A stretch of 64,000 bases of DNA from Halorhabdus rudnickae. GTDB taxonomy: Archaea > Halobacteriota > Halobacteria > Halobacteriales > Haloarculaceae. A program made the position numbers and the translations under genes. This document shows positions 1 through 64,000 of the stretch, piece by piece. The first letter of the stretch is position 1, and each line of letters starts with the position of its first letter. Where the stretch lies: contig NZ_CAAHFB010000001.1 of the NCBI RefSeq assembly GCF_900880625.1, positions 372,001 through 436,000 on the forward strand. The letters run 5' to 3'. The notes below the pieces were generated by a model, which saw only the letters and a program-made list of their open reading frames with translations, made no database searches and was not told the DNA's origin.

Positions 1-1
1 C

Positions 2-820
2 GGCCCGATTGCACCGACGGTCGAAGAAGCCGCGGAGCTTCTCGAAGTCATCGCGGCCCCCGACGATCGAGATGCGACGACGCGTGAGGCCCACGCGGAG
101 GTCGGCGGTTCGGAACCCGAGGACATGCGCGAATACGCTTTCGCCGACGCCGCGGACGGCAACATCGAGGGTCTGGAGATCGGGATTCCCACCGAACTGC
201 TCGACGGTGCGGACGAAGAAGTGGTCGAAACATTCTGGGATGCCATCGACGAACTGGAAGCGGCGGGTGCGAGTCATCACGAGGTCGACCTCCCGTCGGT
301 CGAACACGCCGTCGAGGCCTACTACGTCATCGCGATGAGCGAGGCCTCCTCGAACCTCGCGCGGTTCGACGGCGTGCGCTACGGCCCGACGCCGGAATAC
401 GAGGGTAACTGGAACGAGGAGTACGCAGCTATCCGCGAGGAAGGGTTCGGTGAGGAGGTCAAACGCCGGATCCTGCTGGGCACCTATGCCCTCTCGGCCG
501 GATACCACGACAAATACTACAAGAAAGCCCAAGACGCCCGGGCGTGGGTCAAGCAAGACTTCGATTCGGCCCTTTCGGAGGCGGACGTATTGGCATCGCC
601 GACGATGCCAGTCCCACCGATGGAGCGCGGCGAGAGCTTGGACGATCCCCTCACGATGTACCTCGCCGACGCAAACACGACGCCGGTCAACCTCGCGAAC
701 CTGCCCGCCATCTCGGTGCCTGCGGGAGAAACGAGCGCTGGGCTGCCAGTTGGCCTCCAGTTGATCGGTCCCGCCTTCGGCGAGCGGACGATCATCCGGG
801 CAGCCAGCACGCTGTCGTAG
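2..820 (+). CDS. gatA: Glu-tRNA(Gln) amidotransferase subunit A, 3' part
   Basis: The reading frame is open from the window edge, so the N-terminal half with the catalytic Lys and Ser residues lies outside. The 272 visible residues match the C-terminal part of the amidase-signature subunit GatA, including the stretches NLPAISVPAG and GLPVGLQLIG near the end. GatA releases ammonia from glutamine, which GatB uses to convert Glu-tRNA(Gln) to Gln-tRNA(Gln). A stand-alone amidase is the alternative; the C-terminal motif favours GatA. Confidence 0.88.
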   Translation, partial: GPIAPTVEEAAELLEVIAAPDDRDATTREAHAEVGGSEPEDMREYAFADAADGNIEGLEIGIPTELLDGADEEVVETFWDAIDELEAAGASHHEVDLPSVEHAVEAYYVIAMSEASSNLARFDGVRYGPTPEYEGNWNEEYAAIREEGFGEEVKRRILLGTYALSAGYHDKYYKKAQDARAWVKQDFDSALSEADVLASPTMPVPPMERGESLDDPLTMYLADANTTPVNLANLPAISVPAGETSAGLPVGLQLIGPAFGERTIIRAASTLS

Positions 821-947
821 TACTTCGAGTGAGCGGAGCGAGACGTGACAGACCGAGCGTCTCAGAAACGCGAACGGGTGGTTTTTCGTCCAGGTTTTTG
901 CGTGAGTGGTCCGCTACGGGGACCCGAACGGAAAAAGGTGGTCGCGC

Positions 948-986
948 GAGCGGACGATCATTCGGGTGGCCAGCGCGCTGGACTGA
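948..986 (+). repeat. Imperfect second copy of the gatA 3' tail
   Basis: This stretch matches positions 782-814 of gatA at 29 of 33 bases and would read ERTIIRVASALD followed by a stop, compared with ERTIIRAASTLS at the real gene end. The translation is conserved better than chance. It looks like a leftover from a tandem duplication or from a second amidase gene. Confidence 0.5.
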
Positions 987-1000
987 TCGAACGCCGACTG

Positions 1001-2146
1001 TCAGGAACGGTTCCTCGGTACGTCCGCCGGTTCCGCGTCGAGTACGCCCTGATAGACGTCCGTCAGTCGGTCGACGGCGTGATCGATGCTGATCGTCTCC
1101 CGACGTTCGAGACATCGCCCGCTAAGTTCCGCTCGGTCGTCAAGCGCCCGACGAATCGCATCGCGGAAAGCTTCGCCGTCTCCCTGCGGATAGGAGTAGC
1201 CGTTGACGCCGTCCTCGATGGTTTCGGCGAGCGCCCCGCTGTCGACGCCCGCAACGGGCGTCCCGCAGGCGTTGGCCTCCAGGGCGACCAGGCCCTGCGT
1301 CTCGACGGGGCTGGGGAACGCGAAGACATCAAGCGCCGAGTAAAAGGCCGGGAGTTCCTCGCGGGGGAGAAACCCGAGAAAGCGGACGTCGAGATCGGCT
1401 GCTTCAGCCCGCGCCTCGACGTCCGGCCGCGCCGGTCCGTCGCCCCCGAAGACGACCGTCACGTCCATGTCCTCGGTCGCGGCGACGATATCGGGCAGAC
1501 ACTTCTCGTAACCGTGCCGACCGGTGTATCCGATGATCGGGCGATCCGTCGGCAAGTCGTACCGCTGCAGGAAATCCCCGGGATCGACCGGCTGGAAACG
1601 CTCGGTATCGATTCCGTTGGGAACGACTTCGACTGTCGCCTCGATCCCGATACGATCGCGGACGTGCTCGCGCGTCCGCTCACTCGGGACGACGACCACG
1701 TCCGCACGGTCGAAGAACCAGTGCTCGTACCGCCTGGCGGTCCGTCGGATCGTCCGCTCGACGTGCTCGCCAAGCGAGACGTAGGCGGCGTACTCGCTGG
1801 TCGGCGTGTGATACGAGGCGACCAGTGGCAGGTCACGCGACCGGGCGAGTCGCATCGCGCTCATCCCGAGTCCAAAGGGCGTATGCGCGTGGACGAGATC
1901 CGGGTCGCCGACGCCGTCGGGAACCTTCGGTACGCCGACGCGGAACCCCTCGTAAAACGGGAACGGAACGCTCCTGACCGGATACTCCCGCTCGTCGGGA
2001 TCGTATTCGTCCGTCCCTGGATAGACGACCGGCATGTCGCCGTCGCGCTGTCGCCAGCAGTCCCGCCAGGCCTGGATCGTGTACGTGACGCCGTTGACCG
2101 TCGGGAAGTATGTGTCAGTGAAGGCTGCGACCGACGGCAGTGTCAT
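1001..2146 (-). CDS. Glycosyltransferase family 4
   Basis: A 381-residue GT-B fold protein starting MTLPSVAAFTDTYFPTVNGV, the typical first strand and loop of GT4 enzymes. The C-terminal half carries the donor-site E-x7-E motif inside SPVETQGLVALEANACGTPV, followed by SGALAETIEDGVNGY. Family members move a sugar from a nucleotide donor to a lipid or glycan at the inner membrane face; the substrate here is unknown. I chose the start at 2146 because a longer upstream frame adds 36 residues unlike the family. It is divergent from rnp4 with 88 bp between. Confidence 0.88.
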   Translation of the reverse strand: MTLPSVAAFTDTYFPTVNGVTYTIQAWRDCWRQRDGDMPVVYPGTDEYDPDEREYPVRSVPFPFYEGFRVGVPKVPDGVGDPDLVHAHTPFGLGMSAMRLARSRDLPLVASYHTPTSEYAAYVSLGEHVERTIRRTARRYEHWFFDRADVVVVPSERTREHVRDRIGIEATVEVVPNGIDTERFQPVDPGDFLQRYDLPTDRPIIGYTGRHGYEKCLPDIVAATEDMDVTVVFGGDGPARPDVEARAEAADLDVRFLGFLPREELPAFYSALDVFAFPSPVETQGLVALEANACGTPVAGVDSGALAETIEDGVNGYSYPQGDGEAFRDAIRRALDDRAELSGRCLERRETISIDHAVDRLTDVYQGVLDAEPADVPRNRS

Positions 2147-2234
2147 GACTCGACGGTTCGACGAGCGCCGATTAATGCGTTGTGCTTCGATCGGTATCGA
2201 CATCGATTTCCGCGAGACGGCCCTTGCCCGGGTG

Positions 2235-2522
2235 ATGAGTGACGATGCGGCCATTGCGGCCGAACGGATCGAAATCCTTGCGGAACAAGCCCGTTCGGCG
2301 GCGGACGCGGACGAACACGACCGCGCCAGGGAATTTGTCCGTCAATCTCGTCGGATCGCCCAGCGACACCGGCTATCGATTCCACGATCTTTCGAGCGTT
2401 TCGTCTGTGACGACTGTGACGCGTATCTACTACCGGGCCAAAACGCTCGCATACGGACCCAGGACGGTCACGTTGTCGTCACCTGCGGATGTGGTTCCCA
2501 GGCCCGGTATCCATACGACTGA
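2235..2522 (+). CDS. rnp4: Ribonuclease P protein component 4 (Rpp21/Rpr2)
   Basis: A 95-residue basic protein. The helical N-terminus contains RAREFVRQSRRIAQRHRLSIP, and two zinc-binding Cys pairs follow, CDDC and CGCG, with the YLLPGQNARIR linker of archaeal Rnp4. It binds RNase P RNA with Rnp1 and helps trim the 5' leader of tRNA precursors. The ATG at 2235 gives the usual family length; earlier in-frame starts overlap the divergent promoter. It begins a cluster with a YhbY protein and MscS. Confidence 0.9.
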   Translation: MSDDAAIAAERIEILAEQARSAADADEHDRAREFVRQSRRIAQRHRLSIPRSFERFVCDDCDAYLLPGQNARIRTQDGHVVVTCGCGSQARYPYD

Positions 2523-2626
2523 CGTCTCTTGGCCCGGCACACTCCTTGCGTTCCGGAAGCACGACGGACAACAATTGCGAGATGTGTGGCCAAGCTTCAA
2601 ACCTGTTGGACTCCAACACCCGGAAT

Positions 2627-2860
2627 ATGAGCGATCCAATGCACGATCTGGATGTGACAGTCTGGGTCGGGAAAAACGGCATCGATGCCGTTTCTGAGGA
2701 ACTCTCAGAGCAACTGGATGACCGTGACGCAGTCAAGGTCAAATTTCTGCGAGCGGCCAGAGCCGAGGGAGATACCGAGGTACTGGCTGGCGATTTGGCC
2801 GAGGCAGCGAACGGGACTGTTCTCGACACGCGAGGTCATACCGCGGTGATACAGCGATGA
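2627..2860 (+). CDS. YhbY/CRM-domain RNA-binding protein
   Basis: A 77-residue single CRS1-YhbY domain: an N-terminal VWVGKNGI segment, then a helix, strand and the family pattern VKVKFLRAA, with a C-terminal hydrophobic strand TVLDTRGHTAVIQR. Bacterial YhbY associates with the large-subunit precursor; archaeal members are expected to bind structured RNA. The start at 2627 removes an upstream low-similarity extension. Its TGA overlaps the ATG of the next gene (ATGA), indicating translational coupling. Confidence 0.85.
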   Translation: MSDPMHDLDVTVWVGKNGIDAVSEELSEQLDDRDAVKVKFLRAARAEGDTEVLAGDLAEAANGTVLDTRGHTAVIQR

Positions 2861-3768
2861 CTGCGTCTGTCGGCGGGATGGTGTTGCAGGCTGACTCCGG
2901 GTTCATCGCGAGGCTCTTAGAAAACGCCGGCGTCCCGTATGCCGATGTCGCCGGGGCTGCGATCACGTTCGTACTGGTCGCCGTTGGGGTCTACGTCCTC
3001 GGCCGGGCGACGGTCGTCCCGCTCGCCAACCGGCTGATGCGATCCCGGGATCTGGATGCACACGCCCGCAAACCGCTCCGGAAACTCACGGGCGCGATTC
3101 TCGGGTTCGTCGCGATCGCGGTCGCGTTCGCCTTCGCGGGGTTCGGAAACATTTTGACCGCCCTGGCGACGATCGGGGCCGCTGCGACGCTGGCTATCGG
3201 CTTCGCGTTGCAGGACGTCATCGCGAACTTCGTCGCCGGCGTGTTCATCTTCACTGATCGGCCGTTCCGTATCGGCGACTGGATCGAATGGGACGGCCAT
3301 AGTGGGATCGTCGAAGACATCAGTCTCCGCGTGACCCGGGTTCGTACCTTCGACAACGAATTGCTAACGGTACCTAACTCCAATCTGACTGACGGCGTCA
3401 TCAAGAACCCTGTCGCCAAAGACCAGCTACGGTTGAAATTCACGTTCGGGATCGGCTACGACGACGACGTCGACAGCGCGACAGAAATCATCCTCGAGGA
3501 GGCCCAAGCACACGACGAGATCCTCGACGATCCCGGCCCCTCGGTCCGCCTCGTCGAACTCGGCGACTCTTCTGTGGGTCTACAGTCCCGCATCTGGATC
3601 ACCAACCCGAGTCGCGCGGACTTCGTGAAGACTCGCGGTGAATACGTCCAGGCCGTCAAGGAACGCTTCGATGATGCCGGGATCAACATCCCGTATCCGA
3701 ACCGCACCATCGGCGGCGAGCTGGAAGTGGCCAACGGCGAAGCGGTCGTCGAACCAGTCGAAGACTGA
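2857..3768 (+). CDS. Small-conductance mechanosensitive channel (MscS family)
   Basis: A 303-residue membrane protein with three transmembrane helices at about 25-47, 70-93 and 97-118. The third is Gly/Ala-rich and pore-lining (TALATIGAAATLAIGFALQD), followed by the beta domain with GVFIFTDRPFRIGDWIEW and the VPNS motif. MscS channels release osmolytes on hypo-osmotic shock, which matters for a halophile. It overlaps the YhbY gene by 4 bp. The mid-domain motifs and length are typical, so the family call is firm. Confidence 0.93.
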   Translation: MTASVGGMVLQADSGFIARLLENAGVPYADVAGAAITFVLVAVGVYVLGRATVVPLANRLMRSRDLDAHARKPLRKLTGAILGFVAIAVAFAFAGFGNILTALATIGAAATLAIGFALQDVIANFVAGVFIFTDRPFRIGDWIEWDGHSGIVEDISLRVTRVRTFDNELLTVPNSNLTDGVIKNPVAKDQLRLKFTFGIGYDDDVDSATEIILEEAQAHDEILDDPGPSVRLVELGDSSVGLQSRIWITNPSRADFVKTRGEYVQAVKERFDDAGINIPYPNRTIGGELEVANGEAVVEPVED

Positions 3769-3792
3769 GCCCCACGCGATCGGTCTCTCCGC

Positions 3793-4236
3793 TTACAGCT
3801 GTTCACCGTCCAGCGCATCAAGAACAACTGGGCCATAAAACGTCCCGTCGTGCCTGAGCGTTTCCGGAGATAGCCAGTGCGCCGTGGGGGTCACGTTTAG
3901 ATCCGGCTCACGGAAGTCAAAGGACGATTGTTTGCAGAGCCAATCCTCAGCGATGTCGCCTGTATAGACGCGCCATATTTCGTGAGCGGGTTCCCCATCA
4001 AACTCGAAGACATCTTCGAACGTTCCGATACAGTGACCGACGTGGAACTCGACGCCGAGTTCTTCCTCGAATTCTCGGATGACGGTGTCACGACTGTGTT
4101 CACCACATTCGACGCCACCGCCGAGCAGCCGGTAGAAGACATTCCCCGTATCCGGGTCGTCACATTCCGCAACGAGAATGTCGTCACCTCGCTAAACGAT
4201 CCCAAGCGCAACCGGTCGAATCTCGCGCCAGGACAT
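3793..4236 (-). pseudogene. Nudix hydrolase with in-frame TAG at codon 15
   Basis: From ATG at 4236 the frame reads MSWREIRPVALGIV, then TAG (4192-4194), then continues open for about 130 codons. The downstream part contains a perfect Nudix box, G-x5-E-x7-REFEEELGV, within GGVECGEHSRDTVIREF, so the pyrophosphohydrolase core is intact. No ATG, GTG or TTG lies between the TAG and the box, so re-initiation is unlikely. The N-terminal 14 codons fit the family, so this is one nonsense change in a recently functional gene, or a sequencing error. Confidence 0.75.
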
Positions 4237-4389
4237 ACGTCGTGCTGCTTGGGTATGGTCCTAAGTGTAGCGAAGGCTCAAAACAATCCTCTGATCTCAT
4301 GAGCGGTGGCCGGGTGGCTGATACGAAGAGCAGACAGACTAACGGTGGTCGGCGGCATTCCGCAATGAGTAGGAATACCGATGAATGGG

Positions 4390-4702
4390 AAGTCGGACGC
4401 CCGCGATTGCCCGACGTTCGGACGCGGGGAGTCCCGCGTGCCTCCTCCACCCCGCGACCCTGCGAGCGGCAGGTGTCCAGGGGTCCGCTGCTCGCTTCCG
4501 CGCCTGGCGAGTTGCCCCCGGTTAACGACACCGGCACGCCCCTGCAGGCGATTCGGCGCCGACCGCTACCCCCGCAGGACGAGGTTTCGACGTTGGCTAA
4601 CGGGGCCCACGCCCGTCTGTTCGGACGCCCCCGGGATTCGGCCCCCGCTGAAGACCATAGCGCGGGTGAAGAGCGGGGCCTAACCGCCCGGCCTAGTCCG
4701 GT
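4390..4702 (-). ncRNA. ffs: Signal recognition particle 7S RNA
   Basis: On the minus strand this GC-rich 310-nt stretch has no credible reading frame. It carries the SRP helix 8 signature: a GCCAGG arm, a GGAA tetraloop (bases 4496-4499 on the plus strand) and the GAGCAGC arm. The ends can pair (CGGAC near 4700 with GTCCG near 4396), as in archaeal SRP RNA with helix 1. Length fits haloarchaeal 7S RNA. A TATA-like ccttatggg at about 4722-4730 lies upstream. End points are accurate to perhaps 10 nt. Confidence 0.85.
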
Positions 4703-4779
4703 CTGAAATTATTCCGGTTGCCCATAAGGGCCTTTCGGCTCGGGAATGTTGCGGGCCAGAAAAAATTCTCTTGCTTCCG

Positions 4780-5163
4780 TCAGAAGAGGTCCAGCTCGAA
4801 GGCATACCAGGCCGCTGCCAGGGGGACCCCACTGGCAGTGCCGAGGAGTGCGTGGCGATGGAATCTGGTAATCGAGAGGACGTCAGTCCTGGCCGTGACG
4901 GCCCAGACGACGGTCGCGGCGGTGATCACCAGCCCGAACGCCAGCGCGACTCCGGCGGCGAGGGCGGGATCAGTCCGTTCCTGGCGACCGGCTGCAAAGA
5001 CAACCACCAACACGACGGCGAAGAGCCCACCCACGAGAGGGTTCAGAGCGCCCGTCGCATAATAAAGGCCGCCGCCGGATGATCCAAGCGGCATCGCTAG
5101 CGCGGCGAGAAACGCCAGACAGGCCAGTATCCCTGCAAGCGGGGCAAGACGCGTCCGATCCAT
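4780..5163 (-). CDS. Four-helix membrane protein, haloarchaeal, unknown function
   Basis: A 127-residue protein from ATG at 5163. Hydrophobic segments fall at about 5-27, 38-58, 68-90 and 98-118, so four membrane helices are likely. It ends in Phe-Glu-Leu-Asp-Leu-Phe. I recognise no catalytic motif. An ATG further upstream would overlap the divergent promoter region and add a basic, non-membrane tail, so I prefer the later start. It is divergent from the coiled-coil gene at 5248. Confidence 0.7.
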   Translation of the reverse strand: MDRTRLAPLAGILACLAFLAALAMPLGSSGGGLYYATGALNPLVGGLFAVVLVVVFAAGRQERTDPALAAGVALAFGLVITAATVVWAVTARTDVLSITRFHRHALLGTASGVPLAAAWYAFELDLF

Positions 5164-5247
5164 ATCGAGGATTGCGATCCGCCGGGTCTTAATGGCGACG
5201 CTCCGGAGACCGAAAGGCGCACAAGCCACGAGTGGTAATCCGCCGGC

Positions 5248-5586
5248 ATGGGATTCGGTGACACTGCGAAGAAACTCCAGAAGGTGACGAGCGCCGCGGA
5301 GGACCTCTACGAGAAGATGAACCAGTTACGCGGCCAGGTACAGTCCCTCCGGGAGGAAGTCGAGACCACGAGCGAGCAGGTCGACGAGATTGAACGCGAT
5401 CTGGCTGAACAGCGTGCCCTCCTCGAAGCACTCGCCACGGAGCAAGGGATCGACGTCGAAGCAGTCGTCGCTAACGTCCACATTGAGGACGCTGACGCGT
5501 CAAGCGCCGAGGAGACGGAAGTCGACGAATCACCAGCACAGTCGGCGGCCGAAACGTCTGATTCTGAGGCGGACGCGACGCAGTAG
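5248..5586 (+). CDS. Short coiled-coil protein, haloarchaeal
   Basis: A 112-residue protein. Residues about 10-70 form a heptad-rich coiled coil (AEDLYEKMNQLRGQVQSLRE onward), followed by a small patch and a disordered Glu/Asp/Ser/Ala tail from about 85. It is probably a soluble cytoplasmic protein. I recall similar short proteins across haloarchaea under a DUF label but know no function. It is convergent with the CoA-binding gene. Confidence 0.7.
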   Translation: MGFGDTAKKLQKVTSAAEDLYEKMNQLRGQVQSLREEVETTSEQVDEIERDLAEQRALLEALATEQGIDVEAVVANVHIEDADASSAEETEVDESPAQSAAETSDSEADATQ

Positions 5587-5603
5587 TCTTCGTTGGTCGG
5601 CAG

Positions 5604-6017
5604 TCACTCTACCAATCGCTGGTGTTCGACTTTCATACAGTGGTCCGCAACGACCCGATAGCCGCCATCTTCCGCCTTCTCGATCGCGTCGTCGTGGGTT
5701 ATCCCCAACTGGAGCCAGATCAGCGGATCGTCCTCGCGGTCGAGCGCCGCGTCGACGATCTCGGGAACTTCATCGCTCGGCCGGAATACGTCCACGATAT
5801 CGATTCTATCCGGGACGTCTGGGAGTGAGTCGTACGCTTCTCGGTCGAAGATGGTATCAGCAAAGGGGTTGATCGGGATCACATCGTAGCCCGCCTCCAG
5901 CAGGTACTTCGGAATATCGTGGGCGTCCTTCCCCGGCGTCGAGGAACAGCCGACGACGGCGATCGTGTTGCTAGATTCGAGGACCTCTCGCAGGGTTTCG
6001 TCGTCAGTGATCGGCAT
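5604..6017 (-). CDS. CoA-binding Rossmann-fold protein (YccU type)
   Basis: A 137-residue protein with an N-terminal Rossmann strand-loop TIAVVGCSSTPGKDAHDIPK, then IPINPFADTIFDREAYDSLP and a terminal IWLQLGITHDDA plus VVADHCMKVEH. These are the landmarks of the stand-alone CoA-binding domain also found in succinyl-CoA synthetase alpha subunits. Family members bind CoA; a physiological role is not established. The full domain is present with no extension. Confidence 0.88.
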   Translation of the reverse strand: MPITDDETLREVLESSNTIAVVGCSSTPGKDAHDIPKYLLEAGYDVIPINPFADTIFDREAYDSLPDVPDRIDIVDVFRPSDEVPEIVDAALDREDDPLIWLQLGITHDDAIEKAEDGGYRVVADHCMKVEHQRLVE

Positions 6018-6124
6018 GTATCACGTTCCGGGTGCGGTATGAATAAGCATACCGGCGGTGGATTGACGACGAAGGATGGAGACATTTTTTACAGTGGGTG
6101 CATACAGTTTAGATGCACCCGGCA

Positions 6125-6199
6125 GGGCGCTTAGCTCAGCCTGGACAGAGTACTTGGCTTCGGACCAAGCTGTCGGGGGTTCAAATCCCTCAGCGCCCG
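6125..6199 (+). tRNA. tRNA-Arg (anticodon TCG)
   Basis: A 75-nt cloverleaf. Acceptor stem GGGCGCT (6125-6131) pairs with AGCGCCC (6192-6198). The anticodon stem CTTGG/CCAAG closes the loop CTTCGGA, giving anticodon TCG for CGA codons. The T-arm holds the GGTTCAAATCC loop sequence. No intron and no encoded CCA. Its 3' end is the attachment site of the integrated element that follows. Confidence 0.93.
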
Positions 6200-6200
6200 T
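6187..6200 (+). repeat. Left attachment site core (attL) inside tRNA-Arg
   Basis: Sequence ccctcagcgcccgt covers the 3' T-stem strand, the acceptor strand and the discriminator base. Integration here regenerates an intact tRNA, the usual arrangement for archaeal tRNA-targeting integrases. Confidence 0.8.
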
Positions 6201-6429
6201 CATTTTGCGTGACGGTTAACATTTGGCCGACGGCAGTACGACGTTTATAAACCACTCCCCGCTTCGCCGATGTGATTTCATCACGTTTCGTGATGGGGTC
6301 TCCGGTGTCGTGCGATTCGCCAAGATTTGAATATCACCGATTACAGATAATTATTGTGTATCGTATCATTAGTGAGTTGAATAATAACAAGGCCAAACTC
6401 CGTTGCCAGAGACGATAACTTCGAGATGC
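6200..6429. other. Non-coding start of the element with a 7-bp hairpin
   Basis: No reading frame is supported here. A TATA-like tttataa (6244-6250) precedes a perfect hairpin catcacg-ttt-cgtgatg at 6279-6295. A short RNA or an operator is possible, but nothing more can be shown. Confidence 0.35.
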
Positions 6430-6632
6430 TTGCCAGATCACTCACGACAACAGACTTCGACGCAACGGTCTAACTAGTCATGCATCGCGAGGGGGACATC
6501 GGCCCGGCATTGCTCGCGTACGCCTAGTCGTGGCGTTTTCGTTCGGCTTCAGGTATCGCTGTACTCGGTGACGTGGGTGCTGGCGCGTTCGTGATGATGC
6601 CGAACTGCGATCAGAACATTCCCGGAGGCGGA
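6430..6632 (+). pseudogene. Decayed duplicate of the ADP-ribosylglycohydrolase 3' end and DUF457 gene start
   Basis: This segment aligns with 8039-8249. It contains the last codons of the hydrolase gene (gcaacggtctaac), the following ATGCATCGCGA start of the membrane gene, and about 150 bp of its coding region, with many substitutions, deletions and a TAG soon after the start (gcctagtcg). It forms a direct repeat with the intact copy, so the genes between (6850-8082) sit in a duplication. Confidence 0.75.
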
Positions 6633-6849
6633 ATTAAACTCAGAGTTCAAATGCCTGCGAGTGGCGACTGCGGACAATAATTCCAACGTAGGATTGTGGC
6701 GCGGGTCACCTGCTAGTTCTCAATTCCGATCCTGAGGACCGTTTTGGTTGATATCCGATGTTCGGCCGCTCAATAGTAACCACTCTGTTCAGGAAACATA
6801 GTGCCTTCAGTCATAGGGCCGCGCGACAATAGCTGCGGAAGAGACAAGA
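6633..6849. other. AT-richer spacer without recognisable features
   Basis: I see no coding frame, repeat or RNA signature in these 217 bp between the decayed duplicate and the small membrane gene. Confidence 0.4.
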
Positions 6850-7029
6850 TTAGCTTGGATGGCTAGTCATCTGTCCAACATAATACGAGACGAGTGACGT
6901 GACAATTATAACCACACCGAGGAGGACTGATCTCGCCTGGAGTTGCCCAGTCATCCCCAGCGCACCGACACTGATCATCCCGATTCCGAGAAGTAAAATC
7001 GAGAGTTGCCGAAGACCGATTCCCCTCAT
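6850..7029 (-). CDS. Small two-helix membrane protein (59 aa)
   Basis: ATG at 7029 to TAA at 6850 encodes 59 residues: MRGIGLRQ, a hydrophobic helix at about 9-26, a short GQLQARS loop, a second helix at about 35-51 and a polar VGQMTSHPS tail. Both helices are clean and the loop charges are consistent with membrane insertion. It shares the intergenic ttaatatt box near 7053 with the divergent hydrolase gene. Function unknown; haloarchaeal elements often carry such proteins. Confidence 0.5.
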   Translation of the reverse strand: MRGIGLRQLSILLLGIGMISVGALGMTGQLQARSVLLGVVIIVTSLVSYYVGQMTSHPS

Positions 7030-7131
7030 AGTCCTATCTTAGTCGGCGGAGGTGGTTAATATTCTGGATCATATCCTCGATCGGTCTAAGTGGAAAGGAA
7101 GCAAAAGCAATCAGTGGGACCGGACTTTACT

Positions 7132-8082
7132 ATGGATGGTCATGAAGTGGCTGGTATGGTATCGACCGACGCAATTGAGGGAGTTCTCCTAGGGCTGGCC
7201 TGTGGTGATGCACTTGGACGTCCACTCGAATTCACTTCCGCGGATAGCATCGCCAGCGAGCACGGAAGTGTCACGGAGCTGCTGGGGAACGGTACGCACG
7301 GCAAACCAAGAGGGACGGTCACCGACGATACCGAACTAATGCTTCGGATCGCACGGAGCCTCGTCGAGAACGAACGCTTTGACGGGCAAGATATCGCCGA
7401 CCGATTTCTGGAGTGGTTCGAAGACGATCCATTCGATATCGGGTTGATGACCGCCGACGCACTCCGGGAGTACAGCCACGGGACGGACTGGCGGTCAGCC
7501 GGTCAGGAAGTCTGGCAACATCGTCAAGAGGGTTCGAACGCCGGGAACGGGAGTGTCATGCGGTGCGCGCCCTACGCGATCGCTTTTGCAGATGAACCGG
7601 CCACGCTCCGGAAAGTGAGCAAACAGTCTTCGGCCATCACGCATTACGATCCACGGTGTCGATACGGGTGTGTCATTTTGAATGAGACCATCGCTGGATA
7701 TCTTCGTGGCGAGGACGAGCCGCTTGCTGACGCACTCGCTCGTGTCGAGGGTGAAGCGCCCGAGGAACTGGTTGAGACCCTTCGCCTCGTTCCTGATCTC
7801 GTTTCCCCGGACGACCTCAGAACGACGCCCTACGTCGTGCATACCCTCCAAACCGCACTCTACGACGCACTCACCGCCGATAGTGCCGAAGAAGCCATCA
7901 TTTCGGCTGTCAATCGTGGTGGCGATACGGACACGATCGGTGCCGTGGCAGGTGCTGTTGCCGGCGCGCGATTTGGCACGGAATCACTACCTGATCGGTG
8001 GCTCGAACAGCTCGACTATCGTGAGGGCCTGTCCCTGCTCGCCAGATCGCTCGCGACGACAGAGATCAGCGCAACGGTCTAA
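7132..8082 (+). CDS. ADP-ribosylglycohydrolase family protein
   Basis: About 316 residues. The N-terminal IEGVLLGLACGDALGRPLEF is the hallmark of the DraG/ARH fold. Metal-binding motifs TDDTEL (after PRGTV) and GGDTDTIGAVAGAVAGARFG near the C-terminus are complete, as is NGSVMRCAP. The family removes ADP-ribose from proteins or nucleic acids using two Mg ions. In a mobile element it could counter or form part of an ADP-ribosylation toxin system; no partner transferase is seen. Starts at 7090 (GTG), 7132 or 7156 (ATG) are possible; I chose 7132. Confidence 0.9.
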   Translation: MDGHEVAGMVSTDAIEGVLLGLACGDALGRPLEFTSADSIASEHGSVTELLGNGTHGKPRGTVTDDTELMLRIARSLVENERFDGQDIADRFLEWFEDDPFDIGLMTADALREYSHGTDWRSAGQEVWQHRQEGSNAGNGSVMRCAPYAIAFADEPATLRKVSKQSSAITHYDPRCRYGCVILNETIAGYLRGEDEPLADALARVEGEAPEELVETLRLVPDLVSPDDLRTTPYVVHTLQTALYDALTADSAEEAIISAVNRGGDTDTIGAVAGAVAGARFGTESLPDRWLEQLDYREGLSLLARSLATTEISATV

Positions 8083-8088
8083 CCAGTT

Positions 8089-8592
8089 ATGCATCGCGAA
8101 GGGCACATCGGCGCGGCATTACTCGCGTACGCACCAGTCGGATTCGTTGCGCTCGCGCTGGGCTTCCAGGGCATCGCTGTGCTCGGTGCTATCGGTGCCG
8201 GCGCGCTCGCGATGGTGCCGGACTATGACCAGAATATTCCCGGGATCAGACATCGCGGAATCACGCACACGGTCTGGTTCGCGGGCCTCGTCGGTCTGGT
8301 CCTCGGGGTCGCTGGTGTGGCGATTGGTTTCGGGCAGAATGATTTATTAGCAGCCATGGGACTCGGAATGTTCGGCACGGTCGTCGGGTCCGGGACGATT
8401 CTCTCACACATCGCCGCTGATTCACTCACGCCGATGGGTGTCGAACCGTATGCGCCTATCCGGGACGATCACTACACCTACGGCGTTGCGCGTGCGTCGA
8501 ATACACTCGCAAATTACGGGTTGCTCATTCTCGGTGGTGTTGCGATAGTGGTTGCGTTGGCAGCAGGGAGCGCTCTATCGGGTGTTTTCTGA
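8089..8592 (+). CDS. Membrane-bound metal-dependent hydrolase (DUF457/YdjM type)
   Basis: A 167-residue protein with four or five membrane helices. Conserved polar motifs lie between them: MHREGHIGAAL at the start, PDYDQNIP near 43, HRGITHT near 56 and SHIAADSLTPMG near 106, the His/Asp set of the YdjM family. It lies 6 bp after the ADP-ribosylglycohydrolase gene and is probably co-transcribed. The reaction is not known for the family; in bacteria the gene is often damage-regulated. Confidence 0.85.
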   Translation: MHREGHIGAALLAYAPVGFVALALGFQGIAVLGAIGAGALAMVPDYDQNIPGIRHRGITHTVWFAGLVGLVLGVAGVAIGFGQNDLLAAMGLGMFGTVVGSGTILSHIAADSLTPMGVEPYAPIRDDHYTYGVARASNTLANYGLLILGGVAIVVALAAGSALSGVF

Positions 8593-8690
8593 CAACATCT
8601 CCTCGTGAAATTCAGATTACAGATGCGCAGGTGAGTGGATATATTTAGCCCGAAGAAAGAAATATGTATTCTAAGTCCGTTGGATATCGT

Positions 8691-9209
8691 ATGGCAGACA
8701 GCTCGGATCGCGACGGCCCGCCCCCGTTCGATCGCCCGTTCGAAGCCGAGGACACGAAACAGCGCGTCTACGGGACGATCCTTCATGCACGGGACCCGAT
8801 GACGGCGGCAGAGATCGCCGATCGAGCGGACTGCTCAGAGGATGCAGCACGGGCACATCTCTCCTTCTACGCCGACCTCGGGATCGTCATCCGCCACGAT
8901 GGGCGTCCGGCCCGGTACGAACGCAACGACGATTACTTCGAGTGGCGGCGAGTGAATGAACTCGCCCGGACACACTCTATTGACGAACTCCAGACACGCG
9001 TGTCAGAACTCACCGATCAGATCGAAACGTACCGTGCCGAGTACGACGCTGACTCTCCTGCTGACGTCGATGTCCTCGCATTCGGTGCGGACGACATCGA
9101 CGACGTGTACGTGGACCTCAGTGATTGGGCGACCGTTATAGAGGATCGTCGTCTCCACGAACGGGCTCGGCGGGAGGTCACCAACTCGACGGTGCCGTCG
9201 CACAGCTGA
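8691..9209 (+). CDS. Winged-helix regulator, likely antitoxin half of a pair
   Basis: A 172-residue protein. Residues about 18-70 form a winged helix (MTAAEIADRADCSEDAARAH as the HTH), then a helical segment with a heptad pattern (SIDELQTRVSELTDQIETYR) and an acidic C-terminus. A TATA-like atatattt at 8638-8645 lies upstream; an in-frame ATG at 8664 would suit a leaderless transcript. The next gene starts 3 bp after its stop. I read the two as a regulator plus effector pair common in haloarchaeal accessory DNA. Confidence 0.7.
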   Translation: MADSSDRDGPPPFDRPFEAEDTKQRVYGTILHARDPMTAAEIADRADCSEDAARAHLSFYADLGIVIRHDGRPARYERNDDYFEWRRVNELARTHSIDELQTRVSELTDQIETYRAEYDADSPADVDVLAFGADDIDDVYVDLSDWATVIEDRRLHERARREVTNSTVPSHS

Positions 9210-9211
9210 CG

Positions 9212-9637
9212 ATGGTACCAGTAGACGACGGCGCAAGTCCCGCGCCGATCGACCGGGCAGTCCTGCAGCAGATGCGGTCTCGATTCGCCGGGAGTCGTCA
9301 GACTGATGCCGCAAACATTATCGAGGACGGAAAGCTTCACTTGCGGGTCAAGCTATCTGGTGACTACTATCCGAACGAGGTCTCGGCTCGCTTCGAGATA
9401 CGCTGGTACCGCAACGACGATTTCAACATCCACTATCAGGAAGAGCGAGACGAGCAGACGTGGCACTGTCGATGGGATCGCCATCCGAACGTCCACAATA
9501 CACGGGATCATTTCCATCCGCCGCCAGCAGCCAGACAAACCGACGCCCAAGACGATCAGTGGCCGACTGACCACCGAGAGGTTTGTCGCCTCGTCCTGGA
9601 TTATCTCGAAGACCGTATCGAAACGCTGTGGGAATAG
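9212..9637 (+). CDS. TumE-like (DUF6516-like) protein, probable toxin
   Basis: A 141-residue protein. The core has alternating beta strands (HLRVKLSGDYYPNEVSARFE, IRWYRNDDFNIHYQEE) and a His-rich motif WDRHPNVHNTRDHFHPPP. It reminds me of the TumE/DUF6516 toxin fold, where a WDxxPHH-like motif is conserved; this is from memory. It directly follows an HTH gene, as TumE follows TumA. The start at 9212 was chosen over an upstream overlapping frame. Function otherwise unknown. Confidence 0.5.
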   Translation: MVPVDDGASPAPIDRAVLQQMRSRFAGSRQTDAANIIEDGKLHLRVKLSGDYYPNEVSARFEIRWYRNDDFNIHYQEERDEQTWHCRWDRHPNVHNTRDHFHPPPAARQTDAQDDQWPTDHREVCRLVLDYLEDRIETLWE

Positions 9638-9653
9638 CGGTAACCGAACTGGC

Positions 9654-10205
9654 TTAGTTCGACGCGTATTCGTCACCAAATTCGGCGAAGTGATCCACGA
9701 GTATCTCCATCGTCGTCTCGATATCCTCAACTGAACTGACGTGCCTGTAGAAAACCGTGTTCGAGTCGAACGGGTTTCCGGAGGTCTCTATCGACCAGTC
9801 CTCTTTTTGCGTCTGTGCAACGACGTGGTCGTCGATCTCGGGATCGGCATTCTTGATCTTGTAACCGAACGCTCGTAACGCCCCGTCAATGTCCGTCCGA
9901 GCGTATTCTTCAGGCGGCATCCAGTACAGATGCACATTCAGTTTGCGGGTTTTGCCATCATCAGGTGCCAGCGGGCCGTACAGAGAGTGGTTGATCCGGG
10001 TATGTGCTAGGCCGCTCGACGGGGTTCGATTGGTCCGGATGTCGGGATCGGTGCTTGCATCGAATAGACCCGGCTGTTGATCGACCATCTGCTGATCGAA
10101 ATCGCGTAGTCTTGCTTCGATCTCGTCTTCGAACTGCTCGATCAATCGAAGTGCCTTCAGATAGCGATCGTTTTCGAGTCCTTTCGAAAGGAAATCGTCC
10201 GTCAT
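9654..10205 (-). CDS. Unknown partner protein of the PD-(D/E)XK gene
   Basis: A 183-residue acidic protein, soluble, with no motif I recognise. An N-terminal helical segment (YLKALRLIEQFEDEIEARLR) precedes a mixed alpha/beta region with LNVHLYWMPPEEYARTDIDG and a C-terminal VEDIETTMEILVDHFAEFGDEY helix. Its ATG overlaps the TGA of the upstream nuclease gene by 4 bp, so the two are translated together. Immunity or specificity subunit are guesses. Confidence 0.6.
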   Translation of the reverse strand: MTDDFLSKGLENDRYLKALRLIEQFEDEIEARLRDFDQQMVDQQPGLFDASTDPDIRTNRTPSSGLAHTRINHSLYGPLAPDDGKTRKLNVHLYWMPPEEYARTDIDGALRAFGYKIKNADPEIDDHVVAQTQKEDWSIETSGNPFDSNTVFYRHVSSVEDIETTMEILVDHFAEFGDEYASN

Positions 10206-11281
10206 GGATCGACCCTCTTACGGAGATATGTTAGTTGTTCCTCCAGGGTGTTCGCCATCCGAATCGGCTGGATCGCATCGACGACGTTCGTGGGCTCGGC
10301 CAGTCGATCGACGACGGGTTGGGGCTGAAAATGCATGAGTTGCTGTTCGGCGACTGCACAGAAGAGATACGCATTGGCCGCCCAGTGATCGTCAACGACA
10401 TCACCGCGACCGAAGAGTGTGCGGATCGCCGCCGTCACGTCACGCCAGTAGAGTACGTCGATCGATCCAGGTTCATCCCATGTGACTTGCAATCGACCGC
10501 TCTCAGCCGATTCGACCGGTGGCTCGACGATCATTTCGAGACGCTCTGATTTCGATTCGGGGAGGAGAAGGACGTGAGTCCACTCTGGAACGTCATAGTT
10601 GCGCTCGACGAGCTGAGCTGTCTCGGGGGTCTTCCGATAATTCTCGTCGCCGAGTTTCACTTCGATCGAGATACCACGTTCGTTGTGGACGACAACGACG
10701 TCCGGACGACGATAGGCCTCGTCATCCGTTTTGGCGAGTCGGTCTTCACGTGTGACGGTCTCGGGTGGCCGATCGACAGTGACGTCGAACAATTCGGAGA
10801 TCAACGCAGGCGACGGACGCAGCAATTGTGCCAGCCATCGCGACCAGTCCGGTTCGACATTCGGTTGTAGGGGTCCACGTTGGTATCGGTCCCCGGTCAC
10901 ATCAGCGGCGAGTGGATCTGTCTCGAACGGGGCCTCCGAATCTGCCCACAACTCGTTGGCTTCGTTCAGCAGGGCAGCGAGTTCGACTGCCGTTTCTTGA
11001 CCCGTTTCGGCGTAGTCATCCCACCACGGGTCAAGATCCTCCCAAGCATCACTCAGCCATTTCTTGTGCAATGTGTTCGAAGAGGTCGCGAAGCGTGCGA
11101 TCGGCGTCGAATTCGTCTGCTCCAGCCACCACGAATCGAGGTCTTCCCATGCGGGAGTGAGGCTCTCTGTTTCAAGCACTTGGATTTCAGGAGTGGGTCG
11201 AACGATCGATCGAGTTTCGACATATGAGTCCCACCACTGGTCTACGTGACTCCAGTCATCCGGGACGACGTCGATACTCAC
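10202..11281 (-). CDS. PD-(D/E)XK nuclease-like protein with three W-rich repeats
   Basis: A 359-residue protein. Residues 10-23, 45-54 and 80-93 are three copies of a W-x2-[LV]-D-x-WW motif (DQWWDSY, WEDLDSWW, WEDLDPWWDDY). The core at about 190-215 has D194 and E207-V-K209 on adjacent strands (RRPDVVVVHN, GISIEVKLG), the PD-(D/E)XK active-site pattern. The C-terminal 140 residues are mixed alpha/beta. Paired with the downstream 183-aa gene by a 4-bp overlap. A defence nuclease is likely; the target is unknown. Confidence 0.65.
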   Translation of the reverse strand: MSIDVVPDDWSHVDQWWDSYVETRSIVRPTPEIQVLETESLTPAWEDLDSWWLEQTNSTPIARFATSSNTLHKKWLSDAWEDLDPWWDDYAETGQETAVELAALLNEANELWADSEAPFETDPLAADVTGDRYQRGPLQPNVEPDWSRWLAQLLRPSPALISELFDVTVDRPPETVTREDRLAKTDDEAYRRPDVVVVHNERGISIEVKLGDENYRKTPETAQLVERNYDVPEWTHVLLLPESKSERLEMIVEPPVESAESGRLQVTWDEPGSIDVLYWRDVTAAIRTLFGRGDVVDDHWAANAYLFCAVAEQQLMHFQPQPVVDRLAEPTNVVDAIQPIRMANTLEEQLTYLRKRVDP

Positions 11282-11398
11282 AATTCGACTGAATCAGACC
11301 GGCCATAAAACTGCTGTGTGCTTAGCAGTGCTTAATTCCCTCTCGGGACACCTGCCACCGCTTTCTCGTTTCTTATCGACCTTCTGCACCCTGCTCAA

Positions 11399-12774
11399 CT
11401 AGAGGATCCCAATACTATAGAGGCCGAATGTGAGTACAAGAAGGGTCGATAGTAGCATCCCGGCGACCAGCGGCGGATTTTCACGTGCTTTCTCGTGCCA
11501 GGCCATCTCCTCGTACTCGTCACGGAACGTCTCCAGATTCTCTTCGTCGTAGAAGTACTTCGTCTTGAACGCGAACCGTTCCGTGACCGCACAACCCGTA
11601 CAGACAGGCGATTGTTCGAGACGTTCGGTTGTGATGTGGTCCGGACAGTTGATGCTTCCACAGTTGGAACAGTATGTGTAGTCCGTAGTCTGGCCGGTCG
11701 TCTCACAGTGGACGCACTGATGAATGCCGTCTTCGACTGTCACGCGTGACGGTCCAGCGGCGTAGTACTCGTAGGGGTACTGGTATTGTTTGATCTGTGT
11801 CGTCTGGCGAATTTCGGGCAGGTAGACCGGTGTGATCGACTGCACGGAGATATCGGATTGATTCGGCTCGCACGTCTTGTTGTAGGTGACGTTGTTGTCG
11901 CCAATGTAGGAGACGGTCGGCGTGTGACGATCCTGAAGCTGATCGACGGCCCAGTCCTTGTATTCCGTTTCGGTCTGCCCGAAGCGGTGCACGTCCATCG
12001 CATCGAAGACGTCAGCGAACTTTTCCTCGTCTAGTTCAGTCGTCTGTCGTCTGTTCTTTTCGAGAAGTCTACGAACAGATCCTTCCATAACCTCGGGCCG
12101 CCCGCGCCGAGCATGGACGACGAAGCGATCGGTCTCGTCGATGCGGTGGATTACGCCCACCGACGTTTCGAAGACGGCGTCCACGTCGGCCGTGATCAGG
12201 ACGATCGGTTGAAATCCGCTCGTGACCGAGGTGTCGGAACGTCTCTGACGGCAATGTTGTCGATGTCTTGGAAGGCCTCTCGAACGGGCGCATCGACGCC
12301 ACTGGTGGGATCGAACGGACGCAGGGTTTCGTCGCAGATGATCTCGATGCGGCCGTTGTACAGGTCGAGCCCGATCTCGTCGGCGATCTCCCGTAAATCC
12401 GTTCCGTCGATAAGCTCGATGGGATATGGATCACCGGCATCGCGCATCTCCGCGGCGTATTCACGTGCCGGTGACGTGAACGTCCCCGTGGTCACGACCA
12501 TGCCGCGCTTCGGGCCGTCGAAATCGAAGGTCGATACCGCCGAATGGAGCTTCTGTACCACTGGCCGTCCGACCGAATCAGTGTGCTTGCACTCCACGAC
12601 GATCGCGCGACGCCTCCCATCGACGACTTCCTCCATGAGGATGTCCCGCCCTTCATCGGCCGTTCGTCGAGCCTGTCGAACGTTCTCGTAACCGAGGTTG
12701 CGGAAGACGTCCTCCATTAAGTCCTCAAATTCGAAGCCGGAGAGGTCACCCAAGAGTGCCGCGTTGCTCATCAC
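11399..12774 (-). pseudogene. Mrr-type restriction endonuclease broken by a frameshift near 12212
   Basis: The first part (12774 to about 12212) has the Mrr fold: GFEFEDLMEDVFRNLGYENV, DEGRDILM, then VVECKHTDSVGRPVVQKL with the D-x(n)-ExK site, and VVTTGTFTSPAREYA. It runs out in RSRADFNRSS-stop. One base shifted, the sequence continues FQPIVLITADVDAVFETSVG and runs to 11399, with zinc-ribbon cysteines (CVHC, CSNCGSINC, CTGC) and a C-terminal membrane helix. A 1-nt indel explains the split. Intact, it would be a membrane-anchored nuclease against foreign DNA. Confidence 0.72.
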
Positions 12775-12866
12775 TTTCAGCCCTTGTCCGTATCTGGTAT
12801 ATACGTTCGGCTCTCGTCGAGCCTGACGACAAGGGCTTAACCGAGTTGGTTCGCAGTGTATACAAA

Positions 12867-13168
12867 ATGGGTGGCGAGAAGAAACGCGTCCAGTTCCGGG
12901 TGCATCATCGACTCGTCGATCGGGCCGATGCCCTCGCAGACGTCTACGGAGAGGACGAACCGATATCCTGGTGACCGCGCTCCGTGAATATCTTCAGGAA
13001 GTAACCCACGACAACGCGCTCACCCAGGAGATCGCGGCCGCCTACTACGCGGACGAAATCTCGCTCGAACAGCTCGAATTGCTCGTCGGTGCTGAAGAGG
13101 CCGCGGACCTCAAGGTGTTGAAACAGCAATTGGACGAGGATTTTATCGACGAGGTTGCTGACGCTTGA
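12867..13168 (+). pseudogene. UPF0175-like ribbon-helix-helix antitoxin with 1-nt deletion near 12956
   Basis: ATG at 12867 reads MGGEKKRVQFRVHHRLVDRA and on to YGED, then shifts into EPISW-stop. One frame over, the sequence continues TDILVTALREYLQEVTHDNA and AAYYADEISLEQLELLVGAE to 13168. Restoring one C (gaccgaacc for gacgaacc) joins them into a 100-residue UPF0175-type antitoxin with a DNA-binding RHH start and C-terminal toxin-neutralising helices. The 3' half could be made alone from the GTG at 12971. Confidence 0.65.
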
Positions 13169-13231
13169 TATCTTCCTTCGCGTTCACGTGATGGAGGAAG
13201 TCAAACACGCGTCATAGCGGATAGCCGACTT

Positions 13232-13318
13232 GTGATGACGCCGACGCTACTCTTGGTGTTCGTTCGAACTGGGAAATTGTCCGGTACAGTTGCTTGCACG
13301 TTGCTCAAAGATGCGTAG
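13232..13318 (+). pseudogene. C-terminal remnant of a DUF3368-like PIN toxin
   Basis: The frame reads MTPTLLLVFVRTGKLSGTVA before a stop, resembling the late segment of DUF3368 PIN toxins (T-x-x-L-L-x-L-x-R-x-G-x-L-S). Those toxins are normally encoded directly after UPF0175 antitoxins, as here. The nuclease residues are gone. A second fragment of the same type is at 14972. Low confidence because only about 28 residues remain. Confidence 0.35.
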
Positions 13319-13541
13319 CGGGAATGTACTGTTACGAGAGAGACTCTTGTATCGCGTAATTCGGCGTCGCCGATGGCCATCCGAAGACGAGTAGCTAGTA
13401 CTCGCCGACGTCAACCTCGATGCTTCGGAAAATGACCTCCATCGCCATCTTGGCGAGGAAATTCGATACTCCTCAGACCTCTGGGTACACAGGCAAGACC
13501 GCATTGTCTGCGGTCTCCGTGCACCAATAGCTATCATCATC
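13319..13541. other. Degraded spacer between TA remnant and peptidase pseudogene
   Basis: A plus-strand open stretch at about 13393-13548 reads like a protein end (GEEIRYSSDLWVHRQDRIV) but has a TAG just before it and no start. I cannot assign it. Probably further coding debris. Confidence 0.3.
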
Positions 13542-14312
13542 TCAAAATAGCTCGTTCGAGAGGTCCCCGAAGACATCTTCCAGTCGTTTTACTGCGTTCG
13601 GCGCGATACGTTGGGCAGCCATCGGCTCGATGATTCGAGAAGCGAATACGGCCGCAGCGAGTTCCTCGTCGCTTCCTTCCCGATAATCGACAAAAGGCCC
13701 GTCCGTCTCGATCATCGGACCGTGGAGTCGTTCCGAAAGTGCTTGCGCCTGTTCCTGTTCGTCCATCGTGCGGAAGAGTCGAGGATGTTCCTCAATACCG
13801 CTGTCCGGAGTCCATTCGTCGTAGAACGCGTGTCCCACCTCGTGGGCGAGGACCACGCCTGTTTGGAACCCGGGGAAGTCGTCTGAATCAGCTCCAATCT
13901 CTATTTACCCGATTCCGCGCCAGTATTTCCCCCGGACAGTCTCATCTTGAAACGCGACATCCTGGTCGATCCGCTCGACGACATTCTCGGTAGTCGCCAA
14001 GTCAGCGACTTGATTCGCACGACGCCGTTGTTCGTCTAACGGAATCGTATCGACGAACGGAAAATCAATTCCCGTCATGTTTGCCCGCCACTCCGAGGCC
14101 GTTCTCGTGATCGGTTCATTCGATTCCTCGTCGCGCTTGCGTTCGGCCTCCTCGCGCTTGGTGTGAAGCTGCCGGGCTTCCTGTAGGGACTCCCCACCAC
14201 CGCGGAGCGTGAATGGTGTGTCGTCGTCACCGAGGCGGACGAATCCATCGTCTAGTTCTTGGATACGGTCGTCAATTCGGTCTGCGAGCGTTGGAGACGG
14301 AAAGCGACTCAT
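13542..14312 (-). pseudogene. Zincin-type metallopeptidase-like protein with in-frame TAA
   Basis: Two open frames (14312-13905 and 13856-13542) are in the same frame, separated only by TAA at 13907-13905 and 16 sense codons (IEIGADSDDFPGFQTG). Joined, they give about 256 codons. The N-terminal part is charged and helical; the C-terminal part has the zinc motif HEVGHAFYDEW at about 157-161, followed by a downstream region with E and D residues. Such ImmA-like peptidases usually cleave regulators. The upstream HTH gene is 18 bp away, so regulator and peptidase form an operon. Confidence 0.7.
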
Positions 14313-14330
14313 TCTGCGTTTCCTCGCATC

Positions 14331-14912
14331 TTACGAGAGTGGGCTGATATCGCTCGAACTCTTGCCCTCGTCACTGGCCCTCCCTTCGTTGGGGAACTCT
14401 GGGTTGGTGAGTTCCTCTGAATCCATACGAACGAACTGGACGAAGTTCTCCGCTGCGGCCAACTTCTCGCTTGCCCGTTGGAGATGCGTATCGACGGTGC
14501 TTGGTGAGATATTGAGGATTGCAGCTGTTTCGTCTCGGCCGAAGCTGCCCTTCTCCCGGAGTGCGTAAACGTGAGCCTGTTTGTGGCTCAACGGTGTGAG
14601 GTCGCCAAAGTGCCATGCTTGAAGGAGTGCGTTTCCGACGCTGGATAATTCTGTCTCTATGTTGGCCCGGCTTAGTTCGCGAATACAGGCGGACATAAGC
14701 CGACTCTCACACTCGATAGTATACTCCGGGATGAACTCTTGGTTCTCAAACTGTCCGATCAGGATGTTTCCTCGGCCGTGAATGTAGTAGGCTGCAAGAC
14801 CACTGAACTCGCCATTGCTGATGACTCGTCCGACAAGGACTGCATCTTGATCTGGGAGTTGGCGGGGCAGACCGAATTCGGTTGCTTCGGAGACTGTCGG
14901 CTGGTGAGGCAT
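14331..14912 (-). CDS. LuxR/sigma-4-like HTH regulator
   Basis: A 193-residue protein from ATG at 14912. The N-terminal 115 residues are mixed alpha/beta (AVLVGRVISNGEFSGLAAYY), possibly a sensory domain. The C-terminal HTH is LSHKQAHVYALREKGSFGRD followed by ETAAILNISPSTVDTHLQRA, a standard LuxR/sigma-region-4 pattern. A TATA-like tatattta box at about 14943-14950 sits the right distance for a leaderless or short-leader mRNA. It precedes the broken peptidase gene and may have controlled or been cleaved by it. Confidence 0.75.
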   Translation of the reverse strand: MPHQPTVSEATEFGLPRQLPDQDAVLVGRVISNGEFSGLAAYYIHGRGNILIGQFENQEFIPEYTIECESRLMSACIRELSRANIETELSSVGNALLQAWHFGDLTPLSHKQAHVYALREKGSFGRDETAAILNISPSTVDTHLQRASEKLAAAENFVQFVRMDSEELTNPEFPNEGRASDEGKSSSDISPLS

Positions 14913-14971
14913 CGTGTTACCACATATTTGTAGCAAACCAACTTAAATATATCGCCGACAGATAGCCATTC

Positions 14972-15052
14972 GTGGCGACACCACCGTTCCTCTCAGTACT
15001 CGTTCGAACCGGGCAGTTATCCAGTACAGACGCTCGCACAGTATCAGAATAG
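14972..15052 (+). pseudogene. Second DUF3368-like PIN toxin fragment
   Basis: The frame VATPPFLSVLVRTGQLSSTDARTVSE-stop is read in two parts: ATPPFLSVLVRTGQLS and TDARTVSE. It parallels the fragment at 13232 (about 65 percent DNA identity over 60 bp) and resembles the C-terminal region of DUF3368 PIN toxins. It sits between an HTH gene and the CoiA-like gene. Fragment only. Confidence 0.3.
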
Positions 15053-15090
15053 TATTTTGAGTGGAAATATTGACATTGTCTCCTTACAAA

Positions 15091-15094
15091 GGAG
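15091..15094 (+). promoter_or_regulatory. Shine-Dalgarno site of the CoiA-like gene
   Basis: GGAG lies 6 nt before the ATG at 15101 and complements the 16S 3' end. Most genes here lack such a site, so it supports this start. Confidence 0.55.
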
Positions 15095-15100
15095 CTAATA

Positions 15101-15751
15101 ATGCCCTTTGTTGGCCAACTCAACGGGGAGGTGGTTTTCCCTGGGTGGGTATCAGATTCGGCTGATGTCCTTTGTCCGGACTGTGGTGAAGAAATGTATG
15201 TGCGGGGTGGCCCAAATACAGATCGACTCCAGCATTTTGTGCACTATGCGAATGATCGGAAGTGTCGTGGCGAATCAGAAGAACACCTCAAATGGAAACA
15301 ACAAGTCTTCCGGGCATTTTCGAAGCTTGACCTCTCGCATCAACAGTCGCTCTTCTTTTGTTTAGAAGGAGAGGTAGATGTCTCAAATACCCCATCTGAA
15401 CGAGACATCCGTCGAGCTGATGTTCTAATCCGTCTCGGGGATGATCATGATCAGTTTGGGCGGGGGATCGTGATCGAAATCCAGCATCGAAACACCCAGA
15501 AAGATTTCCATACCGTCACCTACGATTATCTCGCTAATGGATATAGCGTTAGATGGGCCTCGCGACACGATTTCTCTACTAGCGAGTTTGATGCTGCCGA
15601 AATCATTGCTGACTCCGATTCAGATCAAATGTTCTTCCGGGAAAAAGCTGTTTCACTCCCCGAATTTGAGGCATTTCGCCAATGGGACTTTGACCAGCTT
15701 GCTGATTTACTCGATGGAACCCAACATCGTTTGTCGTGGTATCTAGAGTGA
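15101..15751 (+). CDS. CoiA-like nuclease family protein
   Basis: A 216-residue protein. The N-terminus has a CoiA-type zinc site, CPDCGEEMYVRGG, then HFVHYANDRKC and ESEEHLKWKQQ, as in competence protein CoiA. The middle carries a nuclease-like core: RADVLIRLGDD, then GIVIEIQHRN with an E-x-Q in place of E-x-K. CoiA members in bacteria act on incoming DNA; archaeal ones are common in mobile DNA. A decayed copy lies at 19155-19520, so this gene forms the left arm of a direct repeat around the QueC-like operon. Confidence 0.78.
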   Translation: MPFVGQLNGEVVFPGWVSDSADVLCPDCGEEMYVRGGPNTDRLQHFVHYANDRKCRGESEEHLKWKQQVFRAFSKLDLSHQQSLFFCLEGEVDVSNTPSERDIRRADVLIRLGDDHDQFGRGIVIEIQHRNTQKDFHTVTYDYLANGYSVRWASRHDFSTSEFDAAEIIADSDSDQMFFREKAVSLPEFEAFRQWDFDQLADLLDGTQHRLSWYLE

Positions 15752-15853
15752 AATCAGTAATTGGTAGTGGGGGATCTGGGAGGTTGGATAATTGAGACTG
15801 CCCGGAGAAGAGTCAGCCTAGATATGAAGTGACTGGCGGAATACCCTCTCACC

Positions 15854-15997
15854 ATGACGCGACGTTCCGAAACTTGTCCCAACTGTGGTCACAGCTTCAG
15901 CTACAACGAAGCGACTGGCACCGGCCCGTCAGAGTTCATGAACGAAGGCCAGTGTCCTAACTGTGGCCATCACATTAGAACGCCACCCGGAACATAG
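15854..15997 (+). CDS. Small double zinc-ribbon protein (47 aa)
   Basis: ATG at 15854 to TAG at 15995 encodes 47 residues with two CPNCGH motifs: TCPNCGHSFSYNEATGTG and GQCPNCGHHIRTPPGT. Four cysteines in two CPxCG knuckles are typical of the short zinc-finger proteins widespread in haloarchaea, several of which affect regulation or biofilm. No partner gene is evident; the QueC-like operon ends convergently 219 bp away. Confidence 0.7.
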   Translation: MTRRSETCPNCGHSFSYNEATGTGPSEFMNEGQCPNCGHHIRTPPGT

Positions 15998-16157
15998 CGA
16001 CGACTTCGTTTCTCAGCTATTCACCATCAAACCATCTCATAATCTGTGCTTGACTGGGATCGGTTTGCTGTCGTTCACCCGAATTGTGGCCGATACTGCG
16101 CCGTTAATCTCGCCGAGAGTTTTTTACAACTATCCACCGTTCATCATATAATTAACC

Positions 16158-16187
16158 TAACTAACGTGAAAAATGAGATGTTAGTTA
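16158..16187 (-). terminator. Hairpin downstream of the QueC-like operon
   Basis: A perfect 8-bp inverted repeat, taactaac (16158-16165) and gttagtta (16180-16187), with a 14-nt loop, lies 28 bp past the stop codon of the last operon gene. The loop contains aaaaa on the plus strand (T5 on the transcript strand). Likely a 3' end structure. Confidence 0.45.
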
Positions 16188-16215
16188 AATCAATTAGCGA
16201 GTAGCCTTGAGGTCT

Positions 16216-16803
16216 TTAGTAAATACGTGTGAGAACTCGCTGTCGTTTCTTGCAGCTACGGCATTCACCGCACGCTGCGTTCGATGCTGTACAAGAGTGG
16301 GTCCAGCCAAGGAGTGATTCAGGCGGTCTTGCTTCCCGTACGAACTCTTCTGTTGTTTTATCGATTGCCGGGGCTGCAACTCTGAGATTCCCCTCCTGGA
16401 ACGACAGAAGAGAATCCATCAGTTCGAAGAACTCTGCCTGCCCATCAGCGTGGCTGTGGTCGTCAGCAACTGCTCCTACCAGCAATTGGTTTGCACCTCG
16501 ATGAATGACATCCATTGCGACCAATGTGATCACGAGTTGATTTCGGTAGGGCCACCACTCTGGAGTGTCACCGAGATTTGTCTCCTGTTGGCTGGCCATT
16601 GTTCCAGCCCCAAGGTGCTTGCAATCCACTTCGATGACTTCATGTTGAAGATTCAGCTGATCAGCGATTTGTGCTGATGCTTGAATCTCTGCCTCCGCAC
16701 AGCACTGTCCGTAATCAACAGTCACTGTAAGATCTGGTCTATGAGTGTACGCTAGCGTCGCAGAGTCAAGACCACCGGATAACAATAGGACGGACTCAGT
16801 CAT
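16216..16803 (-). CDS. QueC-family PP-loop enzyme (7-cyano-7-deazaguanine synthase-like)
   Basis: A 195-residue protein from ATG at 16803. The ATP pyrophosphatase loop VLLLSGGLDSATLAY is at residues 5-19 and the zinc site SCTASNAACGECRSCKKR at the C-terminus keeps all four cysteines in QueC spacing. VDYGQCCAEAEIQASAQIA and PYRNQLVITLVA also match QueC. QueC converts 7-carboxy-7-deazaguanine to preQ0 using ATP. Its operon has no other queuosine or archaeosine gene; it overlaps the kinase-transferase gene by 8 bp. I infer a specialised paralogue, perhaps conjugating a deazaguanine to a protein as reported for QatC and Cap9. Confidence 0.85.
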   Translation of the reverse strand: MTESVLLLSGGLDSATLAYTHRPDLTVTVDYGQCCAEAEIQASAQIADQLNLQHEVIEVDCKHLGAGTMASQQETNLGDTPEWWPYRNQLVITLVAMDVIHRGANQLLVGAVADDHSHADGQAEFFELMDSLLSFQEGNLRVAAPAIDKTTEEFVREARPPESLLGWTHSCTASNAACGECRSCKKRQRVLTRIY

Positions 16804-18016
16804 ACGCCCTCCAGATTGCATTGAAGATGGCTGAAGATAGATCGCCGTATACCTCACAACCAGAGCCGAGAATCATGGTTTCACGACTTGTTTCGAGATT
16901 ATCTGCGTACCCGATAACTGGTGTTCCCTCCTTCCGGGCATATCCCAATTCAAAGTGGGTTCCGGAGTCGAGATGATCCAGTAATGCAAATACCAAGTCT
17001 GATTGCTCAATTGCATCTAAGTCTTGTTGTGCTACCTCTTCCGGACTGTCGTAGTCAGCGGCTCGACCGATATCGTGTATAGGGGAAATCACGTCAGCAC
17101 TCTCCCCCTCTAAGATATTTTTGACTTCTTCAACAACGAATCGTTCGCCTATGTCGAAGAATGGACCTGCAAGATAGATTGTCGGAGGGGTAGCGTCCGG
17201 TGAGATGAATGTCGATGAAGTACTGTTGGGCAATGATTGGATGTGTTCTCTGGAAATCGGCAGACGGCGATGTCTACAGTAGTATGCTGTTGCCTTCGAA
17301 GCGGTTAGAGCAGCGTCTACAGCAGTTTCACCATTTTCTGCCCACTCCGCAGCAAAGATAGCACTGAAGACGTCCCCACTTCCAATCCCCCAAACCGACT
17401 CCGTCTGAAAAACTGGGATTCGGGACGTCATATTTGAAGTTCTGATGATTGCCCCTTTCGCTCCCCGTTTGAGAACGACAACGTCTGCGTCAGTAGTGCC
17501 TGCCATAAGTTCTGTCAAAATAGATTCTAAGCGGTCTTCACCAGCCAACTGCGCAGCTTCGTTACGGTTCAAAACGAGTGCGAGTTCGTCGGCAGTTGAA
17601 CCATTCTCACCGAACGGAACCGGGTTTGCTGATTGGGGATCATAGACGACGCGCTCACCAGAAACAATTGCTGTCCCTTCAAGGAGCCCGAATCGCAGAA
17701 TTGCGTCTCCGCTAATTCCTGACAGTTTGCGGTTATAGTTGGTAGCTCCTGATGTGGAAATTACGGGGTTTGAGTGATTATGCAGATAGTCGAAACTAAC
17801 CGTCACCGGGATCTCAGTTATGTGGGTATCGAAGTTAAACGTCGCCGCGAATGTTTCAAGGGTCTCTTTATCAGCAGAGCTGATACATGTATGGAGTTGG
17901 TTTCGAGAAGAGATGAGACTTTCAGTAGCTGCGGCCGCTCGTAGACCTGAGCCGAAGAATGCAGTGTCAGGAGGAAACTGGCACACCTCATGGTAAGTGC
18001 CGCCCGCGATAATCAT
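16796..18016 (-). CDS. PfkB-family kinase fused to nucleoside 2-deoxyribosyltransferase
   Basis: A 406-residue fusion. Residues 1-270 are ribokinase/PfkB-like: FFGSGLRAAAA at 21-31, the NRNEAAQLAG motif near 150, VVVLKRGAKGAII and the anion-hole/catalytic VWGIGSGDVFSAIFA near 210. Residues 278-406 are a nucleoside 2-deoxyribosyltransferase: PTIYLAGPFFDIGERF, DLDAIEQSDLVFALLD, and SGTHFELGYARKEGTPV holding the catalytic Glu. The first half would phosphorylate a sugar or nucleoside; the second exchanges or hydrolyses bases on deoxynucleosides or nucleotides. It overlaps the neighbours by 4 and 8 bp, so all three genes make one unit. Confidence 0.85.
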   Translation of the reverse strand: MIIAGGTYHEVCQFPPDTAFFGSGLRAAAATESLISSRNQLHTCISSADKETLETFAATFNFDTHITEIPVTVSFDYLHNHSNPVISTSGATNYNRKLSGISGDAILRFGLLEGTAIVSGERVVYDPQSANPVPFGENGSTADELALVLNRNEAAQLAGEDRLESILTELMAGTTDADVVVLKRGAKGAIIRTSNMTSRIPVFQTESVWGIGSGDVFSAIFAAEWAENGETAVDAALTASKATAYYCRHRRLPISREHIQSLPNSTSSTFISPDATPPTIYLAGPFFDIGERFVVEEVKNILEGESADVISPIHDIGRAADYDSPEEVAQQDLDAIEQSDLVFALLDHLDSGTHFELGYARKEGTPVIGYADNLETSRETMILGSGCEVYGDLSSAIFNAIWRAYD

Positions 18017-19086
18017 TCGTCACCTGGGACGCTTTGAATATTGACTGTGCAAGACTCTGGTGTAATGCTACGAACCTCTGCCTGATATGAACGTCCTTTC
18101 TCAATACACTCGTTGAGAAGCTGAGCCCATGGGTTAGGAACATCACCAACTCTAGATCCGTCATTCATGACAACGACCCCCTCTTCGGTCGTCGTTTCAA
18201 CTGACAGGGAAAGCCCAGGGTGAAGTTGGTCCCGTACTGCAGCATTGATAGCAATCAGATCGAGATCACGGTAGAGCAGACACCTATTGGTCACTCTGAC
18301 TTCGCATTTCCCACCATCGATTTCAAGAATCCGAGCCCGATATTGTCGGCCCTGCTCGATACACTCTTTCAATGTTCCAACCCACGGTTCAGCTATAGCG
18401 CCGATGGTCCTGTCTTGTGAATCTACAACGCAGACTGCTTCGTCTTGAAGCCGTACTGAATAGATATCTCCCTCAGTTGCATCTCCCAACGGTTCTATAT
18501 TTGGCGAATGGAGAAGAGCAGTTTCTGCAATCAGGCACTCGTCTTCGTCATCCTCATCCTCATCCTCATCGTCTTCATCATTATCTTCAGCGTCTTCCTC
18601 ATCTTTCTCGTGTTCCCGGTCTTCTTCAGACTCCCCATCACGATTTTGCTGATCACCTTCTTGTTCCTCTCTTTCCGAGTCCTCATCAACAGATTCGTCT
18701 TCGGGAACGGACTCTGTCGGATCTTGTCCATCTGAGCTGTCGTCATTTTGTCCGTTATCATCCTCTGAGTCTTCGGGCTCCTTTTTTTCAGAGTCTGAAT
18801 CATCATCTCCCGGCGTATCTTCAGGTCTTTCTCCAGGTCCGGTTACTGGTGCACCACCACCATCCCCACCACCGCCTCCACCGCCTCCGCCACCCACTGG
18901 CAGTGGGCCTCCTGGAGTCGCTTCGTCGCTTGTCCCCTGTGACTCATCAGGCGGATCTTCGGTAGTTTCGTCCTCTGACTCGGGGGGCGGAACGCGACTC
19001 GGCCCGTCTTCACTAGAATCACCAGAGCTCCCTCCAGATCCGTCGTTATCAGACGGACGATCGTATCCGCCGCCTCCTCCGCCCAT
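18013..19086 (-). CDS. Glycine-rich acidic protein with two HIRAN-like repeats
   Basis: A 357-residue protein. It starts Met followed by six glycines, then YDRPSDNDGSGG. Residues 1-185 are disordered: a second run of ten glycines, many Asp/Glu/Ser, and a nearly pure acidic stretch at about 160-185. Two similar C-terminal repeats follow, at about 209-293 and 294-357, each with a V-x-D-x-[RT]-x-[VI]-G turn and a C-I-E-[QK]-G-R-x-Y-x-A helix-strand (LKECIEQGRQYRA; LNECIEKGRSYQA), reminiscent of HIRAN domains. First gene of the QueC-like operon. I infer that the glycine N-terminus is an acceptor for modification. Confidence 0.75.
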   Translation of the reverse strand: MGGGGGGYDRPSDNDGSGGSSGDSSEDGPSRVPPPESEDETTEDPPDESQGTSDEATPGGPLPVGGGGGGGGGGDGGGAPVTGPGERPEDTPGDDDSDSEKKEPEDSEDDNGQNDDSSDGQDPTESVPEDESVDEDSEREEQEGDQQNRDGESEEDREHEKDEEDAEDNDEDDEDEDEDDEDECLIAETALLHSPNIEPLGDATEGDIYSVRLQDEAVCVVDSQDRTIGAIAEPWVGTLKECIEQGRQYRARILEIDGGKCEVRVTNRCLLYRDLDLIAINAAVRDQLHPGLSLSVETTTEEGVVVMNDGSRVGDVPNPWAQLLNECIEKGRSYQAEVRSITPESCTVNIQSVPGDE

Positions 19087-19104
19087 AGTGTCGGCATATT
19101 TGTG

Positions 19105-19114
19105 TTTATATTAA
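19105..19114 (-). promoter_or_regulatory. TATA box of the QueC-like operon
   Basis: Transcript-strand TTAATATAAA is centred about 24 bp upstream of the ATG at 19086. That places transcription start at or next to the start codon, giving a leaderless mRNA as is common in haloarchaea. Confidence 0.55.
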
Positions 19115-19154
19115 TTAAGTGTATCGCGAGGAGTTAACTGAACAAGAGCAAACG

Positions 19155-19520
19155 ACATCATTTCTCCGTCTGAACAAGATATCCGTCAAGCGGATGTTCT
19201 AATCCGTTTCGGTGATAGTCATGCAGTTTAGACAGGAACCTCGATCGACATCCAGCATCAAAATACCAGAAAGATTTCCATACCGTCACCTACGATTATC
19301 TCACCAATGGATATGGCGTTAGATGGGCTTCGCGACATGATTTCTCTACTGCTGAGTTTGATGCTGCCAAAGTCATTGCTAACTCCGATTCAGACCAGAT
19401 GTTCTTCCGAGAAGAAGCCGTTACGCTCCCCGAATTTGAGAAATTTTGCCAGTGAGACTTTGACCAGTTCGCTGATTTACTCGACGGAACTCAGTATCGC
19501 TTGTCGCGGTACCTAGAGTG
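19155..19520 (+). pseudogene. Decayed partial duplicate of the CoiA-like gene
   Basis: This aligns with 15385-15751 at roughly 80-85 percent, including the flank after the stop codon to about 19565. The N-terminal zinc region is missing. The frame is interrupted by TAG after agtcatgcagt and TGA in gccagtgagac. Together with the intact gene it forms a direct repeat about 3.8 kb apart, enclosing the zinc-ribbon gene and the QueC-like operon. Confidence 0.82.
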
Positions 19521-19565
19521 AACTCTTTATTGGTGATGGGGTGATCTGAGGGGTAGATAATGGAG

Positions 19566-19841
19566 TCAGTTCGGGATCGAGCCAATCACTGAGAGATCAT
19601 CCAAGAGCGTCTCGCCCCATATACTTCCGATCCTGGTCCATATCAAGCAGATACATTTGTTTCTCACATTTGGAATCCATCGTTTTGGATGAGGACGCAA
19701 AGGCACAGATTCATAACCGAAATTCGCTTATATGATCGTTTCGCGAATCCCTAGAACAGCCTCTCCTATATCGCGTATATTGGCGTTTTAGGCCTTTATA
19801 AGCCCAAATTTTATCAATACGGCTTTGCACCGTCGTGTTGC
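19566..19841. other. AT-rich spacer, nothing recognisable
   Basis: No coding frame, repeat or RNA signature that I can support. It is visibly richer in A and T than the chromosome on either side. Confidence 0.4.
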
Positions 19842-20045
19842 ATGCGCCGAAGTCGAGCACCCGACGCCGTGGAAGCCGGCAACGGAACGATCGAGTATGT
19901 GGTCACTGATGAGGCAGAATTGCTCCAGCTGTCCGGTCCGTACGATGAACCGCTACGAATTCAGGACCCTGGGGATGTCCTCAGTGCGATGGATATGCTC
20001 ATTCATTTCATGCAGAGTGCAACCGAACTAGAGTCGAACGAGTAG
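19842..20045 (+). CDS. Small hypothetical protein (67 aa)
   Basis: A 67-residue acidic protein: a short basic start, a strand region GNGTIEYVVTDEAELLQLSG and a C-terminal helix VLSAMDMLIHFMQSATELES. The codon use is coherent and the ATG is preceded by an AT-rich stretch. I do not recognise the family. Confidence 0.45.
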   Translation: MRRSRAPDAVEAGNGTIEYVVTDEAELLQLSGPYDEPLRIQDPGDVLSAMDMLIHFMQSATELESNE

Positions 20046-20126
20046 CCTGGATCGGTATCCCGATAGTCCCTTTCAGGAAATCAATCACATTCCAACATCC
20101 GGCCACACAATTCACCGCCTTAATTT

Positions 20127-20384
20127 ATGAAATCGGAAAATCCTCGAATCCTTTGGGGTTCGATTGACACCGACGATCCGCAGGAACGTGATCGCAAACT
20201 CCTGTATCAAATCGCCACGGGTGACTATGATCTTGTGAAACGACATCGAGCACTAGATCTGATGGACAGACTTCCCGAACACAATCGATCGTTGGTCCTT
20301 GCTGAAGTCGCTGGCATATTTGGTGAGTCTGAGGAAGACGAGGAGATTGTAAATAGAGCGTTTGAATTACTCGAATACTCGTAA
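20127..20384 (+). CDS. Small helical hypothetical protein (85 aa)
   Basis: An 85-residue mostly helical protein with segments ERDRKLLYQIATGDYDLVKR and EEIVNRAFELLEYS. No motif is recognised. The frame ends cleanly and is followed by a convergent zinc-ribbon remnant. Possibly a small regulator or adaptor. Confidence 0.5.
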   Translation: MKSENPRILWGSIDTDDPQERDRKLLYQIATGDYDLVKRHRALDLMDRLPEHNRSLVLAEVAGIFGESEEDEEIVNRAFELLEYS

Positions 20385-20390
20385 CGGGGT

Positions 20391-20543
20391 TTACTCCGGG
20401 ACAACCACGACCTCGCATTCCGGACACTCGGACCAGATGCCTATCTCGCTGATGTCTTTCTCGTGTTCAACTAAAAGTCACGCGTGAATGATGCACTCGT
20501 CGTAACCTGAACAGTGACCAAGCATCTGATCATCAACGTTCAT
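20391..20543 (-). pseudogene. Small zinc-binding protein with in-frame TGA
   Basis: ATG at 20543 reads MNVDDQMLGHCSGYDECIIHA, then TGA (20480-20478), then LLVEHEKDISEIGIWSECPE and CEVVVVPE to TAA at 20391. The second half has a CPEC knuckle; the first has two more cysteines, so a four-Cys zinc protein of 50 residues is implied. TGG to TGA is the simplest explanation. Too short for routine gene calls. Confidence 0.5.
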
Positions 20544-20708
20544 GAAAGGCGGAATGGAAGGAGCGTGTGACAGGTTCCTTCCGTTGGTTCCTACAGCGTC
20601 TTTGAAGGTAAGTTTTCTGCGAGATTTCCTACGCTGAAACACACTACGATGCTGGTGGAGAGATCTACCAGTATCATTAACTTGGTGCCGCTGGAAGTTC
20701 GGAGCCCC

Positions 20709-20864
20709 ATGAGTGTCCGGACACTCTTCGGTCGGCTACTCTCCGGTGACGGAACGGAAGTAGTCGTAGAATGTCGCAAGTGCGGTGCGAATCTGACTCC
20801 GGACGTAGACGAGTGTCCTGAATGCGGGTCAGACGAGGTCGTCCGTCATAGGATTTCGGAGTAG
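20709..20864 (+). CDS. Small zinc-ribbon protein (51 aa)
   Basis: From ATG at 20709, 51 residues: MSVRTLFGRLLSGDGTEVVV, then ECRKCGANLTPDVDECPECG and SDEVVRHRISE. Two CxxCG knuckles form a classic zinc ribbon. An upstream in-frame start at 20649 would add 20 residues without similarity. Similar single-ribbon proteins are common in haloarchaea; function unknown. Confidence 0.65.
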   Translation: MSVRTLFGRLLSGDGTEVVVECRKCGANLTPDVDECPECGSDEVVRHRISE

Positions 20865-21040
20865 CCTGTCGTGTTACCTCGGGTTGGCGCCGATCAAGGA
20901 ACTATTCACCAGATATTGTATTCTCCCATGGAATAGGCTGGTGAATCCTCAATAGATGTTCGAATTGTCTACGAACGTCCGTTTTTCTTGATATCGGTTG
21001 CAGAGTAACATTTTACCAAGCTGGGTTTCAGGATTATTCT

Positions 21041-21298
21041 ATGCGTGATAGCAAAGCGAATATTTTCGTTTCCTTCCGTGGTCCTCAAGCTCGTGATCAG
21101 ATAGAAGATCCGGGGCGGCAGCTCGAAGACAATGCAACAAAAAGTCTGCTTCATCTCCTTGACTACGGGAACGAGGCGGTCAGTGAGATGATTATGGGGG
21201 CACTCTCTGAAGAGGTTTCAGGGAGTACAGATATTCAAACGAGAACCCAACAGCAGCTTAAGCAAGTTGAGGTAGATGGTCGGGCGGTGTTCAGATAA
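21041..21298 (+). pseudogene. N-terminal fragment of an unknown protein cut by a MITE-like insertion
   Basis: The frame encodes 85 residues (MRDSKANIFVSFRGPQARDQ, then LEDNATKSLLHLLDYGNEAV). Its last codons (GRAVFR-stop) lie inside the left inverted repeat of the insertion at 21282. After the insertion a frame reading CASINALESVIGISHVDIET is open, possibly the rest of the gene. The protein is unidentified. I treat it as truncated. Confidence 0.45.
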
Positions 21299-21502
21299 CG
21301 ATCCAAAACGATGGAAACCACTCTGAAAGCCCTCGCCAGTTTCGGTCCCGGGGCCCCGCTGCGCGCTTCGAGCCTTGCAGGCTCTGCAGTGCTTACTTCG
21401 TTGGGCTTCGACGAGACTGCCTCGCCCTTCCATTCCACTAGGATTCGGCTGATTAGCAGGGAGAAGCAGACTTCTTACTCGGTGCTTATCTGAACACTGC
21501 CC
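21282..21502. mobile_element. MITE-like insertion with 17-bp terminal inverted repeats
   Basis: gggcggtgttcagataa (21282-21298) and ttatctgaacactgccc (21486-21502) are inverted repeats with 16 of 17 matches. The 221-bp interior has no transposase. The size and TIRs fit a non-autonomous relative of a haloarchaeal IS. No convincing target-site duplication is seen, so it may be old. Confidence 0.6.
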
Positions 21503-21596
21503 CGAACGGTGTGCCAGCATTAATGCCTTAGAATCTGTGATCGGCATATCTCATGTTGACATAGAAACGAGGATGAAGAGTATCAAACTACGCAAG

Positions 21597-21607
21597 ATAT
21601 TTATAAA
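21597..21607 (+). promoter_or_regulatory. TATA box of the HTH-nucleotidyltransferase operon
   Basis: tatttataaat is centred 29 bp upstream of the TTG start at 21631, the right distance for a leaderless transcript. Confidence 0.5.
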
Positions 21608-21630
21608 TAGGTTGCGTATCCTGAAACAGA

Positions 21631-22581
21631 TTGCTTTCCAAATCGGAACTCACTGTGCTTTCCCATCTGAGCGCGGACGTAGAAGATTATCTGATTCAGC
21701 GAGCGTTAGCTGATGCACTCGGATGGGATCCTGGGCACACGTCCCGTGTCGTCTCAAAGCTCGCAGAACGTGGGTTAGTCCGTAGAGAACAGCAGCATGG
21801 TCGGTACGAGATCGCATTGTCGAACGCCGAACCGTCCATACGATTCGCCGATCTAGTACGCGAGTTTCCCCACGTTGACTTCTCAGCTCTCCTCTCTGGA
21901 TCCACCATCAAGCTCCTGTTTCATCTGGATGAAGAGCGAACTGCAGCGGCCCTCGCTGAGCGAGCAGGAGTGAGTCGAGCGACAGTGTACCGCAGACTCA
22001 ACCAGTTACAGAACGTCGGGATGGTAACCAAGCGTGACGCCCGATTCGCCGTGACGAGTCAGTTCGAAGAGGTAGTCGCCTTCGCGCTCTCGCTCGTATC
22101 CCATCTGCATCGACAGGAGGCAGCAGAACATACCTCGGGAGTCCGCCTCATCTGGACGGACGTGGACGAGTACCTCATGCGTTGTCAGACGAGTATTTCG
22201 TTAGCATCGTTCCACGAGACTGGGCCGAAAGCACTCGATCAGTACGGTATCCCACTGTTGACCCGAGACGAGCACTACTACTTCCGGTCAGAAGACCGTA
22301 CAGAACTCACGCCAGCGGATCTGGTGTGTCAGTTACTGCTTATTGATGACGGCGCCCGGTATCGATCGTATTGTCTGTTGCTCATCACTGCCCAGGATCT
22401 CGACGTCGAGACGCTATCACAGACTGCCGAACGATACGATCGAGTGGCTGACATCGATCTCCAAAGCATGACACAGGAACTCTGTGCGTACCTTGAATCT
22501 AACGGCGCGGAATCGAGCGAAAAACTTCCAGCATGGGACGCGTTCAAATCGACGGCCGCAGACTACGACATCTCAGTATGA
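21631..22581 (+). CDS. Two-HTH regulator, antitoxin-like (AbiEi-type partner)
   Basis: A 316-residue protein. Residues about 5-60 form a winged helix (ALADALGWDPGHTSRVVSKL, GLVRREQQHGRYEI) and about 95-150 a second one (AAALAERAGVSRATVYRRLN). The C-terminal 160 residues are alpha/beta. It overlaps the nucleotidyltransferase gene by ATGA. HTH protein plus nucleotidyltransferase is the arrangement of AbiE-like toxin-antitoxin systems. Start TTG at 21631 follows a good TATA box; no ATG lies near. Confidence 0.75.
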   Translation: MLSKSELTVLSHLSADVEDYLIQRALADALGWDPGHTSRVVSKLAERGLVRREQQHGRYEIALSNAEPSIRFADLVREFPHVDFSALLSGSTIKLLFHLDEERTAAALAERAGVSRATVYRRLNQLQNVGMVTKRDARFAVTSQFEEVVAFALSLVSHLHRQEAAEHTSGVRLIWTDVDEYLMRCQTSISLASFHETGPKALDQYGIPLLTRDEHYYFRSEDRTELTPADLVCQLLLIDDGARYRSYCLLLITAQDLDVETLSQTAERYDRVADIDLQSMTQELCAYLESNGAESSEKLPAWDAFKSTAADYDISV

Positions 22582-23414
22582 CATCCCGCCCACAGTTCGA
22601 CGCCGCGTATATCGAGACCGAATTGGTAGAACTCGGAGCCACGCTACGCACCGAGGTAACAGCCTATCTCATCGGGGGCGGAGCGATGGCGTTTCGAGGA
22701 TTGAAGGACACGACCAAGGACATCGATTTGGTTGTCACAACCGACACTGGATTCGACCGGCTACTTGCTGCGTTGAACGACCGCGGATATGAAGAAGTCT
22801 CTGAACTCGATGAGACGTACCAACGGTTGGGAGCCAGGTTGTGCGTCGAAAACGACGATGGGTGCCGAATAGACCTATTCAATCGACAAGTCGCCGACAA
22901 GCTCATCTTCAGCGATGGGATGGAAAGTCGAAGCGAGGCGTATCTCACGGGCGATGAACTCACTGTTCAGTTAACGGCGCTTGAGGACGTGTTCTTGTTC
23001 AAATCAGTCGCTAAACGCCCTGATGATATCGACGACATGAATACGCTAGTGCAGACGAACTTGGACTTCGATGCGATCGAGCGCGAAATCGAGACACAGG
23101 TCGAATTACTCGGTGGGAAGCGGTTCACGACGCATATCGCTGAGTCGCTCGATGCGTTGTACGAGCAATACGAGGTTCAAACCCCTCTCAGAGACAGTGT
23201 TGATACGTACTACGCGGAGTATATGGCAGCGTTGGAAGTCAGGCTCGTCTTGAGTGAAGACGAACCGAAATCTGTCGAAGCGATCGCAGCAGAGCGTGGT
23301 CTCGATCAGCGTCACGTCCGGAAACAGTTAGAACAACTCCAAGCGTACGGGTATGTCGAACAAACGGAGTCAGGATTCGTTGATACAGGCAAGCGGGATG
23401 CGTTCGAGGAGTGA
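22578..23414 (+). CDS. Nucleotidyltransferase (DUF6036/AbiEii-like), probable toxin
   Basis: A 278-residue protein. Residues about 30-55 carry the nucleotidyltransferase fold start, YLIGGGAMAFRGLKDTTKDI, followed by DLVV; GGG and D-x-D are the NTP and metal ligands, and RIDLF supplies the third Asp. A C-terminal winged helix at about 220-275 (SVEAIAAERGLDQRHVRKQL) is an unusual addition. Such enzymes in MNT/AbiEii pairs modify tRNA or proteins with nucleotides. The upstream HTH gene is the expected antitoxin. Confidence 0.78.
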   Translation: MTSRPQFDAAYIETELVELGATLRTEVTAYLIGGGAMAFRGLKDTTKDIDLVVTTDTGFDRLLAALNDRGYEEVSELDETYQRLGARLCVENDDGCRIDLFNRQVADKLIFSDGMESRSEAYLTGDELTVQLTALEDVFLFKSVAKRPDDIDDMNTLVQTNLDFDAIEREIETQVELLGGKRFTTHIAESLDALYEQYEVQTPLRDSVDTYYAEYMAALEVRLVLSEDEPKSVEAIAAERGLDQRHVRKQLEQLQAYGYVEQTESGFVDTGKRDAFEE

Positions 23415-23416
23415 GT

Positions 23417-23764
23417 TTACGAGTCAATGCTGGCTGCGTTCTCTTGATGAAGTTCCCGAAGATAGGCAGTTGCAGCGACACCGATCTTGATCCCCCAGAC
23501 GTAGTCATCCTCACCGAAGGCGGCAGTGCCGGCCAATCGGTGAGTGTGTCCACCAGCAAGCGTGAGGTGGATGCACTGCCCAACATCATCCTCGCCGAAT
23601 CGTTCGACAGCATCCTTGATGTACTGGTCGAAATGCCCGTTCGGATGATCAGCTGGTCGTGGATCAGTTGCACGATCCATTGCAAGATCGATGACTGAAT
23701 CGACCGATGGATGTGCCGGATCCGCTGTATTTTCTTGAATCCGGTACCCCTCGTTTGTACCCAT
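23417..23764 (-). CDS. Hypothetical protein (115 aa)
   Basis: A 115-residue protein, His- and Asp-rich, with TADPAHPSVDSVIDLAMDRA and a C-terminal WGIKIGVAATAYLRELHQEN helix. No motif is recognised. It ends 2 bp from the convergent nucleotidyltransferase stop. Its acidic composition matches the host. Possibly element cargo. Confidence 0.5.
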   Translation of the reverse strand: MGTNEGYRIQENTADPAHPSVDSVIDLAMDRATDPRPADHPNGHFDQYIKDAVERFGEDDVGQCIHLTLAGGHTHRLAGTAAFGEDDYVWGIKIGVAATAYLRELHQENAASIDS

Positions 23765-23883
23765 AGCTGATCCGTTGGATGCGGGATCCTAAAATCCCCA
23801 AGTGATGCTTCAATTCTCGACGTTTAGTGTGAAGGTAGCCAGCGGGATTACCAGAACTGGCCGTAGAACTTACGAAATGCGGT

Positions 23884-24897
23884 CTACAGGTCGTCCAAGT
23901 AATCCCTCCGCTGTTCCATCTTCTCCCGTTCCGTTCGGCGATCGTAGTGCTGTTCGATCACCCGTTGGCTGACGTTTGCTCGGTCATTAACGACTTTGTC
24001 CGGCATATCGCTATTCAGACTGTGGGTGATGCTTCCACGACGAATTGCATGTGGACTCACGCTTGACGGACAATTGTAAGCGGTGTCACGTTCCAATGCC
24101 GTACATTCCCCCAGTTCGCGGTCATGTGGACACTCAGTACTGTAGACACAGGGGCGTGTCCACCGGTAAACATAAGCACGGAGTGTCGTCTTGTTCGTTC
24201 GGCCTTCTCGCGAGGCCAGCATTGGCTTTCGACCGTGCTCGTCAGTCACTGCTGGTCGCTTCGTATCCAACCAGTCGTCCAACAGTTCACACACCTGCTC
24301 AGAAAGAGCGACCATCCGAGCTCCCTTTCCTTGGTTCTTGATCGGTGTGCCCGTCTCCGGACGGTGACGGACCTTGATATACTGTTCGTCTGGGTTGTAG
24401 TCCTCAACATCAAGGGCGTGAACACCACCGACTCGCATCATCGTGTGCCACATCAATGCGATTGCAACATGCTGGATACTCGCATACTCGTACTTCTCCA
24501 GATGAGCGAGCACTTTCGTGGCGGCGTCACTGTCGAGCATCACATCCCGAGAGTTCTCGTCGGGCGTGATCGACGGAGACAATACTTTCTCGCTCAGGTC
24601 CTGTTCTACACCGTCGATTGATTCCAGCCAACGGATGAACACACGCAATGTGTCCATCTGGGTCTTCTCGCTGACCTTGTTCAGGTCACCGTCTTCGCGT
24701 CGCCAGAGTCGGTACCGATGCAATTGACGACCAGTGAGCGTATTGAGGTTCTCAATACCCTCAATCTCATCACACCACCGGACAAAGTGACCAAGACGAT
24801 ACTCATGGCCCTTGAGGGAGGCTTCCGCCAGTTCGTTTGCCTTGTCTGCGAGGTACAGTTCTAGCGCGGTTTTGGGGTCGATTGGTTCGAGACTCAT
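23884..24897 (-). CDS. Tyrosine recombinase / integrase
   Basis: A 337-residue protein from ATG at 24897. An N-terminal SAM-like DNA-binding domain (ELAEASLKGHEYRLGHFVRW) precedes a catalytic domain with Arg in HTMMRVGGVHALD, a Lys-bearing turn near TPIKNQGKGARMV, HAIRRGS, and the nucleophile Tyr in EQHYDRR. All tyrosine-recombinase residues are visible. A longer upstream start would read through the att-proximal region and is unlikely. The att core is 113 bp upstream, so this enzyme probably integrated the element at tRNA-Arg. Confidence 0.92.
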   Translation of the reverse strand: MSLEPIDPKTALELYLADKANELAEASLKGHEYRLGHFVRWCDEIEGIENLNTLTGRQLHRYRLWRREDGDLNKVSEKTQMDTLRVFIRWLESIDGVEQDLSEKVLSPSITPDENSRDVMLDSDAATKVLAHLEKYEYASIQHVAIALMWHTMMRVGGVHALDVEDYNPDEQYIKVRHRPETGTPIKNQGKGARMVALSEQVCELLDDWLDTKRPAVTDEHGRKPMLASREGRTNKTTLRAYVYRWTRPCVYSTECPHDRELGECTALERDTAYNCPSSVSPHAIRRGSITHSLNSDMPDKVVNDRANVSQRVIEQHYDRRTEREKMEQRRDYLDDL

Positions 24898-24989
24898 GTC
24901 TTGTCTACCATTGGTCGAACCGCACGAGTCCCGTGACCACCCATCACGAACCGACCCGCACTGCGCTGAACCGGCCAAAAGGAGGGGTT

Positions 24990-25004
24990 GTCACGCCGCG
25001 TGAC
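24990..25004. promoter_or_regulatory. Palindrome next to attR
   Basis: gtcacg-ccg-cgtgac is a perfect 6-bp inverted repeat 6 bp from the att core and upstream of the integrase. A recombinase or regulator binding site is plausible. Confidence 0.35.
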
Positions 25005-25009
25005 CAAGG

Positions 25010-25023
25010 CCCTCAGCGCCCGT
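25010..25023 (+). repeat. Right attachment core (attR), exact copy
   Basis: ccctcagcgcccgt, identical to 6187-6200 in tRNA-Arg and adjacent to the integrase. It marks the likely right end of the 18.8-kb element. Confidence 0.75.
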
Positions 25024-25114
25024 GAATTCTGCGCGAACGACAGTGAGCACTGATGAGCGCCGGCTGAGGGATTTGCGGTAGACCGCGAGGGAGCGAAGCG
25101 ACCGAAGAGGGCGT

Positions 25115-25138
25115 GGTTCAACTCCCTCAGCGCTCGTC
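25115..25138 (+). repeat. tRNA-Arg 3' end copy, 22 of 24 bases
   Basis: ggttcaactccctcagcgctcgtc matches tRNA bases 6178-6201 with two changes, extending into the T-loop. A longer tRNA fragment than the exact cores, consistent with an older or independent integration. Confidence 0.65.
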
Positions 25139-25359
25139 TTTTCGCGGTCATAATCGCTTGACAGCGACATGTCAACCTCCGACGAACGCAATGCCGCTGT
25201 TTTCGTTCGATGGGCGAATGGGTAGTAGCTCACGCGAGCAGACGTGTACAGCCACGCTGGTCCCATGCTTGAACACTGGGGCAGAATAATGGGGGGGCAC
25301 CCTCGATGGAAAACGATCGCGGCCCAAACTATATATAGTCTGTCAGAAGGGTGGTGAGT

Positions 25360-25830
25360 ATACAACGTATGTCTCTAGCACGGCGAATGGTTCTATTCAG
25401 GTTCATAGGCGCTGACGAGTTGAGCGCGGCTGGCAGCGTACTGCCAACCTACTCTGAGTGTCGAGTCGTCGGCGTTTGCCCACTCGCCAAGGCCAGCCGG
25501 GGCAGTTGGGTGCCAACACATGAACGCCATGCTCCCGTGCAGCGCAATCTAACAGTTCTTCGCATCGGCGAGAACCCGGTGTCCCGAGGAAGCAGAAGAC
25601 TAGCTGTCCGTCTAAGGCTCCGAGCGTCCGAGAGGTGAGCGGTCTGTCGTCGTAAAGCCGAACAAGGTAAACGAAATGAACCCATATTGGCCAAGGAAAG
25701 TGACCTGCCGTTATCAGTTGTCACACGAAACCCGTGACGATGGGAACGACAAAGCAATACGAAGTAAGCGGTCCTGGCCTGTCTAAAACCGTGGATGCAG
25801 TTGCACAGAGGAGAAAATCAATGCGTCATA
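25360..25830 (+). ncRNA. Possible truncated group II intron (domain I-like RNA, no RT gene)
   Basis: This non-coding stretch carries blocks I associate with domain I of bacterial-type group II introns: ggtaaacgaaatgaaccc (25666-25683), ggaaagtgacc soon after, and gaagtaagcggtcctggc (25760-25777), then a region ending gaggagaaaatcaatg where the maturase frame would begin. No reverse transcriptase follows, and no GTGCG 5' end is seen. The match is from memory, so this is tentative. Overlapping reading frames here look accidental. Confidence 0.4.
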
Positions 25831-25885
25831 GACGGATTCGCCATACGCAGTAACGGAATATATAGTGGCAGTACAGTCGGTCGTA

Positions 25886-26332
25886 TCAGCGTTCGAACCG
25901 CCAGTAGGCTACTGCGACAAGACACGCGATCCCACCGGCCAAGAATCCAAGACGAGGGAGTTGTTGCGTCATGAAATCCGCGTCGTAAGTGAGATATCTG
26001 ACCTGGAAGAGATAGATCTCGCCCTCGTACCGTACATTGAAAATCTCGATACTGTCGGGCGGTGGCGTCAGTGAATCAGGAGCGCTGGATATTGACCGGT
26101 TGATCGTTCCTGGGGTGGTCTGACGCGCCTGGTCGAAGATATCACGTTCTCCCTCGCTAAAGTTCGTGTACGCGAAGGTCGGCTGCTCGGCCCGGTCACT
26201 CCAGTCTGCTTCGACATAGAATTCGACTCGATTATCCGGTACGTCCGCCGGAACGAGGATCGGGAGAGCGATCAATCCGATGCCGGCGATCAGCAGGAAT
26301 CCAACCAGAGCGGAGGAACGATTGACGCTCAT
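25886..26332 (-). CDS. Haloarchaeal membrane-anchored protein, two helices
   Basis: A 148-residue protein: an N-terminal helix at about 9-27 (LVGFLLIAGIGLIALPIL), an extracytoplasmic domain of about 90 residues (VEFYVEADWSDRAEQPTFAY onward) and a C-terminal helix at about 125-143. Such N-in/C-in proteins with a small outer domain are common in haloarchaea with no assigned function. It lies between two att copies, so it may belong to a second nested unit. Confidence 0.65.
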   Translation of the reverse strand: MSVNRSSALVGFLLIAGIGLIALPILVPADVPDNRVEFYVEADWSDRAEQPTFAYTNFSEGERDIFDQARQTTPGTINRSISSAPDSLTPPPDSIEIFNVRYEGEIYLFQVRYLTYDADFMTQQLPRLGFLAGGIACLVAVAYWRFER

Positions 26333-27042
26333 ACCCTTACTTTTCGGTCCGGGACATGTATCCGTTGATTATCGCTGACTAATCGGTTATATTATTGATG
26401 AACTGAAAAGCCGGGATCACCCGTTCGATCATGATCGGCGACTTTGCGCTGCCGATAAGGGGCCCCTACGTGCAGCACCGCTTTCGCCATCCCCCAAGTT
26501 CTGTAGAAAAGCTCTGACCGATTTACGCTGTGTATCTCATAGATTCCTCAAATAGAGACGATCAATACCATTTCCTCGACAATCAGACGGCCGATTTCGA
26601 CAGTTTTATGCCCTGAAATCGGTTTCGTATGTCCTTGAACGAGCGCCCTCAGCGCCCGTAGAAGGTTTTTTTGGTTAGATCGAAAGTTAGTCATAGTTCT
26701 GGGTGTCGTGTAAACGAACTGTATTTGCTTTCGTTCGATGAGAGAGTGGTTCACACCGGAATCGCCTAGGTCCCGACTGGTGGCCATGGAGACAATCGGT
26801 CGCTGATTGGCCCAAGATTCATCATCGCCCTCAAGTGCCCAAACGAGCGAGATATCGACCCTTGTATTCCTATTCCCTCTATCTCATCCTCGGTCCTCCG
26901 CGATGTCTCACAGGTTAGCGTCCCGAATCACGGTGCTGTGATCGCCACTGTGGGGCCCGCAGTGGTCGGCCAGTGCCCAAACCTATCAGAGAAACATAAA
27001 CAAAGTTCTTCTCCAAGCAAGCAGATATTTCACTAAGGATAT
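26333..27042. other. 710-bp non-coding region at the element border
   Basis: Besides the att core at 26646 and its T7 run, I see no supported gene. The short open frame at 26548-26787 on the minus strand lacks any recognisable feature. The region upstream of 27043 presumably carries the promoter of the LOV kinase. Confidence 0.45.
26646..26659 (+). repeat. Outer attachment core copy, exact
   Basis: ccctcagcgcccgt, identical to the tRNA core, followed by a T7 run at 26666-26672 that could be the original tRNA terminator. Possible outer boundary of a composite element. Confidence 0.6.
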
Positions 27043-30000
27043 ATGAGAGACACCACATTGGACGGTCATGCGGTGCGACAACGACTTCATGAAATTGTTC
27101 GGAAAAATATCTCATTTGATGAAAAAGCCCAGGAGGCGTTAGAACTTGGAAAACAGTATCTCGGCGTGGACAACGCCTATGTCACTCGGATCGATCAAGA
27201 AACCGATCACTGGGAGATACTCATCACGACCGATACGGCAGATGGACAGCTCCAATCTGGCATCGAACGAGAAATTGAAGAAACATACTGTCGTGAGACA
27301 ATCAACGACGACATCCCTGTCGCACTCCACGATGCACCGAACCAAGGATGGGGTGACGATCCAGCCTTCGAAATCAGCGGCAACCATACGTATCTCGGTG
27401 TTCCACTCGTTACTGAGAACGAACCCTACGGCACCGTCTGTTTTGCTGCCCAAGATCCCCGCTCTGAATCGTTTAGCGAGGCTGAAGTACAGTTTGCGGA
27501 CCACCTTACACGATTGCTTGAACGTGAACTTGAAAAAGAGCTCATCGAGGGCGAACTCACAAATCAAACCAACCTTGCCACGGTTCTTCACCGAGTCCTG
27601 CGACACAATCTTCGAAACGACATCTCTGTCATTCGGGGCCACGCGGAACTCATGGCCGATCAACTGGATGACGATTCTGTCGGTGAAATTGTGCTGTCCC
27701 ACATCGACGACTTGATCCAGTTGAGTGAGAAAGCCCGTGAACTGGAAGACGTTGTCACCACCAGTTCCGAACGACGGACGACGGAATTTGGATCCCTTAT
27801 CGAGGATGTCGTTTCGACGATCAGCCAGAAATTCCCGTCAGCGTCGATAGCAGTTGAATACGACAACGAAGTCCACGGCAGAGTGCTACAGAACTTCGAT
27901 CGGGCTATCGAGGAACTCATCGAGAACGCTGTCAAACACAGCGGCGACAATCCGACGGTCACGGTCACTATCGAGTCTGTCCCGAACGCCATCGAGATCG
28001 AGATCAGCGATACTGGGCCCGGACTTCCCGAGAACGAGGCTGAAGTCCTTACGTCGGGTGAAGAGACCCCACTTGCCCACGGTTCCGGTTTGGGACTCTG
28101 GTTGGCATACTGGATCGTGACTAGCCACGATGGGTCCATCGAGCCGGAGGTCACCCAACACGGGACGACGATGCGGGTGACGATCCCTCGAAAGCCTATC
28201 GTTGGGGTGCAACAACAGTTGACAGAACTCACCCGATCTCGTGACAAGTACAAAACAAGTTTCGAAGAGGCGACTGATGCGATTTCAATTATCAATGACG
28301 ACGGCAGAATTCTCGACGCGAACGAAGCGGCGAGTACCATGTTCGGTGTCGAGCACAAGGAGCTACTCGGCCGGTCGTTACGGGAATTTTTCCCTGACGA
28401 ATTTCCTTTCGAAACCGAGTGGCAGGTCTTTCAAGAATCAGGCACGAGGAGGGATACAGCGACAATTCTCGGTGCTGATGGCCAAGAAAGAACGATTGAG
28501 TATTCTGGAACGACAGATATCATTCCGAATCAGCATCTCTTCATTGGTCGTGATATTACCAAACGCCAGGAGCGCGAACGGGAACTAGAAGTTGCGGAGA
28601 CCGTGTTTCAGACCACACAAGATGCACTGTTCCTAGCAGACGTCGTTGATAATCAGGAGTATCGCCTCAATCGCGTCAACGAGGCGTTCGAACACCTCAC
28701 GCAACGGAACAGCGCCAATATTATTGGACTGAATCCTCGAGAACTGCTGGGGCCTGAGGCGGGAGCCAACGTCCAGTCACAGTTCGGTAAGTGTGTCCAA
28801 AACCAAAAATCGGTTGAATTTGAACAATTGGTGCCAGTGGATAGTGGATCGAGAATCTGGCAGGTGCGAGTGACGCCACTCATGCAGGACGGCGAAGTCA
28901 CGCAATTGGTCGGGGCGATGCGAAACATCACCGAGCGGAAAGCGCGCGAACAGGAGCTTCAGGCCCTGACGGAGCGGTATCAAACCCTGCTCGAGGCGGC
29001 CCCCGATCCCGTGTTCGTTGCGGATGCTGAGACGAAAGAAATCATCGAGGTGAACTCGGCCGCCGAACAGTTGCTCGGGATGTCAAGTGACGAGATTCTC
29101 GGGATGCACCAGTCCGAACTCCATCCCGCTGAGCAGACTGATCTCTATCAGCAATTCTTCGATGAACATCTCGAATCGGGTGGATCCAAGCGGCGACTTC
29201 CTGATGGCTCACACACCGCTATCGTCACCGCTGACGGGGATCGGATCCCCATCGAGATCAGCGCTTCGACGGTCTCGCTTTCCGATCGATCTGTGATCTA
29301 CGGCATTTTCCGGGATATCTCTGAGCAGATTGAACGCGAGCAGGCACTCGAAGCGACCACACACCGTCACCAACTTGCCCTCGAAGGGACGGACACTGGT
29401 GTTTGGGACTGGAGTATCGGAACTGACGAGGTACACTGGAGTGAATCTCTGGAACGGCTGGTCGGAATCGAACCGGGTGCGTTCGAGGGAACCTTCGATG
29501 CGTTCGCGGCGTATATCCATCCTGATGACAGACAAGAGGCCATTGACGCGGTTGAACTGGCTGCCGAAACCGACAGTCCATTTCAAACCGAGTACCGTGT
29601 CCAGCGCCAGGATGGCACATACATCTGGGTCGAATCACGGGGAGAAATCTACGATGATAGAAACAATACTCAGCGTATGGTTGGTATTGTCACTGACATT
29701 ACCGAGCACAAAGAACGTGAAGCGGAACTGACTCGGAAAACAGAGGCAATGGAGAAGGCACCAGTCGCCATTACACTCTCGGACCCGGATCAGCCCGACA
29801 ATCCGCTGGTATACGCGAACGAGCGCTTTAGTGAATTAACCGGATGCGCGGAATCCGAAGTTCTCGGGCAGAACTGTCGATTTTTGCAGGGCCCGGAAAC
29901 GAATCCCGAGCAGGTTGCCGAGATACGCGACGCCATCGAAAATGAGGAGCCGGTGTCAACTGTGCTTCGAAACTACCGGAAAGATGGGACGATGTTTTGG

Positions 30001-30459
30001 AACCGCCTCACGATAGCGCCGATCAGAGACGATGACGGAGAAATCAAGAATTGGGTTGGGTTCCAAGAGGACATCACCGAACGTATCGACCGAGAGCAAC
30101 AACAAGAGTTAGCCGAGGTCGTGTTCGAGAACACACAAGACGCACTGTTCGTTATTGATGTGACTGAGGACCACGAATTCTACATCGAGCGCGTCAATGA
30201 AGTCTATGAAGAGTTTACAGGACTCTCGAACGCCGAAATCGTCGGGAAGACACCCGTTGATGCTGTTGGTGAAGAGATCGGCAGTGAAATCGAATCACAG
30301 TACCGTGAATGCATGGAACGCCAAGAGACTCTCAAATACCCGGAAGAGATTCCAGTTGACGGAGAGATCCGGCAGTGGGAAACGAAGCTTACACCCGTAC
30401 TCAGCGAGGGTACTGTTGACAAATTGGTCGGCGCGATGCGGGATGTCACATCAGGGTGA
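27043..30459 (+). CDS. Multi-PAS sensor histidine kinase with a LOV domain
   Basis: A 1138-residue soluble kinase. Order: GAF at about 20-170; a HisKA-like dimerisation helix with VLRHNLRNDISVIRG near 185; an ATPase domain (ELIENAVKHSG, DTGPGLP, GSGLGLW) to about 385; then six PAS-type domains. The fifth, about 905-1020, contains GQNCRFLQGP, the flavin-cysteine signature of LOV photoreceptors, and NYRKDGTMFWNRL. LOV domains bind FMN and form a cysteinyl adduct in blue light. The kinase core being N-terminal to the sensor array is unusual. No receiver gene is adjacent. Confidence 0.9.
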   Translation: MRDTTLDGHAVRQRLHEIVRKNISFDEKAQEALELGKQYLGVDNAYVTRIDQETDHWEILITTDTADGQLQSGIEREIEETYCRETINDDIPVALHDAPNQGWGDDPAFEISGNHTYLGVPLVTENEPYGTVCFAAQDPRSESFSEAEVQFADHLTRLLERELEKELIEGELTNQTNLATVLHRVLRHNLRNDISVIRGHAELMADQLDDDSVGEIVLSHIDDLIQLSEKARELEDVVTTSSERRTTEFGSLIEDVVSTISQKFPSASIAVEYDNEVHGRVLQNFDRAIEELIENAVKHSGDNPTVTVTIESVPNAIEIEISDTGPGLPENEAEVLTSGEETPLAHGSGLGLWLAYWIVTSHDGSIEPEVTQHGTTMRVTIPRKPIVGVQQQLTELTRSRDKYKTSFEEATDAISIINDDGRILDANEAASTMFGVEHKELLGRSLREFFPDEFPFETEWQVFQESGTRRDTATILGADGQERTIEYSGTTDIIPNQHLFIGRDITKRQERERELEVAETVFQTTQDALFLADVVDNQEYRLNRVNEAFEHLTQRNSANIIGLNPRELLGPEAGANVQSQFGKCVQNQKSVEFEQLVPVDSGSRIWQVRVTPLMQDGEVTQLVGAMRNITERKAREQELQALTERYQTLLEAAPDPVFVADAETKEIIEVNSAAEQLLGMSSDEILGMHQSELHPAEQTDLYQQFFDEHLESGGSKRRLPDGSHTAIVTADGDRIPIEISASTVSLSDRSVIYGIFRDISEQIEREQALEATTHRHQLALEGTDTGVWDWSIGTDEVHWSESLERLVGIEPGAFEGTFDAFAAYIHPDDRQEAIDAVELAAETDSPFQTEYRVQRQDGTYIWVESRGEIYDDRNNTQRMVGIVTDITEHKEREAELTRKTEAMEKAPVAITLSDPDQPDNPLVYANERFSELTGCAESEVLGQNCRFLQGPETNPEQVAEIRDAIENEEPVSTVLRNYRKDGTMFWNRLTIAPIRDDDGEIKNWVGFQEDITERIDREQQQELAEVVFENTQDALFVIDVTEDHEFYIERVNEVYEEFTGLSNAEIVGKTPVDAVGEEIGSEIESQYRECMERQETLKYPEEIPVDGEIRQWETKLTPVLSEGTVDKLVGAMRDVTSG

Positions 30460-30630
30460 ATTTCAGTTCCCGGTCGCGGGGTTGTCCAAAATCGTTCGAA
30501 CCGTAGTTCGTCAGTAATCAGGTCGTCGCGCCTAGACCGTACTCAGTCAGTCTGAATTGGCAATTCCAGTATGAATATTGGCCCGGTTGGGTTGTTGTCT
30601 TTGCTCCAGCCCCCCCCCAGGCGGAACGGT

Positions 30631-30992
30631 TCAGATACTGTGTGGACAAGATTGTAACCATCCAGCGTCGGGTTTGAGGGTGAAGATGATCTCTCGAGTC
30701 TTCAAATCCGCGAAGAGGGTAGAGATGACGACGTTGGCATCAATGACTAGCGTCATTTTTCACGTCTATACTGTTCTTCGACGCGCTTGCGTCCGCTCGT
30801 ATGAATTTTTTCGGCGAGTTCCTGCACGTCGCTCTGGGAGAGTTCGCTCTCACTGGTGAGTTCGTCCATCACTTCGAGCGCTTCGATCTTCTCCTGGATG
30901 GCCTGTCGAGTGACCTCACTTCAGTTGATTTCCGGGTGTTTTTGCATTCGCTCTTTGGGATCGTCATCAACGTTGACCGTGATACTTGGTAT
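30631..30992 (-). pseudogene. VapBC toxin-antitoxin remnant
   Basis: The antitoxin frame (30992-30753) reads PSITVNVDDDPKERMQKHPE, then IN-TGA-SEVTRQAIQEKIEALE; the TGA at 30923-30921 replaces the Trp usual in this ribbon-helix-helix motif. Its start codon is ATA. Its stop overlaps the toxin ATG at 30756. The toxin begins MTLVIDANVVISTLFADLKT, the PIN-domain start with the first catalytic Asp, but stops after 41 codons at 30631, next to a run of nine C. Both genes are dead. Confidence 0.75.
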
Positions 30993-31199
30993 ACAGGAAT
31001 CTATGCGTACACAGGATTCTGTGTCTTTCGGTGGGTTTCAACGAGCGCGATTTTGAATACCTCACGCCCCGAAATGAGGTCCGTTCGTCTATCGAACGAG
31101 CGCCCCAGCGATCGTGTGTTTCGAACCGATCACGCTTTGACACCCTCAAATAGATCCGAAAACTGGGCGTTCACGCGGAGGAAATACTCGGTTGTTACT
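30993..31199 (-). other. Possible further coding debris
   Basis: On the minus strand a frame reads NAQFSDLFEGVKA, a stop, then SLGRSFDRRTDLISGREVFK. This looks like a broken gene, but I cannot assign it. Confidence 0.25.
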
Positions 31200-31997
31200 C
31201 TATTTCGGAACATCTGTGTCGAGTCGCCAGGTAAAGATCGCTTTGAGAACCACGACTAAACTGTTCCTGTCGCCTTCACCCCAGATTGCGGTCTCCGAAC
31301 GCGGGTCGGACGGGCTTGCCTCAGATCCGTTGACGAGGGCACTCACGAGCGTTTTCTGCCCGTCAACCATCATGAGTCGTCCAGCCGACGTATCCGACCA
31401 GACCCACAGCGACTCGAACATCGTCGCGTCCGGGATCTCGTCTTGAATGCGGTCCTGGACGGCCGGAGAAACCCCCGCGAGTTGGATCGAGACTCCCCGG
31501 TCGGCTGCCGTCCCTAACTGTTCGATGATCTCCGTAGTGAGGAGGTCCTCGACGGTCATGTAGACGATCTCCTCGTCCGCACTGGCGAAAAAATCTAGTA
31601 CCCGGTCTGTGATAGCGGCCTCTCCGTTGACTGTCCAGACGCCGAACTGTTCTGATCGGGGCTGGGGAGACTCGATTTCCGCCAGTGCGGTCTGTAGTAC
31701 TTCGATGCGGCGGTTTAGTTCATGTTCGAACGTTCGACTCGCGGTTTCGACGGAAATCGCCCAGAACTGTTTCGGTGAGGAGTGCTGAATATCGACGAGA
31801 CCTCGATCGTGCAGTTCGTCTATCGCATCGTACACCCGAGTCCGTGGCACCTCCGAGATGCGACTCACGTCTCTCGCCGTCCCTGAACCGAGAGTCGTCA
31901 GTGCGACGAACGTCCGTGCGGCGTAGGTACTCAAACCGAACTGCGTGAGTTGTTCGACCGCTGCAGACTGCGGGTCCTCGCTTGGATCGCTGCTCAT
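31200..31997 (-). CDS. TrmB-family transcriptional regulator
   Basis: A 265-residue protein from ATG at 31997. The N-terminal winged helix has LTQFGLSTYAARTFVALTTL, GTARDVSRISEVPRTRVYDA and ELHDRGLVDIQHSSP, the TrmB pattern, followed by a short coiled coil and a C-terminal effector region (residues about 115-265). TrmB proteins sense sugars and repress or activate metabolism genes. It is divergent from a paralogue at 32382; the 384-bp space has an inverted repeat. Confidence 0.88.
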   Translation of the reverse strand: MSSDPSEDPQSAAVEQLTQFGLSTYAARTFVALTTLGSGTARDVSRISEVPRTRVYDAIDELHDRGLVDIQHSSPKQFWAISVETASRTFEHELNRRIEVLQTALAEIESPQPRSEQFGVWTVNGEAAITDRVLDFFASADEEIVYMTVEDLLTTEIIEQLGTAADRGVSIQLAGVSPAVQDRIQDEIPDATMFESLWVWSDTSAGRLMMVDGQKTLVSALVNGSEASPSDPRSETAIWGEGDRNSLVVVLKAIFTWRLDTDVPK

Positions 31998-32290
31998 TGT
32001 GATGGTCGGTATCCGGCCGGCCAAATCCGGCCATGTCTGGTGACCGGACCGGCACGTACCAGCGCAGTGGTTGGGACACAGAACTGGACTACGTGCCGAT
32101 TGATCGATTTGGCCCCAGTCCGTATATCTCTTTTGTGATTAAACGGGTTACATTAGTGCTTCACGAACGCCTGGACGTCCGTACACCGCATTCCTGTGCT
32201 ATATGTTGTAACTGAGATCATTACACTAGCAATGCCACTCCGAACGATCCCATCGCTCGCTTTCGGACCAACTACTGGAACGATCGATAC

Positions 32291-32329
32291 GACAGATAGA
32301 CACAACGATAGTGACAATATCTATCTGTC
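32291..32329. promoter_or_regulatory. Inverted repeat between the divergent TrmB genes
   Basis: gacagataga (32291-32300) and tctatctgtc (32320-32329) form a perfect 10-bp inverted repeat with a 19-bp spacer, 53 bp before the ATG of the plus-strand regulator. It is a likely operator for one or both TrmB-like proteins. Confidence 0.5.
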
Positions 32330-32381
32330 TCGGGGGAAAACCGTCAGTCTATGCCTGGGGCTTCCCAGGAGGTTGGGACAC

Positions 32382-33185
32382 ATGTCTAAAGATGCAAACG
32401 TGGAGCAAGCGATCGAAATCCTACAGCAACTCGGTTTGAAAGAATACGAGGCCCGCTGTTTAGTCGGGTTGACTCGTCTCGATTCGGGGACTGCCAAGCA
32501 ACTCAGCGAGATAACGGAAGTTCCTCGGACCCGGGTGTACGATGCGATTCGGGTCCTCGAAGCCCAGGGCCTCGTCGAGATTCAGCATTCGAGTCCACAG
32601 CGGTTTCGCCCGGTCTCTCTGGAAGAGGCAACCGAAACGCTCCGTGACCAGTACGAAGACCGCGTCGAGCGACTTCACGACGCCCTCGCGACGGTCGAGA
32701 TTGTGGACGAAGATGACGAGTCCCACGTCCAGGAGGTGTGGGCGATGGCCGGGCAGGACGCGATCGAGAACCGGACGGAGCAACTCATCGAAAAAGCCAC
32801 AGACGAAATCGTGCTCGTCATCGGTGACGAAACGCTGTTGACAGCGGATTTCATCGAGACTCTCAATGGGATCGGAACCGACATCGAGTTGATCCTCGGG
32901 ACGCTGACGCCGTCACTTCAAGAAGAGGTTCGAGCGGCTGTACCAACTGCCACGACGTTCGTCTCGGGCCTGGAATGGTTGCAGGGCGAAGACTCCACGG
33001 GAGACGATATAGCGATCGGTCGGCTGCTGCTTGTAGACCGCTCGACGATCCTCGTGAGTTCGATCATCCCTGATTCGAAAGCGGAACAGGCGATTTTCGG
33101 CGAGGGATTCGGGAACGGACTCGTCGTTATCGCTCGGCGGCTCATGGCCCAGGGCCTCATCCCGGTCCGTGACCCGTCTTCTTGA
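32382..33185 (+). CDS. TrmB-family transcriptional regulator, paralogue
   Basis: A 267-residue protein from ATG at 32382. The HTH (LQQLGLKEYEARCLVGLTRL, GTAKQLSEITEVPRTRVYDA, VLEAQGLVEIQHSSP) is nearly superimposable on that of its divergent neighbour, so the two arose by duplication. The C-terminal domain has EIVLVIGDETLLTADFIETL and a terminal FGNGLVVIARRLMAQG. The ATG was preferred over an upstream in-frame start that would cross the inverted repeat. Confidence 0.88.
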   Translation: MSKDANVEQAIEILQQLGLKEYEARCLVGLTRLDSGTAKQLSEITEVPRTRVYDAIRVLEAQGLVEIQHSSPQRFRPVSLEEATETLRDQYEDRVERLHDALATVEIVDEDDESHVQEVWAMAGQDAIENRTEQLIEKATDEIVLVIGDETLLTADFIETLNGIGTDIELILGTLTPSLQEEVRAAVPTATTFVSGLEWLQGEDSTGDDIAIGRLLLVDRSTILVSSIIPDSKAEQAIFGEGFGNGLVVIARRLMAQGLIPVRDPSS

Positions 33186-33340
33186 CCGACTCCAGAGCAA
33201 ACAAGACGAGTGCCTCGGGGTCGTCGGAGAATCGAAGATTCTCGGGATGAGCGTTGGACGGCGTCCAACGAACCTGCAAGCGCGTCGATCCCGGCGTCCC
33301 AGCGTGTGGGTTTTTACTCTCCCCGGACCCAGCGTGGGGT

Positions 33341-33640
33341 ATGAGTGAATTCGATCTGGACTTACAGACCGTCGAATCACAACTGGAGGGCGAGGAGGGA
33401 GATCCACCTGACAGTCGGGTCGTCCTTGGCATCTTGGATGGGACGACCCCGGACGAGGAGTGGGTCGAACTCATCGAGGACGGCGCCGTGCTGGTCTTGA
33501 ACGTCAAGGGTGACGTCAACGAGCTGGCTGCCGGCTTCGCCCGGGACGTTCGTGACAGCGACGGCAACCTGATGCACTTCCGTGGCTTTCTGGTGATCAC
33601 GCCACCCGGGATCGAGATCGACACCGCTCGACTCGAGTAA
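33341..33640 (+). CDS. Conserved haloarchaeal protein (DUF5779-like)
   Basis: A 99-residue acidic protein with VVLGILDGTTPDEEWVELIE, VLVLNVKGDVNELAAGFARD and GFLVITPPGIEIDTARLE. It is alpha/beta and soluble. I recall it as a small haloarchaeal family without function. The ATG at 33341 follows a TTTTTA-rich stretch. Confidence 0.7.
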   Translation: MSEFDLDLQTVESQLEGEEGDPPDSRVVLGILDGTTPDEEWVELIEDGAVLVLNVKGDVNELAAGFARDVRDSDGNLMHFRGFLVITPPGIEIDTARLE

Positions 33641-33709
33641 GTTACGTCAGTCCGAACGTGATTATCCGGGGACTGATTGTTTTTACCTACCGAGCCCGTA
33701 TCCATTTTC

Positions 33710-34384
33710 ATGCCACTGAAATCCACGGGAGACGCGCGGTTCGATTCCACCGATCCCTGGGCGGGCGGAACGACCTGGATCGCCCATCCCGAAGAGTCGA
33801 TGCGACGCGCGAGTCATGCCCTCGTCGTCGACGAGGAGAGCTGGTTGGTCGACCCAGTTGACTGTGACGGATTGGACGACCACCTCGCGGATCTGGGTGC
33901 GGTCGCCGGCATCGTTGTGCTTTTGGACCGGCACAAGCGCGACGCCGGCGCGATCGCCCGTCGACACGACGTTGCCGTCCACATCCCGGAGTGGATGGAC
34001 GGAGTCGCCGAGGAAATCGACGCACCGGTCGAGACCTTCGGGACGACCTTCGCGGACGCCTACACCGTCTATCCGCTGTCGCGGTCCCGTTTCTGGCAGG
34101 AGGCGGCACTCTACGACGAGGAAAACGGGACGCTCGTCGTTCCGGAGGCCGTCGGGACGGCATCGTACTTCTTGGCCGGCGACGAGCGCCTCGGCGTTCA
34201 TCCCATGAAGCGTCTGCGACCACCACGTCGCCTACACGAATTCGACCCCGAACGCATTCTCGTCGGCCACGGGAAACCAGTCACCACCGACGCTGTGGCG
34301 GCCCTCGATGACGCACTCGACGGGGCACGGCGGCGGACGCCAGCGCTGTACGCCAAAGCGGCCCGGGAGTTGATCTTCGGGTGA
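33710..34384 (+). CDS. MBL-fold-like hydrolase, haloarchaeal
   Basis: A 224-residue protein from ATG at 33710. It has ALVVDEESWLVDPVDCDGLD, IVVLLDRHKRDAGAIARRHD, GTLVVPEAVGTASYFLAGDE and ILVGHGKPV near the end, following the strand order of the metallo-beta-lactamase fold with a reduced metal motif (DRHKRD for HxHxDH). Substrate unknown. The following gene starts with GTG overlapping its TGA. Confidence 0.65.
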   Translation: MPLKSTGDARFDSTDPWAGGTTWIAHPEESMRRASHALVVDEESWLVDPVDCDGLDDHLADLGAVAGIVVLLDRHKRDAGAIARRHDVAVHIPEWMDGVAEEIDAPVETFGTTFADAYTVYPLSRSRFWQEAALYDEENGTLVVPEAVGTASYFLAGDERLGVHPMKRLRPPRRLHEFDPERILVGHGKPVTTDAVAALDDALDGARRRTPALYAKAARELIFG

Positions 34385-34818
34385 CTTCCGGAAGCGCCGA
34401 CGAGCCGATCTACGCGACAGAAGGGCTCGTCGACGTGTTGCTCGAACGGGCAGCCGGCCGTGCGCCCGAGAAGGAGACCGTCTCGCTGTCGGTGACGCCC
34501 GCCGGCGAGTTGCCGGACCTCGATTTCCCGCCGGAGACGCCGGTGTTCACGCACTTCTACCTCCCGACTGCCGGTGGTTCTGTCAGCGCCGTCTTCGGTG
34601 TGGATCTGGGGACGCCGCCCGGCCAGACGGCGGGGCGGTTCGTCTCTCACCCCGACGGGCGGTTCGAACCGACCCAGACCGATGACTTCCACGTATCGCT
34701 GTTCGTCGCCGTCCCGCCTTGGACCCGCGACTCGATTGCCGTCTTCGACCGAGATAGTACCCAGCGGGAACTGGCGTTGTTAGACGTCGAACCGCCCGAG
34801 GACGCGCTCGAATCCTGA
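34381..34818 (+). CDS. Hypothetical haloarchaeal protein (145 aa)
   Basis: A 145-residue beta-rich protein: an N-terminal helix (YATEGLVDVLLERAAGRAPE) and repeated strands such as FTHFYLPTAGGSVSAVFGVD and FHVSLFVAVPPWTRDSIAVF. The GTG start overlaps the previous stop by 4 bp, indicating co-translation with the MBL-like enzyme. Family not recognised beyond haloarchaea. Confidence 0.6.
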   Translation: MTSGSADEPIYATEGLVDVLLERAAGRAPEKETVSLSVTPAGELPDLDFPPETPVFTHFYLPTAGGSVSAVFGVDLGTPPGQTAGRFVSHPDGRFEPTQTDDFHVSLFVAVPPWTRDSIAVFDRDSTQRELALLDVEPPEDALES

Positions 34819-34844
34819 GCATCCCGGACTGTCCGGTGGGCCGG

Positions 34845-35054
34845 TCACTCGAGATAGCCCAGATCCTGTAGTTGGGTAGTGATCTCGTCGAACTCCGCCT
34901 CCGTGAGTTCCTCCGATTGCTGGTGCTGGATGACGATACTCCGCAAGAGGAACCGAACGAGGTCACTCGTCGAGGAGAAACTCGTCCCTTCGATCGTGTC
35001 ATCGACTCGCTCGGCAAGATCCTTCGGAATCGACACTGTCGTGTATTCGGTCAT
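34845..35054 (-). CDS. Ribbon-helix-helix (CopG-type) regulator
   Basis: A 69-residue protein from ATG at 35054: a strand TEYTTVSIPKDLAERVDDTI, then SFSSTSDLVRFLLRSIVIQH as helices, and an acidic tail. This is the RHH fold of antitoxins and small repressors. No toxin lies next to it. An upstream start would add 11 residues and is less likely. Confidence 0.78.
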   Translation of the reverse strand: MTEYTTVSIPKDLAERVDDTIEGTSFSSTSDLVRFLLRSIVIQHQQSEELTEAEFDEITTQLQDLGYLE

Positions 35055-35123
35055 ACGTACTCGATCGTCGCCGGGCGAGAAAGGCATTGTGTCCGCGTGT
35101 GGTCGGGTAGCGATCTGCGCTGT

Positions 35124-35309
35124 CTACCGGTCCTGGTAGTCGGCCTCCGCGTCGAACATCTCGGGCAGGTTCGATCGATCGGCCGGCGTGAACATACTCG
35201 GGGCGGTGGGCGTTCCTTCCCGTGGCTCGCCGTCTGCCATCTCGGGGTTGTCGGTGGTTGTCGGTCGATACTCGCTTCGGATCGGTCGTCGGTTCGGATT
35301 GGAACTCAT
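35124..35309 (-). CDS. Possible small disordered protein (61 aa)
   Basis: A 61-residue frame rich in Pro, Arg, Asp and Glu (SSNPNRRPIRSEYRPTTTDN, MFTPADRSNLPEMFDAEADY). The composition fits haloarchaeal coding DNA, but there is no domain. Uncertain. Confidence 0.35.
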   Translation of the reverse strand: MSSNPNRRPIRSEYRPTTTDNPEMADGEPREGTPTAPSMFTPADRSNLPEMFDAEADYQDR

Positions 35310-35441
35310 CGGTACGTGGATTGTGGGTGATCGGCTGGCAGTACTGACCGGGAATCAGTGGTGTGCTGGGCCACGTACACGAAGCTGGAACATCGTAGTA
35401 CCCTTGATGGCAGCGGCCACCATAAATATAACGATTGTAAA

Positions 35442-36626
35442 TTAGGAATTCTGGTCGCCGAGCGAGACTGGATATTCGGTTAGGTTCTCGTGGCCATCCT
35501 CGGTGACGACCAGGAAGTCCTCGATCCGGACGCCGCCGACCTCGGGGTCATAGAGACCGGGTTCGATCGTGACCACGTGGCCGGGTTCGAGTTCGCCCCC
35601 CTGCGGGCCGAGGCTGGGCTGTTCGTGGACGGCCAGGCCAACGCCGTGACCGGTCGAGTGAATGAAGCCCGTCTCGGCACTGCCGTCCTCACGCAGCGTC
35701 GGCAGGCCGGCGTCCTCGTAGACGTCACAGACGACATCGTGAACGTCGGCACCGGTAACGCCTGGCTCGACCGCGTCGATGGCTGCCTGCCGTGCCCGGT
35801 CGGTAACCTCGAACCATTCCTGGATCGCATCGGTCGGCTCTCCGACCAGGAAGGTCCGGGTCATGTCGGCGTGGTACTTCGTCGCCTTGTCCTGGGGGAA
35901 AATGTCGACGATGATCGGCTCGTGAGCCAGAAGCGGTCCGCTCCCGTGATCGTGGGGGTCCGCAGCGTCCGCGCCACAGGCGACGATCGTCTCGTCTAAC
36001 GCACAGCCGTTCCGAAGAAGCGTCACTTCGATCTCCTCGCGGACCCGTTCGCTGGTCAGTACGTCACCGTCGTGGACGAGCCGTCCCTCGTCGTCGACAG
36101 ATGCGTCGCGAATCAGTTCCTCGGCTGCGGCCATCGCGCGTTCGTTGGCTCGTTGGGCGGTCCGGACGTGCTCGATCTCCGCCTCGTTTTTGGTTGCTCG
36201 CACGGACTCGATTACGTCGTCGTGATCGACAGTGACGTCGACACCCTGCTCGCGAAGCGCGTCGGTCGTCCCTGTCGGGAACCGTGGTGGGACGGCGACG
36301 CGTTCGACGTCGTGTTCGGCGAGGAACGCGGCCTGGACGCGACCGGCCGCTTCGCGGTGGCCCCACTCCTCGCGAAGTCGATCGTAGTCGTAGTCGACGA
36401 ACCGCTGGACGGTGTCGGCCCGCGCCTCGCGCTTCGCTCGGCCGAACTCCAGACTCCGCACGAATAGGAGATGCGTACCGTCGGCGTACAGCGTCACGAA
36501 CGGGTCGGGCGCGTCGAACCCGGAGAGGTAGTGCTGGTTCGGATCGTTCCCATCGGCGTCAAGGAGATAGCCGTCAACATCAAGTTCGGAGAGACGGTCA
36601 TCGAGGGGGTCGAAATCGCGTTCCAT
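35442..36626 (-). CDS. M24 family Xaa-Pro aminopeptidase
   Basis: A 394-residue protein from ATG at 36626. The N-terminal creatinase-like domain covers about 1-150. The pita-bread catalytic domain supplies metal ligands: Asp in IIVDIFPQ, DMTRTF, His in HSTGHGVGLAVHE, Glu in TIEPGLYDP and VRIEDFLVV. All five are present. It cleaves N-terminal residues before proline. The start divergently overlaps nothing; the next gene begins 40 bp away on the other strand. Confidence 0.92.
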   Translation of the reverse strand: MERDFDPLDDRLSELDVDGYLLDADGNDPNQHYLSGFDAPDPFVTLYADGTHLLFVRSLEFGRAKREARADTVQRFVDYDYDRLREEWGHREAAGRVQAAFLAEHDVERVAVPPRFPTGTTDALREQGVDVTVDHDDVIESVRATKNEAEIEHVRTAQRANERAMAAAEELIRDASVDDEGRLVHDGDVLTSERVREEIEVTLLRNGCALDETIVACGADAADPHDHGSGPLLAHEPIIVDIFPQDKATKYHADMTRTFLVGEPTDAIQEWFEVTDRARQAAIDAVEPGVTGADVHDVVCDVYEDAGLPTLREDGSAETGFIHSTGHGVGLAVHEQPSLGPQGGELEPGHVVTIEPGLYDPEVGGVRIEDFLVVTEDGHENLTEYPVSLGDQNS

Positions 36627-36666
36627 GCCATCAGATCGGATCGCCCCGGACAAATGATTACCGACC

Positions 36667-37119
36667 ATGACCGCAAAGGACGAGTACGACTCCGAGGACG
36701 TCCTCGAGCTCGTCGACGAGACGAAACACTACGGCAACGTCCTCGAGAGCAACGAGTTCGACGACACTCGTCTCGGGGGCGTCATTGGATCAAACCACTA
36801 CGGCGACGGCTATATCAAGAAGTGGGGCGCGTATGCTGGCCGGACTGTCGAGCGTGAGGCGATCGACCCCGACGCCCCCGACCGAGGTGAGAATCTCACC
36901 TATGGCGACTTCGTCGACGACGTCCTCAAGCATATGCGCGAGCACGACACCCTCCAGGCGGCCATGCGATTCGGCCGTGACGGGAACGGTGCCGTCGTCT
37001 ATGTCCACACCGATACACTCCCCGAGTGGGTGCCGATCGCCGACGAGGGCCGCGTAGTGTCGACCTGGAGCGACGGGAAGCGTGACGTCCTCGAAGCCCT
37101 GGAGGACCTTCTCGAGTGA
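36667..37119 (+). CDS. Conserved haloarchaeal hypothetical protein (150 aa)
   Basis: A 150-residue acidic protein: VLELVDETKHYGNVLESNEF, GYIKKWGAYAGRTVEREAID and a C-terminal VVYVHTDTLPEWVPIADEGR. It is soluble, with no known motif. Divergent from the M24 peptidase gene and probably sharing its promoter region. Confidence 0.6.
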   Translation: MTAKDEYDSEDVLELVDETKHYGNVLESNEFDDTRLGGVIGSNHYGDGYIKKWGAYAGRTVEREAIDPDAPDRGENLTYGDFVDDVLKHMREHDTLQAAMRFGRDGNGAVVYVHTDTLPEWVPIADEGRVVSTWSDGKRDVLEALEDLLE

Positions 37120-37140
37120 CGTCGTCGAAACAACTACCTC

Positions 37141-37269
37141 ATGACCGACGCCGCCGGGGTTGGCCTTGTCGGCGGATTTCTCGCGGGCTTGGCCTTGGTC
37201 CTAAGTAGGAAAAAAAAATTTCTTTATCGGGCGATTCAGAAGGTCGTTGAGCCCAACACGACCTCGTAA
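37141..37269 (+). CDS. Possible single-helix membrane miniprotein (42 aa)
   Basis: ATG at 37141 to TAA at 37267: MTDAAGVGLVGGFLAGLALV, then LSRKKKFLYRAIQKV. The hydrophobic segment followed by a basic cluster fits a membrane protein. However, the Lys run is the antisense of a T8 terminator and the frame overlaps the convergent lipoprotein gene, so it may be chance. Confidence 0.25.
   Translation: MTDAAGVGLVGGFLAGLALVLSRKKKFLYRAIQKVVEPNTTS
37210..37217 (-). terminator. Poly-T terminator of the lipoprotein gene
   Basis: The transcript strand has eight consecutive T beginning 19 bp after the stop codon at 37236. T-runs are the standard archaeal terminator signal. Confidence 0.6.
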
Positions 37270-38249
37270 TCCTCGATCTGTGTGAGACGTCTGCTACTGA
37301 GACGCTCAATTTCGAAGTTTGAGCTTTCTTCGGCAGCGAGGTCTTCGAAAAACAGCGCTGACTCTGTGAACAGAAGAGTATCGTCGGCGTCGTAAAATTT
37401 CCCAATAATATCAATTGAGTCAATTCGGTCAGAACCCGTGTTCCGCACTGTGCCAGTGATCTTCGCATTATTATCCCCCACCAACAGCCGGGTATCTGAG
37501 ACCTCCAGAGCTGGCGCCGCGGTTGGAGAGTTGCCAACATCACCGAGAGTCAGTTCATAATCGGCCACTCTATCAGGATCAGTGATCGTGTATATGCGAG
37601 CGGCCCACGTTTCACCCGCTGCCATCGTAGCAATGCTTTGGTCACTGTCGTCGATATAATCGCCATTTCCATCGAACCAGTTTACCGTCAAGCCGACACC
37701 ACCGGTTGCGCCTTGGCCAGTGTTCTCTACCACAGCGGCAACGTATATTTCGGTCGTGTATTCACTCTCCTCAGTAACAAGTTCGTGGCTCTGCAGCTGG
37801 ACGTCAGGCTGAGCCTGGGTGACAATAGAACTCCATTGGCGGCCACCGAGCCGGAACTGGACGATCCCTGTGTTTTGATAACTGAAACTTTCACTGATCC
37901 ACGTCTCGGTTTCGCCGGCAGGGATGGATTCAACCGTGATTGTGCCGAGGTCGTCCCAGCCGGGAGTGCCGCGCGCGCTGCCCTCAAGAGTCGCCTCGAA
38001 GGTGCCGGGCTGACCGCCAGTGTTCCGCACCGTGATCTCGATCGTATATGCTTGGCCGGTCCTGACTTCCGAGGGCGCGCTGACCTCGATGATTTCAAAG
38101 CTCGCCGGATCGGACTCTGTTTCGGTTTCCGTCTCTGTTGCAGTTGCTGCCGCATCTAATGTGATCAAATCATTCTCGTCATTGTCGCCGACACACCCAG
38201 CCAGTCCGAATACAGCGCCCGTCAGTGCCAGATACGTTCGGCGGTCCAT
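37236..38249 (-). CDS. Secreted lipoprotein with CARDB-like beta domains
   Basis: A 337-residue protein. The N-terminus MDRRTYLALTGAVFGLAGCV holds a twin-Arg-less signal and a lipobox LAGC, so it is lipid-anchored outside. A Thr/Glu linker follows (TATETETETES), then two or three Ig-like/CARDB-type repeats: APSEVRTGQAYTIEITVRNT near 60, VAAVVENTGQGATGGVGLTV near 170 and KITGTVRNTGSDRIDSIDII near 265. Such domains bind or scaffold at the cell surface. No neighbour suggests a substrate. Confidence 0.78.
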   Translation of the reverse strand: MDRRTYLALTGAVFGLAGCVGDNDENDLITLDAAATATETETETESDPASFEIIEVSAPSEVRTGQAYTIEITVRNTGGQPGTFEATLEGSARGTPGWDDLGTITVESIPAGETETWISESFSYQNTGIVQFRLGGRQWSSIVTQAQPDVQLQSHELVTEESEYTTEIYVAAVVENTGQGATGGVGLTVNWFDGNGDYIDDSDQSIATMAAGETWAARIYTITDPDRVADYELTLGDVGNSPTAAPALEVSDTRLLVGDNNAKITGTVRNTGSDRIDSIDIIGKFYDADDTLLFTESALFFEDLAAEESSNFEIERLSSRRLTQIEDYEVVLGSTTF

Positions 38250-38394
38250 ACACTCTGCTTGCTCGCGTGTGTAAATTAATCAAGGGGTCCAGGAGGTCAA
38301 TCGTTCATGTGGCAACTCCCCTCCAAGATCACTCCTGATGTGTCGAGCAGAGCCGTGACTCACCCCCAGTCCCCTCTCATTGAAACCAACCCTC

Positions 38395-39299
38395 ATGACC
38401 GACGGCCTTAGCGGAGAGTCGAACCTATCACACCGCCGCCGGCGGCGGTGGCGATCCCGAAGCGACGGATTCCGCCGGACTGCAACCCGACTCTCCCCGC
38501 TCGAACCCCTCCCCCGAAGCGGACAAATCGGGTTCCTCGCCGGGGCAACGCGACGGATTCGATGGGATCGACTTCGGCGCGATCGACGCGGGCACCTATC
38601 CGTCGACACTGCTCGAGCGTGAGCAATGGATGGGTCGCCGGGGGAAGCTTCCGTTCGCGCCGTGGGGCGAGCGCGATCACCCCGAGGCCGACGCCGACAC
38701 CGACGCCCGATTCAAGTGGGGACTCACCGAGCACTACGTCGACGGCGAGACTGTCGCCCTCGCCGAGGACGACCCCCGACTCGACGGCCGCGTGTTCCTG
38801 GGGAAGACGCTCTCTGAGTTGATCCGGATCGTCGTCCAGATTATCATCATCCTGAGTCTCGGTATCATCCGTGGGGCGAACGTGGCGACAGGCCTGATCG
38901 GTGCGGTAGCAAACATCGGCATCGCAATCCGGCTCTCGCTGTGGTTTCTGGCATTCTCGAACACTATCGCGCTCATTACGCGTGACCCGGAGTCGACGAT
39001 CATCGCCGCGAACATGCTCCAGCTCCCGCTTTTGTTCGTCTCGAGTGCCTTCCTGCCGGTGGGTTCGATTCCCTCCTATATCCAGACCGTCGCGACCTAC
39101 AACCCCATCACCTATGGCGTCGACGCCACGCGGGCGATCATGCTCAACGCCGACGTGATAGCAGTGCTCGACGTCACGACATTTGGTGGATCTGGAACAC
39201 GCTCGTCCCGTCGCTGGCAATCGTGGTGGTCCTCGACTTGTTCTGGGCGCCGTCGTTGTCTACATGATCAATCGCGCCTCGAGTGCGAGCGTCCAATGA
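38395..39299 (+). pseudogene. Chimera of a primase-like fragment and an ABC-2 permease fragment
   Basis: Codons from about 38550 read LLEREQWMGRRGKLPFAPWG, RDHPEADADTDARFKWGLTE and AEDDPRLDGRVFL, the N-terminal region of haloarchaeal/haloviral primase-like proteins. At about 38800 the frame passes into LGKTLSELIRIVVQ and a half permease: SNTIALITRDPESTIIAANM, LPLLFVSSAFLPVGSIPSYI, TYNPITYGVDATRAIM. Two frameshifts (near 39191 and 39245) are needed to reach the end VYMINRASSASVQ at 39299. Two unrelated genes were joined by deletion. Confidence 0.75.
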
Positions 39300-39336
39300 T
39301 CGCACAACTTGCGGACACCATCGCTCAACGAGGCCG

Positions 39337-42051
39337 TTACACGATATCGACGCCGGTAAACTCAAATCGGGCACCGCCATCCCGGCTTTCGGTCACCGCG
39401 ATGTCCCAGCCGTGGGCCTCGGCGATCCGCTCGACGATCGTGAGTCCAAGTCCCGTCCCCTCAGTCGTCGTCGTGTAGCCAGGCTCGAAGATGTCCTCGC
39501 GTTGGTCGTTCGGAACGCCCGGCCCGTCGTCTGCGACGTAAAACCCGCGATCGTCAAGTCGGTCAATTCGAACGGTGACCGTCTCGTCGGTCGTCGAGGA
39601 TTTTTCCTCGCCGCCCGCTGAGGTGGCGTGATCGACCGCATTCGAAAGCAGATTCTCGAAGACATGTCTGACCCTATCAGGGTCGCCCCGGATCCGGAAC
39701 CCATCAGTGACTTCGACCGTTGCGGGTTCGGCGTCGATCATCTCCATACACTCTTCGACGATTGACTCGATTGGAACCGGTTTCACCGCTCCGACAGTAT
39801 CCCCCTGGCGGGCGAGCGTCAGTGTGTTTCCGACGATGGCTTCCATCCGCTCGAGTGCCTCCAGTAGCGGTTGCGTGTGGTCGCTTTCACAGTCGTCCGC
39901 AAGCAGTTCCGCCCGCCCGAAGGCCACGTTCAGCGGGTTTCGGAGGTCGTGTGAGATGAGCTCGGCAAATTCATCGAGGCGTTCGTTCTGGCGCTCGAGT
40001 CGCTGCTCGTACTCTTTGAGGTCGGTCACGTCGGTCACTGTCCCGACGACCCGGACCGAACCGTCTTCAGTCAACACGTCAGCCTGCTCGCGAACCCAGA
40101 TCCGTTCGTCTCCGGGACAGACTGGATAACTGAGGTCGTAAGATGTTCTCGCTTCGATCGCGGCTTGGATTGTCTGTTTAACTCTCTCGCAGTGATCAGA
40201 CGGCACAATCTCGAAGTACGCGTCGAAGACCGGCTCGACTGTCGCCGAGTCGATACCGAAGACATCCGCGAAGGTCGGGTACCGCTGAATCTCGTTGTCC
40301 TCGGGTCGCCAGTCGAACGTGTAGGCGTTGGTCGTCTCTAAGGCGAGTTCGAGTTGGTCGCGGACTGTCTCGAGGCGGTCGTTCGTCCGCTGTAACTCTC
40401 TCTCGCGGTCGACGTGGGCAGTCACGTCTTGATAGAGCCACAGGTCCCCTACGCCGTCAGGCATCGAGAACGGTACGTAACTTCGGGAAAGGGTTCGGCC
40501 GTCGGCCATTTCGATGTGTTCGTCCAGCGTTGGCTCCCTGTTGGCCAATAGTTCCTCGATACGCTCGATGAATCGCTGTGGGTGCTGGAGGTCGTCGCTG
40601 ATGTCCGCCGCGGCGTCCGCACAGTCTTCACCCACCAGTTCCTCACAGCCGACGGAAAAGTCGAATATCTCACAGAATGCCGGGTTCGCAGCCATGATCT
40701 CCCGATCGGGGTTCTCGACGAGAACACCGAAGGGGAGATTCTCGAGCAGCGCCGAGAGGAGCGTGTTGGTCTCGGCCAGTTCCCGATCGCGTTCGACTAG
40801 CGTCGTGATGTCGTTGAACGTCGTGACGAATCGGTCCGCGCCGAGCGGGAAGGCCGAAATGGCGTAGTGGGCATCCAGGGATTCGGTGTAGTGATCGAAT
40901 TGGACCGGCTCGTCCGCCAAAACGACTCGTCCGTATCGTTCGATGAACACTGGATCGAGATCCGGCAACACGTCCGTCACTCGTTCGCCCAGAACCTCCT
41001 CGCGTTCGAGGCCAGTCGTGTTCTCGAATGCTTCGTTTACGTCGAGAAAGACGTAATCGATCGGCTGACCGTCCTCGTCCGTCCGGAGTTCGTGGACGGC
41101 GATCGCGTTGACCGACTCCTCGAAGAGTCGCCGATACCGCCGCTCCTGTTCGATCCGATGGAGTGCGTGCCCGATGTCGCCGCCGAGTTCGCCCAGTAGG
41201 TCCTTCTCCGTGTCGTCGAACGGTTCCCGTTCGCTACTGTAGACGGTCAGTACGCCGTATTGTTCATCCTCGAAGGATAATGGGACAGCAGCACTCGATC
41301 GAAACCCACGTTCCAGGGCTGTCTCTCCCCAGGGGTCGAACGCCCCATCGTCAGCGATCGACTGCGTGACGATGAGTTCGCCCTCCTCGAACGCCCTGGC
41401 AGTCGGTCCACGAGCCGTCAGACTGTCATCGAGCGAGATAGATTCGAGGGAATCGTCCCCGGCACCCTCACAAGCTTGTGGTTCGATCGACTCCACCTCC
41501 GAATCGGGTTTGCCGATCCACGCGAACTCGTATGGCCCTTCGTTCGTGATGATCTCACAGACTTGGGTTTCGAGTTCAGATCGCCTATTCGAGCGGACCA
41601 ACGCTTGATTTACGTCCCGGACAACTTCTCTGATCCGCTCCAGAGTTTCGGCGCGCTCGCTGGCTCGATGCTGTTCGACCGCGTTTTCGATCCGGTTGCA
41701 AAGGACGGTGTACTGCTCGGATCCGCCCGTCTTCTCCAGATAGTCGGTCACGCCGGCGGAAATGGCCTCACTCGCGACCGCCTCGGATCCGCGTCCAGTA
41801 TAGAGAATGAACGGTAGATCCGGGTGCGTTTCCCGTACGTCTTCGAGCAACTCGAGTCCAGTTCGACTGGGCATCTCGTAGTCGCTGACGATACAGTCGA
41901 CAGTGTCGTCCTCCAGTCGGTCGATAGCCTCGCTCGCGTCGTTGGCAGTCACGACGGCGAGTCGATCGCTCTCGCGTTCGAGCATCGTCGAGACGAGATC
42001 GACGAATTCCGGGTCGTCATCGATATGTAGTACCCGAATCGACTCGCGCAT
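39337..42051 (-). CDS. Hybrid receiver-GAF-PAS sensor histidine kinase
   Basis: A 904-residue protein from ATG at 42051. It has a CheY-like receiver at 1-120 (IRVLHIDDDPEF with the acidic pocket and the phospho-Asp in VDCIVSDYEMP), a GAF domain at about 140-300, three PAS domains at about 310-670, a HisKA helix with ELISHDLRNPLNVAFGRAEL, and a HATPase with ENLLSNAVDHA, DDGPGVP and GTGLGLTIVE. A receiver at the N-terminus is common in haloarchaeal kinases. The signal is unknown. An upstream in-frame start adds an improbable 20 residues. Confidence 0.92.
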   Translation of the reverse strand: MRESIRVLHIDDDPEFVDLVSTMLERESDRLAVVTANDASEAIDRLEDDTVDCIVSDYEMPSRTGLELLEDVRETHPDLPFILYTGRGSEAVASEAISAGVTDYLEKTGGSEQYTVLCNRIENAVEQHRASERAETLERIREVVRDVNQALVRSNRRSELETQVCEIITNEGPYEFAWIGKPDSEVESIEPQACEGAGDDSLESISLDDSLTARGPTARAFEEGELIVTQSIADDGAFDPWGETALERGFRSSAAVPLSFEDEQYGVLTVYSSEREPFDDTEKDLLGELGGDIGHALHRIEQERRYRRLFEESVNAIAVHELRTDEDGQPIDYVFLDVNEAFENTTGLEREEVLGERVTDVLPDLDPVFIERYGRVVLADEPVQFDHYTESLDAHYAISAFPLGADRFVTTFNDITTLVERDRELAETNTLLSALLENLPFGVLVENPDREIMAANPAFCEIFDFSVGCEELVGEDCADAAADISDDLQHPQRFIERIEELLANREPTLDEHIEMADGRTLSRSYVPFSMPDGVGDLWLYQDVTAHVDRERELQRTNDRLETVRDQLELALETTNAYTFDWRPEDNEIQRYPTFADVFGIDSATVEPVFDAYFEIVPSDHCERVKQTIQAAIEARTSYDLSYPVCPGDERIWVREQADVLTEDGSVRVVGTVTDVTDLKEYEQRLERQNERLDEFAELISHDLRNPLNVAFGRAELLADDCESDHTQPLLEALERMEAIVGNTLTLARQGDTVGAVKPVPIESIVEECMEMIDAEPATVEVTDGFRIRGDPDRVRHVFENLLSNAVDHATSAGGEEKSSTTDETVTVRIDRLDDRGFYVADDGPGVPNDQREDIFEPGYTTTTEGTGLGLTIVERIAEAHGWDIAVTESRDGGARFEFTGVDIV

Positions 42052-42230
42052 GCCTGGTATACAGACGCTCTCAAAGAAAAAGATATGGTGTCGCTTACAC
42101 AGTCTGCCCATTCGGAGACGGATTCACGCCGAATTCGATCAAACTGTGAAGTGGTTTCAGGAACCGATCGTGCCAGGAATACGATCGCGCCACCGGTACC
42201 CTCTTGTCGCCCCCTCCCGACCACTCGCGC

Positions 42231-43517
42231 ATGGACGTAGACATCTCTCAGTCGACGGTCGCGGGGACAGCCCAGGCCCCGCCGTCGAAGAGCTACACGC
42301 ATCGCGCGATCCTCGCCGCCGGCTACGCTGACAGCGCGACTGTTCGTGATCCGCTGGTCAGTGCCGACACTGAGGCGACAATGGCTGCCGTCGAAGCCTA
42401 CGGCGGCACCGTTGATCGCCACGGGGCCACCCTTACGATCAGGGGGTTCGACGGCCGACCGGATGTTCCAGGGGACGTGATCGACTGCGCGAACAGCGGA
42501 ACGACGATGCGCTTGGTGACGGCGACGGCCGCCCTGGCCGACGGCGTTACGGTGCTGACTGGCGATGACTCTCTCCGCTCACGACCGCAGGGCGCGTTGC
42601 TGGACGCGATCGAACAGCTCGATGGTCGGGCCGAGAGTACTCGTGGCAACGGCCAGGCGCCACTGGTCGTGAAAGGACCTATCGACGGTGGATCGGTCTC
42701 GATTCCGGGCGACGTTTCCTCACAGTACATCACCGCTCTGTTGATGGCCGGCGCAATGACCGATGACGGGGTCACGATCGACCTGGAGACCGAATTGAAG
42801 TCCGCGCCGTACGTCGATATCACGGTCGAAGTCCTCGACGCGTTCGGCGTCGAGGCCGAGTCGACGGCCGACGGATTCGAAGTGCCGGGCGGACAGACCT
42901 ACGATCCCGCGGGCGGAGAGTACGCCGTCCCCGGTGACTTCTCCTCGATGTCCTATCTGCTTGCGGCGGGCGCGCTCGCCGCGCCGGACGAGCTGACGGT
43001 CACCAGCGCCCATCCGAGTGCGCAAGGGGATTCGGCGATCGTCGATGTTCTCGAACGAATGGGTGCGGACATCGACTGGGACCGTGATGCGGGCGAGATC
43101 ACTGTCAGGCAGTCGACCCTTTCGGGCGTCGAGGTCAGCGTCGCGGACACGCCCGATCTCTTGCCGACGATCGCGGTCCTCGGTGCGGTCGCCGACGGCG
43201 ATACTCGCATCGTCGATTGTGAACACGTTCGCTACAAGGAGACCGACCGCGTCAGCGCGATGGCCGAGGAACTCGGGGCGATGGGCGCTAATCTCACCGA
43301 ACAACAGGACACCCTGACGATCCACGGCGGCGACACCGAACTATCGAGTGCGGTCGTCGACGGCCGCGGCGACCACCGGATCGTGATGTCGCTGGCGATC
43401 GCTGGCCTGGTCGCCGATGGCGAGACGACCGTCGGCGGGGCCGAGCACGTCGACGTCTCGTTCCCGAATTTCTTCGACGTTCTCGAGTCGATCGGCGCAG
43501 ACGTCCGGCGGGACTGA
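42231..43517 (+). CDS. aroA: 3-phosphoshikimate 1-carboxyvinyltransferase (EPSP synthase)
   Basis: A 428-residue protein. [18 protein letters not shown] is the N-terminal phosphate-binding site, [18 protein letters not shown] the shikimate-phosphate loop, [22 protein letters not shown], and [20 protein letters not shown] and [13 protein letters not shown] close the second domain. It joins shikimate 3-phosphate and PEP in the pathway to aromatic amino acids. ATG at 42231 was chosen; the upstream start adds nine residues. No other aro gene adjoins in this window. Confidence 0.96.
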
Positions 43518-43570
43518 TCCTGCCCGCTGACCGGCATACGTTCATGTGCCATGCGACGGTATCGACGGCC

Positions 43571-44152
43571 ATGAGTATCGACGCCGGATCTGATCCGGAC
43601 GCGCCACCGACACAGCCCAACGTCGCCGATCTGGTCGAGGAACTCGACGAACTCGAGGCGACCGTCGATTCTCCGGAGGAACGTGAGCGCGTCGAGTCCG
43701 TCAGAGAGACCGCTCTGTCAGTGAGCCAGCAGGGATCGTTCGGACGCATCATCTCCGGGTTCGACCGCGCCGACGCGTCGGAGGCGCTTCTGGGAAGCGT
43801 TCTCTTCGGGATCCCGATGTTTGTCGAGGGTGGGACGAGTGAAGTCGGTGCGTTTCTCGCAGCCTATCCGCCCTTCCTGATCGGGACCGTCGGATTCACG
43901 TTTGCGCTTGTGTTCGGTATCCTCTACGTCGCCGAGATCCAGGACGTTCGCGTGGTCGATCCACTCTTTGGATTCATCCCCCAGCGGTTCGCCGGCGTAT
44001 TGGTCATCGCCTCGACGACGGCACTCCTGTTGATGACGATGTGGGGTCGGCTCACGTGGTCCGAGCCACTGGTCGCCATCGGCGAACTCGCCGCCGCAAT
44101 CTTGCCGATGTCGGTCGGCGGCGCGCTGGGCGACATTCTGCCCGGATCGTGA
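43571..44152 (+). CDS. DUF2391-type integral membrane protein
   Basis: A 193-residue protein from ATG at 43571. A charged coiled N-terminus of about 65 residues (LVEELDELEATVDSPEERER) precedes five hydrophobic helices, with VLFGIPMFVEGGTSEVGAFL, FLIGTVGFTFALVFGILYVA and AGVLVIASTTALLLMTMWG. The layout fits the TIGR02587/DUF2391 family of haloarchaeal membrane proteins. No function is known. Confidence 0.78.
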   Translation: MSIDAGSDPDAPPTQPNVADLVEELDELEATVDSPEERERVESVRETALSVSQQGSFGRIISGFDRADASEALLGSVLFGIPMFVEGGTSEVGAFLAAYPPFLIGTVGFTFALVFGILYVAEIQDVRVVDPLFGFIPQRFAGVLVIASTTALLLMTMWGRLTWSEPLVAIGELAAAILPMSVGGALGDILPGS

Positions 44153-44233
44153 CTCCCGCGACGCATTCGAAGCGGACTGGACCGTCATCTAAAGCCACCA
44201 CGAAATCACGGCGCAGGCGCGTGAGAACGATCG

Positions 44234-44422
44234 CTATACGGAGCGAGTGTCGGTCGCACGGACACGCTCGTCGGTGACCTCTACTGTGTAGCCTTCGTAT
44301 TCGAACTGAACGGAGGCCCCGCCGGCCTCGATCAGCGTGTTCAGCGCGTCGGAATCGACGGTGTCATAGGGGCACTCGATGGGTTCGTCTTTGATCGAAG
44401 CGACTCCCTCGAGAACAGTCAT
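44234..44422 (-). CDS. HalOD1-type small output-domain protein
   Basis: A 62-residue protein from ATG at 44422. SDALNTLIEAGGASVQFEYE followed by GYTVEVTDERV matches the HalOD1 pattern of a helix and two strands seen after haloarchaeal response receivers. As a stand-alone domain it may be a signalling adaptor. Confidence 0.6.
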   Translation of the reverse strand: MTVLEGVASIKDEPIECPYDTVDSDALNTLIEAGGASVQFEYEGYTVEVTDERVRATDTRSV

Positions 44423-44638
44423 GCTCGGCGATTCGGTCCCCCGATCGAACGCCCTGCCCATCGCAGGCCATCACTCGAAACGGCGTCAACGGCGTTCGAT
44501 GACTTGCAGCGATTGGGAATACGACCTAAAACACGGGCCGCGATTCCTGCACTCCGGGAACTTACGAAGGTACTTGTCAGTAAGTGAGTTACTCTCGCCC
44601 CAACGGTCATCCTGCTCACGTTGTCAGCGCCGGAAATC

Positions 44639-45052
44639 TCACCCATCGGTCGCCATCCGCTCAAGGTACGCGAGTTGGTCTTTGAGTTCGTTCGTGCGCT
44701 GGCGCTTGATCAGCGTCGCGTCCAGTGCGGAGCCGATCATCCCACCGAGGGCAAATTCGGTGCTCGCGGTGACAGTCGCGCCGTCCGGGTGATCGTCGAC
44801 GCGGTAGGTCGTCGTCATCGTCTTGAACATCCCCTCGACCTGCTCGTAGGTCAACGCGGCGTCGCTCTCGACGAACCGGAGGGTCAATTCGAGTTCGGCC
44901 AGCCCGATATTCCGCCCGACGGTCACGGTGTCGTCCGCGACCGTGACCTCGTCGAATCCCGCGGCGCGCATGAACGCCCCGACGTCCTCGAACGCCGCCT
45001 GGACCGCCTCGGGGGGTGCCGCCACGTCCCGACTGACAGTGACTTCTTCCAT
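44639..45052 (-). CDS. SRPBCC (START-like) domain protein
   Basis: A 137-residue protein from ATG at 45052: EEVTVSRDVAAPPEAVQAAF is the typical first strand and helix, and TALIKRQ-like C-terminal helix (LDATLIKRQRTNELKDQLAY) closes a hydrophobic cavity. These proteins bind lipids or small hydrophobic ligands. Ligand unknown. It is divergent from the HTH gene at 45169. Confidence 0.8.
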   Translation of the reverse strand: MEEVTVSRDVAAPPEAVQAAFEDVGAFMRAAGFDEVTVADDTVTVGRNIGLAELELTLRFVESDAALTYEQVEGMFKTMTTTYRVDDHPDGATVTASTEFALGGMIGSALDATLIKRQRTNELKDQLAYLERMATDG

Positions 45053-45168
45053 GTCTCCAGAGGTGACCCCTGGGGGCCTCAATCTGTCGTCGAAGCTGTT
45101 CGGTCTCCTGGACGAGTTCGAACATGTTCGGAACAACTACCCTCCGTGGCCCCGAACACGTTCCCCAC

Positions 45169-45825
45169 ATGGTACATGCGACACTGACGTTATCGATTCC
45201 CCGGCGGATCTGGATCGGAGCGCTCTCTCAGGACCATCCCAACTCGCGGATCCGCGTGCTCTCTGCGTTCCCGAAGGGCGAGGAGTCCGGCGTCGGACTG
45301 GTCGAGATTGACGGCCCGGACGTGCCAGCGGTCGTTCGCGCGATCGAGGACGAGGAGACCGTCACCGATCTGGCGGTACTCGGTCGGCACGACGACCAGG
45401 CACTCGTCCAGTTCGAAACGACTGACCCACTCTTGCTCTTTCCGATCGTCGGTTCCGGCATCCCACTGGAACTGCCCTTCGACATCCGCGACGGAGAGGC
45501 GCGCTGGGAACTGACGGCTTCCCAAGATCGACTCTCGGAACTCGGCGATCAACTGGAGACGCTGGGCATCTCCTTTACCGTCGAACAACTCCGCCAGCAC
45601 GTCGAGCCCGAACAAGTCCTGTCCGAGCGACAGACGACACTGGTCAAAGCAGCCATCGAGAGAGGGTATTACGATACCCCGCGTGAGTGTACGCTCACCG
45701 CACTTGCCGACGCAATGGACATGGCCAAATCGACCTGTAGCGAGACGCTCCACCGCGCCGAAGAGAAGATCGTCAAGCAGTTCTTCGAGGACGAACCGAC
45801 CGCGAGTGCCCGACGACGGATCTAG
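45169..45825 (+). CDS. Bacterio-opsin activator-type HTH regulator
   Basis: A 218-residue protein from ATG at 45169. An N-terminal ligand-like domain (LSIPRRIWIGALSQDHPNSR) is followed by the HTH-10 domain: LSERQTTLVKAAIERGYYDT, PRECTLTALADAMDMAKSTC and ETLHRAEEKIVKQFF. This domain is the DNA-binding part of Bat and a large haloarchaeal regulator family. It converges with the inositol-phosphatase gene by a 4-bp overlap. Confidence 0.9.
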   Translation: MVHATLTLSIPRRIWIGALSQDHPNSRIRVLSAFPKGEESGVGLVEIDGPDVPAVVRAIEDEETVTDLAVLGRHDDQALVQFETTDPLLLFPIVGSGIPLELPFDIRDGEARWELTASQDRLSELGDQLETLGISFTVEQLRQHVEPEQVLSERQTTLVKAAIERGYYDTPRECTLTALADAMDMAKSTCSETLHRAEEKIVKQFFEDEPTASARRRI

Positions 45826-46652
45826 ATCCGTTCTCCATCGAGACGATCGCGCAGTTCAGACAGAACCTCCTCGTGGATCTCGCCGTTCGTGGCGATCAGC
45901 GAGTCGCTGTCGTGTCGCCAGCGATCGCCCGCGAGATCGGTGACACGGCCGCCACCTGCCCGGACCATGTGCGCACCGGCGACGGTGTCCCAGGCGGTCA
46001 TCCGGACGGTCGAGATCGCGGCGTCGAGTTCACCGCAGGCAACCAACGCCAGCGAAGTCTGGCCACTCCCGAGTCGACGGAGATCACCGAGTTCGTGATG
46101 GATGTAGCCGGTCACCGCGTCGTAGTCGTCCCGGTCACGCTGTTTGAGGCCGAAGATCGGCGCGGCGATCAGCGACGACGGGTCCGTCCGGTCGCTAACC
46201 CCACATTCGAGGCCGTTGCGTTCGACCCTGCCATCGCCAGCGGCGTAGGTATCGCCGATCGCCGGGAGCGCGGTCGCGGCGGCAACCGGATCACCGTCGA
46301 CCGTCCGGGCGAGGCTGATGCCCCACAGACGGTTGTCCCGGACGAAGTTGTTCGTTCCGTCGATCGGGTCGATGATCCAGGCTGTGCCCGAGTCGGGTAC
46401 CGTCTTGCGAGCGTCGTTCTCTTCGCCGACAATCGCGGCCGCCGGATCGCGCTCGCGCAGGGCTTCGACGATTCGATCCTGTGCCTCCTGATCGGCTTTC
46501 GACACTGGATCCATCCGATCGCGCTTGTAGTCGTTTGCGATGCCCTCCCGAAAGTACCGGCAGGCGACTTCGGCCCCGGATTCGGCGGCTTCGCGGGCGA
46601 CCGCGAGCGATTCCTCGGCTGTCAGATCGTCAGTTCCGCCCACGTCGATCAC
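45822..46652 (-). CDS. Inositol monophosphatase-family phosphatase
   Basis: A 276-residue protein. Metal ligands appear as EEN in VGEENDA, the DPIDGTNNF motif and WDTVAGAHMVRAGGG near the C-terminus; GIS and ALPAI also fit. Family enzymes dephosphorylate inositol phosphate, fructose-1,6-bisphosphate or nucleotide bisphosphates; archaeal members often do more than one. Substrate unproven. The start ATG at 46652 gives the usual length. Confidence 0.92.
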   Translation of the reverse strand: MIDVGGTDDLTAEESLAVAREAAESGAEVACRYFREGIANDYKRDRMDPVSKADQEAQDRIVEALRERDPAAAIVGEENDARKTVPDSGTAWIIDPIDGTNNFVRDNRLWGISLARTVDGDPVAAATALPAIGDTYAAGDGRVERNGLECGVSDRTDPSSLIAAPIFGLKQRDRDDYDAVTGYIHHELGDLRRLGSGQTSLALVACGELDAAISTVRMTAWDTVAGAHMVRAGGGRVTDLAGDRWRHDSDSLIATNGEIHEEVLSELRDRLDGERI

Positions 46653-46746
46653 TCAGTGTCGAATCGGAGGCCTGCAGGGCCTTAGGTGGCTGGGGTCGGT
46701 CCGAGATGAACGGATATCCCGTCAGGTGCACCCCACGGTGGCACTC

Positions 46747-47898
46747 TCAGAAGAGGATGAAAAAGGAAAACGAGAGCAGCGTGGCCATGCTGGGGCCGAT
46801 AATCCAGAAAGACACGAACCGGACGACTGTTCCCGGATCGAACAACTGGGTGGCCGTCGAAATCTCTCCGGGATCCTCCTCGCCGATCGGTTGTGGGTCG
46901 GCAGGCGTCTCTGCAGCCAGTGTATCGACCGAGACGTTGGTCTTGGCTTCGCCAGTGACCAGTTCCGGAATGGTTGAGGTCCGCGTTGCTCGACCCCATC
47001 CGAGGCCGATGATCGTCATGATCGTCGCCATGGCGAGACTCATCGGAATCCCGATCCACGAGAGGAAGGTCGTGATCGTCGAGGCGACGACCATGACCAC
47101 CATCGCGGCCAGCATCGGCAGATCCGTGATGTCGTTGCCGACCGACTCCATCGTCCGCCGGGCGATCGTGAACGCCCCGATTCCGATTGCGACTGTCCCG
47201 AGGGCGATCCCCACCTCCAAGTCCAGGCTCCCACCGCCGACCAGCGGCGCGACGGCGTTAGCGACGTTGCTCGCTCCCGCGCTGAATGACATGTAACAGG
47301 CGATGAGCAACACGAGAACCGTACTGTACAGTTCTCGGATCGTCGTTCCAGGGCCGAGTTGTGGGACGGGAATGATTGTCGACCACCGATACGTGAGCAA
47401 CGGGCCCTCAGATTGCGGGATTGACACCCGCGAATCGAGATACGGGTAGATGTACCGGCCGATAAGACTTCCACACCAGAAGCCGACGATCGGTGCGATG
47501 AGCCACCAGACGACGATGCCACCCAGCGCCGCCCGATCGAGCGTGTTCGTCGCGAAGCCGTACCCGGAGATCGCCCCGACGGCGGTCATCGATGTCGAGA
47601 CGGGCACGCCGTAGACGTTGGCGACGAGCATCCCCAACCCGATGAACGCGAGGACGACGATACTCGCCGTCAGCGAGAATTCCGGGACGAGATCACCGCC
47701 CAGCGTGTCGATGACGTTTCGCCCGAGGGTCCAGCCGCCGACGAAGACGAAGACCGTCATCAACCCTGCTGCGGCCGTCTTGTTGATGAGGCGCGCGCCG
47801 ACTGCGGGGCCCCAGGCTACGCCGGTCGAGGAACCGCCGATATTGAACCCGACAAAGGTCGCAACGAGGACGCCAAGAAGCAAGAGTACGTCGAGCAT
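46747..47898 (-). CDS. Inorganic phosphate transporter, PiT family
   Basis: A 383-residue protein from ATG at 47898 with about ten membrane helices. The duplicated PiT motif is present: FVGFNIGGSSTGVAWGPAVG near the N-terminus and FSAGASNVANAVAPLVGGGS in the middle. Most PiT proteins have GxNDxAN; here the first copy is degenerate. It likely imports phosphate or metal-phosphate with a cation. The C-terminal loop carries an acidic insert (AAETPADPQPIGEEDPGEIS). The divergent neighbour is a universal stress protein. Confidence 0.9.
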   Translation of the reverse strand: MLDVLLLLGVLVATFVGFNIGGSSTGVAWGPAVGARLINKTAAAGLMTVFVFVGGWTLGRNVIDTLGGDLVPEFSLTASIVVLAFIGLGMLVANVYGVPVSTSMTAVGAISGYGFATNTLDRAALGGIVVWWLIAPIVGFWCGSLIGRYIYPYLDSRVSIPQSEGPLLTYRWSTIIPVPQLGPGTTIRELYSTVLVLLIACYMSFSAGASNVANAVAPLVGGGSLDLEVGIALGTVAIGIGAFTIARRTMESVGNDITDLPMLAAMVVMVVASTITTFLSWIGIPMSLAMATIMTIIGLGWGRATRTSTIPELVTGEAKTNVSVDTLAAETPADPQPIGEEDPGEISTATQLFDPGTVVRFVSFWIIGPSMATLLSFSFFILF

Positions 47899-48003
47899 AC
47901 TGGACGGTTGACCCGGTGAATCGTATAAGTGGTGGTCTCTGGTTTCGGATCCCGGGCAGCGCACGTGTCAGTCTTTATCGTGTTGGGTGTCGTACATCCC
48001 AGC

Positions 48004-48423
48004 ATGACCGAACGGGTACTTGTCGCAATGGACGACTCCGAGATGGCCGAACGGGCGCTCGAATATGCCCTGGAGCACTATCCGAGCGACGAGATCACGG
48101 TCTTTCATGTGGTGGGCGAACCGTCGCCGTGGATGGGCAAGGCGATGAGTCTCGCCATGGAAGGCGATCTGGAGGCAGCCAAAGAGAACCAGGCCAAAGC
48201 CGTCTTGGATCGAGCCAGGGGAATCGCTGCGGAGCACGATCGTGAGATCGAGACTGACGTTGGAATGGGAAGTCCTGCAAAGGCCATCATCAAGCGTTCG
48301 GAGGAGTTCGATCAGGTCGTCATCGGGACCCACGGCGGCTCGCTGGTCGATCGCATACTCGTCGGGAACGTCGCCGAGAAAGTGTTCCGGAACGCTCCCG
48401 TGCCCGTCACGACCGTCCGGTGA
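48004..48423 (+). CDS. Universal stress protein (UspA family)
   Basis: A 139-residue protein from ATG at 48004. VLVAMDDSEMAERALEYALE starts the fold, VVGEPSPWMGKA is in the middle, and the ATP-binding loop appears as VVIGTHGGSLVDRILVGNVA followed by VPVTTVR. It binds nucleotide and dimerises under stress. The gene is divergent from the phosphate transporter and upstream of an MFS remnant. Confidence 0.93.
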   Translation: MTERVLVAMDDSEMAERALEYALEHYPSDEITVFHVVGEPSPWMGKAMSLAMEGDLEAAKENQAKAVLDRARGIAAEHDREIETDVGMGSPAKAIIKRSEEFDQVVIGTHGGSLVDRILVGNVAEKVFRNAPVPVTTVR

Positions 48424-48480
48424 TGGCTTGCGATCGCGACGAGTGATGAGTATTTTCACCGCTCGGGCGTATCCCGGCCT

Positions 48481-48957
48481 GTGAACGATAGACAGCGCTG
48501 GACCGCCGCGATCTTCGTGTTTGTCGTCGGGGACACCCTTGCCTTCCAGATGCGGGGGCCAGTGTTGCCCCGTGTCGCCGACGCGTTCGACATCGCCGAG
48601 CCTGTTCTTGGCCTGGTCGCACCGGCGGGGACCACGGCCTCCTGCTCGCTGTCCGAGTGATCGGGTTACTTGCTGGACATCTTCCGGTCTGGCAGACGAT
48701 CCTGGGCGGTCTTGGAGTGGCGATCGTCGCGTTGCTATCGATGGCTACCGCACCGATCGACGTGCTCTTTCTCGGGTTGTTGCTGGTCCAGGGGACTGCG
48801 GACGGGGTCGTCCGCGCGCTGGACCGGCCGGCGTTGCGTCACCTCTATCCCACCCAGCGGGGGGCTGTTCAACCGTTATGCGATGGTCTGGACGGTCGGT
48901 GGCGCGAGCGCGCCGCTGCTGGCGAACGTGATCGTCGCTGTCGCCGACTGACTTCGA
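48481..48957 (+). pseudogene. MFS transporter remnant with frameshifts
   Basis: GTG at 48481 begins NDRQRWTAAIFVFVVGDTLA and FQMRGPVLPRVADAFDIAEP, a clear first helix and motif of a major-facilitator protein, but stops at 48658. Other frames continue with LLVQGTADGVVRALDRPALR and the last with NRYAMVWTVGGASAPLLANV, ending at 48951. At least two frameshifts and loss of most of the helices make it dead. Confidence 0.75.
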
Positions 48958-49017
48958 GTGTCTGGATTGCGGTCGTCGAGGGCGAACCTTGATGTATGTG
49001 TCCGTCCCACAGAAAAT

Positions 49018-49452
49018 ATGATCGAGTCCGTACTCGTCCCGGTCGACGGCTCGCCGCTTTCGGTGCGGGCGCTGTCCTTCGTCGCGAACGAGTTCCCGGA
49101 CGCATCGGTGCATCTGCTGTATGCTCTCGATCACGTCGAGTCGAGCCACGACTTCGACTGGACGTCGTTGCCGGGCTACTGGGACGACGCCCCGGGGGAA
49201 GCAACAAACAGGGGCCAAGACATTCTCGCTGACGCTCGCGAGACAGCTGAAGAGGCCGGTCTCACGGTCGTTGGCGAGGAACTCGTCGTCGGTCGCCCGG
49301 CTTCGAGCATCGTCGAGTGCGCCGACGAGGAGTCGGTCGATCTCGTCGTGATGGGGAGCCACGGCCGCGAGGGGATCTCGCGGTTCATCCTCGGCAGTGT
49401 CGCCGAGCGGGTCCTCCGGCGCTCGTCGGTCCCGGTCACGATCGTTCGGTAA
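49018..49452 (+). CDS. Universal stress protein (UspA family), second copy
   Basis: A 144-residue protein from ATG at 49018: SVLVPVDGSPLSVRALSFVA, then VVMGSHGREGISRFILGSVA and SVPVTIVR. The nucleotide-binding G-x2-G-x9-G-S motif is complete. It differs from the 48004 copy in the middle third. It is convergent with the copper ATPase gene. Confidence 0.93.
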   Translation: MIESVLVPVDGSPLSVRALSFVANEFPDASVHLLYALDHVESSHDFDWTSLPGYWDDAPGEATNRGQDILADARETAEEAGLTVVGEELVVGRPASSIVECADEESVDLVVMGSHGREGISRFILGSVAERVLRRSSVPVTIVR

Positions 49453-49485
49453 TACGAACCGATCGACTGACTGCGATCGCACCGA

Positions 49486-51819
49486 TCAGGACAGCGATCG
49501 GGCGGAGTTCCCGACCACGAGGAGGCTACTGGTCGCCATCGCGACTGCGGCCAGTAGCGGATTCAACAGTCCACTGACTGCGATCGGCAGCGCGATCGCA
49601 TTGTAGAGGAACGCCCACGCGAGATTCTGCTTGATGCGGCGCCGTGTGCCGGTGAGTAGCGAGAACACCGACGGGACACGACCGAGGTCGTCGTCCGTGA
49701 CGACGGCGTCGGCGGCATCGGCCGCGAGTTCGGTGCCGCTGGCCATGGCGATCCCCAGATCCGCCGCGGCCAGGGCCGGCGCGTCGTTGCTGCCGTCGCC
49801 CACCATCCCAACGGTTCCATTCGCCCCCAGTCGGCGGACCGTCTCGGCTTTCGCCTCCGGCGGGACACCCGCGAAGACCCGATCGACGTCCGGGTGCTCG
49901 CGAAAGCGGGCGGCTGCTCGCTCGCTGTCGCCCGTGATGACGACGACCCTGTGATCCGCAGCCAGAGCTTCGACGGTCCCGTCCCACTCGGGGCGCGGTT
50001 CGTCGCCTGCGACAGCAACGGTCTGGGCTTCCCCGTTCCTGCCGATCACCGCCGGGATCGATCCCCGCTCGCGAGCCGTCTCTGCTCGTTCCCACACTGC
50101 ATTTGGGACCGCCCAGCCCTGTTCCTCAAACAGCGCGAGTGAGCCAACCAGCACGGGGTCGCCATCGACTGTGCCGCCCACCCCGCGGCCAGGATAGGTC
50201 TCGACGTCCGTCACCTCTGGTAGTGGTCCCTCGGCAGCCTCGACCAGGGCCTGGGCCATCGGGTGGTCAGCGAACTGCTCGACGGCCGCTGCCGATCGGA
50301 GCGGGTCCACGTCTGGCGTCTCCAGCAGCGTCAGTCGACCCGTCGTGAGTGTCCCCGTCTTGTCGAAAGCGACAACGTCCGCGGCCTCCGCTCGTTCGAA
50401 AGCTGCGCCACTCGTGACGACGATCCCACGTTCGAGGGCGGCACGGATCCCCGATGCCACCGCTAGTGGCGTCGCCAACCCGAGCGCACACGGACAGGAG
50501 ACGATGAGGACGGCCAGCCCCGTCAGTAGTGCTGCCGTCGGGGGGGAACCGAGCGCCAGGTGGACGACGAAAGCCAGGATGGCGAGTACGAGCACCCCCG
50601 GGACGAACACCGCGGCGATCCGGTCGGCCAGCCGCTGGACGCCCGGCCGCGAACTTTGAATCGACCAGAGGTGATCCACCAACCGGTCGAGAGTGTTCGT
50701 GGCGTCTTCTGCGACCGCGACGACGAACCCGCCGTCGGTCACCAGCGATCCGCCGATCACTGCGTCGCCGGGTTCCTTGCGTTCGGGTAAGGACTCGCCG
50801 GTCACCAGCGACTCATCGACGGCGGCGCTTCCCTCGCGGACAGTACCGTCGACCGGAACGCGTTCGCCACTCTCGACGACGACTTCTTCACCCGCCTCCA
50901 GCGAATCGACGCTGACCGTCTCGGTCCCGTCGGCTGTCCGGCGGCGCGCCCGCTCGACCTGCTGGGCCGTCAGTTCGCCAAGACCGGCGGCGGCCCGGCG
51001 TTTGATGCGACTCTCGTAGTAGTTCCCCAGCGTCACGACCACGATCACGACGACGGTGATGTCGAAGTACAGCTCCGTCTGTCCGAGGACGAACGCCAGA
51101 GCGCTGTAGACGTAGGCGGTTGTCGCCGCAAGCGCCACAAGCAGGTCCATGTTGGGATGGCCGGCCCGCAGGCTGACGTACGCCCCGCGGAGGATCGGAA
51201 AGCCAGTATAGCCCAGGACGATCGTCGCCATGATCCAGACGTTTGCCAGCAGGTACGCACCGGCCGGTCCCGCGGGATCGAGCAGAACGAACTCCTCCAG
51301 CCCGAGATATGCAGGATAGAGGAAGAGGAGGTACCAGACCATCGTCATCATGCCGAAGAACCCACCGACAAGTAGCCGTCCTTGCTGGATCGTTTCCGTG
51401 TCGCGATCACCCTGCTCGCGTTCACTCGCGCGATAGCCCAGCCCCGAGATCGTCTCGGCGATCGAGGCCGCGTCGGTCCGTTCCTCGTCGTAAACGACTT
51501 TGACGGTGTTCGAAGGGTAACTGGCCTCCCCAGCGGCGACGCCCTCGATCTCGACCGCCTGGGACTCGACGAACACCTCACAGGTCCCACAGTGCATCCC
51601 TTCGACAGAGAGGTAAGCTGTCTCCCCGTCGACGGCGTTCGCGTCGCCTGTCTCGATGGCTTCGCTGGCTGTCTCGGCGTCTACGTCCTCGACGTCTTCC
51701 AGCGTGCGCGCGACTTCGAGACAGCCCCGGCAGCAGAACGTTCCGTCGACGGCCTCGCCGGTCACCGGCGGGTCGGGCGTCGGCAGGTCACAGAGGGTGC
51801 AGGTTTCGGACATGCTCAC
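49486..51819 (-). CDS. Copper-translocating P-type ATPase with two metal-binding regions
   Basis: A 777-residue protein. An N-terminal Cys cluster (CTLCDLPTPD, then CCRGC) resembles the DUF2318/YHS-like zinc or copper site of oxidase-linked ATPases; an HMA domain follows with GMHCGTCEVF near 72. Then eight helices, the CPC motif in SCPCALGLATPLAVAS, phosphorylation site DKTGTLTTG and hinge GDGSNDAPALAAADLGIAM. This CcoI/CopA2-like layout, plus its position beside the ba3 oxidase, suggests copper supply to the oxidase rather than detoxification. The next gene overlaps by 4 bp. Confidence 0.93.
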   Translation of the reverse strand: MSMSETCTLCDLPTPDPPVTGEAVDGTFCCRGCLEVARTLEDVEDVDAETASEAIETGDANAVDGETAYLSVEGMHCGTCEVFVESQAVEIEGVAAGEASYPSNTVKVVYDEERTDAASIAETISGLGYRASEREQGDRDTETIQQGRLLVGGFFGMMTMVWYLLFLYPAYLGLEEFVLLDPAGPAGAYLLANVWIMATIVLGYTGFPILRGAYVSLRAGHPNMDLLVALAATTAYVYSALAFVLGQTELYFDITVVVIVVVTLGNYYESRIKRRAAAGLGELTAQQVERARRRTADGTETVSVDSLEAGEEVVVESGERVPVDGTVREGSAAVDESLVTGESLPERKEPGDAVIGGSLVTDGGFVVAVAEDATNTLDRLVDHLWSIQSSRPGVQRLADRIAAVFVPGVLVLAILAFVVHLALGSPPTAALLTGLAVLIVSCPCALGLATPLAVASGIRAALERGIVVTSGAAFERAEAADVVAFDKTGTLTTGRLTLLETPDVDPLRSAAAVEQFADHPMAQALVEAAEGPLPEVTDVETYPGRGVGGTVDGDPVLVGSLALFEEQGWAVPNAVWERAETARERGSIPAVIGRNGEAQTVAVAGDEPRPEWDGTVEALAADHRVVVITGDSERAAARFREHPDVDRVFAGVPPEAKAETVRRLGANGTVGMVGDGSNDAPALAAADLGIAMASGTELAADAADAVVTDDDLGRVPSVFSLLTGTRRRIKQNLAWAFLYNAIALPIAVSGLLNPLLAAVAMATSSLLVVGNSARSLS

Positions 51820-52580
51820 GAGAGAGTGGGCGACATCGGTAGCGGGAGATGGGGAACAGCGAGACCGAACAGCGTGAGTCCGCGGGCGAGCGGGATGGTC
51901 CCGAGGACGACGAAGGCCACGCCCAGCGCGCGGTGGAGGCGCTTTCGCGTCCCCGTCGAAAGTGACTGGAACGCGGTCCCGTAGGCGAACAGCGCCGGGA
52001 TAGTTCCTAACCCCAGCGCGCCGAGTGCAAGCGCGCCCCTGAGTGTCGATCCAGTCGTAAGCGCGTAGAGGTACGCAGGGTACAACAGCGGACAGGGCAG
52101 CAGCCCGTGAACGGCTCCGAGCGCGACGATTCCGGGACCGTCCGCGAGGCGATCGACACGTTCCGCGAGGACGGCCGTCACCCGTTCGAAGGCCGGGCCG
52201 ACGATCGGGAGCGAACCGCTGGCTGGGCTCGTCCCGGATCGGACGTATTCCAGGCCGACGAAGACGATCGCCGCGCCCACGAGCACGCCCGTCGTCGCCC
52301 GCAACTGGGTGGCCAGCGGGGCGACGCCAGCGACCCCCGACGCGAGCGCGCCGACGGTCCCGAGCAGGCCACCGATCGCGGCGTAACTACCGGCGCGTCC
52401 GAGATTGAACAGCCCGTGCTGGCGGAGTTCGTGGAAGCTCGGGCCGCGATCCGTCTGGCCAGTCATCCGGTCGCCGTACAGCATTACCAGTGGGCCACAC
52501 ATCCCCAGGCAGTGGGCCCCGCCGAAGAACCCGACGGCGAAGAGGACGGCCAGCGTCGGATCAGTCAGCGCGCCGGCCAT
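51816..52580 (-). CDS. Sulfite-exporter/cytochrome-biogenesis-like membrane protein (SafE/UreH type)
   Basis: A 254-residue protein with six helices. FFGGAHCLGMCGPLVMLY near residue 18 has the HCxGMCG motif, and VHGLLPCPLLYPAYLYALTT has a second Cys in the mirrored half, as in CcdA/DsbD and SafE-like proteins near heme-copper oxidases. In bacteria such proteins act in CuA or cytochrome assembly. Overlaps the copper ATPase start by 4 bp, so the two form an operon. Confidence 0.87.
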   Translation of the reverse strand: MAGALTDPTLAVLFAVGFFGGAHCLGMCGPLVMLYGDRMTGQTDRGPSFHELRQHGLFNLGRAGSYAAIGGLLGTVGALASGVAGVAPLATQLRATTGVLVGAAIVFVGLEYVRSGTSPASGSLPIVGPAFERVTAVLAERVDRLADGPGIVALGAVHGLLPCPLLYPAYLYALTTGSTLRGALALGALGLGTIPALFAYGTAFQSLSTGTRKRLHRALGVAFVVLGTIPLARGLTLFGLAVPHLPLPMSPTLS

Positions 52581-52653
52581 GCCTGGTGCAGAGAGGATAG
52601 CTCGGGTGAGCGCATACTCGAACGAAGTGAGCCCCCGCTCACTGACCGGCCAC

Positions 52654-52836
52654 TCACGCCGACGGCTCGCCCCCGTTTGGTCTGACGATGCCGAACAGCA
52701 GCGACAGTGATCCGGCGATCACGAGCACGCTGACCAGCGATAATACCGCCAGCATCGAACGACCCTGGACGAACGCCGCGACCGGGACGAGCGCAAGCAG
52801 CGCGATCAGGGGATAGACACGAACGTCGAGTTCCAT
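52654..52836 (-). CDS. Small two-helix membrane protein of the oxidase cluster
   Basis: A 60-residue protein: LIALLALVPVAAFVQGRSML and LAVLSLVSVLVIAGSLSLLF are two helices joined by a short loop. It heads the minus-strand set (small protein, SafE-like, Cu-ATPase) and is divergent from the halocyanin-oxidase operon. Probably an accessory subunit or assembly factor. Confidence 0.65.
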   Translation of the reverse strand: MELDVRVYPLIALLALVPVAAFVQGRSMLAVLSLVSVLVIAGSLSLLFGIVRPNGGEPSA

Positions 52837-52904
52837 GGGCGGGCGTTCGGGTTCGAGTGCTTAAAACCCAACCCCTCATTTCATGGGATTACAAGAGAAG
52901 GCTG

Positions 52905-52913
52905 GTTTTATAC
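52905..52913 (+). promoter_or_regulatory. TATA-like box upstream of the halocyanin-oxidase operon
   Basis: gttttatac lies 150 bp before the ATG at 53059, leaving a leader of about 120 nt that contains the GC-rich region gcgcatggtgcgc. An RNA leader is possible. Confidence 0.35.
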
Positions 52914-53043
52914 GGTAGAGGGGAAAGCTATCGCGCATGGTGCGCGACCACCCCTCGCAGGTGGGGCCGCCGACGGCGCCCGTTTCGGTGCGCGACGGAC
53001 GAACCAGGCGCGCTTTCGGGTGCCGATCGGATCACGAGTATCG

Positions 53044-53051
53044 GGAGGTGA
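53044..53051 (+). promoter_or_regulatory. Strong Shine-Dalgarno of the halocyanin-domain gene
   Basis: ggaggtga is a full anti-16S match 7 nt before ATG 53059. The downstream oxidase genes have similar ggaggga sites at 53910 and 54432, unlike most leaderless genes here. Confidence 0.7.
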
Positions 53052-53058
53052 CAGCCCC

Positions 53059-53910
53059 ATGAGCAGCGATGCCGGGGCCGAGACAACACGGCGTGGATTC
53101 CTCCGCGGGGCTGCTGGAACGGCAGTCGGCACAGCCTGTGTGGCTGGTGCCGGCACGGCCGCCGGACAGAACGGCGTGGACTTCGGCGGTTGGTTCTCGG
53201 ACGTCTCGAACTTCGATGGGATCGTTGACCGGCGCGGACAGGACGAAGTCACTGTCAAAGTCGGAGTCGAAGGCAACGGAAGCAACTGGGCGTTCGGGCC
53301 GGCCGCCGTCCGGGTCGACCCCGGGACGACGGTCGTCTTCGAGTGGACCGGTCAAGGGAACGCCCACAACGTCGTCGCCGACGACGACTCCTACAGATCG
53401 GGAGACCCCGTCGTCGAGGCGGGGACGACGTTCGAGCATACCTTCGAAGAGACGGGGATCTCGAAGTACTACTGCAATCCACACCTCGCGGTCGGCATGA
53501 AAGGGGCGATCGTCGTCGGAGATATGGGCGCTGGATCCGACGCTGGCGGTGGTGGCTCGGGTGGCATCAGTCTCACCCGAGAGGCCTGGCTCCTCGTCGG
53601 GAGCTTCGGCCTGGCGCTGGTGTCGCCGCTGATTTTCGGGGCATTCCTGCGGTACCGGCGTGGCGACGGTCCGACCGGCCCGAGCGAGGCGACTCGCGAA
53701 CAGCTGCAGCGGGTCGACGAAGTCGAACAGGGGCCACCCCGGGCCGAAGAAGCGCCAGTCGAGGGCCCCGAGACGGCGATCGAACACGACGAGTACGATC
53801 CGTTCGGGACGCTCTCGCTCGTCCTCGGCTACCTCGTGTTGGTCGTGTTGCTGTGGGTGTTCATGTACTTCGTGGAGTTCCTCGGGCGGGGCCCGACGGT
53901 GATCGGCTAG
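53059..53910 (+). CDS. Halocyanin-domain, Tat-exported, membrane-anchored copper protein
   Basis: A 283-residue protein. The N-terminus TRRGFLRGAAGTAVGTACVA is a Tat signal. The blue-copper domain follows at about 70-160, with WTGQGNAHNVVADDDSY giving His, and KYYCNPHLAVGMKGAIVV giving Cys, His and Met ligands. After a Gly-rich linker come two helices at about 177-200 and 255-278. It would pass electrons to the oxidase encoded next. First gene of the operon, with a strong Shine-Dalgarno. Confidence 0.88.
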   Translation: MSSDAGAETTRRGFLRGAAGTAVGTACVAGAGTAAGQNGVDFGGWFSDVSNFDGIVDRRGQDEVTVKVGVEGNGSNWAFGPAAVRVDPGTTVVFEWTGQGNAHNVVADDDSYRSGDPVVEAGTTFEHTFEETGISKYYCNPHLAVGMKGAIVVGDMGAGSDAGGGGSGGISLTREAWLLVGSFGLALVSPLIFGAFLRYRRGDGPTGPSEATREQLQRVDEVEQGPPRAEEAPVEGPETAIEHDEYDPFGTLSLVLGYLVLVVLLWVFMYFVEFLGRGPTVIG

Positions 53911-53922
53911 GAGGGATCAGAT

Positions 53923-54444
53923 ATGGAGATACATCGCTTCGAGAAAGTCTGGATCGCGATCGCGCTGGTGTTGATCGTCGGATTCATCGCGACGATCGCC
54001 TACGGCGCGCTAGGACCGGGTGTGAAAATGGTCGACGCCTCCGGCGGCACGATTGAGGCCAGCGAGGTCGCCACGAGCGAGTCAGGTACTGCATTCGACG
54101 ACCCCGGTGTCCGCCAGACCGGTCCCAACGAGTACGACATCTACGTCGTCGCCCGGCAGTTCCAGTTCTCCCCGGGGACGAGCCAGCCGATCGAGATACC
54201 CGCCGGGAGCACCGTGACGTTCTACGTCACGAGCGCGGATGTCACGCACGGGTTCAACATCGCCGGTACGAACGTCAACACGATGGTCATTCCCGGACAG
54301 GTCTCGGAGATGACCGTCGAGTTCGACGAATCTGCCTCTTATGGTATCGTCTGTCACGAGTACTGCGGCGGCGGCCATCACACGATGGAGGGGACGCTCG
54401 AAGTCGTCCCACAGTCCGAATACGACGGCCCGGAGGGATCCTGA
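53923..54444 (+). CDS. Cytochrome c oxidase subunit II, ba3 type
   Basis: A 173-residue protein with one N-terminal helix (VWIAIALVLIVGFIATIAYG) and a CuA cupredoxin domain: HGFNIAGTNVNTMVIPGQVS, then VCHEYCGGGHHTM with both Cys, the Glu and His/Met ligands of CuA. A single helix and short length mark the ba3 rather than aa3 class. SD ggaggga precedes the ATG. Confidence 0.92.
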   Translation: MEIHRFEKVWIAIALVLIVGFIATIAYGALGPGVKMVDASGGTIEASEVATSESGTAFDDPGVRQTGPNEYDIYVVARQFQFSPGTSQPIEIPAGSTVTFYVTSADVTHGFNIAGTNVNTMVIPGQVSEMTVEFDESASYGIVCHEYCGGGHHTMEGTLEVVPQSEYDGPEGS

Positions 54445-54445
54445 T

Positions 54446-56131
54446 ATGGCATACGTCGACGACTACCCCGACGCGGCGAAAGTAGTGCGCGCGAACTTCG
54501 GCGTCGCGTTCGCGGCGCTGTCGATCGGCGGCCTGTTCGGCCTGATACAGGCCGCCCACCGGACGGGCTTTTTCCGCGGGCTGATCAGCTCGACCGACTA
54601 CTACACCGTCCTCACCGGCCATGGCGTGTTGCTGGCGCTGGTGTTTACGACCTTCTTCATCACTGGACTGTTCACCTGGGGCGTCACGAACAGTCTGGAA
54701 CGATCGCTGCCCAACCCCAGACTGACGTGGTCGTGGTTCCTCGTCATGCTCATCGGGACGGTCCTGGCGGCTGTTTCAATCCTGGGCGGGTTCGTCCCGG
54801 AACTCCCGCTCAGCGCCGACGTCCTGTTCACGTTCTATCCGCCCTTGCAGGCCAGTCCGGTCTTCTATATCGGTGTCACACTGTTGATCGTCGGCTCCTG
54901 GATCGCTGGCTTTGATTGGTTCCGCCAGTACTGGCGCTGGCGTAAGGACAACGGGGACGAGCGGATCCCGCTCCAGACGTTCATGGTCCTGACGACGATG
55001 ATCATGTGGTACGTTTCGACGGTCGGCGTCGCCGTCGAGGTCCTCGTTTTCCTGATTCCGTGGTCGCTGGGGCTGATCAGCGAAGTCGATCCATTGCTGA
55101 CCCGGACGCTGTTCTGGTACTTCGGCCACCCCGTCGTGTACTTCTGGCTGATGCCGGCCTACTTCGTCTGGTACACGATCCTGCCGAAACTCGCCGGCGG
55201 GCGCCTCCTCAGCGACACACTCGCCCGGATCGTCTTCGTGCTGTTCGTCATCCTCTCGACGCCGGTGGGATTCCACCACCAGTACGTCGACCCCGGCATC
55301 CCCGAAGGCTTCAAGTTCATTGCGATGACGAATACGATGTTCCTGCTCCTTCCGAGCTTACTGACAGCGTTCACCGTCGTGGCGAGCATGGAACACGGTG
55401 CTCGCCAGCGCGGCGGGAAAGGCTACGTCAGCTGGCTGTGGAAGCTCCCGTGGGACAACCCGGCCTTCGCGGGCTGTGCGCTGGCTGGGATCATGTTCGC
55501 CGCCGGCGGGTTCTCCGGAATGATCAACGCCGGGATGAACATCAACTACCTCATCCACAACACGCTGTGGGTCCCAGGACACTTCCACCTCACCGTCGGC
55601 ACTGCGGCGGCACTGACGTTCATGGCCGTCTCCTACTGGCTCGTCCCACAGATCACGGGCAAGCGCCTCCAGCACCGCACCCTGGCGACCGTCCAGCCCT
55701 ACGTCTGGTTCATCGGCATGACGCTGATGTCAAACGCCATGCACCGGGCGGGGCTGGCGGGTGTTCCTCGGCGGACGGCCGAACCCGAATATAACGTCGT
55801 CGACGCGACGTTCCCGAACGTGGTTGGCGGGATGGGCGAGATGCAACTCCAGATCGTGCTCGGCGGGACGATCCTCTTTGTCGCCCTCAGCATGTTTATG
55901 ACGGTCATGATCGGGACGTGGCTCGCCGAACGCGGCCGGGGGACCCTCGAGGTCAACAGCCACCTCCCGCCGGCGTTGTCGGGCCCCGAGAGTTCACCGC
56001 GGGTGCTGGACAACCTCAAGCTGTGGGCAGCGATCGCAATCGTGCTCATCCTGATCGCCTACGGCCCGCCGCTTGCCGGCATGCTCGGCGACGGCGTGCT
56101 CTCCCCCGGTAGCCCGGGCTTCCCCGTCTGA
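54446..56131 (+). CDS. Cytochrome c oxidase subunit I, ba3 type
   Basis: A 561-residue heme-copper oxidase core with 12-13 helices. Heme and CuB ligands are visible: VLTGHGVLLALVFTTFF (low-spin heme His), WYFGHPVVYFWLMPAYFVWY (CuB His and the cross-linked Tyr), GFHHQYVDPG (two CuB His), and VPGHFHLTVGTA (heme His pair). It begins 2 bp after the subunit II stop with its own SD. It reduces oxygen and pumps protons. Confidence 0.96.
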   Translation: MAYVDDYPDAAKVVRANFGVAFAALSIGGLFGLIQAAHRTGFFRGLISSTDYYTVLTGHGVLLALVFTTFFITGLFTWGVTNSLERSLPNPRLTWSWFLVMLIGTVLAAVSILGGFVPELPLSADVLFTFYPPLQASPVFYIGVTLLIVGSWIAGFDWFRQYWRWRKDNGDERIPLQTFMVLTTMIMWYVSTVGVAVEVLVFLIPWSLGLISEVDPLLTRTLFWYFGHPVVYFWLMPAYFVWYTILPKLAGGRLLSDTLARIVFVLFVILSTPVGFHHQYVDPGIPEGFKFIAMTNTMFLLLPSLLTAFTVVASMEHGARQRGGKGYVSWLWKLPWDNPAFAGCALAGIMFAAGGFSGMINAGMNINYLIHNTLWVPGHFHLTVGTAAALTFMAVSYWLVPQITGKRLQHRTLATVQPYVWFIGMTLMSNAMHRAGLAGVPRRTAEPEYNVVDATFPNVVGGMGEMQLQIVLGGTILFVALSMFMTVMIGTWLAERGRGTLEVNSHLPPALSGPESSPRVLDNLKLWAAIAIVLILIAYGPPLAGMLGDGVLSPGSPGFPV

Positions 56132-56156
56132 CCGTCGTCTCAGACACTCCAAACCG

Positions 56157-56663
56157 ATGAATCGAACGACACTCGCGAAGGTGTTGCTCGTCGTCGCGAT
56201 AGCCATTCCTGTCATCATCGAAGGGATAACGTTCTTCGGCCTGTTCGGCCAGCACTTCGGCAGCGCCAACGACGCGGCTACTCCGACGCCCGACGCGCTC
56301 GGCGTCGGCGAGGACTTGCTGTCCGGCGTCGAGGGGAGTGAAGCGGCCGCAACGATCGAGTCGGGTTCGATCCAGGCATCCGACGACGGCTGGCTGTTCA
56401 CTGTCAGTATCAACGTGGCCAATCACGGGAACAGTCCGACACGGGTCACGTTCGGGCCGGTGACGACCGGCGAAGGGACAGTCCTGGAACAGACGGTGAC
56501 CAGCGATCGCCTCTCGAAAAACGGGACGGATTCAGTCGTCGCCCAGTGGACTCTCCCGTCAGGGGAAACACCCCGGTCCATAGAGGTGGCGTTGCGGGGC
56601 GAGGACAGGGCGGCGATCGAGCAGACGGTACGCATCGGCGGATTCGCCGTCCAGCAGGACTAA
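56157..56663 (+). CDS. Membrane-anchored exported protein of the oxidase operon
   Basis: A 168-residue protein from ATG at 56157: one N-terminal helix (VLLVVAIAIPVIIEGITFFG), an extracytoplasmic domain of beta character (DGWLFTVSINVANHGNSPTR) and a Gln-Gln-Asp end. It follows subunit I by 25 bp, so it is probably co-transcribed. Its role is unknown; an assembly or accessory factor is likely. Confidence 0.6.
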   Translation: MNRTTLAKVLLVVAIAIPVIIEGITFFGLFGQHFGSANDAATPTPDALGVGEDLLSGVEGSEAAATIESGSIQASDDGWLFTVSINVANHGNSPTRVTFGPVTTGEGTVLEQTVTSDRLSKNGTDSVVAQWTLPSGETPRSIEVALRGEDRAAIEQTVRIGGFAVQQD

Positions 56664-56705
56664 CTCCCCCTCCTGCGTTACCGGACCGAAGTCGAGAGCA
56701 ATGTC

Positions 56706-57605
56706 TCACTGTACGGCCAACACGGTATCGTCGACGGCGTCTTCGAGGAGCGAACGGACACGATCGACACCCGGCCGCGACTCGGCGACGTTCTCCAGCA
56801 GGACGGTCTCGCTCGGGAACAGCCGCTCGCCGACGACCAAGCCGTGATCGCGGGCGGTCGAGCCACTCACCGTGAGATACACTCCAAGACCCGTCTCGGC
56901 GATGGCGGCCTCCTCTGACTGCTCGCGGTCGGGATGGCGAAACTCGATCCCATCGGTGGCACGCGTGCCGAGAACCGCCTCGACCAGTCGTTCGTACCGC
57001 GGCGAGAGACAGAGCCCACCCTCGTAGGCCGCGGCTGCGGAACGATCGAGGTCCCCTGTTAGGGACCGAGCGACAGCTGGCGTCGCCAGCAGCGTGTGAT
57101 AGACGGTGTCACCGAGACCCATGGAGACGCGAACATCGGTGTCGCGGGGATCGATCCGTTCGTTGAGCGCCGTGACCGCCGTGAGCGGCTCCGGCTCTAG
57201 CTGGACAACTTCTTCGAGGACGAGGTCGGCGCTGTCGAACCCAAGTGCGAATTCGTGTTTGCGCAGCGCTCGGAACGGCTCTTCCCGGCCGATCAACTGG
57301 ATATCCACGGTGTCGGTCGGGAGCATGACGCTGTCGAAGACGATCCGTCGCGGCATCGACTCCCGATCGTCCCGCAACAGCGAAAATTCCGGGGCAGTCG
57401 GGTCCGACGCATCGCTGTATTCGGCCAGTCGGTCGTAGACAGCCGTCTCGGAGGTCTGCTCGCCCTTGGCGATGGCCTTCTCGTAGCGCAGGGTCGAAAT
57501 GATATCGTCGGCGAGAGCGGTCATCCCCGTTCTGGCCGCGATCCGTTCCAGCACGGCTTCGAGGGGTCTGCCCTTCCGCGGGACGGCGATCCGCACGGTC
57601 GTCAT
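56706..57605 (-). CDS. HisG-like protein (ATP phosphoribosyltransferase-like)
   Basis: A 299-residue protein. The start VRIAVPRKGRPLEAVLERIA resembles the HisG N-terminal motif (xIAVPxKGR), and two periplasmic-binding-like lobes follow: PTDTVDIQLIGREEPFRAL, then FDSADLVLEEVVQLEPEPLT. However, the central loop and C-terminus differ from true HisG, so it may be a paralogue with another role. It stands alone, not in a his operon. Confidence 0.55.
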   Translation of the reverse strand: MTTVRIAVPRKGRPLEAVLERIAARTGMTALADDIISTLRYEKAIAKGEQTSETAVYDRLAEYSDASDPTAPEFSLLRDDRESMPRRIVFDSVMLPTDTVDIQLIGREEPFRALRKHEFALGFDSADLVLEEVVQLEPEPLTAVTALNERIDPRDTDVRVSMGLGDTVYHTLLATPAVARSLTGDLDRSAAAAYEGGLCLSPRYERLVEAVLGTRATDGIEFRHPDREQSEEAAIAETGLGVYLTVSGSTARDHGLVVGERLFPSETVLLENVAESRPGVDRVRSLLEDAVDDTVLAVQ

Positions 57606-57681
57606 TACGCAAGCGTACGCGGGAGCTGGTAAAACAGACGTGGTTTCGAGCGACGGACTCCGCGGTGGCCAGCTTCGGACT

Positions 57682-58782
57682 CTACTCAGCGCCGCCGATG
57701 ACCGAGGAGAGTTGTTCGCGCCACTCCTCTAGGTCTTCGATATCACCGCGGATGTCCTCTAGACGTTCGTCCAGATCGCCGGTATCGCCGACCTGCTCTT
57801 TGACCTCTTCGATCTCGCTTTCCAGATCGGATAGCGCTGCCTCGACATCCCCAACTGTCTCCTCGTTGTCCTCAACGGTGTTCCGAACCGAGGTCATGTC
57901 CCCACGGACTTCGTCGAGTTCACTGTCGACTGTCTGTAACTCGCCCTCGAAGTCCTCGAGGCGTGCCTGGAACTCCTCGATGAGTTCCTCTCCCTGCCCG
58001 TTCTCGTCGAGGAACTCCTCTATGGCGGTTGTATAGGCCGAGAGGTCGGCGACCTCGTTTTGAAGGTGCTGGATCCTGGCGTCGACGGCCCCCTCGTCCG
58101 TCTCCGAGCCACCGAGGTCGAGTTCCTCTTCCAGCACCGAGAGCGTCGCGTCGTCGACGTGGTCCTGGCGGATCTCCGCGGCGAGAGTCTTGGCGACGGC
58201 ACCGGGCTGGACCCCATCGACGGTTGGTTCGGCACCGTCGTTGCTGGCACTCGATCCGCCACGGTCCTCGTCGGGTTCGTTCGGATCCGTGAGATTCAGC
58301 GTCTCGATCTCTTCGTCGTCTGTCTCTTCGAGTCCGGGGACGCTGTCACTTTCGCCCGCGATGACGTCACGCACGACGTCACTGTTGGCGTCCTCGACCA
58401 GATCGTCGTCGTCCTCCAGTGGCGGATCGACAGACTCTATGGTCGGCTCCGTCAGGAATTTCTCGACGTCATCGGTCCCGGTCGCGCGGATACCGTAGAC
58501 GGTCGTGTACTCCGAGTCAGGGTCGATTTCGCGCTCGAAAATAATCGTTTGCCCGTCGATGGTCCAGTACTCGCTGCCGTATTCCGGATGAAAGCCCAGG
58601 TCCTCGACAGCCACCTCTTCAGGGACGCTGTCGGTTAGCGTGATCGTCACCGACTCCGTCCGGGCCGACTGGATATTGAATGCGATCGCCGGCACCGGGA
58701 ACTCGTCTGCTTCGAACCGCTTGACTACGGTCACCCCATCCAAGGAAACGTTCACCGACTCGTAGGTCTGCGTGTTGCTCAT
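57682..58782 (-). CDS. Coiled-coil protein, haloarchaeal
   Basis: A 366-residue protein from ATG at 58782. The first 110 residues are beta-rich (NVSLDGVTVVKRFEADEFPV, FNIQSARTESVTITLTDSVP); a long acidic linker follows; residues about 210-366 are a continuous coiled coil with heptads (AIEEFLDENGQGEELIEEFQ, DVEAALSDLESEIEEVKEQV). A surface or cytoskeletal role is a guess. The ATG was chosen over a slightly longer frame. Confidence 0.7.
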   Translation of the reverse strand: MSNTQTYESVNVSLDGVTVVKRFEADEFPVPAIAFNIQSARTESVTITLTDSVPEEVAVEDLGFHPEYGSEYWTIDGQTIIFEREIDPDSEYTTVYGIRATGTDDVEKFLTEPTIESVDPPLEDDDDLVEDANSDVVRDVIAGESDSVPGLEETDDEEIETLNLTDPNEPDEDRGGSSASNDGAEPTVDGVQPGAVAKTLAAEIRQDHVDDATLSVLEEELDLGGSETDEGAVDARIQHLQNEVADLSAYTTAIEEFLDENGQGEELIEEFQARLEDFEGELQTVDSELDEVRGDMTSVRNTVEDNEETVGDVEAALSDLESEIEEVKEQVGDTGDLDERLEDIRGDIEDLEEWREQLSSVIGGAE

Positions 58783-58842
58783 GAACATACGTCGGTCGAC
58801 CAATCGTATTAAAGTTACTTCTGCCGCGAGGTGACGATTGGT

Positions 58843-59670
58843 CTATAAGTCGATGCGGTCACCGATCTCGACGATATCGAGTCGCTTGGGATAGGGGAAC
58901 GACCGGACGTGATCGTACAGCGCCGTCGGATCTGCGGTCATTCCTTTCCATATGTCCCAGTGGCTCGGCAACAGGGCATCCAGTCGGAGTTCGTTTGCGG
59001 CTTCGACAATCTCGTTCTCGTCGCTGTACCAGCGTGTCCGCGTCGGCTTCTCCCCGATCGTCTCGGGGACCATGCCAACGCTGCCGAACGCAAGCACGCC
59101 GAGGTCGATGTCGTAGCGCTCCCCGATCGTCTCGAACGCTCCGGGTCGAGCATCCCCGCCGTGGAAGAACGTCCCCACCTCGTGTTCGATGGCGTACGAG
59201 ACAGGCTCCTCGGCGTCCGGGTCGTTCGCTGGTTCGACGTGCACCGTGAACCCACCGATTTCGACGGTGTCACCGACTTCGACGGGCGAGAGCTGTTCGT
59301 CACTCACGTCCCAGTTGTCTGTCCACGCTTCCGCCTCGGTCACAGCCAGGCTCGCCCTCGGCGCGTGAAAGCTCGCTCCTGTCCCGGAGAGGATGGGTGC
59401 CTGGCTCGGGCCGTGGACGTGATCGACGTGTTCGTGCGTCGCGAGGATCGCGTCAGCGGTGCACACGTCTGACGGTTCGAACGGCACCGGGAGCATCCGG
59501 ACCGTTCGTGGGGGATCGCCCGTCCCGAGGTAGGGATCGATGAACAGTGTCGTCCCCGCGTAATCCTTGAGGACGAAGCCGTTACAGCCGAGATACCAGA
59601 TCGCGACGCCGTCGGGTGAGGCCTTCGCCACTGCCTCGGGGAGCCACTGGCCCCAGTCGGAGCTGACCAT
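58843..59670 (-). CDS. UlaG-like metallo-beta-lactamase-fold hydrolase
   Basis: A 275-residue protein. DPYLGTGDPPRTV, then ATHEHVDHVHGP (the HxHxDH motif), FFHGGDARPGAFETI and LPSHWDIWKG supply the metal ligands in the order of UlaG-type lactonases. L-ascorbate-6-phosphate lactonase is the named member; a sugar-lactone or phosphoester role would suit the nearby PTS genes. Substrate unknown. Confidence 0.8.
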   Translation of the reverse strand: MVSSDWGQWLPEAVAKASPDGVAIWYLGCNGFVLKDYAGTTLFIDPYLGTGDPPRTVRMLPVPFEPSDVCTADAILATHEHVDHVHGPSQAPILSGTGASFHAPRASLAVTEAEAWTDNWDVSDEQLSPVEVGDTVEIGGFTVHVEPANDPDAEEPVSYAIEHEVGTFFHGGDARPGAFETIGERYDIDLGVLAFGSVGMVPETIGEKPTRTRWYSDENEIVEAANELRLDALLPSHWDIWKGMTADPTALYDHVRSFPYPKRLDIVEIGDRIDL

Positions 59671-59730
59671 ACTCAGAGTGGTGATCCGAAACGGGCTAAA
59701 CGTTACGGGGTAGCGAAGGGCCAGCCCAGC

Positions 59731-60126
59731 CTAGTGCTGACAGCAACCGCCAGCTTTCTCACCGAAGTCGACGGCCAGCTCCGCCGAGATCGCCGAATCG
59801 ACCCGGCCGAGACGCCGCTCGAGGGCACTCTGGGCCTGCAGATACTCCTCCATTACTGGCAGGGACTGCAGTTCCTCGTGGGCGGCCTCGAGTTCTCGGC
59901 GATCGAGTTCGCTGGCCTCGCCACGCTCTCTGGCACGCTGGAACTCCTCGCGCTTGCGCTCGAAGGTCGCGATGTGTTCCTGGACTTCCTCATCGGCCTC
60001 GACGGCGGCCTTTGCTTCACGGAAGGCCTCGTGTTCCGGCAGGTCGGCGATCGCCTCGCCCAACTCGCTTGCGAGTCGATCGACCGTCTCGATCGCTGTC
60101 TCGCCGTTGTCAGTATCGACGCTCAT
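59731..60126 (-). CDS. YlbF/YmcA-family protein
   Basis: A 131-residue helical protein from ATG at 60126: ASELGEAIADLPEHEAFREA and EEVQEHIATFERKREEFQRA, with an end GGCCQH that has two cysteines. The N-terminal helix-loop-helix fits the YlbF family, which in bacteria affects RNase Y and competence. Its C-terminal Cys-Cys-Gln-His is unusual. Confidence 0.75.
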   Translation of the reverse strand: MSVDTDNGETAIETVDRLASELGEAIADLPEHEAFREAKAAVEADEEVQEHIATFERKREEFQRARERGEASELDRRELEAAHEELQSLPVMEEYLQAQSALERRLGRVDSAISAELAVDFGEKAGGCCQH

Positions 60127-60206
60127 AGTCGTCCCTCGAGGACGACGAGTAAAACCGGTCGGAAGGGAGCAGGTTCGGCCGGTTGTAGGGTGTCGCACTT
60201 GGGAAC

Positions 60207-61331
60207 CTACCGCTCCTCGACCGGTGTCCACTCCCGATCGTGTTCACCGACGAACGCGCTTCGCGGGCGGATCAGGCGGTTGTCCTCGAGCTGTTCGAGG
60301 CAGTGAGCACTCCAGCCGGCGACCCGCGAGATGGCGAACGTCGGCGTGAACAGCTCCGGCGGGATCCCAACACCGGAGAGCAACACGGCAGTGTAGAACT
60401 CGACGTTCGTCTCGAGATCGAGGTCAGGTCGGTGCTCGGCCAGGAGCTCGGTTGCGATGTCTTCGATCTCTTTTGCCGCCGCGAAGAAATCGTCTTCTCC
60501 CTCGTAAAACGCGGCCGCGGCGTCCTCGAGGACCGCGGCGCGGGGGTCGCGCGCGCCGTAGACCCGGTGACCAAAGCCCATCAGCCGCTCGCCCGCCGCC
60601 AGACGCGCTTCGAGATCGGCACGCGGGTCTGGGGCGGCCTCGAGGTCTTCGAGCATCTCCAGCACCAGATCGGGCGCGCCGCCGTGGAGGTCGCCCCGCA
60701 GCGCGCCGATCGCGCCGGTGATCGCCGAGACGAGTTCCGACTCCGTCGAGACGATCGTTCGCGCGGTGAACGTCGAGGCGTTGAGCCCGTGATCGACAAC
60801 CGCGGTAAGGTACGTCTCCAATCCCTCGACCTGGGCGTCGGTCGGTTCCTCACCGGTCAGCATGTAGAGGTAGTTCGCAGCGTGCCCGAGATCGAGGCGC
60901 GGTTCGAGCGGTTCCTCGCCCGACAGCACCCGCCAGTATGTCGCCGTGATCGTCGGCAACCGGGCGATCAATCGCAAGGCGTCAGCCTCGGGATCGTTGG
61001 GCTCGACAGCCGTCGCCGTCGCCGCCCCCATTCGCAGGGCAGCCATCGGCCCTGCACCGCGCTGGGCGGCCGCCACGACAGCGTCCTTACATGGCTCCGG
61101 CAGCGTCCGGTAAGAGCAGAGTCGATCCTCGAGCGATTCCAGTTCTTCGGCGTCTGGCAACCGATCGTACAGCAAGAGGTGGACCGTTTCGGGGTAGGTC
61201 GCGTTCGCCGCGAGTTTCCCGACGGGATAGCCCGCGATCCACAGTTGTCCCGCCTCGCCGTCGATATCGCTCAGCCGCGTCTCCGTCACCGTCACGTCCG
61301 CCAGCCCCTCGTAAACCTCGTCGTCAGTCAT
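60207..61331 (-). CDS. gltA: Citrate synthase
   Basis: A 374-residue protein. GFGHRVYGARDPRA contains the catalytic His and CoA-contact residues; GALRGDLHGGAPDLVLEMLE supplies another active His; TPTFAISRVAGWSAHCLEQL and RPRSAFVG near the end also match. It condenses acetyl-CoA and oxaloacetate in the TCA cycle. Length fits the small archaeal citrate synthases; a 2-methylcitrate synthase is the main alternative. It is separate from the PTS genes by about 100 bp. Confidence 0.95.
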   Translation of the reverse strand: MTDDEVYEGLADVTVTETRLSDIDGEAGQLWIAGYPVGKLAANATYPETVHLLLYDRLPDAEELESLEDRLCSYRTLPEPCKDAVVAAAQRGAGPMAALRMGAATATAVEPNDPEADALRLIARLPTITATYWRVLSGEEPLEPRLDLGHAANYLYMLTGEEPTDAQVEGLETYLTAVVDHGLNASTFTARTIVSTESELVSAITGAIGALRGDLHGGAPDLVLEMLEDLEAAPDPRADLEARLAAGERLMGFGHRVYGARDPRAAVLEDAAAAFYEGEDDFFAAAKEIEDIATELLAEHRPDLDLETNVEFYTAVLLSGVGIPPELFTPTFAISRVAGWSAHCLEQLEDNRLIRPRSAFVGEHDREWTPVEER

Positions 61332-61428
61332 CGAGACGTGCTATTGGCTCGGGGGGTAAAACTGTAGGCGACTCGGAAGCGACCTCTCGGGGTCGGGGAA
61401 GTTCTCACCCGCTTTCGAGCCGAGACGA

Positions 61429-61938
61429 TCAGGGTTCGGCCGCGCCCCTGAACAGAGACTTGAGCTTGGCCACGATCCCGCCGCTGTTTTCCTTTTCGTC
61501 CTCGCTACCTTCGGCTCCGGCGGTCGTGGTTGTCTCATCCGTCTCACCGACTTCGTCGCCCGCTGGTGGTTCGTGTTCGACCGCCGACTCCTCGTCGGCC
61601 GTCTCGGTCGTCCCGGACGCCGTTTCCGCCCCGCCGCCCCCTTTCTCGACGGCTTGCCGGATCAGTCCTTCTGCGTCGTTGATACCGTCTTTGACGGGCG
61701 ATTTGACGAGTGGTTTGCCCTCGAAACGGTCCCGGCTGACGGCGGTGTCGGCCGCGATGATGACGGCGTCGGCGTCGGCGACGTCATCGTCGGTCAGTTC
61801 GTTCTCGGCACCCATCGCGCCCTGGATTTCGACTTTGATCTCGTGACCGAGTTCCTCGGCGGCCTGTTCGAGGCCCTCGGCGGCCATCTGGCTGTGTGCG
61901 ATACCTGTCGGACATGACGTGACTGCGACGAGTTTCAT
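61429..61938 (-). CDS. ptfB: PTS fructose-type EIIB component
   Basis: A 169-residue protein. The EIIB domain (1-100) starts LVAVTSCPTGIAHSQMAAEG with the phospho-accepting Cys9 and ends near GLIRQAVEKG. An acidic, Ser/Thr-rich linker follows (EESAVEHEPPAGDEVGETDE) and a short amphipathic C-terminus (VAKLKSLFRG). EIIB passes phosphate from EIIA to the incoming sugar at EIIC. Its start overlaps the ptsI stop by 4 bp. Confidence 0.92.
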   Translation of the reverse strand: MKLVAVTSCPTGIAHSQMAAEGLEQAAEELGHEIKVEIQGAMGAENELTDDDVADADAVIIAADTAVSRDRFEGKPLVKSPVKDGINDAEGLIRQAVEKGGGGAETASGTTETADEESAVEHEPPAGDEVGETDETTTTAGAEGSEDEKENSGGIVAKLKSLFRGAAEP

Positions 61939-63629
61939 TGTGTATCACTCAGTATCTCGATCACTTCTGCCTTCGTGGTTGCGGAGAGCGCCCGCTGTGC
62001 CACCTGGCGTGCCGCCTCGTCGTCAGTCGCCTCGACGTTCGCCTTCACGTCGGGGATCGTGACGGCGCTCATGCTCAGCTCGTCGAGCCCGAGCCCGACA
62101 AGCAGCTCCGTCACGTCGGGATTGCCAGCCATCTCGCCGCACATCCCGATCCAGGCGTCGCTCGCGTGGGCGGCCTCGACGCTGCGATCGATCGCCCGAA
62201 GGACGGCCGGGTGGCGTGGATCGTGGAGGTGGGCCACTTCGTCGTTCTCGCGGGAAGCGGCCATGACGTACTGCGTGAGGTCGTTGGTGCCGATCGAGAA
62301 GAAATCCAATCTTTCGGCCATCTCCGGCCCCAGCAACACCGCTGCGGGCGTCTCGATCATCACGCCCAGTTCCGGGCGTCCGTGGGTGACGCCTTCGTCG
62401 TCGAGGACATCGCCAACTTCTTCGACGACCGCCAGCGCTGACTCGATCTCCTCGACGGTCGCGACCAGCGGGAACATGACGCTGAGCGTCCCCTCGCCCG
62501 CAGCTTCAGCACGCAACAACGCCCGAAGCTGCGTCCGAAAGAGCTCATCGTCGAAAGACAACGACCGGCGAATCCCCCGGACGCCAAGGAACGGATTGTC
62601 TTCCTCCGGTTGTTCGAGATACGGTATCGGTTTGTCGCCGCCGACATCGAGCGTCCTGACGACGACCCGACCATCGGGGAACGCATCGAGGGCCTCGACG
62701 TAGGTTTCGAACTGTTCGTCCTCGTCAGGTGGAGACTCCCGGTCGAGGAAGAGGAACTCAGAGCGGAACAGGCCGATCCCGTCGGCCCCCTGGGCTGTCG
62801 CGCCATCCAGTTCCGAAAGCGTCCCGAGATTGGCGGCGACTTCGATCCCCGTCCCGTCCTCGGTCGCCACTGGTTCGGTCCGGATCTCTACGTCCCGGCC
62901 GCCGCTGGCGCGCTCGCGGGTCGATTCGTCGGGATCGAGGACAACGATCCCTTCGGTCCCGTCGACGACGACTTCGGCCCCGGCGTCGATCTCGAACAGC
63001 GGATCGCCGATCCCGACTATTGCCGGGATGCCGATCGATCGGGCGAAGATCGCCGCGTGGGAGGTCCGTCCGCCCTTCGCCATGGCGAAACCGGCGACCC
63101 GATCGGGATCGAGTTTCGCCGTGTCGCTGGGCGTGAGCATTTCCGCGAGGACGACTGTGTCCTCCGGCACGGCGGCGAGATCGACAGTCTCGGCGTCCGA
63201 GAGGAGGCGAAGTAACCGGTCACGGATGTCTCGGAGGTCGTCGGTCCGCTCGGCCATTTTCCCGCCTGCCGCGGCGAGTGTCTCGATCGCGTCACCGAAC
63301 CCTTTCTCGACGGCGTGTTCAGCCGGCAACCCGTCGTCGATCGCGTCCTCAACGCTTCCCACGATCTGGGGGTCCTCGAGGAACTGGACGTGCGCGTCGA
63401 GTATCTCCGCCTCGGACTCCCCAACGGTCTCGGCGGCGCGGTCGCGCTCGGCCTGGAGTTGATCGTGGGCCTCCGCGCGGGCGTCCTCGAAGCGATCGCG
63501 CTCCCCACCGGCGTCGACCATGGCAGGGTCCGGAGGCTCGGGCAACTCGATTGACTGGTCGTACCACTGAACCGTTCCGATACCCGAGAGGGGGGTGACG
63601 CCAGTGCCCTCGAACCTGCGTTCACTCAT
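61935..63629 (-). CDS. ptsI: PTS enzyme I (phosphoenolpyruvate-protein phosphotransferase)
   Basis: A 564-residue protein from ATG at 63629. The phospho-His is in MAKGGRTSHAAIFARSIGIP near 190; the PEP site follows with GADGIGLFRSEFLFLDR, DVGGDKPIPYL, VRGIRRSL and FFSIGTNDLTQYVMAASREN and CGEMAGNP. It takes phosphate from PEP and gives it to HPr. It overlaps ptsH by 8 bp. The start was chosen against a longer frame that would run into ptsH. Confidence 0.96.
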   Translation of the reverse strand: MSERRFEGTGVTPLSGIGTVQWYDQSIELPEPPDPAMVDAGGERDRFEDARAEAHDQLQAERDRAAETVGESEAEILDAHVQFLEDPQIVGSVEDAIDDGLPAEHAVEKGFGDAIETLAAAGGKMAERTDDLRDIRDRLLRLLSDAETVDLAAVPEDTVVLAEMLTPSDTAKLDPDRVAGFAMAKGGRTSHAAIFARSIGIPAIVGIGDPLFEIDAGAEVVVDGTEGIVVLDPDESTRERASGGRDVEIRTEPVATEDGTGIEVAANLGTLSELDGATAQGADGIGLFRSEFLFLDRESPPDEDEQFETYVEALDAFPDGRVVVRTLDVGGDKPIPYLEQPEEDNPFLGVRGIRRSLSFDDELFRTQLRALLRAEAAGEGTLSVMFPLVATVEEIESALAVVEEVGDVLDDEGVTHGRPELGVMIETPAAVLLGPEMAERLDFFSIGTNDLTQYVMAASRENDEVAHLHDPRHPAVLRAIDRSVEAAHASDAWIGMCGEMAGNPDVTELLVGLGLDELSMSAVTIPDVKANVEATDDEAARQVAQRALSATTKAEVIEILSDTQ

Positions 63630-63897
63630 CGTCGAACTCGTCCTCCGGAGTCGAAAGTACGTCTTCCAGTGCGTCCAGAGCCGCCGCTGCGTCCTCGCCG
63701 TTGGCGTAGAGGACGAGATTGTCGCCACCTTTCGCGCCTATGCTCGTCACGCCGAGCATACTCCGAGCGTCGACCGGGTCTTCGTCGGGTGGGCCGATCT
63801 GGAGATCGCACTCGTACTCGTTGGCGGTCTCGACGAATACCGCGGCTGGACGCGCGTGCAACCCTTCCTCCGGGACGACTGTGACAGTTCGTTCCAT
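63622..63897 (-). CDS. ptsH: Phosphocarrier protein HPr
   Basis: A 91-residue HPr. The active site GLHARPAAVFVETANEYECD has His15 and Arg17; SMLGVTSIGAKGGDNLVLYA is the regulatory serine region (Ser46) present as SMLG. HPr carries phosphate from enzyme I to EIIA. It starts 29 bp from the presumed EIIA stop. Confidence 0.94.
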   Translation of the reverse strand: MERTVTVVPEEGLHARPAAVFVETANEYECDLQIGPPDEDPVDARSMLGVTSIGAKGGDNLVLYANGEDAAAALDALEDVLSTPEDEFDDE

Positions 63898-63926
63898 TGT
63901 TTGTTGTATGTTATTGTGTATCTTAC

Positions 63927-64000
63927 TTAAGTTAGTGTGTCGACAATGATGTCTTTGACAGCTGCCCTGGAGTCGGCAGTACGGAGATCCTCGCGGACCG
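63927..64000 (-). CDS. ptfA: PTS EIIA, 3' end only
   Basis: The last 24 codons of a minus-strand gene read VREDLRTADSRAAVKDIIVD followed by TLT and TAA at 63927. Gene order ptfB-ptsI-ptsH1-ptfA is the haloarchaeal fructose PTS order, and the end sequence fits the C-terminal helix of EIIA. The rest lies beyond the window. Confidence 0.6.
   Translation of the reverse strand, partial: VREDLRTADSRAAVKDIIVDTLT

What the first reader, a model, noticed from the sequence alone, without database searches (positions are those of the whole stretch)
16216..19086. Three-gene operon joining a QueC-like enzyme, a PfkB-NDT fusion and a Gly6-starting acidic protein: candidate undescribed conjugation or defence system
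Seen: three overlapping genes (4-bp and 8-bp overlaps) with one TATA-like promoter and a 3' hairpin; QueC-like protein with SGGLDS loop and all four zinc cysteines; kinase-transferase fusion with GSGD and GTHFELG motifs; a first gene product starting Met-Gly6 and ending in two HIRAN-like repeats. Established: QueC makes preQ0; QueC relatives belong to Qat (QatC) and type IV CBASS (Cap9), where, as I recall recent reports, a deazaguanine is attached to an N-terminal glycine of a partner. Inference: the Gly-rich protein is the acceptor, QueC-like attaches a deazaguanine base, and NDT plus kinase add or exchange sugar and phosphate. No CD-NTase, TGT, QatA or QatD is present, so it is not a known form of either. 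Located in an integrated element with other defence-type genes.
Basis: partly seen in the sequence, partly recalled or inferred. Interest (0 to 1): 0.93.

Follow-up and report, generated by a model that had tools for sequence, protein, structure and literature searches.

The report
Operon likely tagging proteins with nucleobases
A mobile three-gene unit found in salt-loving archaea and in at least nine bacterial phyla probably attaches a DNA-like base to the free end of a small partner protein, as two recently described antiviral systems do, but with a different partner and extra sugar- and phosphate-handling enzymes.

Summary
A-B-C (Gly6-start acidic protein; PfkB-NDT fusion; QueC-like protein) overlap by 4 and 8 bp and lie in a tRNA-Arg-targeted element. 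The trio is a widespread mobile module: 92 related loci in Halobacteria and nine bacterial phyla carry A and B, and 88 carry C. B-C was published in 2026 as QueC 'Cluster 4' and called purine salvage. Gene A is not described in the papers found. In 85 non-redundant A proteins the extreme N-terminus is the conserved part of a disordered tail (M-S/G-G-S/G; 61 of 66 with starts chosen blind, against 7% of neighbouring ORFs). A HIRAN-like domain follows. Type IV CBASS and Qat partners have the same end (MGGS, MGTS). So do a small TIR (MGGGGGG) in a QueC-TGT-OGG-TIR operon and an unannotated protein (MGSTGSG) in a divergent NDT-QueC locus. C keeps the ATP, zinc and guanine-edge residues. Bacterial loci usually add nitroreductase-like and OGG-like genes; three Bacteroidota loci have an adenylosuccinate-synthetase-like ligase in place of QueC. 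Best reading: a third kind of QueC-based nucleobase-protein conjugation immune system. No modification or defence has been shown, and the host's base source is unclear.

The parts
18013..19086 (-). Gene A: 357 aa; Met-Gly6 start, Gly-rich and very acidic tail, two C-terminal HIRAN-like domains; proposed acceptor of the base
19066..19086 (-). Codons 1-7 of A (MGGGGGG): conserved N-terminal motif, M-[S/G/T/A/C]-G-... across the family
   Evidence: motif in 61/66 SD-chosen starts and 78/85 by nearest-ATG rule; 26/369 in other ORFs
18286..18540 (-). First HIRAN-like domain of A (about residues 183-267)
   Evidence: family HMM; Foldseek of the family model to HLTF HIRAN
18031..18285 (-). Second HIRAN-like domain of A (about residues 268-352, boundaries approximate)
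   Evidence: internal repeat seen in the alignment
16796..18016 (-). Gene B: PfkB-family kinase fused to nucleoside 2-deoxyribosyltransferase (406 aa); kinase D215 and NDT D332, D350, E356 invariant in the aligned family
   Evidence: best fold matches: pseudouridine kinase and ribokinases
16216..16803 (-). Gene C: QueC-like (PF06508), 195 aa; distinct clade from canonical QueC
16762..16779 (-). PP-loop SGGLDS of C
   Evidence: SGGxDS in 87 of 87 family members with letters there
16252..16293 (-). Zinc Cys motif of C (C171, C178, C181, C184)
   Evidence: 88 of 88
19105..19114 (-). TATA-like box just upstream of A (by eye only)
   Evidence: sequence
16150..16196 (-). Hairpin 3' of C, possible terminator (weak)
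   Evidence: z = -1.76
6125..6199 (+). tRNA-Arg, likely integration target of the element that holds the trio
6182..6205 (+). 24-bp repeat of the tRNA-Arg 3' end (one element end)
25119..25142 (+). 88% copy of the 24-bp repeat (other element end; an 83% copy lies at 25005-25028)
23884..24978 (-). Tyrosine-recombinase-like integrase ORF of the element (assigned by eye)
   Evidence: position next to the repeat copies

Best explanation
The trio is a QueC-based nucleobase-protein conjugation module, most likely antiviral. After Met removal the flexible N-terminus of A (Gly6 here, Ser-Gly-Ser-Gly in most bacteria) enters the active site of C. C activates a guanine-like carboxylate (7-carboxy-7-deazaguanine, CDG, or a relative) with ATP and joins it to the N-terminal amine, as Cap9 does to the type IV CBASS CD-NTase. 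B, a deoxyribosyltransferase joined to a nucleoside-type kinase, then binds the base, or adds a sugar and a 5'-phosphate to it. The HIRAN-like domains of A, a fold that binds DNA 3' ends in HLTF, would couple the modified protein to DNA or replication intermediates. In bacteria an OGG-like and a nitroreductase-like enzyme read or further change the base. Shown: gene content, order, residues, motif conservation, folds. Inferred: the reaction, its order, the role of B, and immunity.
For: A is immediately upstream of B in 91 of 92 loci by HMM, and in the last one by gene order; C follows in 88 of 92. The N-terminal motif is found at starts chosen blind to it (61 of 66, against 26 of 369 in neighbouring ORFs), and conservation peaks at residues 2-7 while the rest of the tail drifts. 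All eight viral-contig loci show it as well. The same partner end occurs in other QueC operons: type IV CBASS CD-NTase MGGSGGG (L132); an operon with OGG, QueC and a TIR-TGT fusion whose small ThsB-like TIR starts MGGGGGG or MGGGSSG (L133, L135, L050); and an unannotated protein with likely start MGSTGSG in a divergent NDT-QueC locus (L134). Published: Gly2 of the CD-NTase MGGS motif is the NDG acceptor, and QatB MGTS is essential, G2D abolishing defence (PMC13279940; PMC11996544). C keeps SGGxDS, YGQ..E, PxRN, all four zinc Cys and D120, the position of the Cap9 residue that reads the guanine Watson-Crick edge. The B kinase domain is closest in fold to pseudouridine kinase. A VUT queuosine-precursor transporter gene sits beside 5 loci. 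Three Bacteroidota loci have a PurA-like amine-to-purine ligase in place of C, lacking the TTGR aspartate loop.
Against: No modified protein has been seen and no defence tested. Residue 2 of A is Ser in about three quarters of the family. In C the base-stacking Tyr is His (85 of 88) and the YPDC Cys is Gly (87 of 88), so the base may differ. The host has no canonical QueC and no QueE match to a haloarchaeal query (no positive control); it has archaeosine TGT and a VUT transporter, so CDG supply is unproven. C is not a close Cap9: the PADLOC Cap9 model scores canonical QueC higher (75-110 bits) than C (49-65 bits), and Cap9 joins C in the tree only through long branches. The PurA-type A proteins do not all keep the motif. 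The neighbour scan had no matched control.
Confidence: 0.55

Rival explanations
1. Free-nucleotide or DNA-modification pathway: C makes a free 7-deazaguanine amide or nitrile, the B NDT joins it to deoxyribose and the kinase makes the 5'-monophosphate; the analogue enters DNA or blocks phage polymerases. OGG-like and dGTPase genes would police the base or the dGTP pool, and A is a DNA-end-binding helper.
For: NDT plus nucleoside-type kinase is the natural salvage route to a dNMP. A dGTPase lies nearby in 18 of 92 loci, an OGG-like gene in 76, a Dam-type methylase in 29. The PurA-like replacement recalls the phage PurZ/dATPase logic (own knowledge). A HIRAN-like domain could bind DNA ends.
Against: Does not explain why the extreme N-terminus of A is its best conserved tail segment, nor the same end on partners of other QueC operons. 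No polymerase, DNA transglycosylase or dNMP kinase is conserved in the loci. dGTPase and methylase are optional.
Confidence: 0.25
2. Purine or 7-deazapurine salvage with no immune role, as proposed for 'Cluster 4' in PMC13329287.
For: Published neighbourhood reading of the B-C pair; VUT transporter in 5 loci; the host seems to lack de novo QueC and QueE.
Against: Patchy, plasmid- and island-borne distribution (6 of 392 genomes in the host's order; 10 of 5426 E. coli genomes); neighbours include Gabija helicase, CBASS cyclase, TIR and FRG genes; salvage needs no Gly-start HIRAN protein.
Confidence: 0.1
3. C acts on the C-terminus of A or of another peptide (amide or nitrile formation, RiPP-like), and the N-terminal motif is only a leader or solubility tail.
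For: ATP-dependent peptide C-terminal nitrile synthetases exist and are compared with QueC chemistry (PMC13060819); a nitroreductase-family gene is present in 70 loci.
Against: The C-terminus of A is variable while the N-terminus is conserved; C keeps the guanine-edge Asp in 88 of 88; the known QueC-like immune enzymes act on the N-terminus.
Confidence: 0.05

Closest known systems
Type IV CBASS NDG conjugation (Cap9/Cap10/CD-NTase; PMC11996544, PMC13279940)
   Same: QueC-family enzyme next to a partner with a flexible M-G-G-S/G N-terminus; PP-loop, zinc Cys, RN and guanine-edge Asp conserved; L132 used as a positive example
   Different: No CD-NTase or TGT in the trio; partner is a HIRAN-like protein; NDT-kinase fusion instead of TGT; C forms its own clade with His/Gly in place of Tyr/Cys of the substrate motif
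Qat (QatB/QatC; PMC13279940)
   Same: QueC-family protein plus partner with long disordered tail and conserved N-terminal Gly motif
   Different: No QatA, QatB or QatD; QatC is about 400 aa with extensions and has Thr in place of the base-reading residues; C is 195 aa and keeps the Asp
PF06508 'Cluster 4' with PfkB-NDT (PMC13329287)
   Same: Same B-C pair, matching C-terminal Cys pattern (C-x6-CxxCxxCxK) and YGQ motif; the window genes belong here
   Different: The paper does not mention gene A, the nitroreductase/OGG partners or the PurA-like variant, and reads the pair as purine salvage
Thoeris (ThsB TIR)
   Same: The related Rhizobiaceae operon (L133, L135, L050) has a ThsB-like TIR as the Gly-start protein
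   Different: No ThsA annotated there; it carries OGG, QueC and (L133, L135) a TIR-TGT fusion, and resembles the window operon only through B and QueC

Membership tests
PF06508 Cluster 4 (QueC-like next to PfkB-NDT) | SGGxDS, YGQ..E, C-x6-CxxCxxC-x-K, PfkB-NDT gene in operon | tested here: met
   description (the paper writes YGQ(x)6E, here (x)5)
Canonical QueC | YPDC motif, YxQxHxxE, neighbourhood with queD/queE | tested here: not met
   H-x-D-G in place of YPDC; no queD/queE among recurrent neighbours of 92 loci; separate clade 99/98
Type IV CBASS | CD-NTase in operon | tested here: not met
   No CD-NTase in the trio; conserved neighbours are A-E only
Type IV CBASS | Cap10 TGT-like protein | tested here: not met
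   None among recurrent neighbours; present only in the related TIR operon as a TIR fusion
Qat | QatA, QatB, QatD and a QatC of about 400 aa with extensions | tested here: not met
   C is 195 aa; no QatA/B/D among recurrent neighbours
QueC-based N-terminal conjugation systems (works like) | Partner with disordered, Met-cleavable N-terminal Gly/Ser motif encoded next to the QueC-like gene | tested here: met
QueC-based N-terminal conjugation systems (works like) | Covalent base on the partner's N-terminus, dependent on the PP-loop | not testable with these tools
   needs mass spectrometry
HIRAN domain (gene A) | HIRAN fold | tested here: met
   Foldseek PDB and viral libraries, best E-values only about 1e-3 to 1e-2; no Pfam HIRAN sequence match
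Anti-phage defence system | Reduces phage infection | not testable with these tools
   only context evidence: mobile islands and defence neighbours

The most novel reading that the evidence does not exclude
A new immune chemistry in which a protein N-terminus is built up into a full nucleotide: C (or a PurA-like ligase in Bacteroidota) joins a purine-type base to A, the B NDT adds deoxyribose and the kinase adds a 5'-phosphate, so that a HIRAN-domain protein carries a nucleotide that can be read by OGG-like and other base-binding enzymes or coupled to DNA ends. Purine-to-protein ligation would then be a general, modular theme of prokaryotic immunity with interchangeable ligases and interchangeable partners (CD-NTase, QatB, TIR, HIRAN protein).
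Probability: 0.25. Interest if true: 0.96.

Novelty: new variant of a known kind. Interest (0 to 1): 0.86.

Why it matters
Nucleobase-protein conjugation was reported only in 2025, in one CBASS type, with Qat inferred. If this reading is right, a gene pair published as 'purine salvage' is a third example, found in at least ten phyla. It would show which part is shared (QueC-like ligase plus flexible Gly/Ser tail) and which is swappable (the partner, the base-handling enzyme, even the ligase), and would predict acceptors in uncharacterised operons. It also makes the open question of what Cluster 4 QueC proteins do directly testable, because the full operon exists in E. coli.

Tried and rejected
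PADLOC PDC-M03B hits to A were weak and absent for the other family members tested: not used. The PADLOC QueC hit of C was first taken as Cap9-like, but canonical QueC scores higher on the same model: not used as evidence of membership. A 'GSG' motif shared with the Cap9 structure sequence is not kept in the L132 Cap9: dropped. The idea that loci without QueC always lose the Gly start fits two of three PurA-type loci only (L076, L099 yes; L110 no). Own-genome QueD: the only PTPS hit has no queE or queC beside it. Literature searches aimed at the trio found only PMC13329287.
Full report
What is there. On the minus strand of the window lie A (18013-19086), B (16796-18016) and C (16216-16803), overlapping by 4 and 8 bp. 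C matches PF06508 (E 7.4e-26); B matches PF00294 and PF05014; A has no sequence family above cut-off. The host genome (3.36 Mb, 6 contigs, 99.99% complete) has one full-length QueC-length protein, which is C. Another of its PF06508 hits, on a second contig, is a QatC homologue (PADLOC QatC, E 1.4e-39). The region looks like an integrated element: tRNA-Arg at 6125-6199, an 88% copy of its 3'-end 24-bp repeat at 25119-25142, and an integrase ORF at 23884-24978. Only 6 of 392 genomes of the order, the host included, carry a close C (60-100% identity); the other matches are at about 30% identity, canonical QueC where checked.

The trio is conserved. tblastn of B and C against plasmids finds the same pair in haloarchaea, Proteobacteria and Cyanobacteria. 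One scan of 84,980 species genomes with the B alignment finds 178 relatives; the best 80 were kept. In 92 loci (window, 11 plasmids, 80 genomes) A is immediately upstream of B in 91 by HMM, and in the remaining one (L071) by gene order; C follows in 88. Organisms include Halobacteria, Pseudomonadota, Cyanobacteriota/Melainabacteria, Bacteroidota, Verrucomicrobiota, Lentisphaerota, Thermodesulfobacteriota, Ignavibacteriota, Acidobacteriota and Myxococcota. De novo clustering of neighbours adds D (nitroreductase-like, 70 loci) and E (OGG-like, 76 loci) as regular bacterial members, and optional Dam-type methylase (29), dGTPase (18), a small HTH-like gene (19) and VUT transporter (5). The haloarchaeal versions are the bare trio. 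Ten of 5426 complete E. coli genomes carry the trio on the chromosome; the two examined have A-B-C-D-E plus methylase and dGTPase beside integrase genes, one of them next to UvrD-helicase and ATP-dependent nuclease genes.

Gene A. Members share a disordered Gly/Ser-rich tail and a barrel domain. AlphaFold on 55 sequences gives a confident barrel and a low-confidence tail. The extreme N-terminus is the conserved part of the tail. Residue 2 is small in 84 of 85, residue 3 is Gly in 77 of 85, and entropy rises from 0.7-2.4 bits at residues 2-7 (residue 3 lowest) to about 3.3-3.6 bits by residues 12-18. With starts chosen by Shine-Dalgarno score only, 61 of 66 give M-[SGTCA]-[GS]; the same rule on 369 other long ORFs of the same loci gives 26 (7%). 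Eight further loci from viral contigs all show it. This is the pattern described for QatB (MGTS) and the type IV CBASS CD-NTase (MGGS), where Gly2 is essential or is the acceptor (PMC13279940).

Gene C. In 88 family members SGGxDS, Y31, Q33 (86 of 87), E39, P85, R87, N88, D120 and the four Cys are essentially invariant. D120 aligns with the Cap9 Asp that reads the guanine Watson-Crick edge. The stacking Tyr is His in 85 of 88 and the following Cys is Gly in 87 of 88, so the substrate or its geometry may differ from CDG. A tree places the family as one clade (99/98) apart from canonical QueC; its nearness to Cap9 is uncertain because of long branches. This is 'Cluster 4' of PMC13329287, which reports the PfkB-NDT neighbour and suggests purine salvage; A is not mentioned there.

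Gene B. Kinase Asp 215 and NDT residues D332, D350 and E356 are invariant in the 46-sequence alignment. The model is confident (pLDDT 92) and its kinase part is closest to pseudouridine kinase and ribokinases. So a nucleoside-like substrate is likely, but nothing shows that it is protein-bound. In the related TIR operon the NDT part looks degenerate.

Variants that bear on mechanism. (i) Rhizobiaceae operons L133, L135 and L050 carry B, QueC, OGG and a small ThsB-like TIR starting MGGGGGG or MGGGSSG; in L133 and L135 there is also a TIR fused to a TGT domain (PADLOC TGT, E 1.5e-20 in L133). (ii) A divergent NDT-QueC locus, L134, had no annotated A; where A was expected there is an unannotated ORF whose likely product starts MGSTGSG, has an A-like motif and overlaps B by 4 bp. 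(iii) In Bacteroidota L076, L099 and L110 C is replaced by a PF00709 adenylosuccinate-synthetase-like protein (E 1e-40 to 1e-45). It keeps the GDEGKG and AGH motifs but has NEYQGEFRTN where PurA has its aspartate-binding TTGR loop (the role of the loop is own knowledge). Two of the three A proteins there have lost the Gly start. (iv) Some Alphaproteobacteria duplicate A-B and add an FRG-domain gene. All variants keep one idea: an enzyme that can join an amine to a purine-like acid or nucleotide beside a protein with a special N-terminus.

Defence context. Among 115 flanking proteins, PADLOC matches at 1e-15 or better include type II methylases (10), dGTPase (5), Gabija GajB (3), a DRT-associated helicase (3) and a full CBASS cyclase beside the Halobium trio. 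No matched control was run, so this is supportive only.

Weak points. No modification or defence is shown. The host's base supply is unclear: archaeosine TGT and a VUT transporter are present, but canonical QueC is absent and a haloarchaeal QueE query found nothing. Residue 2 is Ser in most bacteria. The library lacks most subscription papers, so an earlier description cannot be excluded.

Verdict. I rate it a new variant of QueC-based nucleobase-protein conjugation systems. The sugar-phosphate steps and the PurA-like swap are the parts that could make it something categorically new.

Noticed in passing
L133 4655-10472, L135 7001-12824, L050: Related operon of PfkB-NDT-like, OGG, QueC and a small ThsB-like TIR starting MGGGGGG or MGGGSSG; L133 and L135 also carry a TIR-TGT fusion and a DUF4231 protein. 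Looks like an undescribed TIR immune system with CBASS-type base-conjugation parts.
   Followed up: partly
L076 9170-10369, L099 9166-10371, L110 9179-10363: Adenylosuccinate-synthetase-like protein takes the place of QueC after A-B in Bacteroidota; the aspartate-binding TTGR loop is not conserved.
   Followed up: partly
L134 4281-4676: Unannotated ORF with likely start MGSTGSG and an A-like motif, overlapping the NDT gene by 4 bp.
   Followed up: partly
L073, L111, L114, L117, L126: Second A and B-like copies (NDT degenerate in B') followed by an FRG-domain gene (PADLOC PDC-S15).
   Followed up: no
own genome C2:115637-117106 (L277 138-1607; L278): QatC homologue (PADLOC QatC, E 1.4e-39) beside two nucleotidyltransferase-plus-membrane-protein gene pairs that look like CBASS, in the same host.
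   Followed up: partly
window 15392-15784 and 19166-19554: About 85% identical direct repeats on both sides of the trio: an intact ORF (15101-15751) and a truncated copy, suggesting insertion or duplication.
   Followed up: no
window 12196-12774 (-): Mrr-like type IV restriction endonuclease homologue (PADLOC PDC-S02 / mREase_IV) in the same element.
   Followed up: no
L051 10023-11138: Full CBASS oligonucleotide cyclase (E 5.8e-139) beside the Halobium salinum trio.
   Followed up: no

Follow-up and report, generated by a model that had tools for sequence, protein, structure and literature searches.

The 357-residue protein encoded at positions 18013..19086 of the window (the whole 64,000-nucleotide stretch of Halorhabdus rudnickae DNA that was analyzed) is probably an N-terminal conjugation substrate, or carrier, in a new QueC-centered system that is likely defensive. 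It is the product of the first gene of a three-gene set, in the order HIRAN-like protein, PfkB-family kinase fused to nucleoside 2-deoxyribosyltransferase (PfkB-NDT), and QueC-like ligase, and these three form a separate, widespread mobile cassette in archaea and bacteria. In the open-access PMC literature, the scope of our search (preprints lie outside it), we found no published account of HIRAN with QueC. The features discussed below, all on the minus strand, are as follows.

18013..19086 (-), HIRAN-like protein, ATG start, 357 aa, proposed substrate of N-terminal modification (relatives and domain profile)
19066..19086 (-), N-terminal MGGGGGG, residues 1-7, the putative acceptor once Met is removed (conservation)
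18541..19065 (-), linker, residues 8-182, predicted to be disordered from its composition
18865-18894 (-), Gly10 run inside the linker (sequence)
about 18538-18831 (-), acidic stretch (composition)
18277..18540 (-), HIRAN-like repeat 1, residues 183-270 (AlphaFold mean pLDDT 94.2, pTM 0.83; Foldseek, VIA-align)
18016..18285 (-), HIRAN-like repeat 2, residues 268-357 (AlphaFold mean pLDDT 89.7, pTM 0.79; VIA-align to HLTF, Z 9.9)
16796..18016 (-), PfkB-NDT, 406 aa (PF00294 6.9e-10, PF05014 1.2e-16)
16216..16803 (-), QueC-like ligase of the published Cluster 4 (PF06508 1e-25; start at 16803 as in relatives)

Architecture of the HIRAN-like protein

The original prediction of a Gly6 N-terminus, a Gly10 run, a long acidic tract, and two similar C-terminal repeats in one protein was borne out in every part for this reading frame. 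The protein starts with MGGGGGGYDRPSD; its glycine runs occupy residues 2-7 and 65-74, its acidic stretch (residues 86-183) has D or E at 57 of 98 positions and K or R at 7 of 98, and the two repeats are 29% identical. The start codon is not in doubt because the open frame of 365 aa runs only about 8 codons farther upstream than the ATG. Judged by eye, a TATA-like AATTAATATAAA lies roughly 20-30 bases upstream of this ATG, the distance at which such an element is expected for leaderless haloarchaeal genes.

The accompanying guess that the repeats are HIRAN domains held for the fold but not for a Pfam profile match. Pfam HIRAN matched neither the window protein nor its repeat 1, and it was absent among the 25 families listed, out of 36, in a Pfam search of 67 domain sequences, none of these families matching more than two of the sequences; the domain profile found nothing below E 0.2 among PDB sequences. 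The whole protein had no firm match in Pfam, NCBIfam, or PADLOC, and a PADLOC hit of the window protein to PDC-M03B (3e-5) was not used, two relatives being without any PADLOC match. By structure, HIRAN of HLTF and Rad5 was the best-matching named family for both repeats, each of which gave a confident, beta-rich, single-domain AlphaFold model. For repeat 1, Foldseek placed lp_0118 (3k2y) first (E 5.5e-4) and HLTF HIRAN (4xzg) second (E 5.7e-3, prob 1.00), and it also matched Rad5 and, more weakly, HamB of Hachiman; the VIA-align Z scores were 12.2 for 3k2y, 8.9 for HLTF (rmsd 2.9, 86 aligned), 8.5 for Rad5, 7.5 for HamB, and 6.0 for SmpB. The corresponding scores for repeat 2 were 12.2 (3k2y), 9.9 (HLTF), 9.2 (Rad5), and 5.4 (SmpB). 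From these models, both repeats are taken to have a HIRAN-like fold, which they share with HLTF and Rad5 at Z 8.5-9.9 while being just 8-14% identical to them. HLTF HIRAN binds 3′ DNA ends.

Spread of the cassette and conservation of the start

At its end the HIRAN-like gene overlaps the PfkB-NDT gene, and the QueC-like gene lies close behind the latter (the QueC-like reading frame had been listed from a GTG at 16857, while relatives start at the equivalent of 16803). PfkB-NDT matches were present in 40 plasmid records, 311 genome-contig stretches, and 96 viral-contig stretches, and the named phages searched gave one partial NDT match only. The 84 loci compared here are the best 80 of the 311 genome-contig stretches (L024-L103) and the four viral contigs (L104-L107) with full-length PfkB-NDT among the best 80 of the 96. 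In 79 of them PfkB-NDT is followed by a QueC belonging to the same group; the remaining five comprise a contig end (L077) and four loci from Bacteroidota. A HIRAN-like domain profile, built from 65 of these loci and the window protein, finds an ORF in all 84. The domain occurs as one repeat in the bacterial loci read and as two in haloarchaea, and six loci have a second HIRAN-like copy after QueC. Close haloarchaeal relatives of the cassette are those of Halorubrum lacusprofundi pHLAC01 and Halobium salinum; distribution is patchy, with PfkB-NDT (1e-20) in 6 of 292 genomes of the class, one of them holding a 61-residue remnant. An OGG-type DNA glycosylase is encoded at 73 of the 84 loci, a SagB-type dehydrogenase at 62, and Dam at 32, and TIR and dGTPase genes are also among the neighbors. 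It is the plasmid carriage, the patchiness, and the TIR, OGG, Dam, and dGTPase neighbors that make a defensive role likely.

A different function has been published for this group. In PMC13329287, QueC proteins with a PfkB-PF05014 neighbor constitute Cluster 4, about 89% of which adjoins PF00294-PF05014, and purine salvage is proposed; the Cluster 4 description there names no partner protein. Our cassette agrees with that description in its QueC-like enzyme, PfkB-NDT neighbor, YGQ motif, and C-terminal Cys motif, and differs in its HIRAN-like substrate, SagB, and PurA replacement (see below), which the description does not mention. As a salvage pathway, PfkB-NDT and QueC would recycle nucleosides and the Gly-start protein would be a regulator or unrelated. 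The kinase G-x-G-D and NDT D-x-GT-x-x-E-x-G catalytic motifs, both intact in all 84 PfkB-NDT relatives, agree with salvage, as does the published neighborhood, yet we regard this as quite unlikely: the HIRAN-like protein is there at every locus, first in the operon and with a fixed N-terminus, patchy and often plasmid-borne occurrence is unlike that of a salvage pathway, and the TIR, OGG, Dam, and dGTPase neighbors point elsewhere.

Conservation of the start was assessed with start codons chosen blind to protein sequence, from a Shine-Dalgarno element and an ATG. Of 83 HIRAN-like proteins, 74 had Gly as residue 2 or 3, compared with 7 of 83 PfkB-NDT and 16 of 78 QueC proteins from the same loci (L039, in which a frameshift in the glycine codons left no start, is not counted); several of the nine misses are start-choice errors (L024, L074, and L102 by inspection). 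Residue 2 was Ser in 65 of the 83 and Gly in 8, and residue 3 was Gly in 71, so that the expected invariant Met-Gly start was incorrect in its literal form, whereas a Met-small-Gly start is kept across phyla. Met removal needs a small residue at position 2, and among 65 HIRAN-like proteins whose domains are at most 75% alike, residue 2 is small in 62 and Gly stands at 2 or 3 in 58. Bacterial proteins start mainly with MSGSG or MSGGG, with MGGG, MAGG, MTGS, and MCGG also found; haloarchaeal relatives start with MGGGGGGYNRPS, MGGGSGGYERPS, MGGGSGGYHRPS, MGGGGSSRRSGS, and, once, MCGGGSRNWNNG. Farther in, at positions 13-17, Gly drops to 9-14 of about 80 proteins, and the linker varies as had been anticipated. 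This combination of a conserved start and a drifting linker supports the proposal that the start is a functional feature beside the QueC-like enzyme.

The same proteins could be read as DNA-end-binding defense proteins with an unmodified Gly/Ser-rich tether or assembly tag, next to which QueC and PfkB-NDT would make or destroy a small signal. The HIRAN-like fold and the disorder suggested by linker composition would suit such a design, and nucleic acid or small molecules are possible targets of SagB, OGG, and Dam. We hold it to be fairly unlikely, since a mere tether should not keep positions 2-6 while the residues after them drift.

Residue 2 was also compared with the presence of the SagB-type dehydrogenase, which gives 1.6e-14 against TIGR03605 (SagB family peptide dehydrogenase), short of the cut-off of that model; members of the SagB family oxidize azoline rings in peptides. 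Among 85 QueC loci with enough downstream sequence, all 64 with SagB have Ser or Thr at residue 2, and 17 of the 21 without it encode one or more HIRAN-like copies with Gly, Ala, or Cys there (Fisher 1.9e-14). When limited to blind starts, Ser or Thr is found in 62 of 63 with SagB versus 4 of 17 without (p 1.0e-10). These counts leave out two contig ends (L025, L077), four PurA-type loci (L034, L049, L065, L085), one locus with an unclear start (L096), and two duplicates (L012, L015). The PfkB-NDT tree has only four supported independent contrasts, two in the same direction, none opposite, and two without difference, and the association is therefore not significant after correction for relatedness; the clearest contrast is the sister pair L045 (SagB, MSGM) and L081 (no SagB, MGGC). 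Six further Bacteroidota loci comprised three with SagB, all with Ser, and three without, two having Ser and one, with Gly, that looks like Balneola L058 again. Overall, SagB implies Ser or Thr at residue 2 in 67 of 67 loci and the reverse fails, as the 23 loci without SagB include 17 with Gly, Ala, or Cys and 6 with Ser.

The QueC-like enzyme and its interchangeable partners

For the QueC proteins of the cassette group, canonical QueC was represented in the comparison by E. coli, L195, and L196, with the canonical haloarchaeal rows L197 and L198 left out. In E. coli numbering, R99, N100, and D133 are invariant in all 86, and Y35, Q37, and E42 are kept in 85; C134 is replaced by Gly in 85 and Y131 by His in 81, giving H-x-D-G in place of the canonical YPDC substrate motif. 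As judged from these alignments, the cassette enzyme keeps the Asp predicted to recognize guanine, together with Y35 and R99, which are essential in E. coli, and is without the stacking Tyr. A GSG[DEN] motif, found in 70 of 86 and common to Cap9 (GSGELVG), is absent from E. coli and B. subtilis QueC. The cassette profile matches both Cap9 (9nto, E 1.2e-19) and QueC (E 2.5e-23), and the window enzyme scores 76.5 bits against TIGR00364, under the 150.3 cut-off for a canonical QueC.

The chance that the conjugated base is a deazaguanine falls, in our estimate, a little short of even. Most cassette enzymes have His in place of Tyr131, the counterpart of the Cap9 residue that stacks on the base, and the base may for this reason differ from that of Cap9. 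Searches of the window's own genome found no canonical QueC, and for QueE the top scores, 31.8 bits to a haloarchaeal QueE and 24.4 bits to TIGR03365, were not convincing; a QueD-like PTPS and two TGT matches are present, but this host may not make 7-carboxy-7-deazaguanine (CDG). Canonical QueC was likewise absent from five of six other same-genus genomes tested, G001 having a 119.6-bit match; Haloferax volcanii, the control, does have QueC. Canonical QueC is above the cut-off in 8 of 9 other whole genomes carrying the cassette that were tested, which makes CDG a plausible donor in most hosts and a doubtful one in H. rudnickae. The replaced Tyr131, the host genome without canonical QueC, and the prevalence of Ser at residue 2 are points counter to conjugation.

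Two known systems invite comparison. In PMC13279940, Cap9 is described as attaching CDG to a CD-NTase at its N-terminal Gly, with Tyr115 and Asp117 holding the base, where QatC has Thr and Thr; QatB is given there as a ten-helix protein. The tag in type IV CBASS is an N-terminal 7-deazaguanine (NDG). With type IV CBASS the cassette shares a QueC-like ligase of about 200 aa with SGGxDS, Y/F-x-Q, RN, the putative base-recognizing Asp, and zinc Cys, a Met-Gly-Gly/Ser partner start, and a base-exchange enzyme, TGT in CBASS and NDT here. It differs in its HIRAN-like substrate, the fusion of NDT to a PfkB kinase, a SagB-type dehydrogenase at most loci, and the change of Tyr131 to His; residue 2, Gly in the partners of Cap9 and QatC, is mostly Ser, and no CD-NTase was found in the cassette operon or the relatives' loci inspected. 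With qatABCD the common ground is a QueC-family enzyme beside a partner whose N-terminal tail is disordered and whose start is of the small-residue/Gly kind, which had suggested a relation to QatB. That relation is contradicted by the beta-rich repeats, and QatB homology is ruled out on fold and operon content: the three-gene cassette has neither the qatA KAP ATPase nor the qatD TatD nuclease (neighbors by Pfam and PADLOC), and its enzyme, of about 200 aa, is without the QatC extensions and keeps the Asp that QatC replaces by Thr (PMC13279940). A diverged Qat system is accordingly very improbable.

Exchange of partners was seen on plasmids of Rhizobium, Agrobacterium, and Neorhizobium (L022, L023, L296), where the gene after QueC encodes a TIR protein whose start is MGGGSSGSW, MGGGGGGDGNW, or MGGGGGGNWN. 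OGG is present at these TIR-type loci (PF22175 9.7e-25 in L022), and the PfkB of L022 has no detectable NDT. Besides this TIR protein, the loci encode a TIR-TGT fusion, which in L022 matches the PADLOC type IV CBASS TGT at 1.8e-22 and Pfam TGT at 0.0014, below the cut-off. The TGT portion of the fusion has a further match (E 9e-9) in a type IV CBASS of Pseudanabaena, to the gene lying between those for QueC and CD-NTase; the CD-NTase of that system starts with MGGSGGG (MGGSGGGFFSNSD). TGT is thus present where NDT is missing, and one start is found on HIRAN-like, TIR, and CD-NTase proteins. Its recurrence on these partners of QueC-like enzymes is a second argument against an unmodified tether.

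The ligase is exchanged as well. At all four QueC-less loci with downstream sequence (two Hymenobacter, Dyadobacter, and Draconibacterium), PfkB-NDT is followed by a PurA-like protein (PF00709 1.8e-40 to 8.9e-45), and each genome has a separate PurA of ordinary length that is 28-30% identical to it. The PurA-like ligase keeps the catalytic Asp, Lys, and His and is missing the TTGR loop, which binds aspartate in PurA. As a special mark of this ligase the loop loss is weakened, because the same change in all 20 viral-contig relatives sampled indicates that it marks a wider family. The HIRAN-like proteins at these loci start with MSKRNP, MSKRKD, MGGGGSYS, and, ambiguously, MYQSYSTFMKGGGG or MKGGGG; a rule equating loss of QueC with loss of the glycine start was discarded, just two of the four being without it. 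Those two MSKR starts are a further observation counter to conjugation. QueC and PurA-like enzymes belong to two classes, each of which links amines to an activated ring of the purine type, and we infer that conjugation suits this exchange better than salvage.

Proposed mechanism and its implications

In the conjugation mechanism that we favor, Met would be removed and the flexible Gly/Ser-rich N-terminus would enter the active site of the neighboring QueC-like enzyme, which would use ATP to link the N-terminal amine to the carboxyl of a guanine-like base, either CDG or a related one, the model for this step being Cap9 acting on the CD-NTase of type IV CBASS. PfkB-NDT, in the place held in CBASS by the TGT-family protein Cap10, would then act on or read the attached base, and its domain content would allow addition of a (deoxy)ribose followed by phosphorylation. 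At most bacterial loci the SagB-type dehydrogenase may further process the conjugate, with an OGG-type DNA glycosylase encoded nearby. Through its C-terminal HIRAN-like domain or domains, the protein would bring its tagged tail to DNA, the probable sites being free 3′ ends or an invader's damaged DNA.

A more elaborate version, in which the product is a protein-linked nucleotide, is unlikely in its entirety. Here the QueC-like enzyme would attach a guanine-like acid to the N-terminus, and, in proteins with Ser or Thr as residue 2, the ATP-dependent amide activation with which QueC usually makes a nitrile would instead close that side chain into an oxazoline; the SagB-type dehydrogenase would oxidize this to an oxazole, NDT would add deoxyribose, and PfkB would phosphorylate it. 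With the HIRAN-like domain docked on 3′ DNA ends, the tagged protein could serve as a warhead that blocks the chain or marks the DNA, to be erased or triggered by the OGG-type glycosylase. The opening reaction might, in some Bacteroidota, be carried out at purine C6 by a PurA-like ligase.

Type IV CBASS is the one system known to conjugate a nucleobase to a protein N-terminus, Qat is a suspected second, and this cassette bears on how general QueC-driven protein tagging is. If our reading is true, it would be a third, widely spread conjugation system, found in archaea and bacteria, in which a fixed acceptor end is carried on interchangeable proteins (HIRAN-like, TIR) and served by interchangeable ligases (QueC, PurA-like), with an extra peptide-type dehydrogenase. 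The published purine salvage cluster would then be re-read as a likely immune system.

Flanks and decay of the cassette

The cassette is flanked on one side by an intact CoiA-like ORF and on the other by a second, broken copy of it, which is interrupted by a frameshift and stops. This arrangement suggests that the cassette was inserted with, or into, a duplicated neighbor; the two copies share 83% identity across the last 84 residues of the broken one. The Mrr-type endonuclease gene found a few kb away is in keeping with a defense neighborhood.

12196-12774, minus strand: Mrr-type restriction endonuclease (PF04471, 9.8e-27)
15101-15751, plus strand: CoiA-like ORF, intact, at one flank
19163-19518, plus strand: CoiA-like second copy, broken, at the other flank

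Among relatives, locus L014 (genome G205) harbors a 61-residue PfkB-NDT remnant (85% identity), indicating that the cassette decays in place. Near position 5640 of L039, a frameshift inside glycine codons immediately 3′ of the MSGSGG start represents either an assembly error or phase variation through the G run.

PurA-like relatives

Viral contigs encode 170 PurA-like relatives, and the best 80 of these (L216-L295) have at most 49% identity to the ligase replacing QueC. Since the aspartate-binding loop of PurA was absent in all 20 viral relatives sampled, these enzymes may use an amine partner other than PurA's aspartate. For three of the four Bacteroidota PurA-type loci, a conserved 84-85 aa protein is encoded before the HIRAN-like gene.

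L034 5368-5622: 84-85 aa protein gene
L049 5358-5615: 84-85 aa protein gene
L065 5340-5597: 84-85 aa protein gene

QueC, QueE, TGT and PTPS, and a second QueC-family gene

Canonical QueC was not found in the window's genome, nor was any convincing match to QueE, despite the presence of both TGT and PTPS; QueC was also absent from most same-genus genomes tested. The second contig of this genome carries another QueC-family gene.

L193 4835-8717: second QueC-family gene (PF06508) and neighbors

Its product is 489 aa (PF06508, 1.1e-6), and a 153-aa protein starting MGTATRN is encoded upstream. By eye, the downstream gene resembles a CD-NTase plus a membrane protein. Together, the L193 genes are perhaps another Met-Gly/QueC defense operon.
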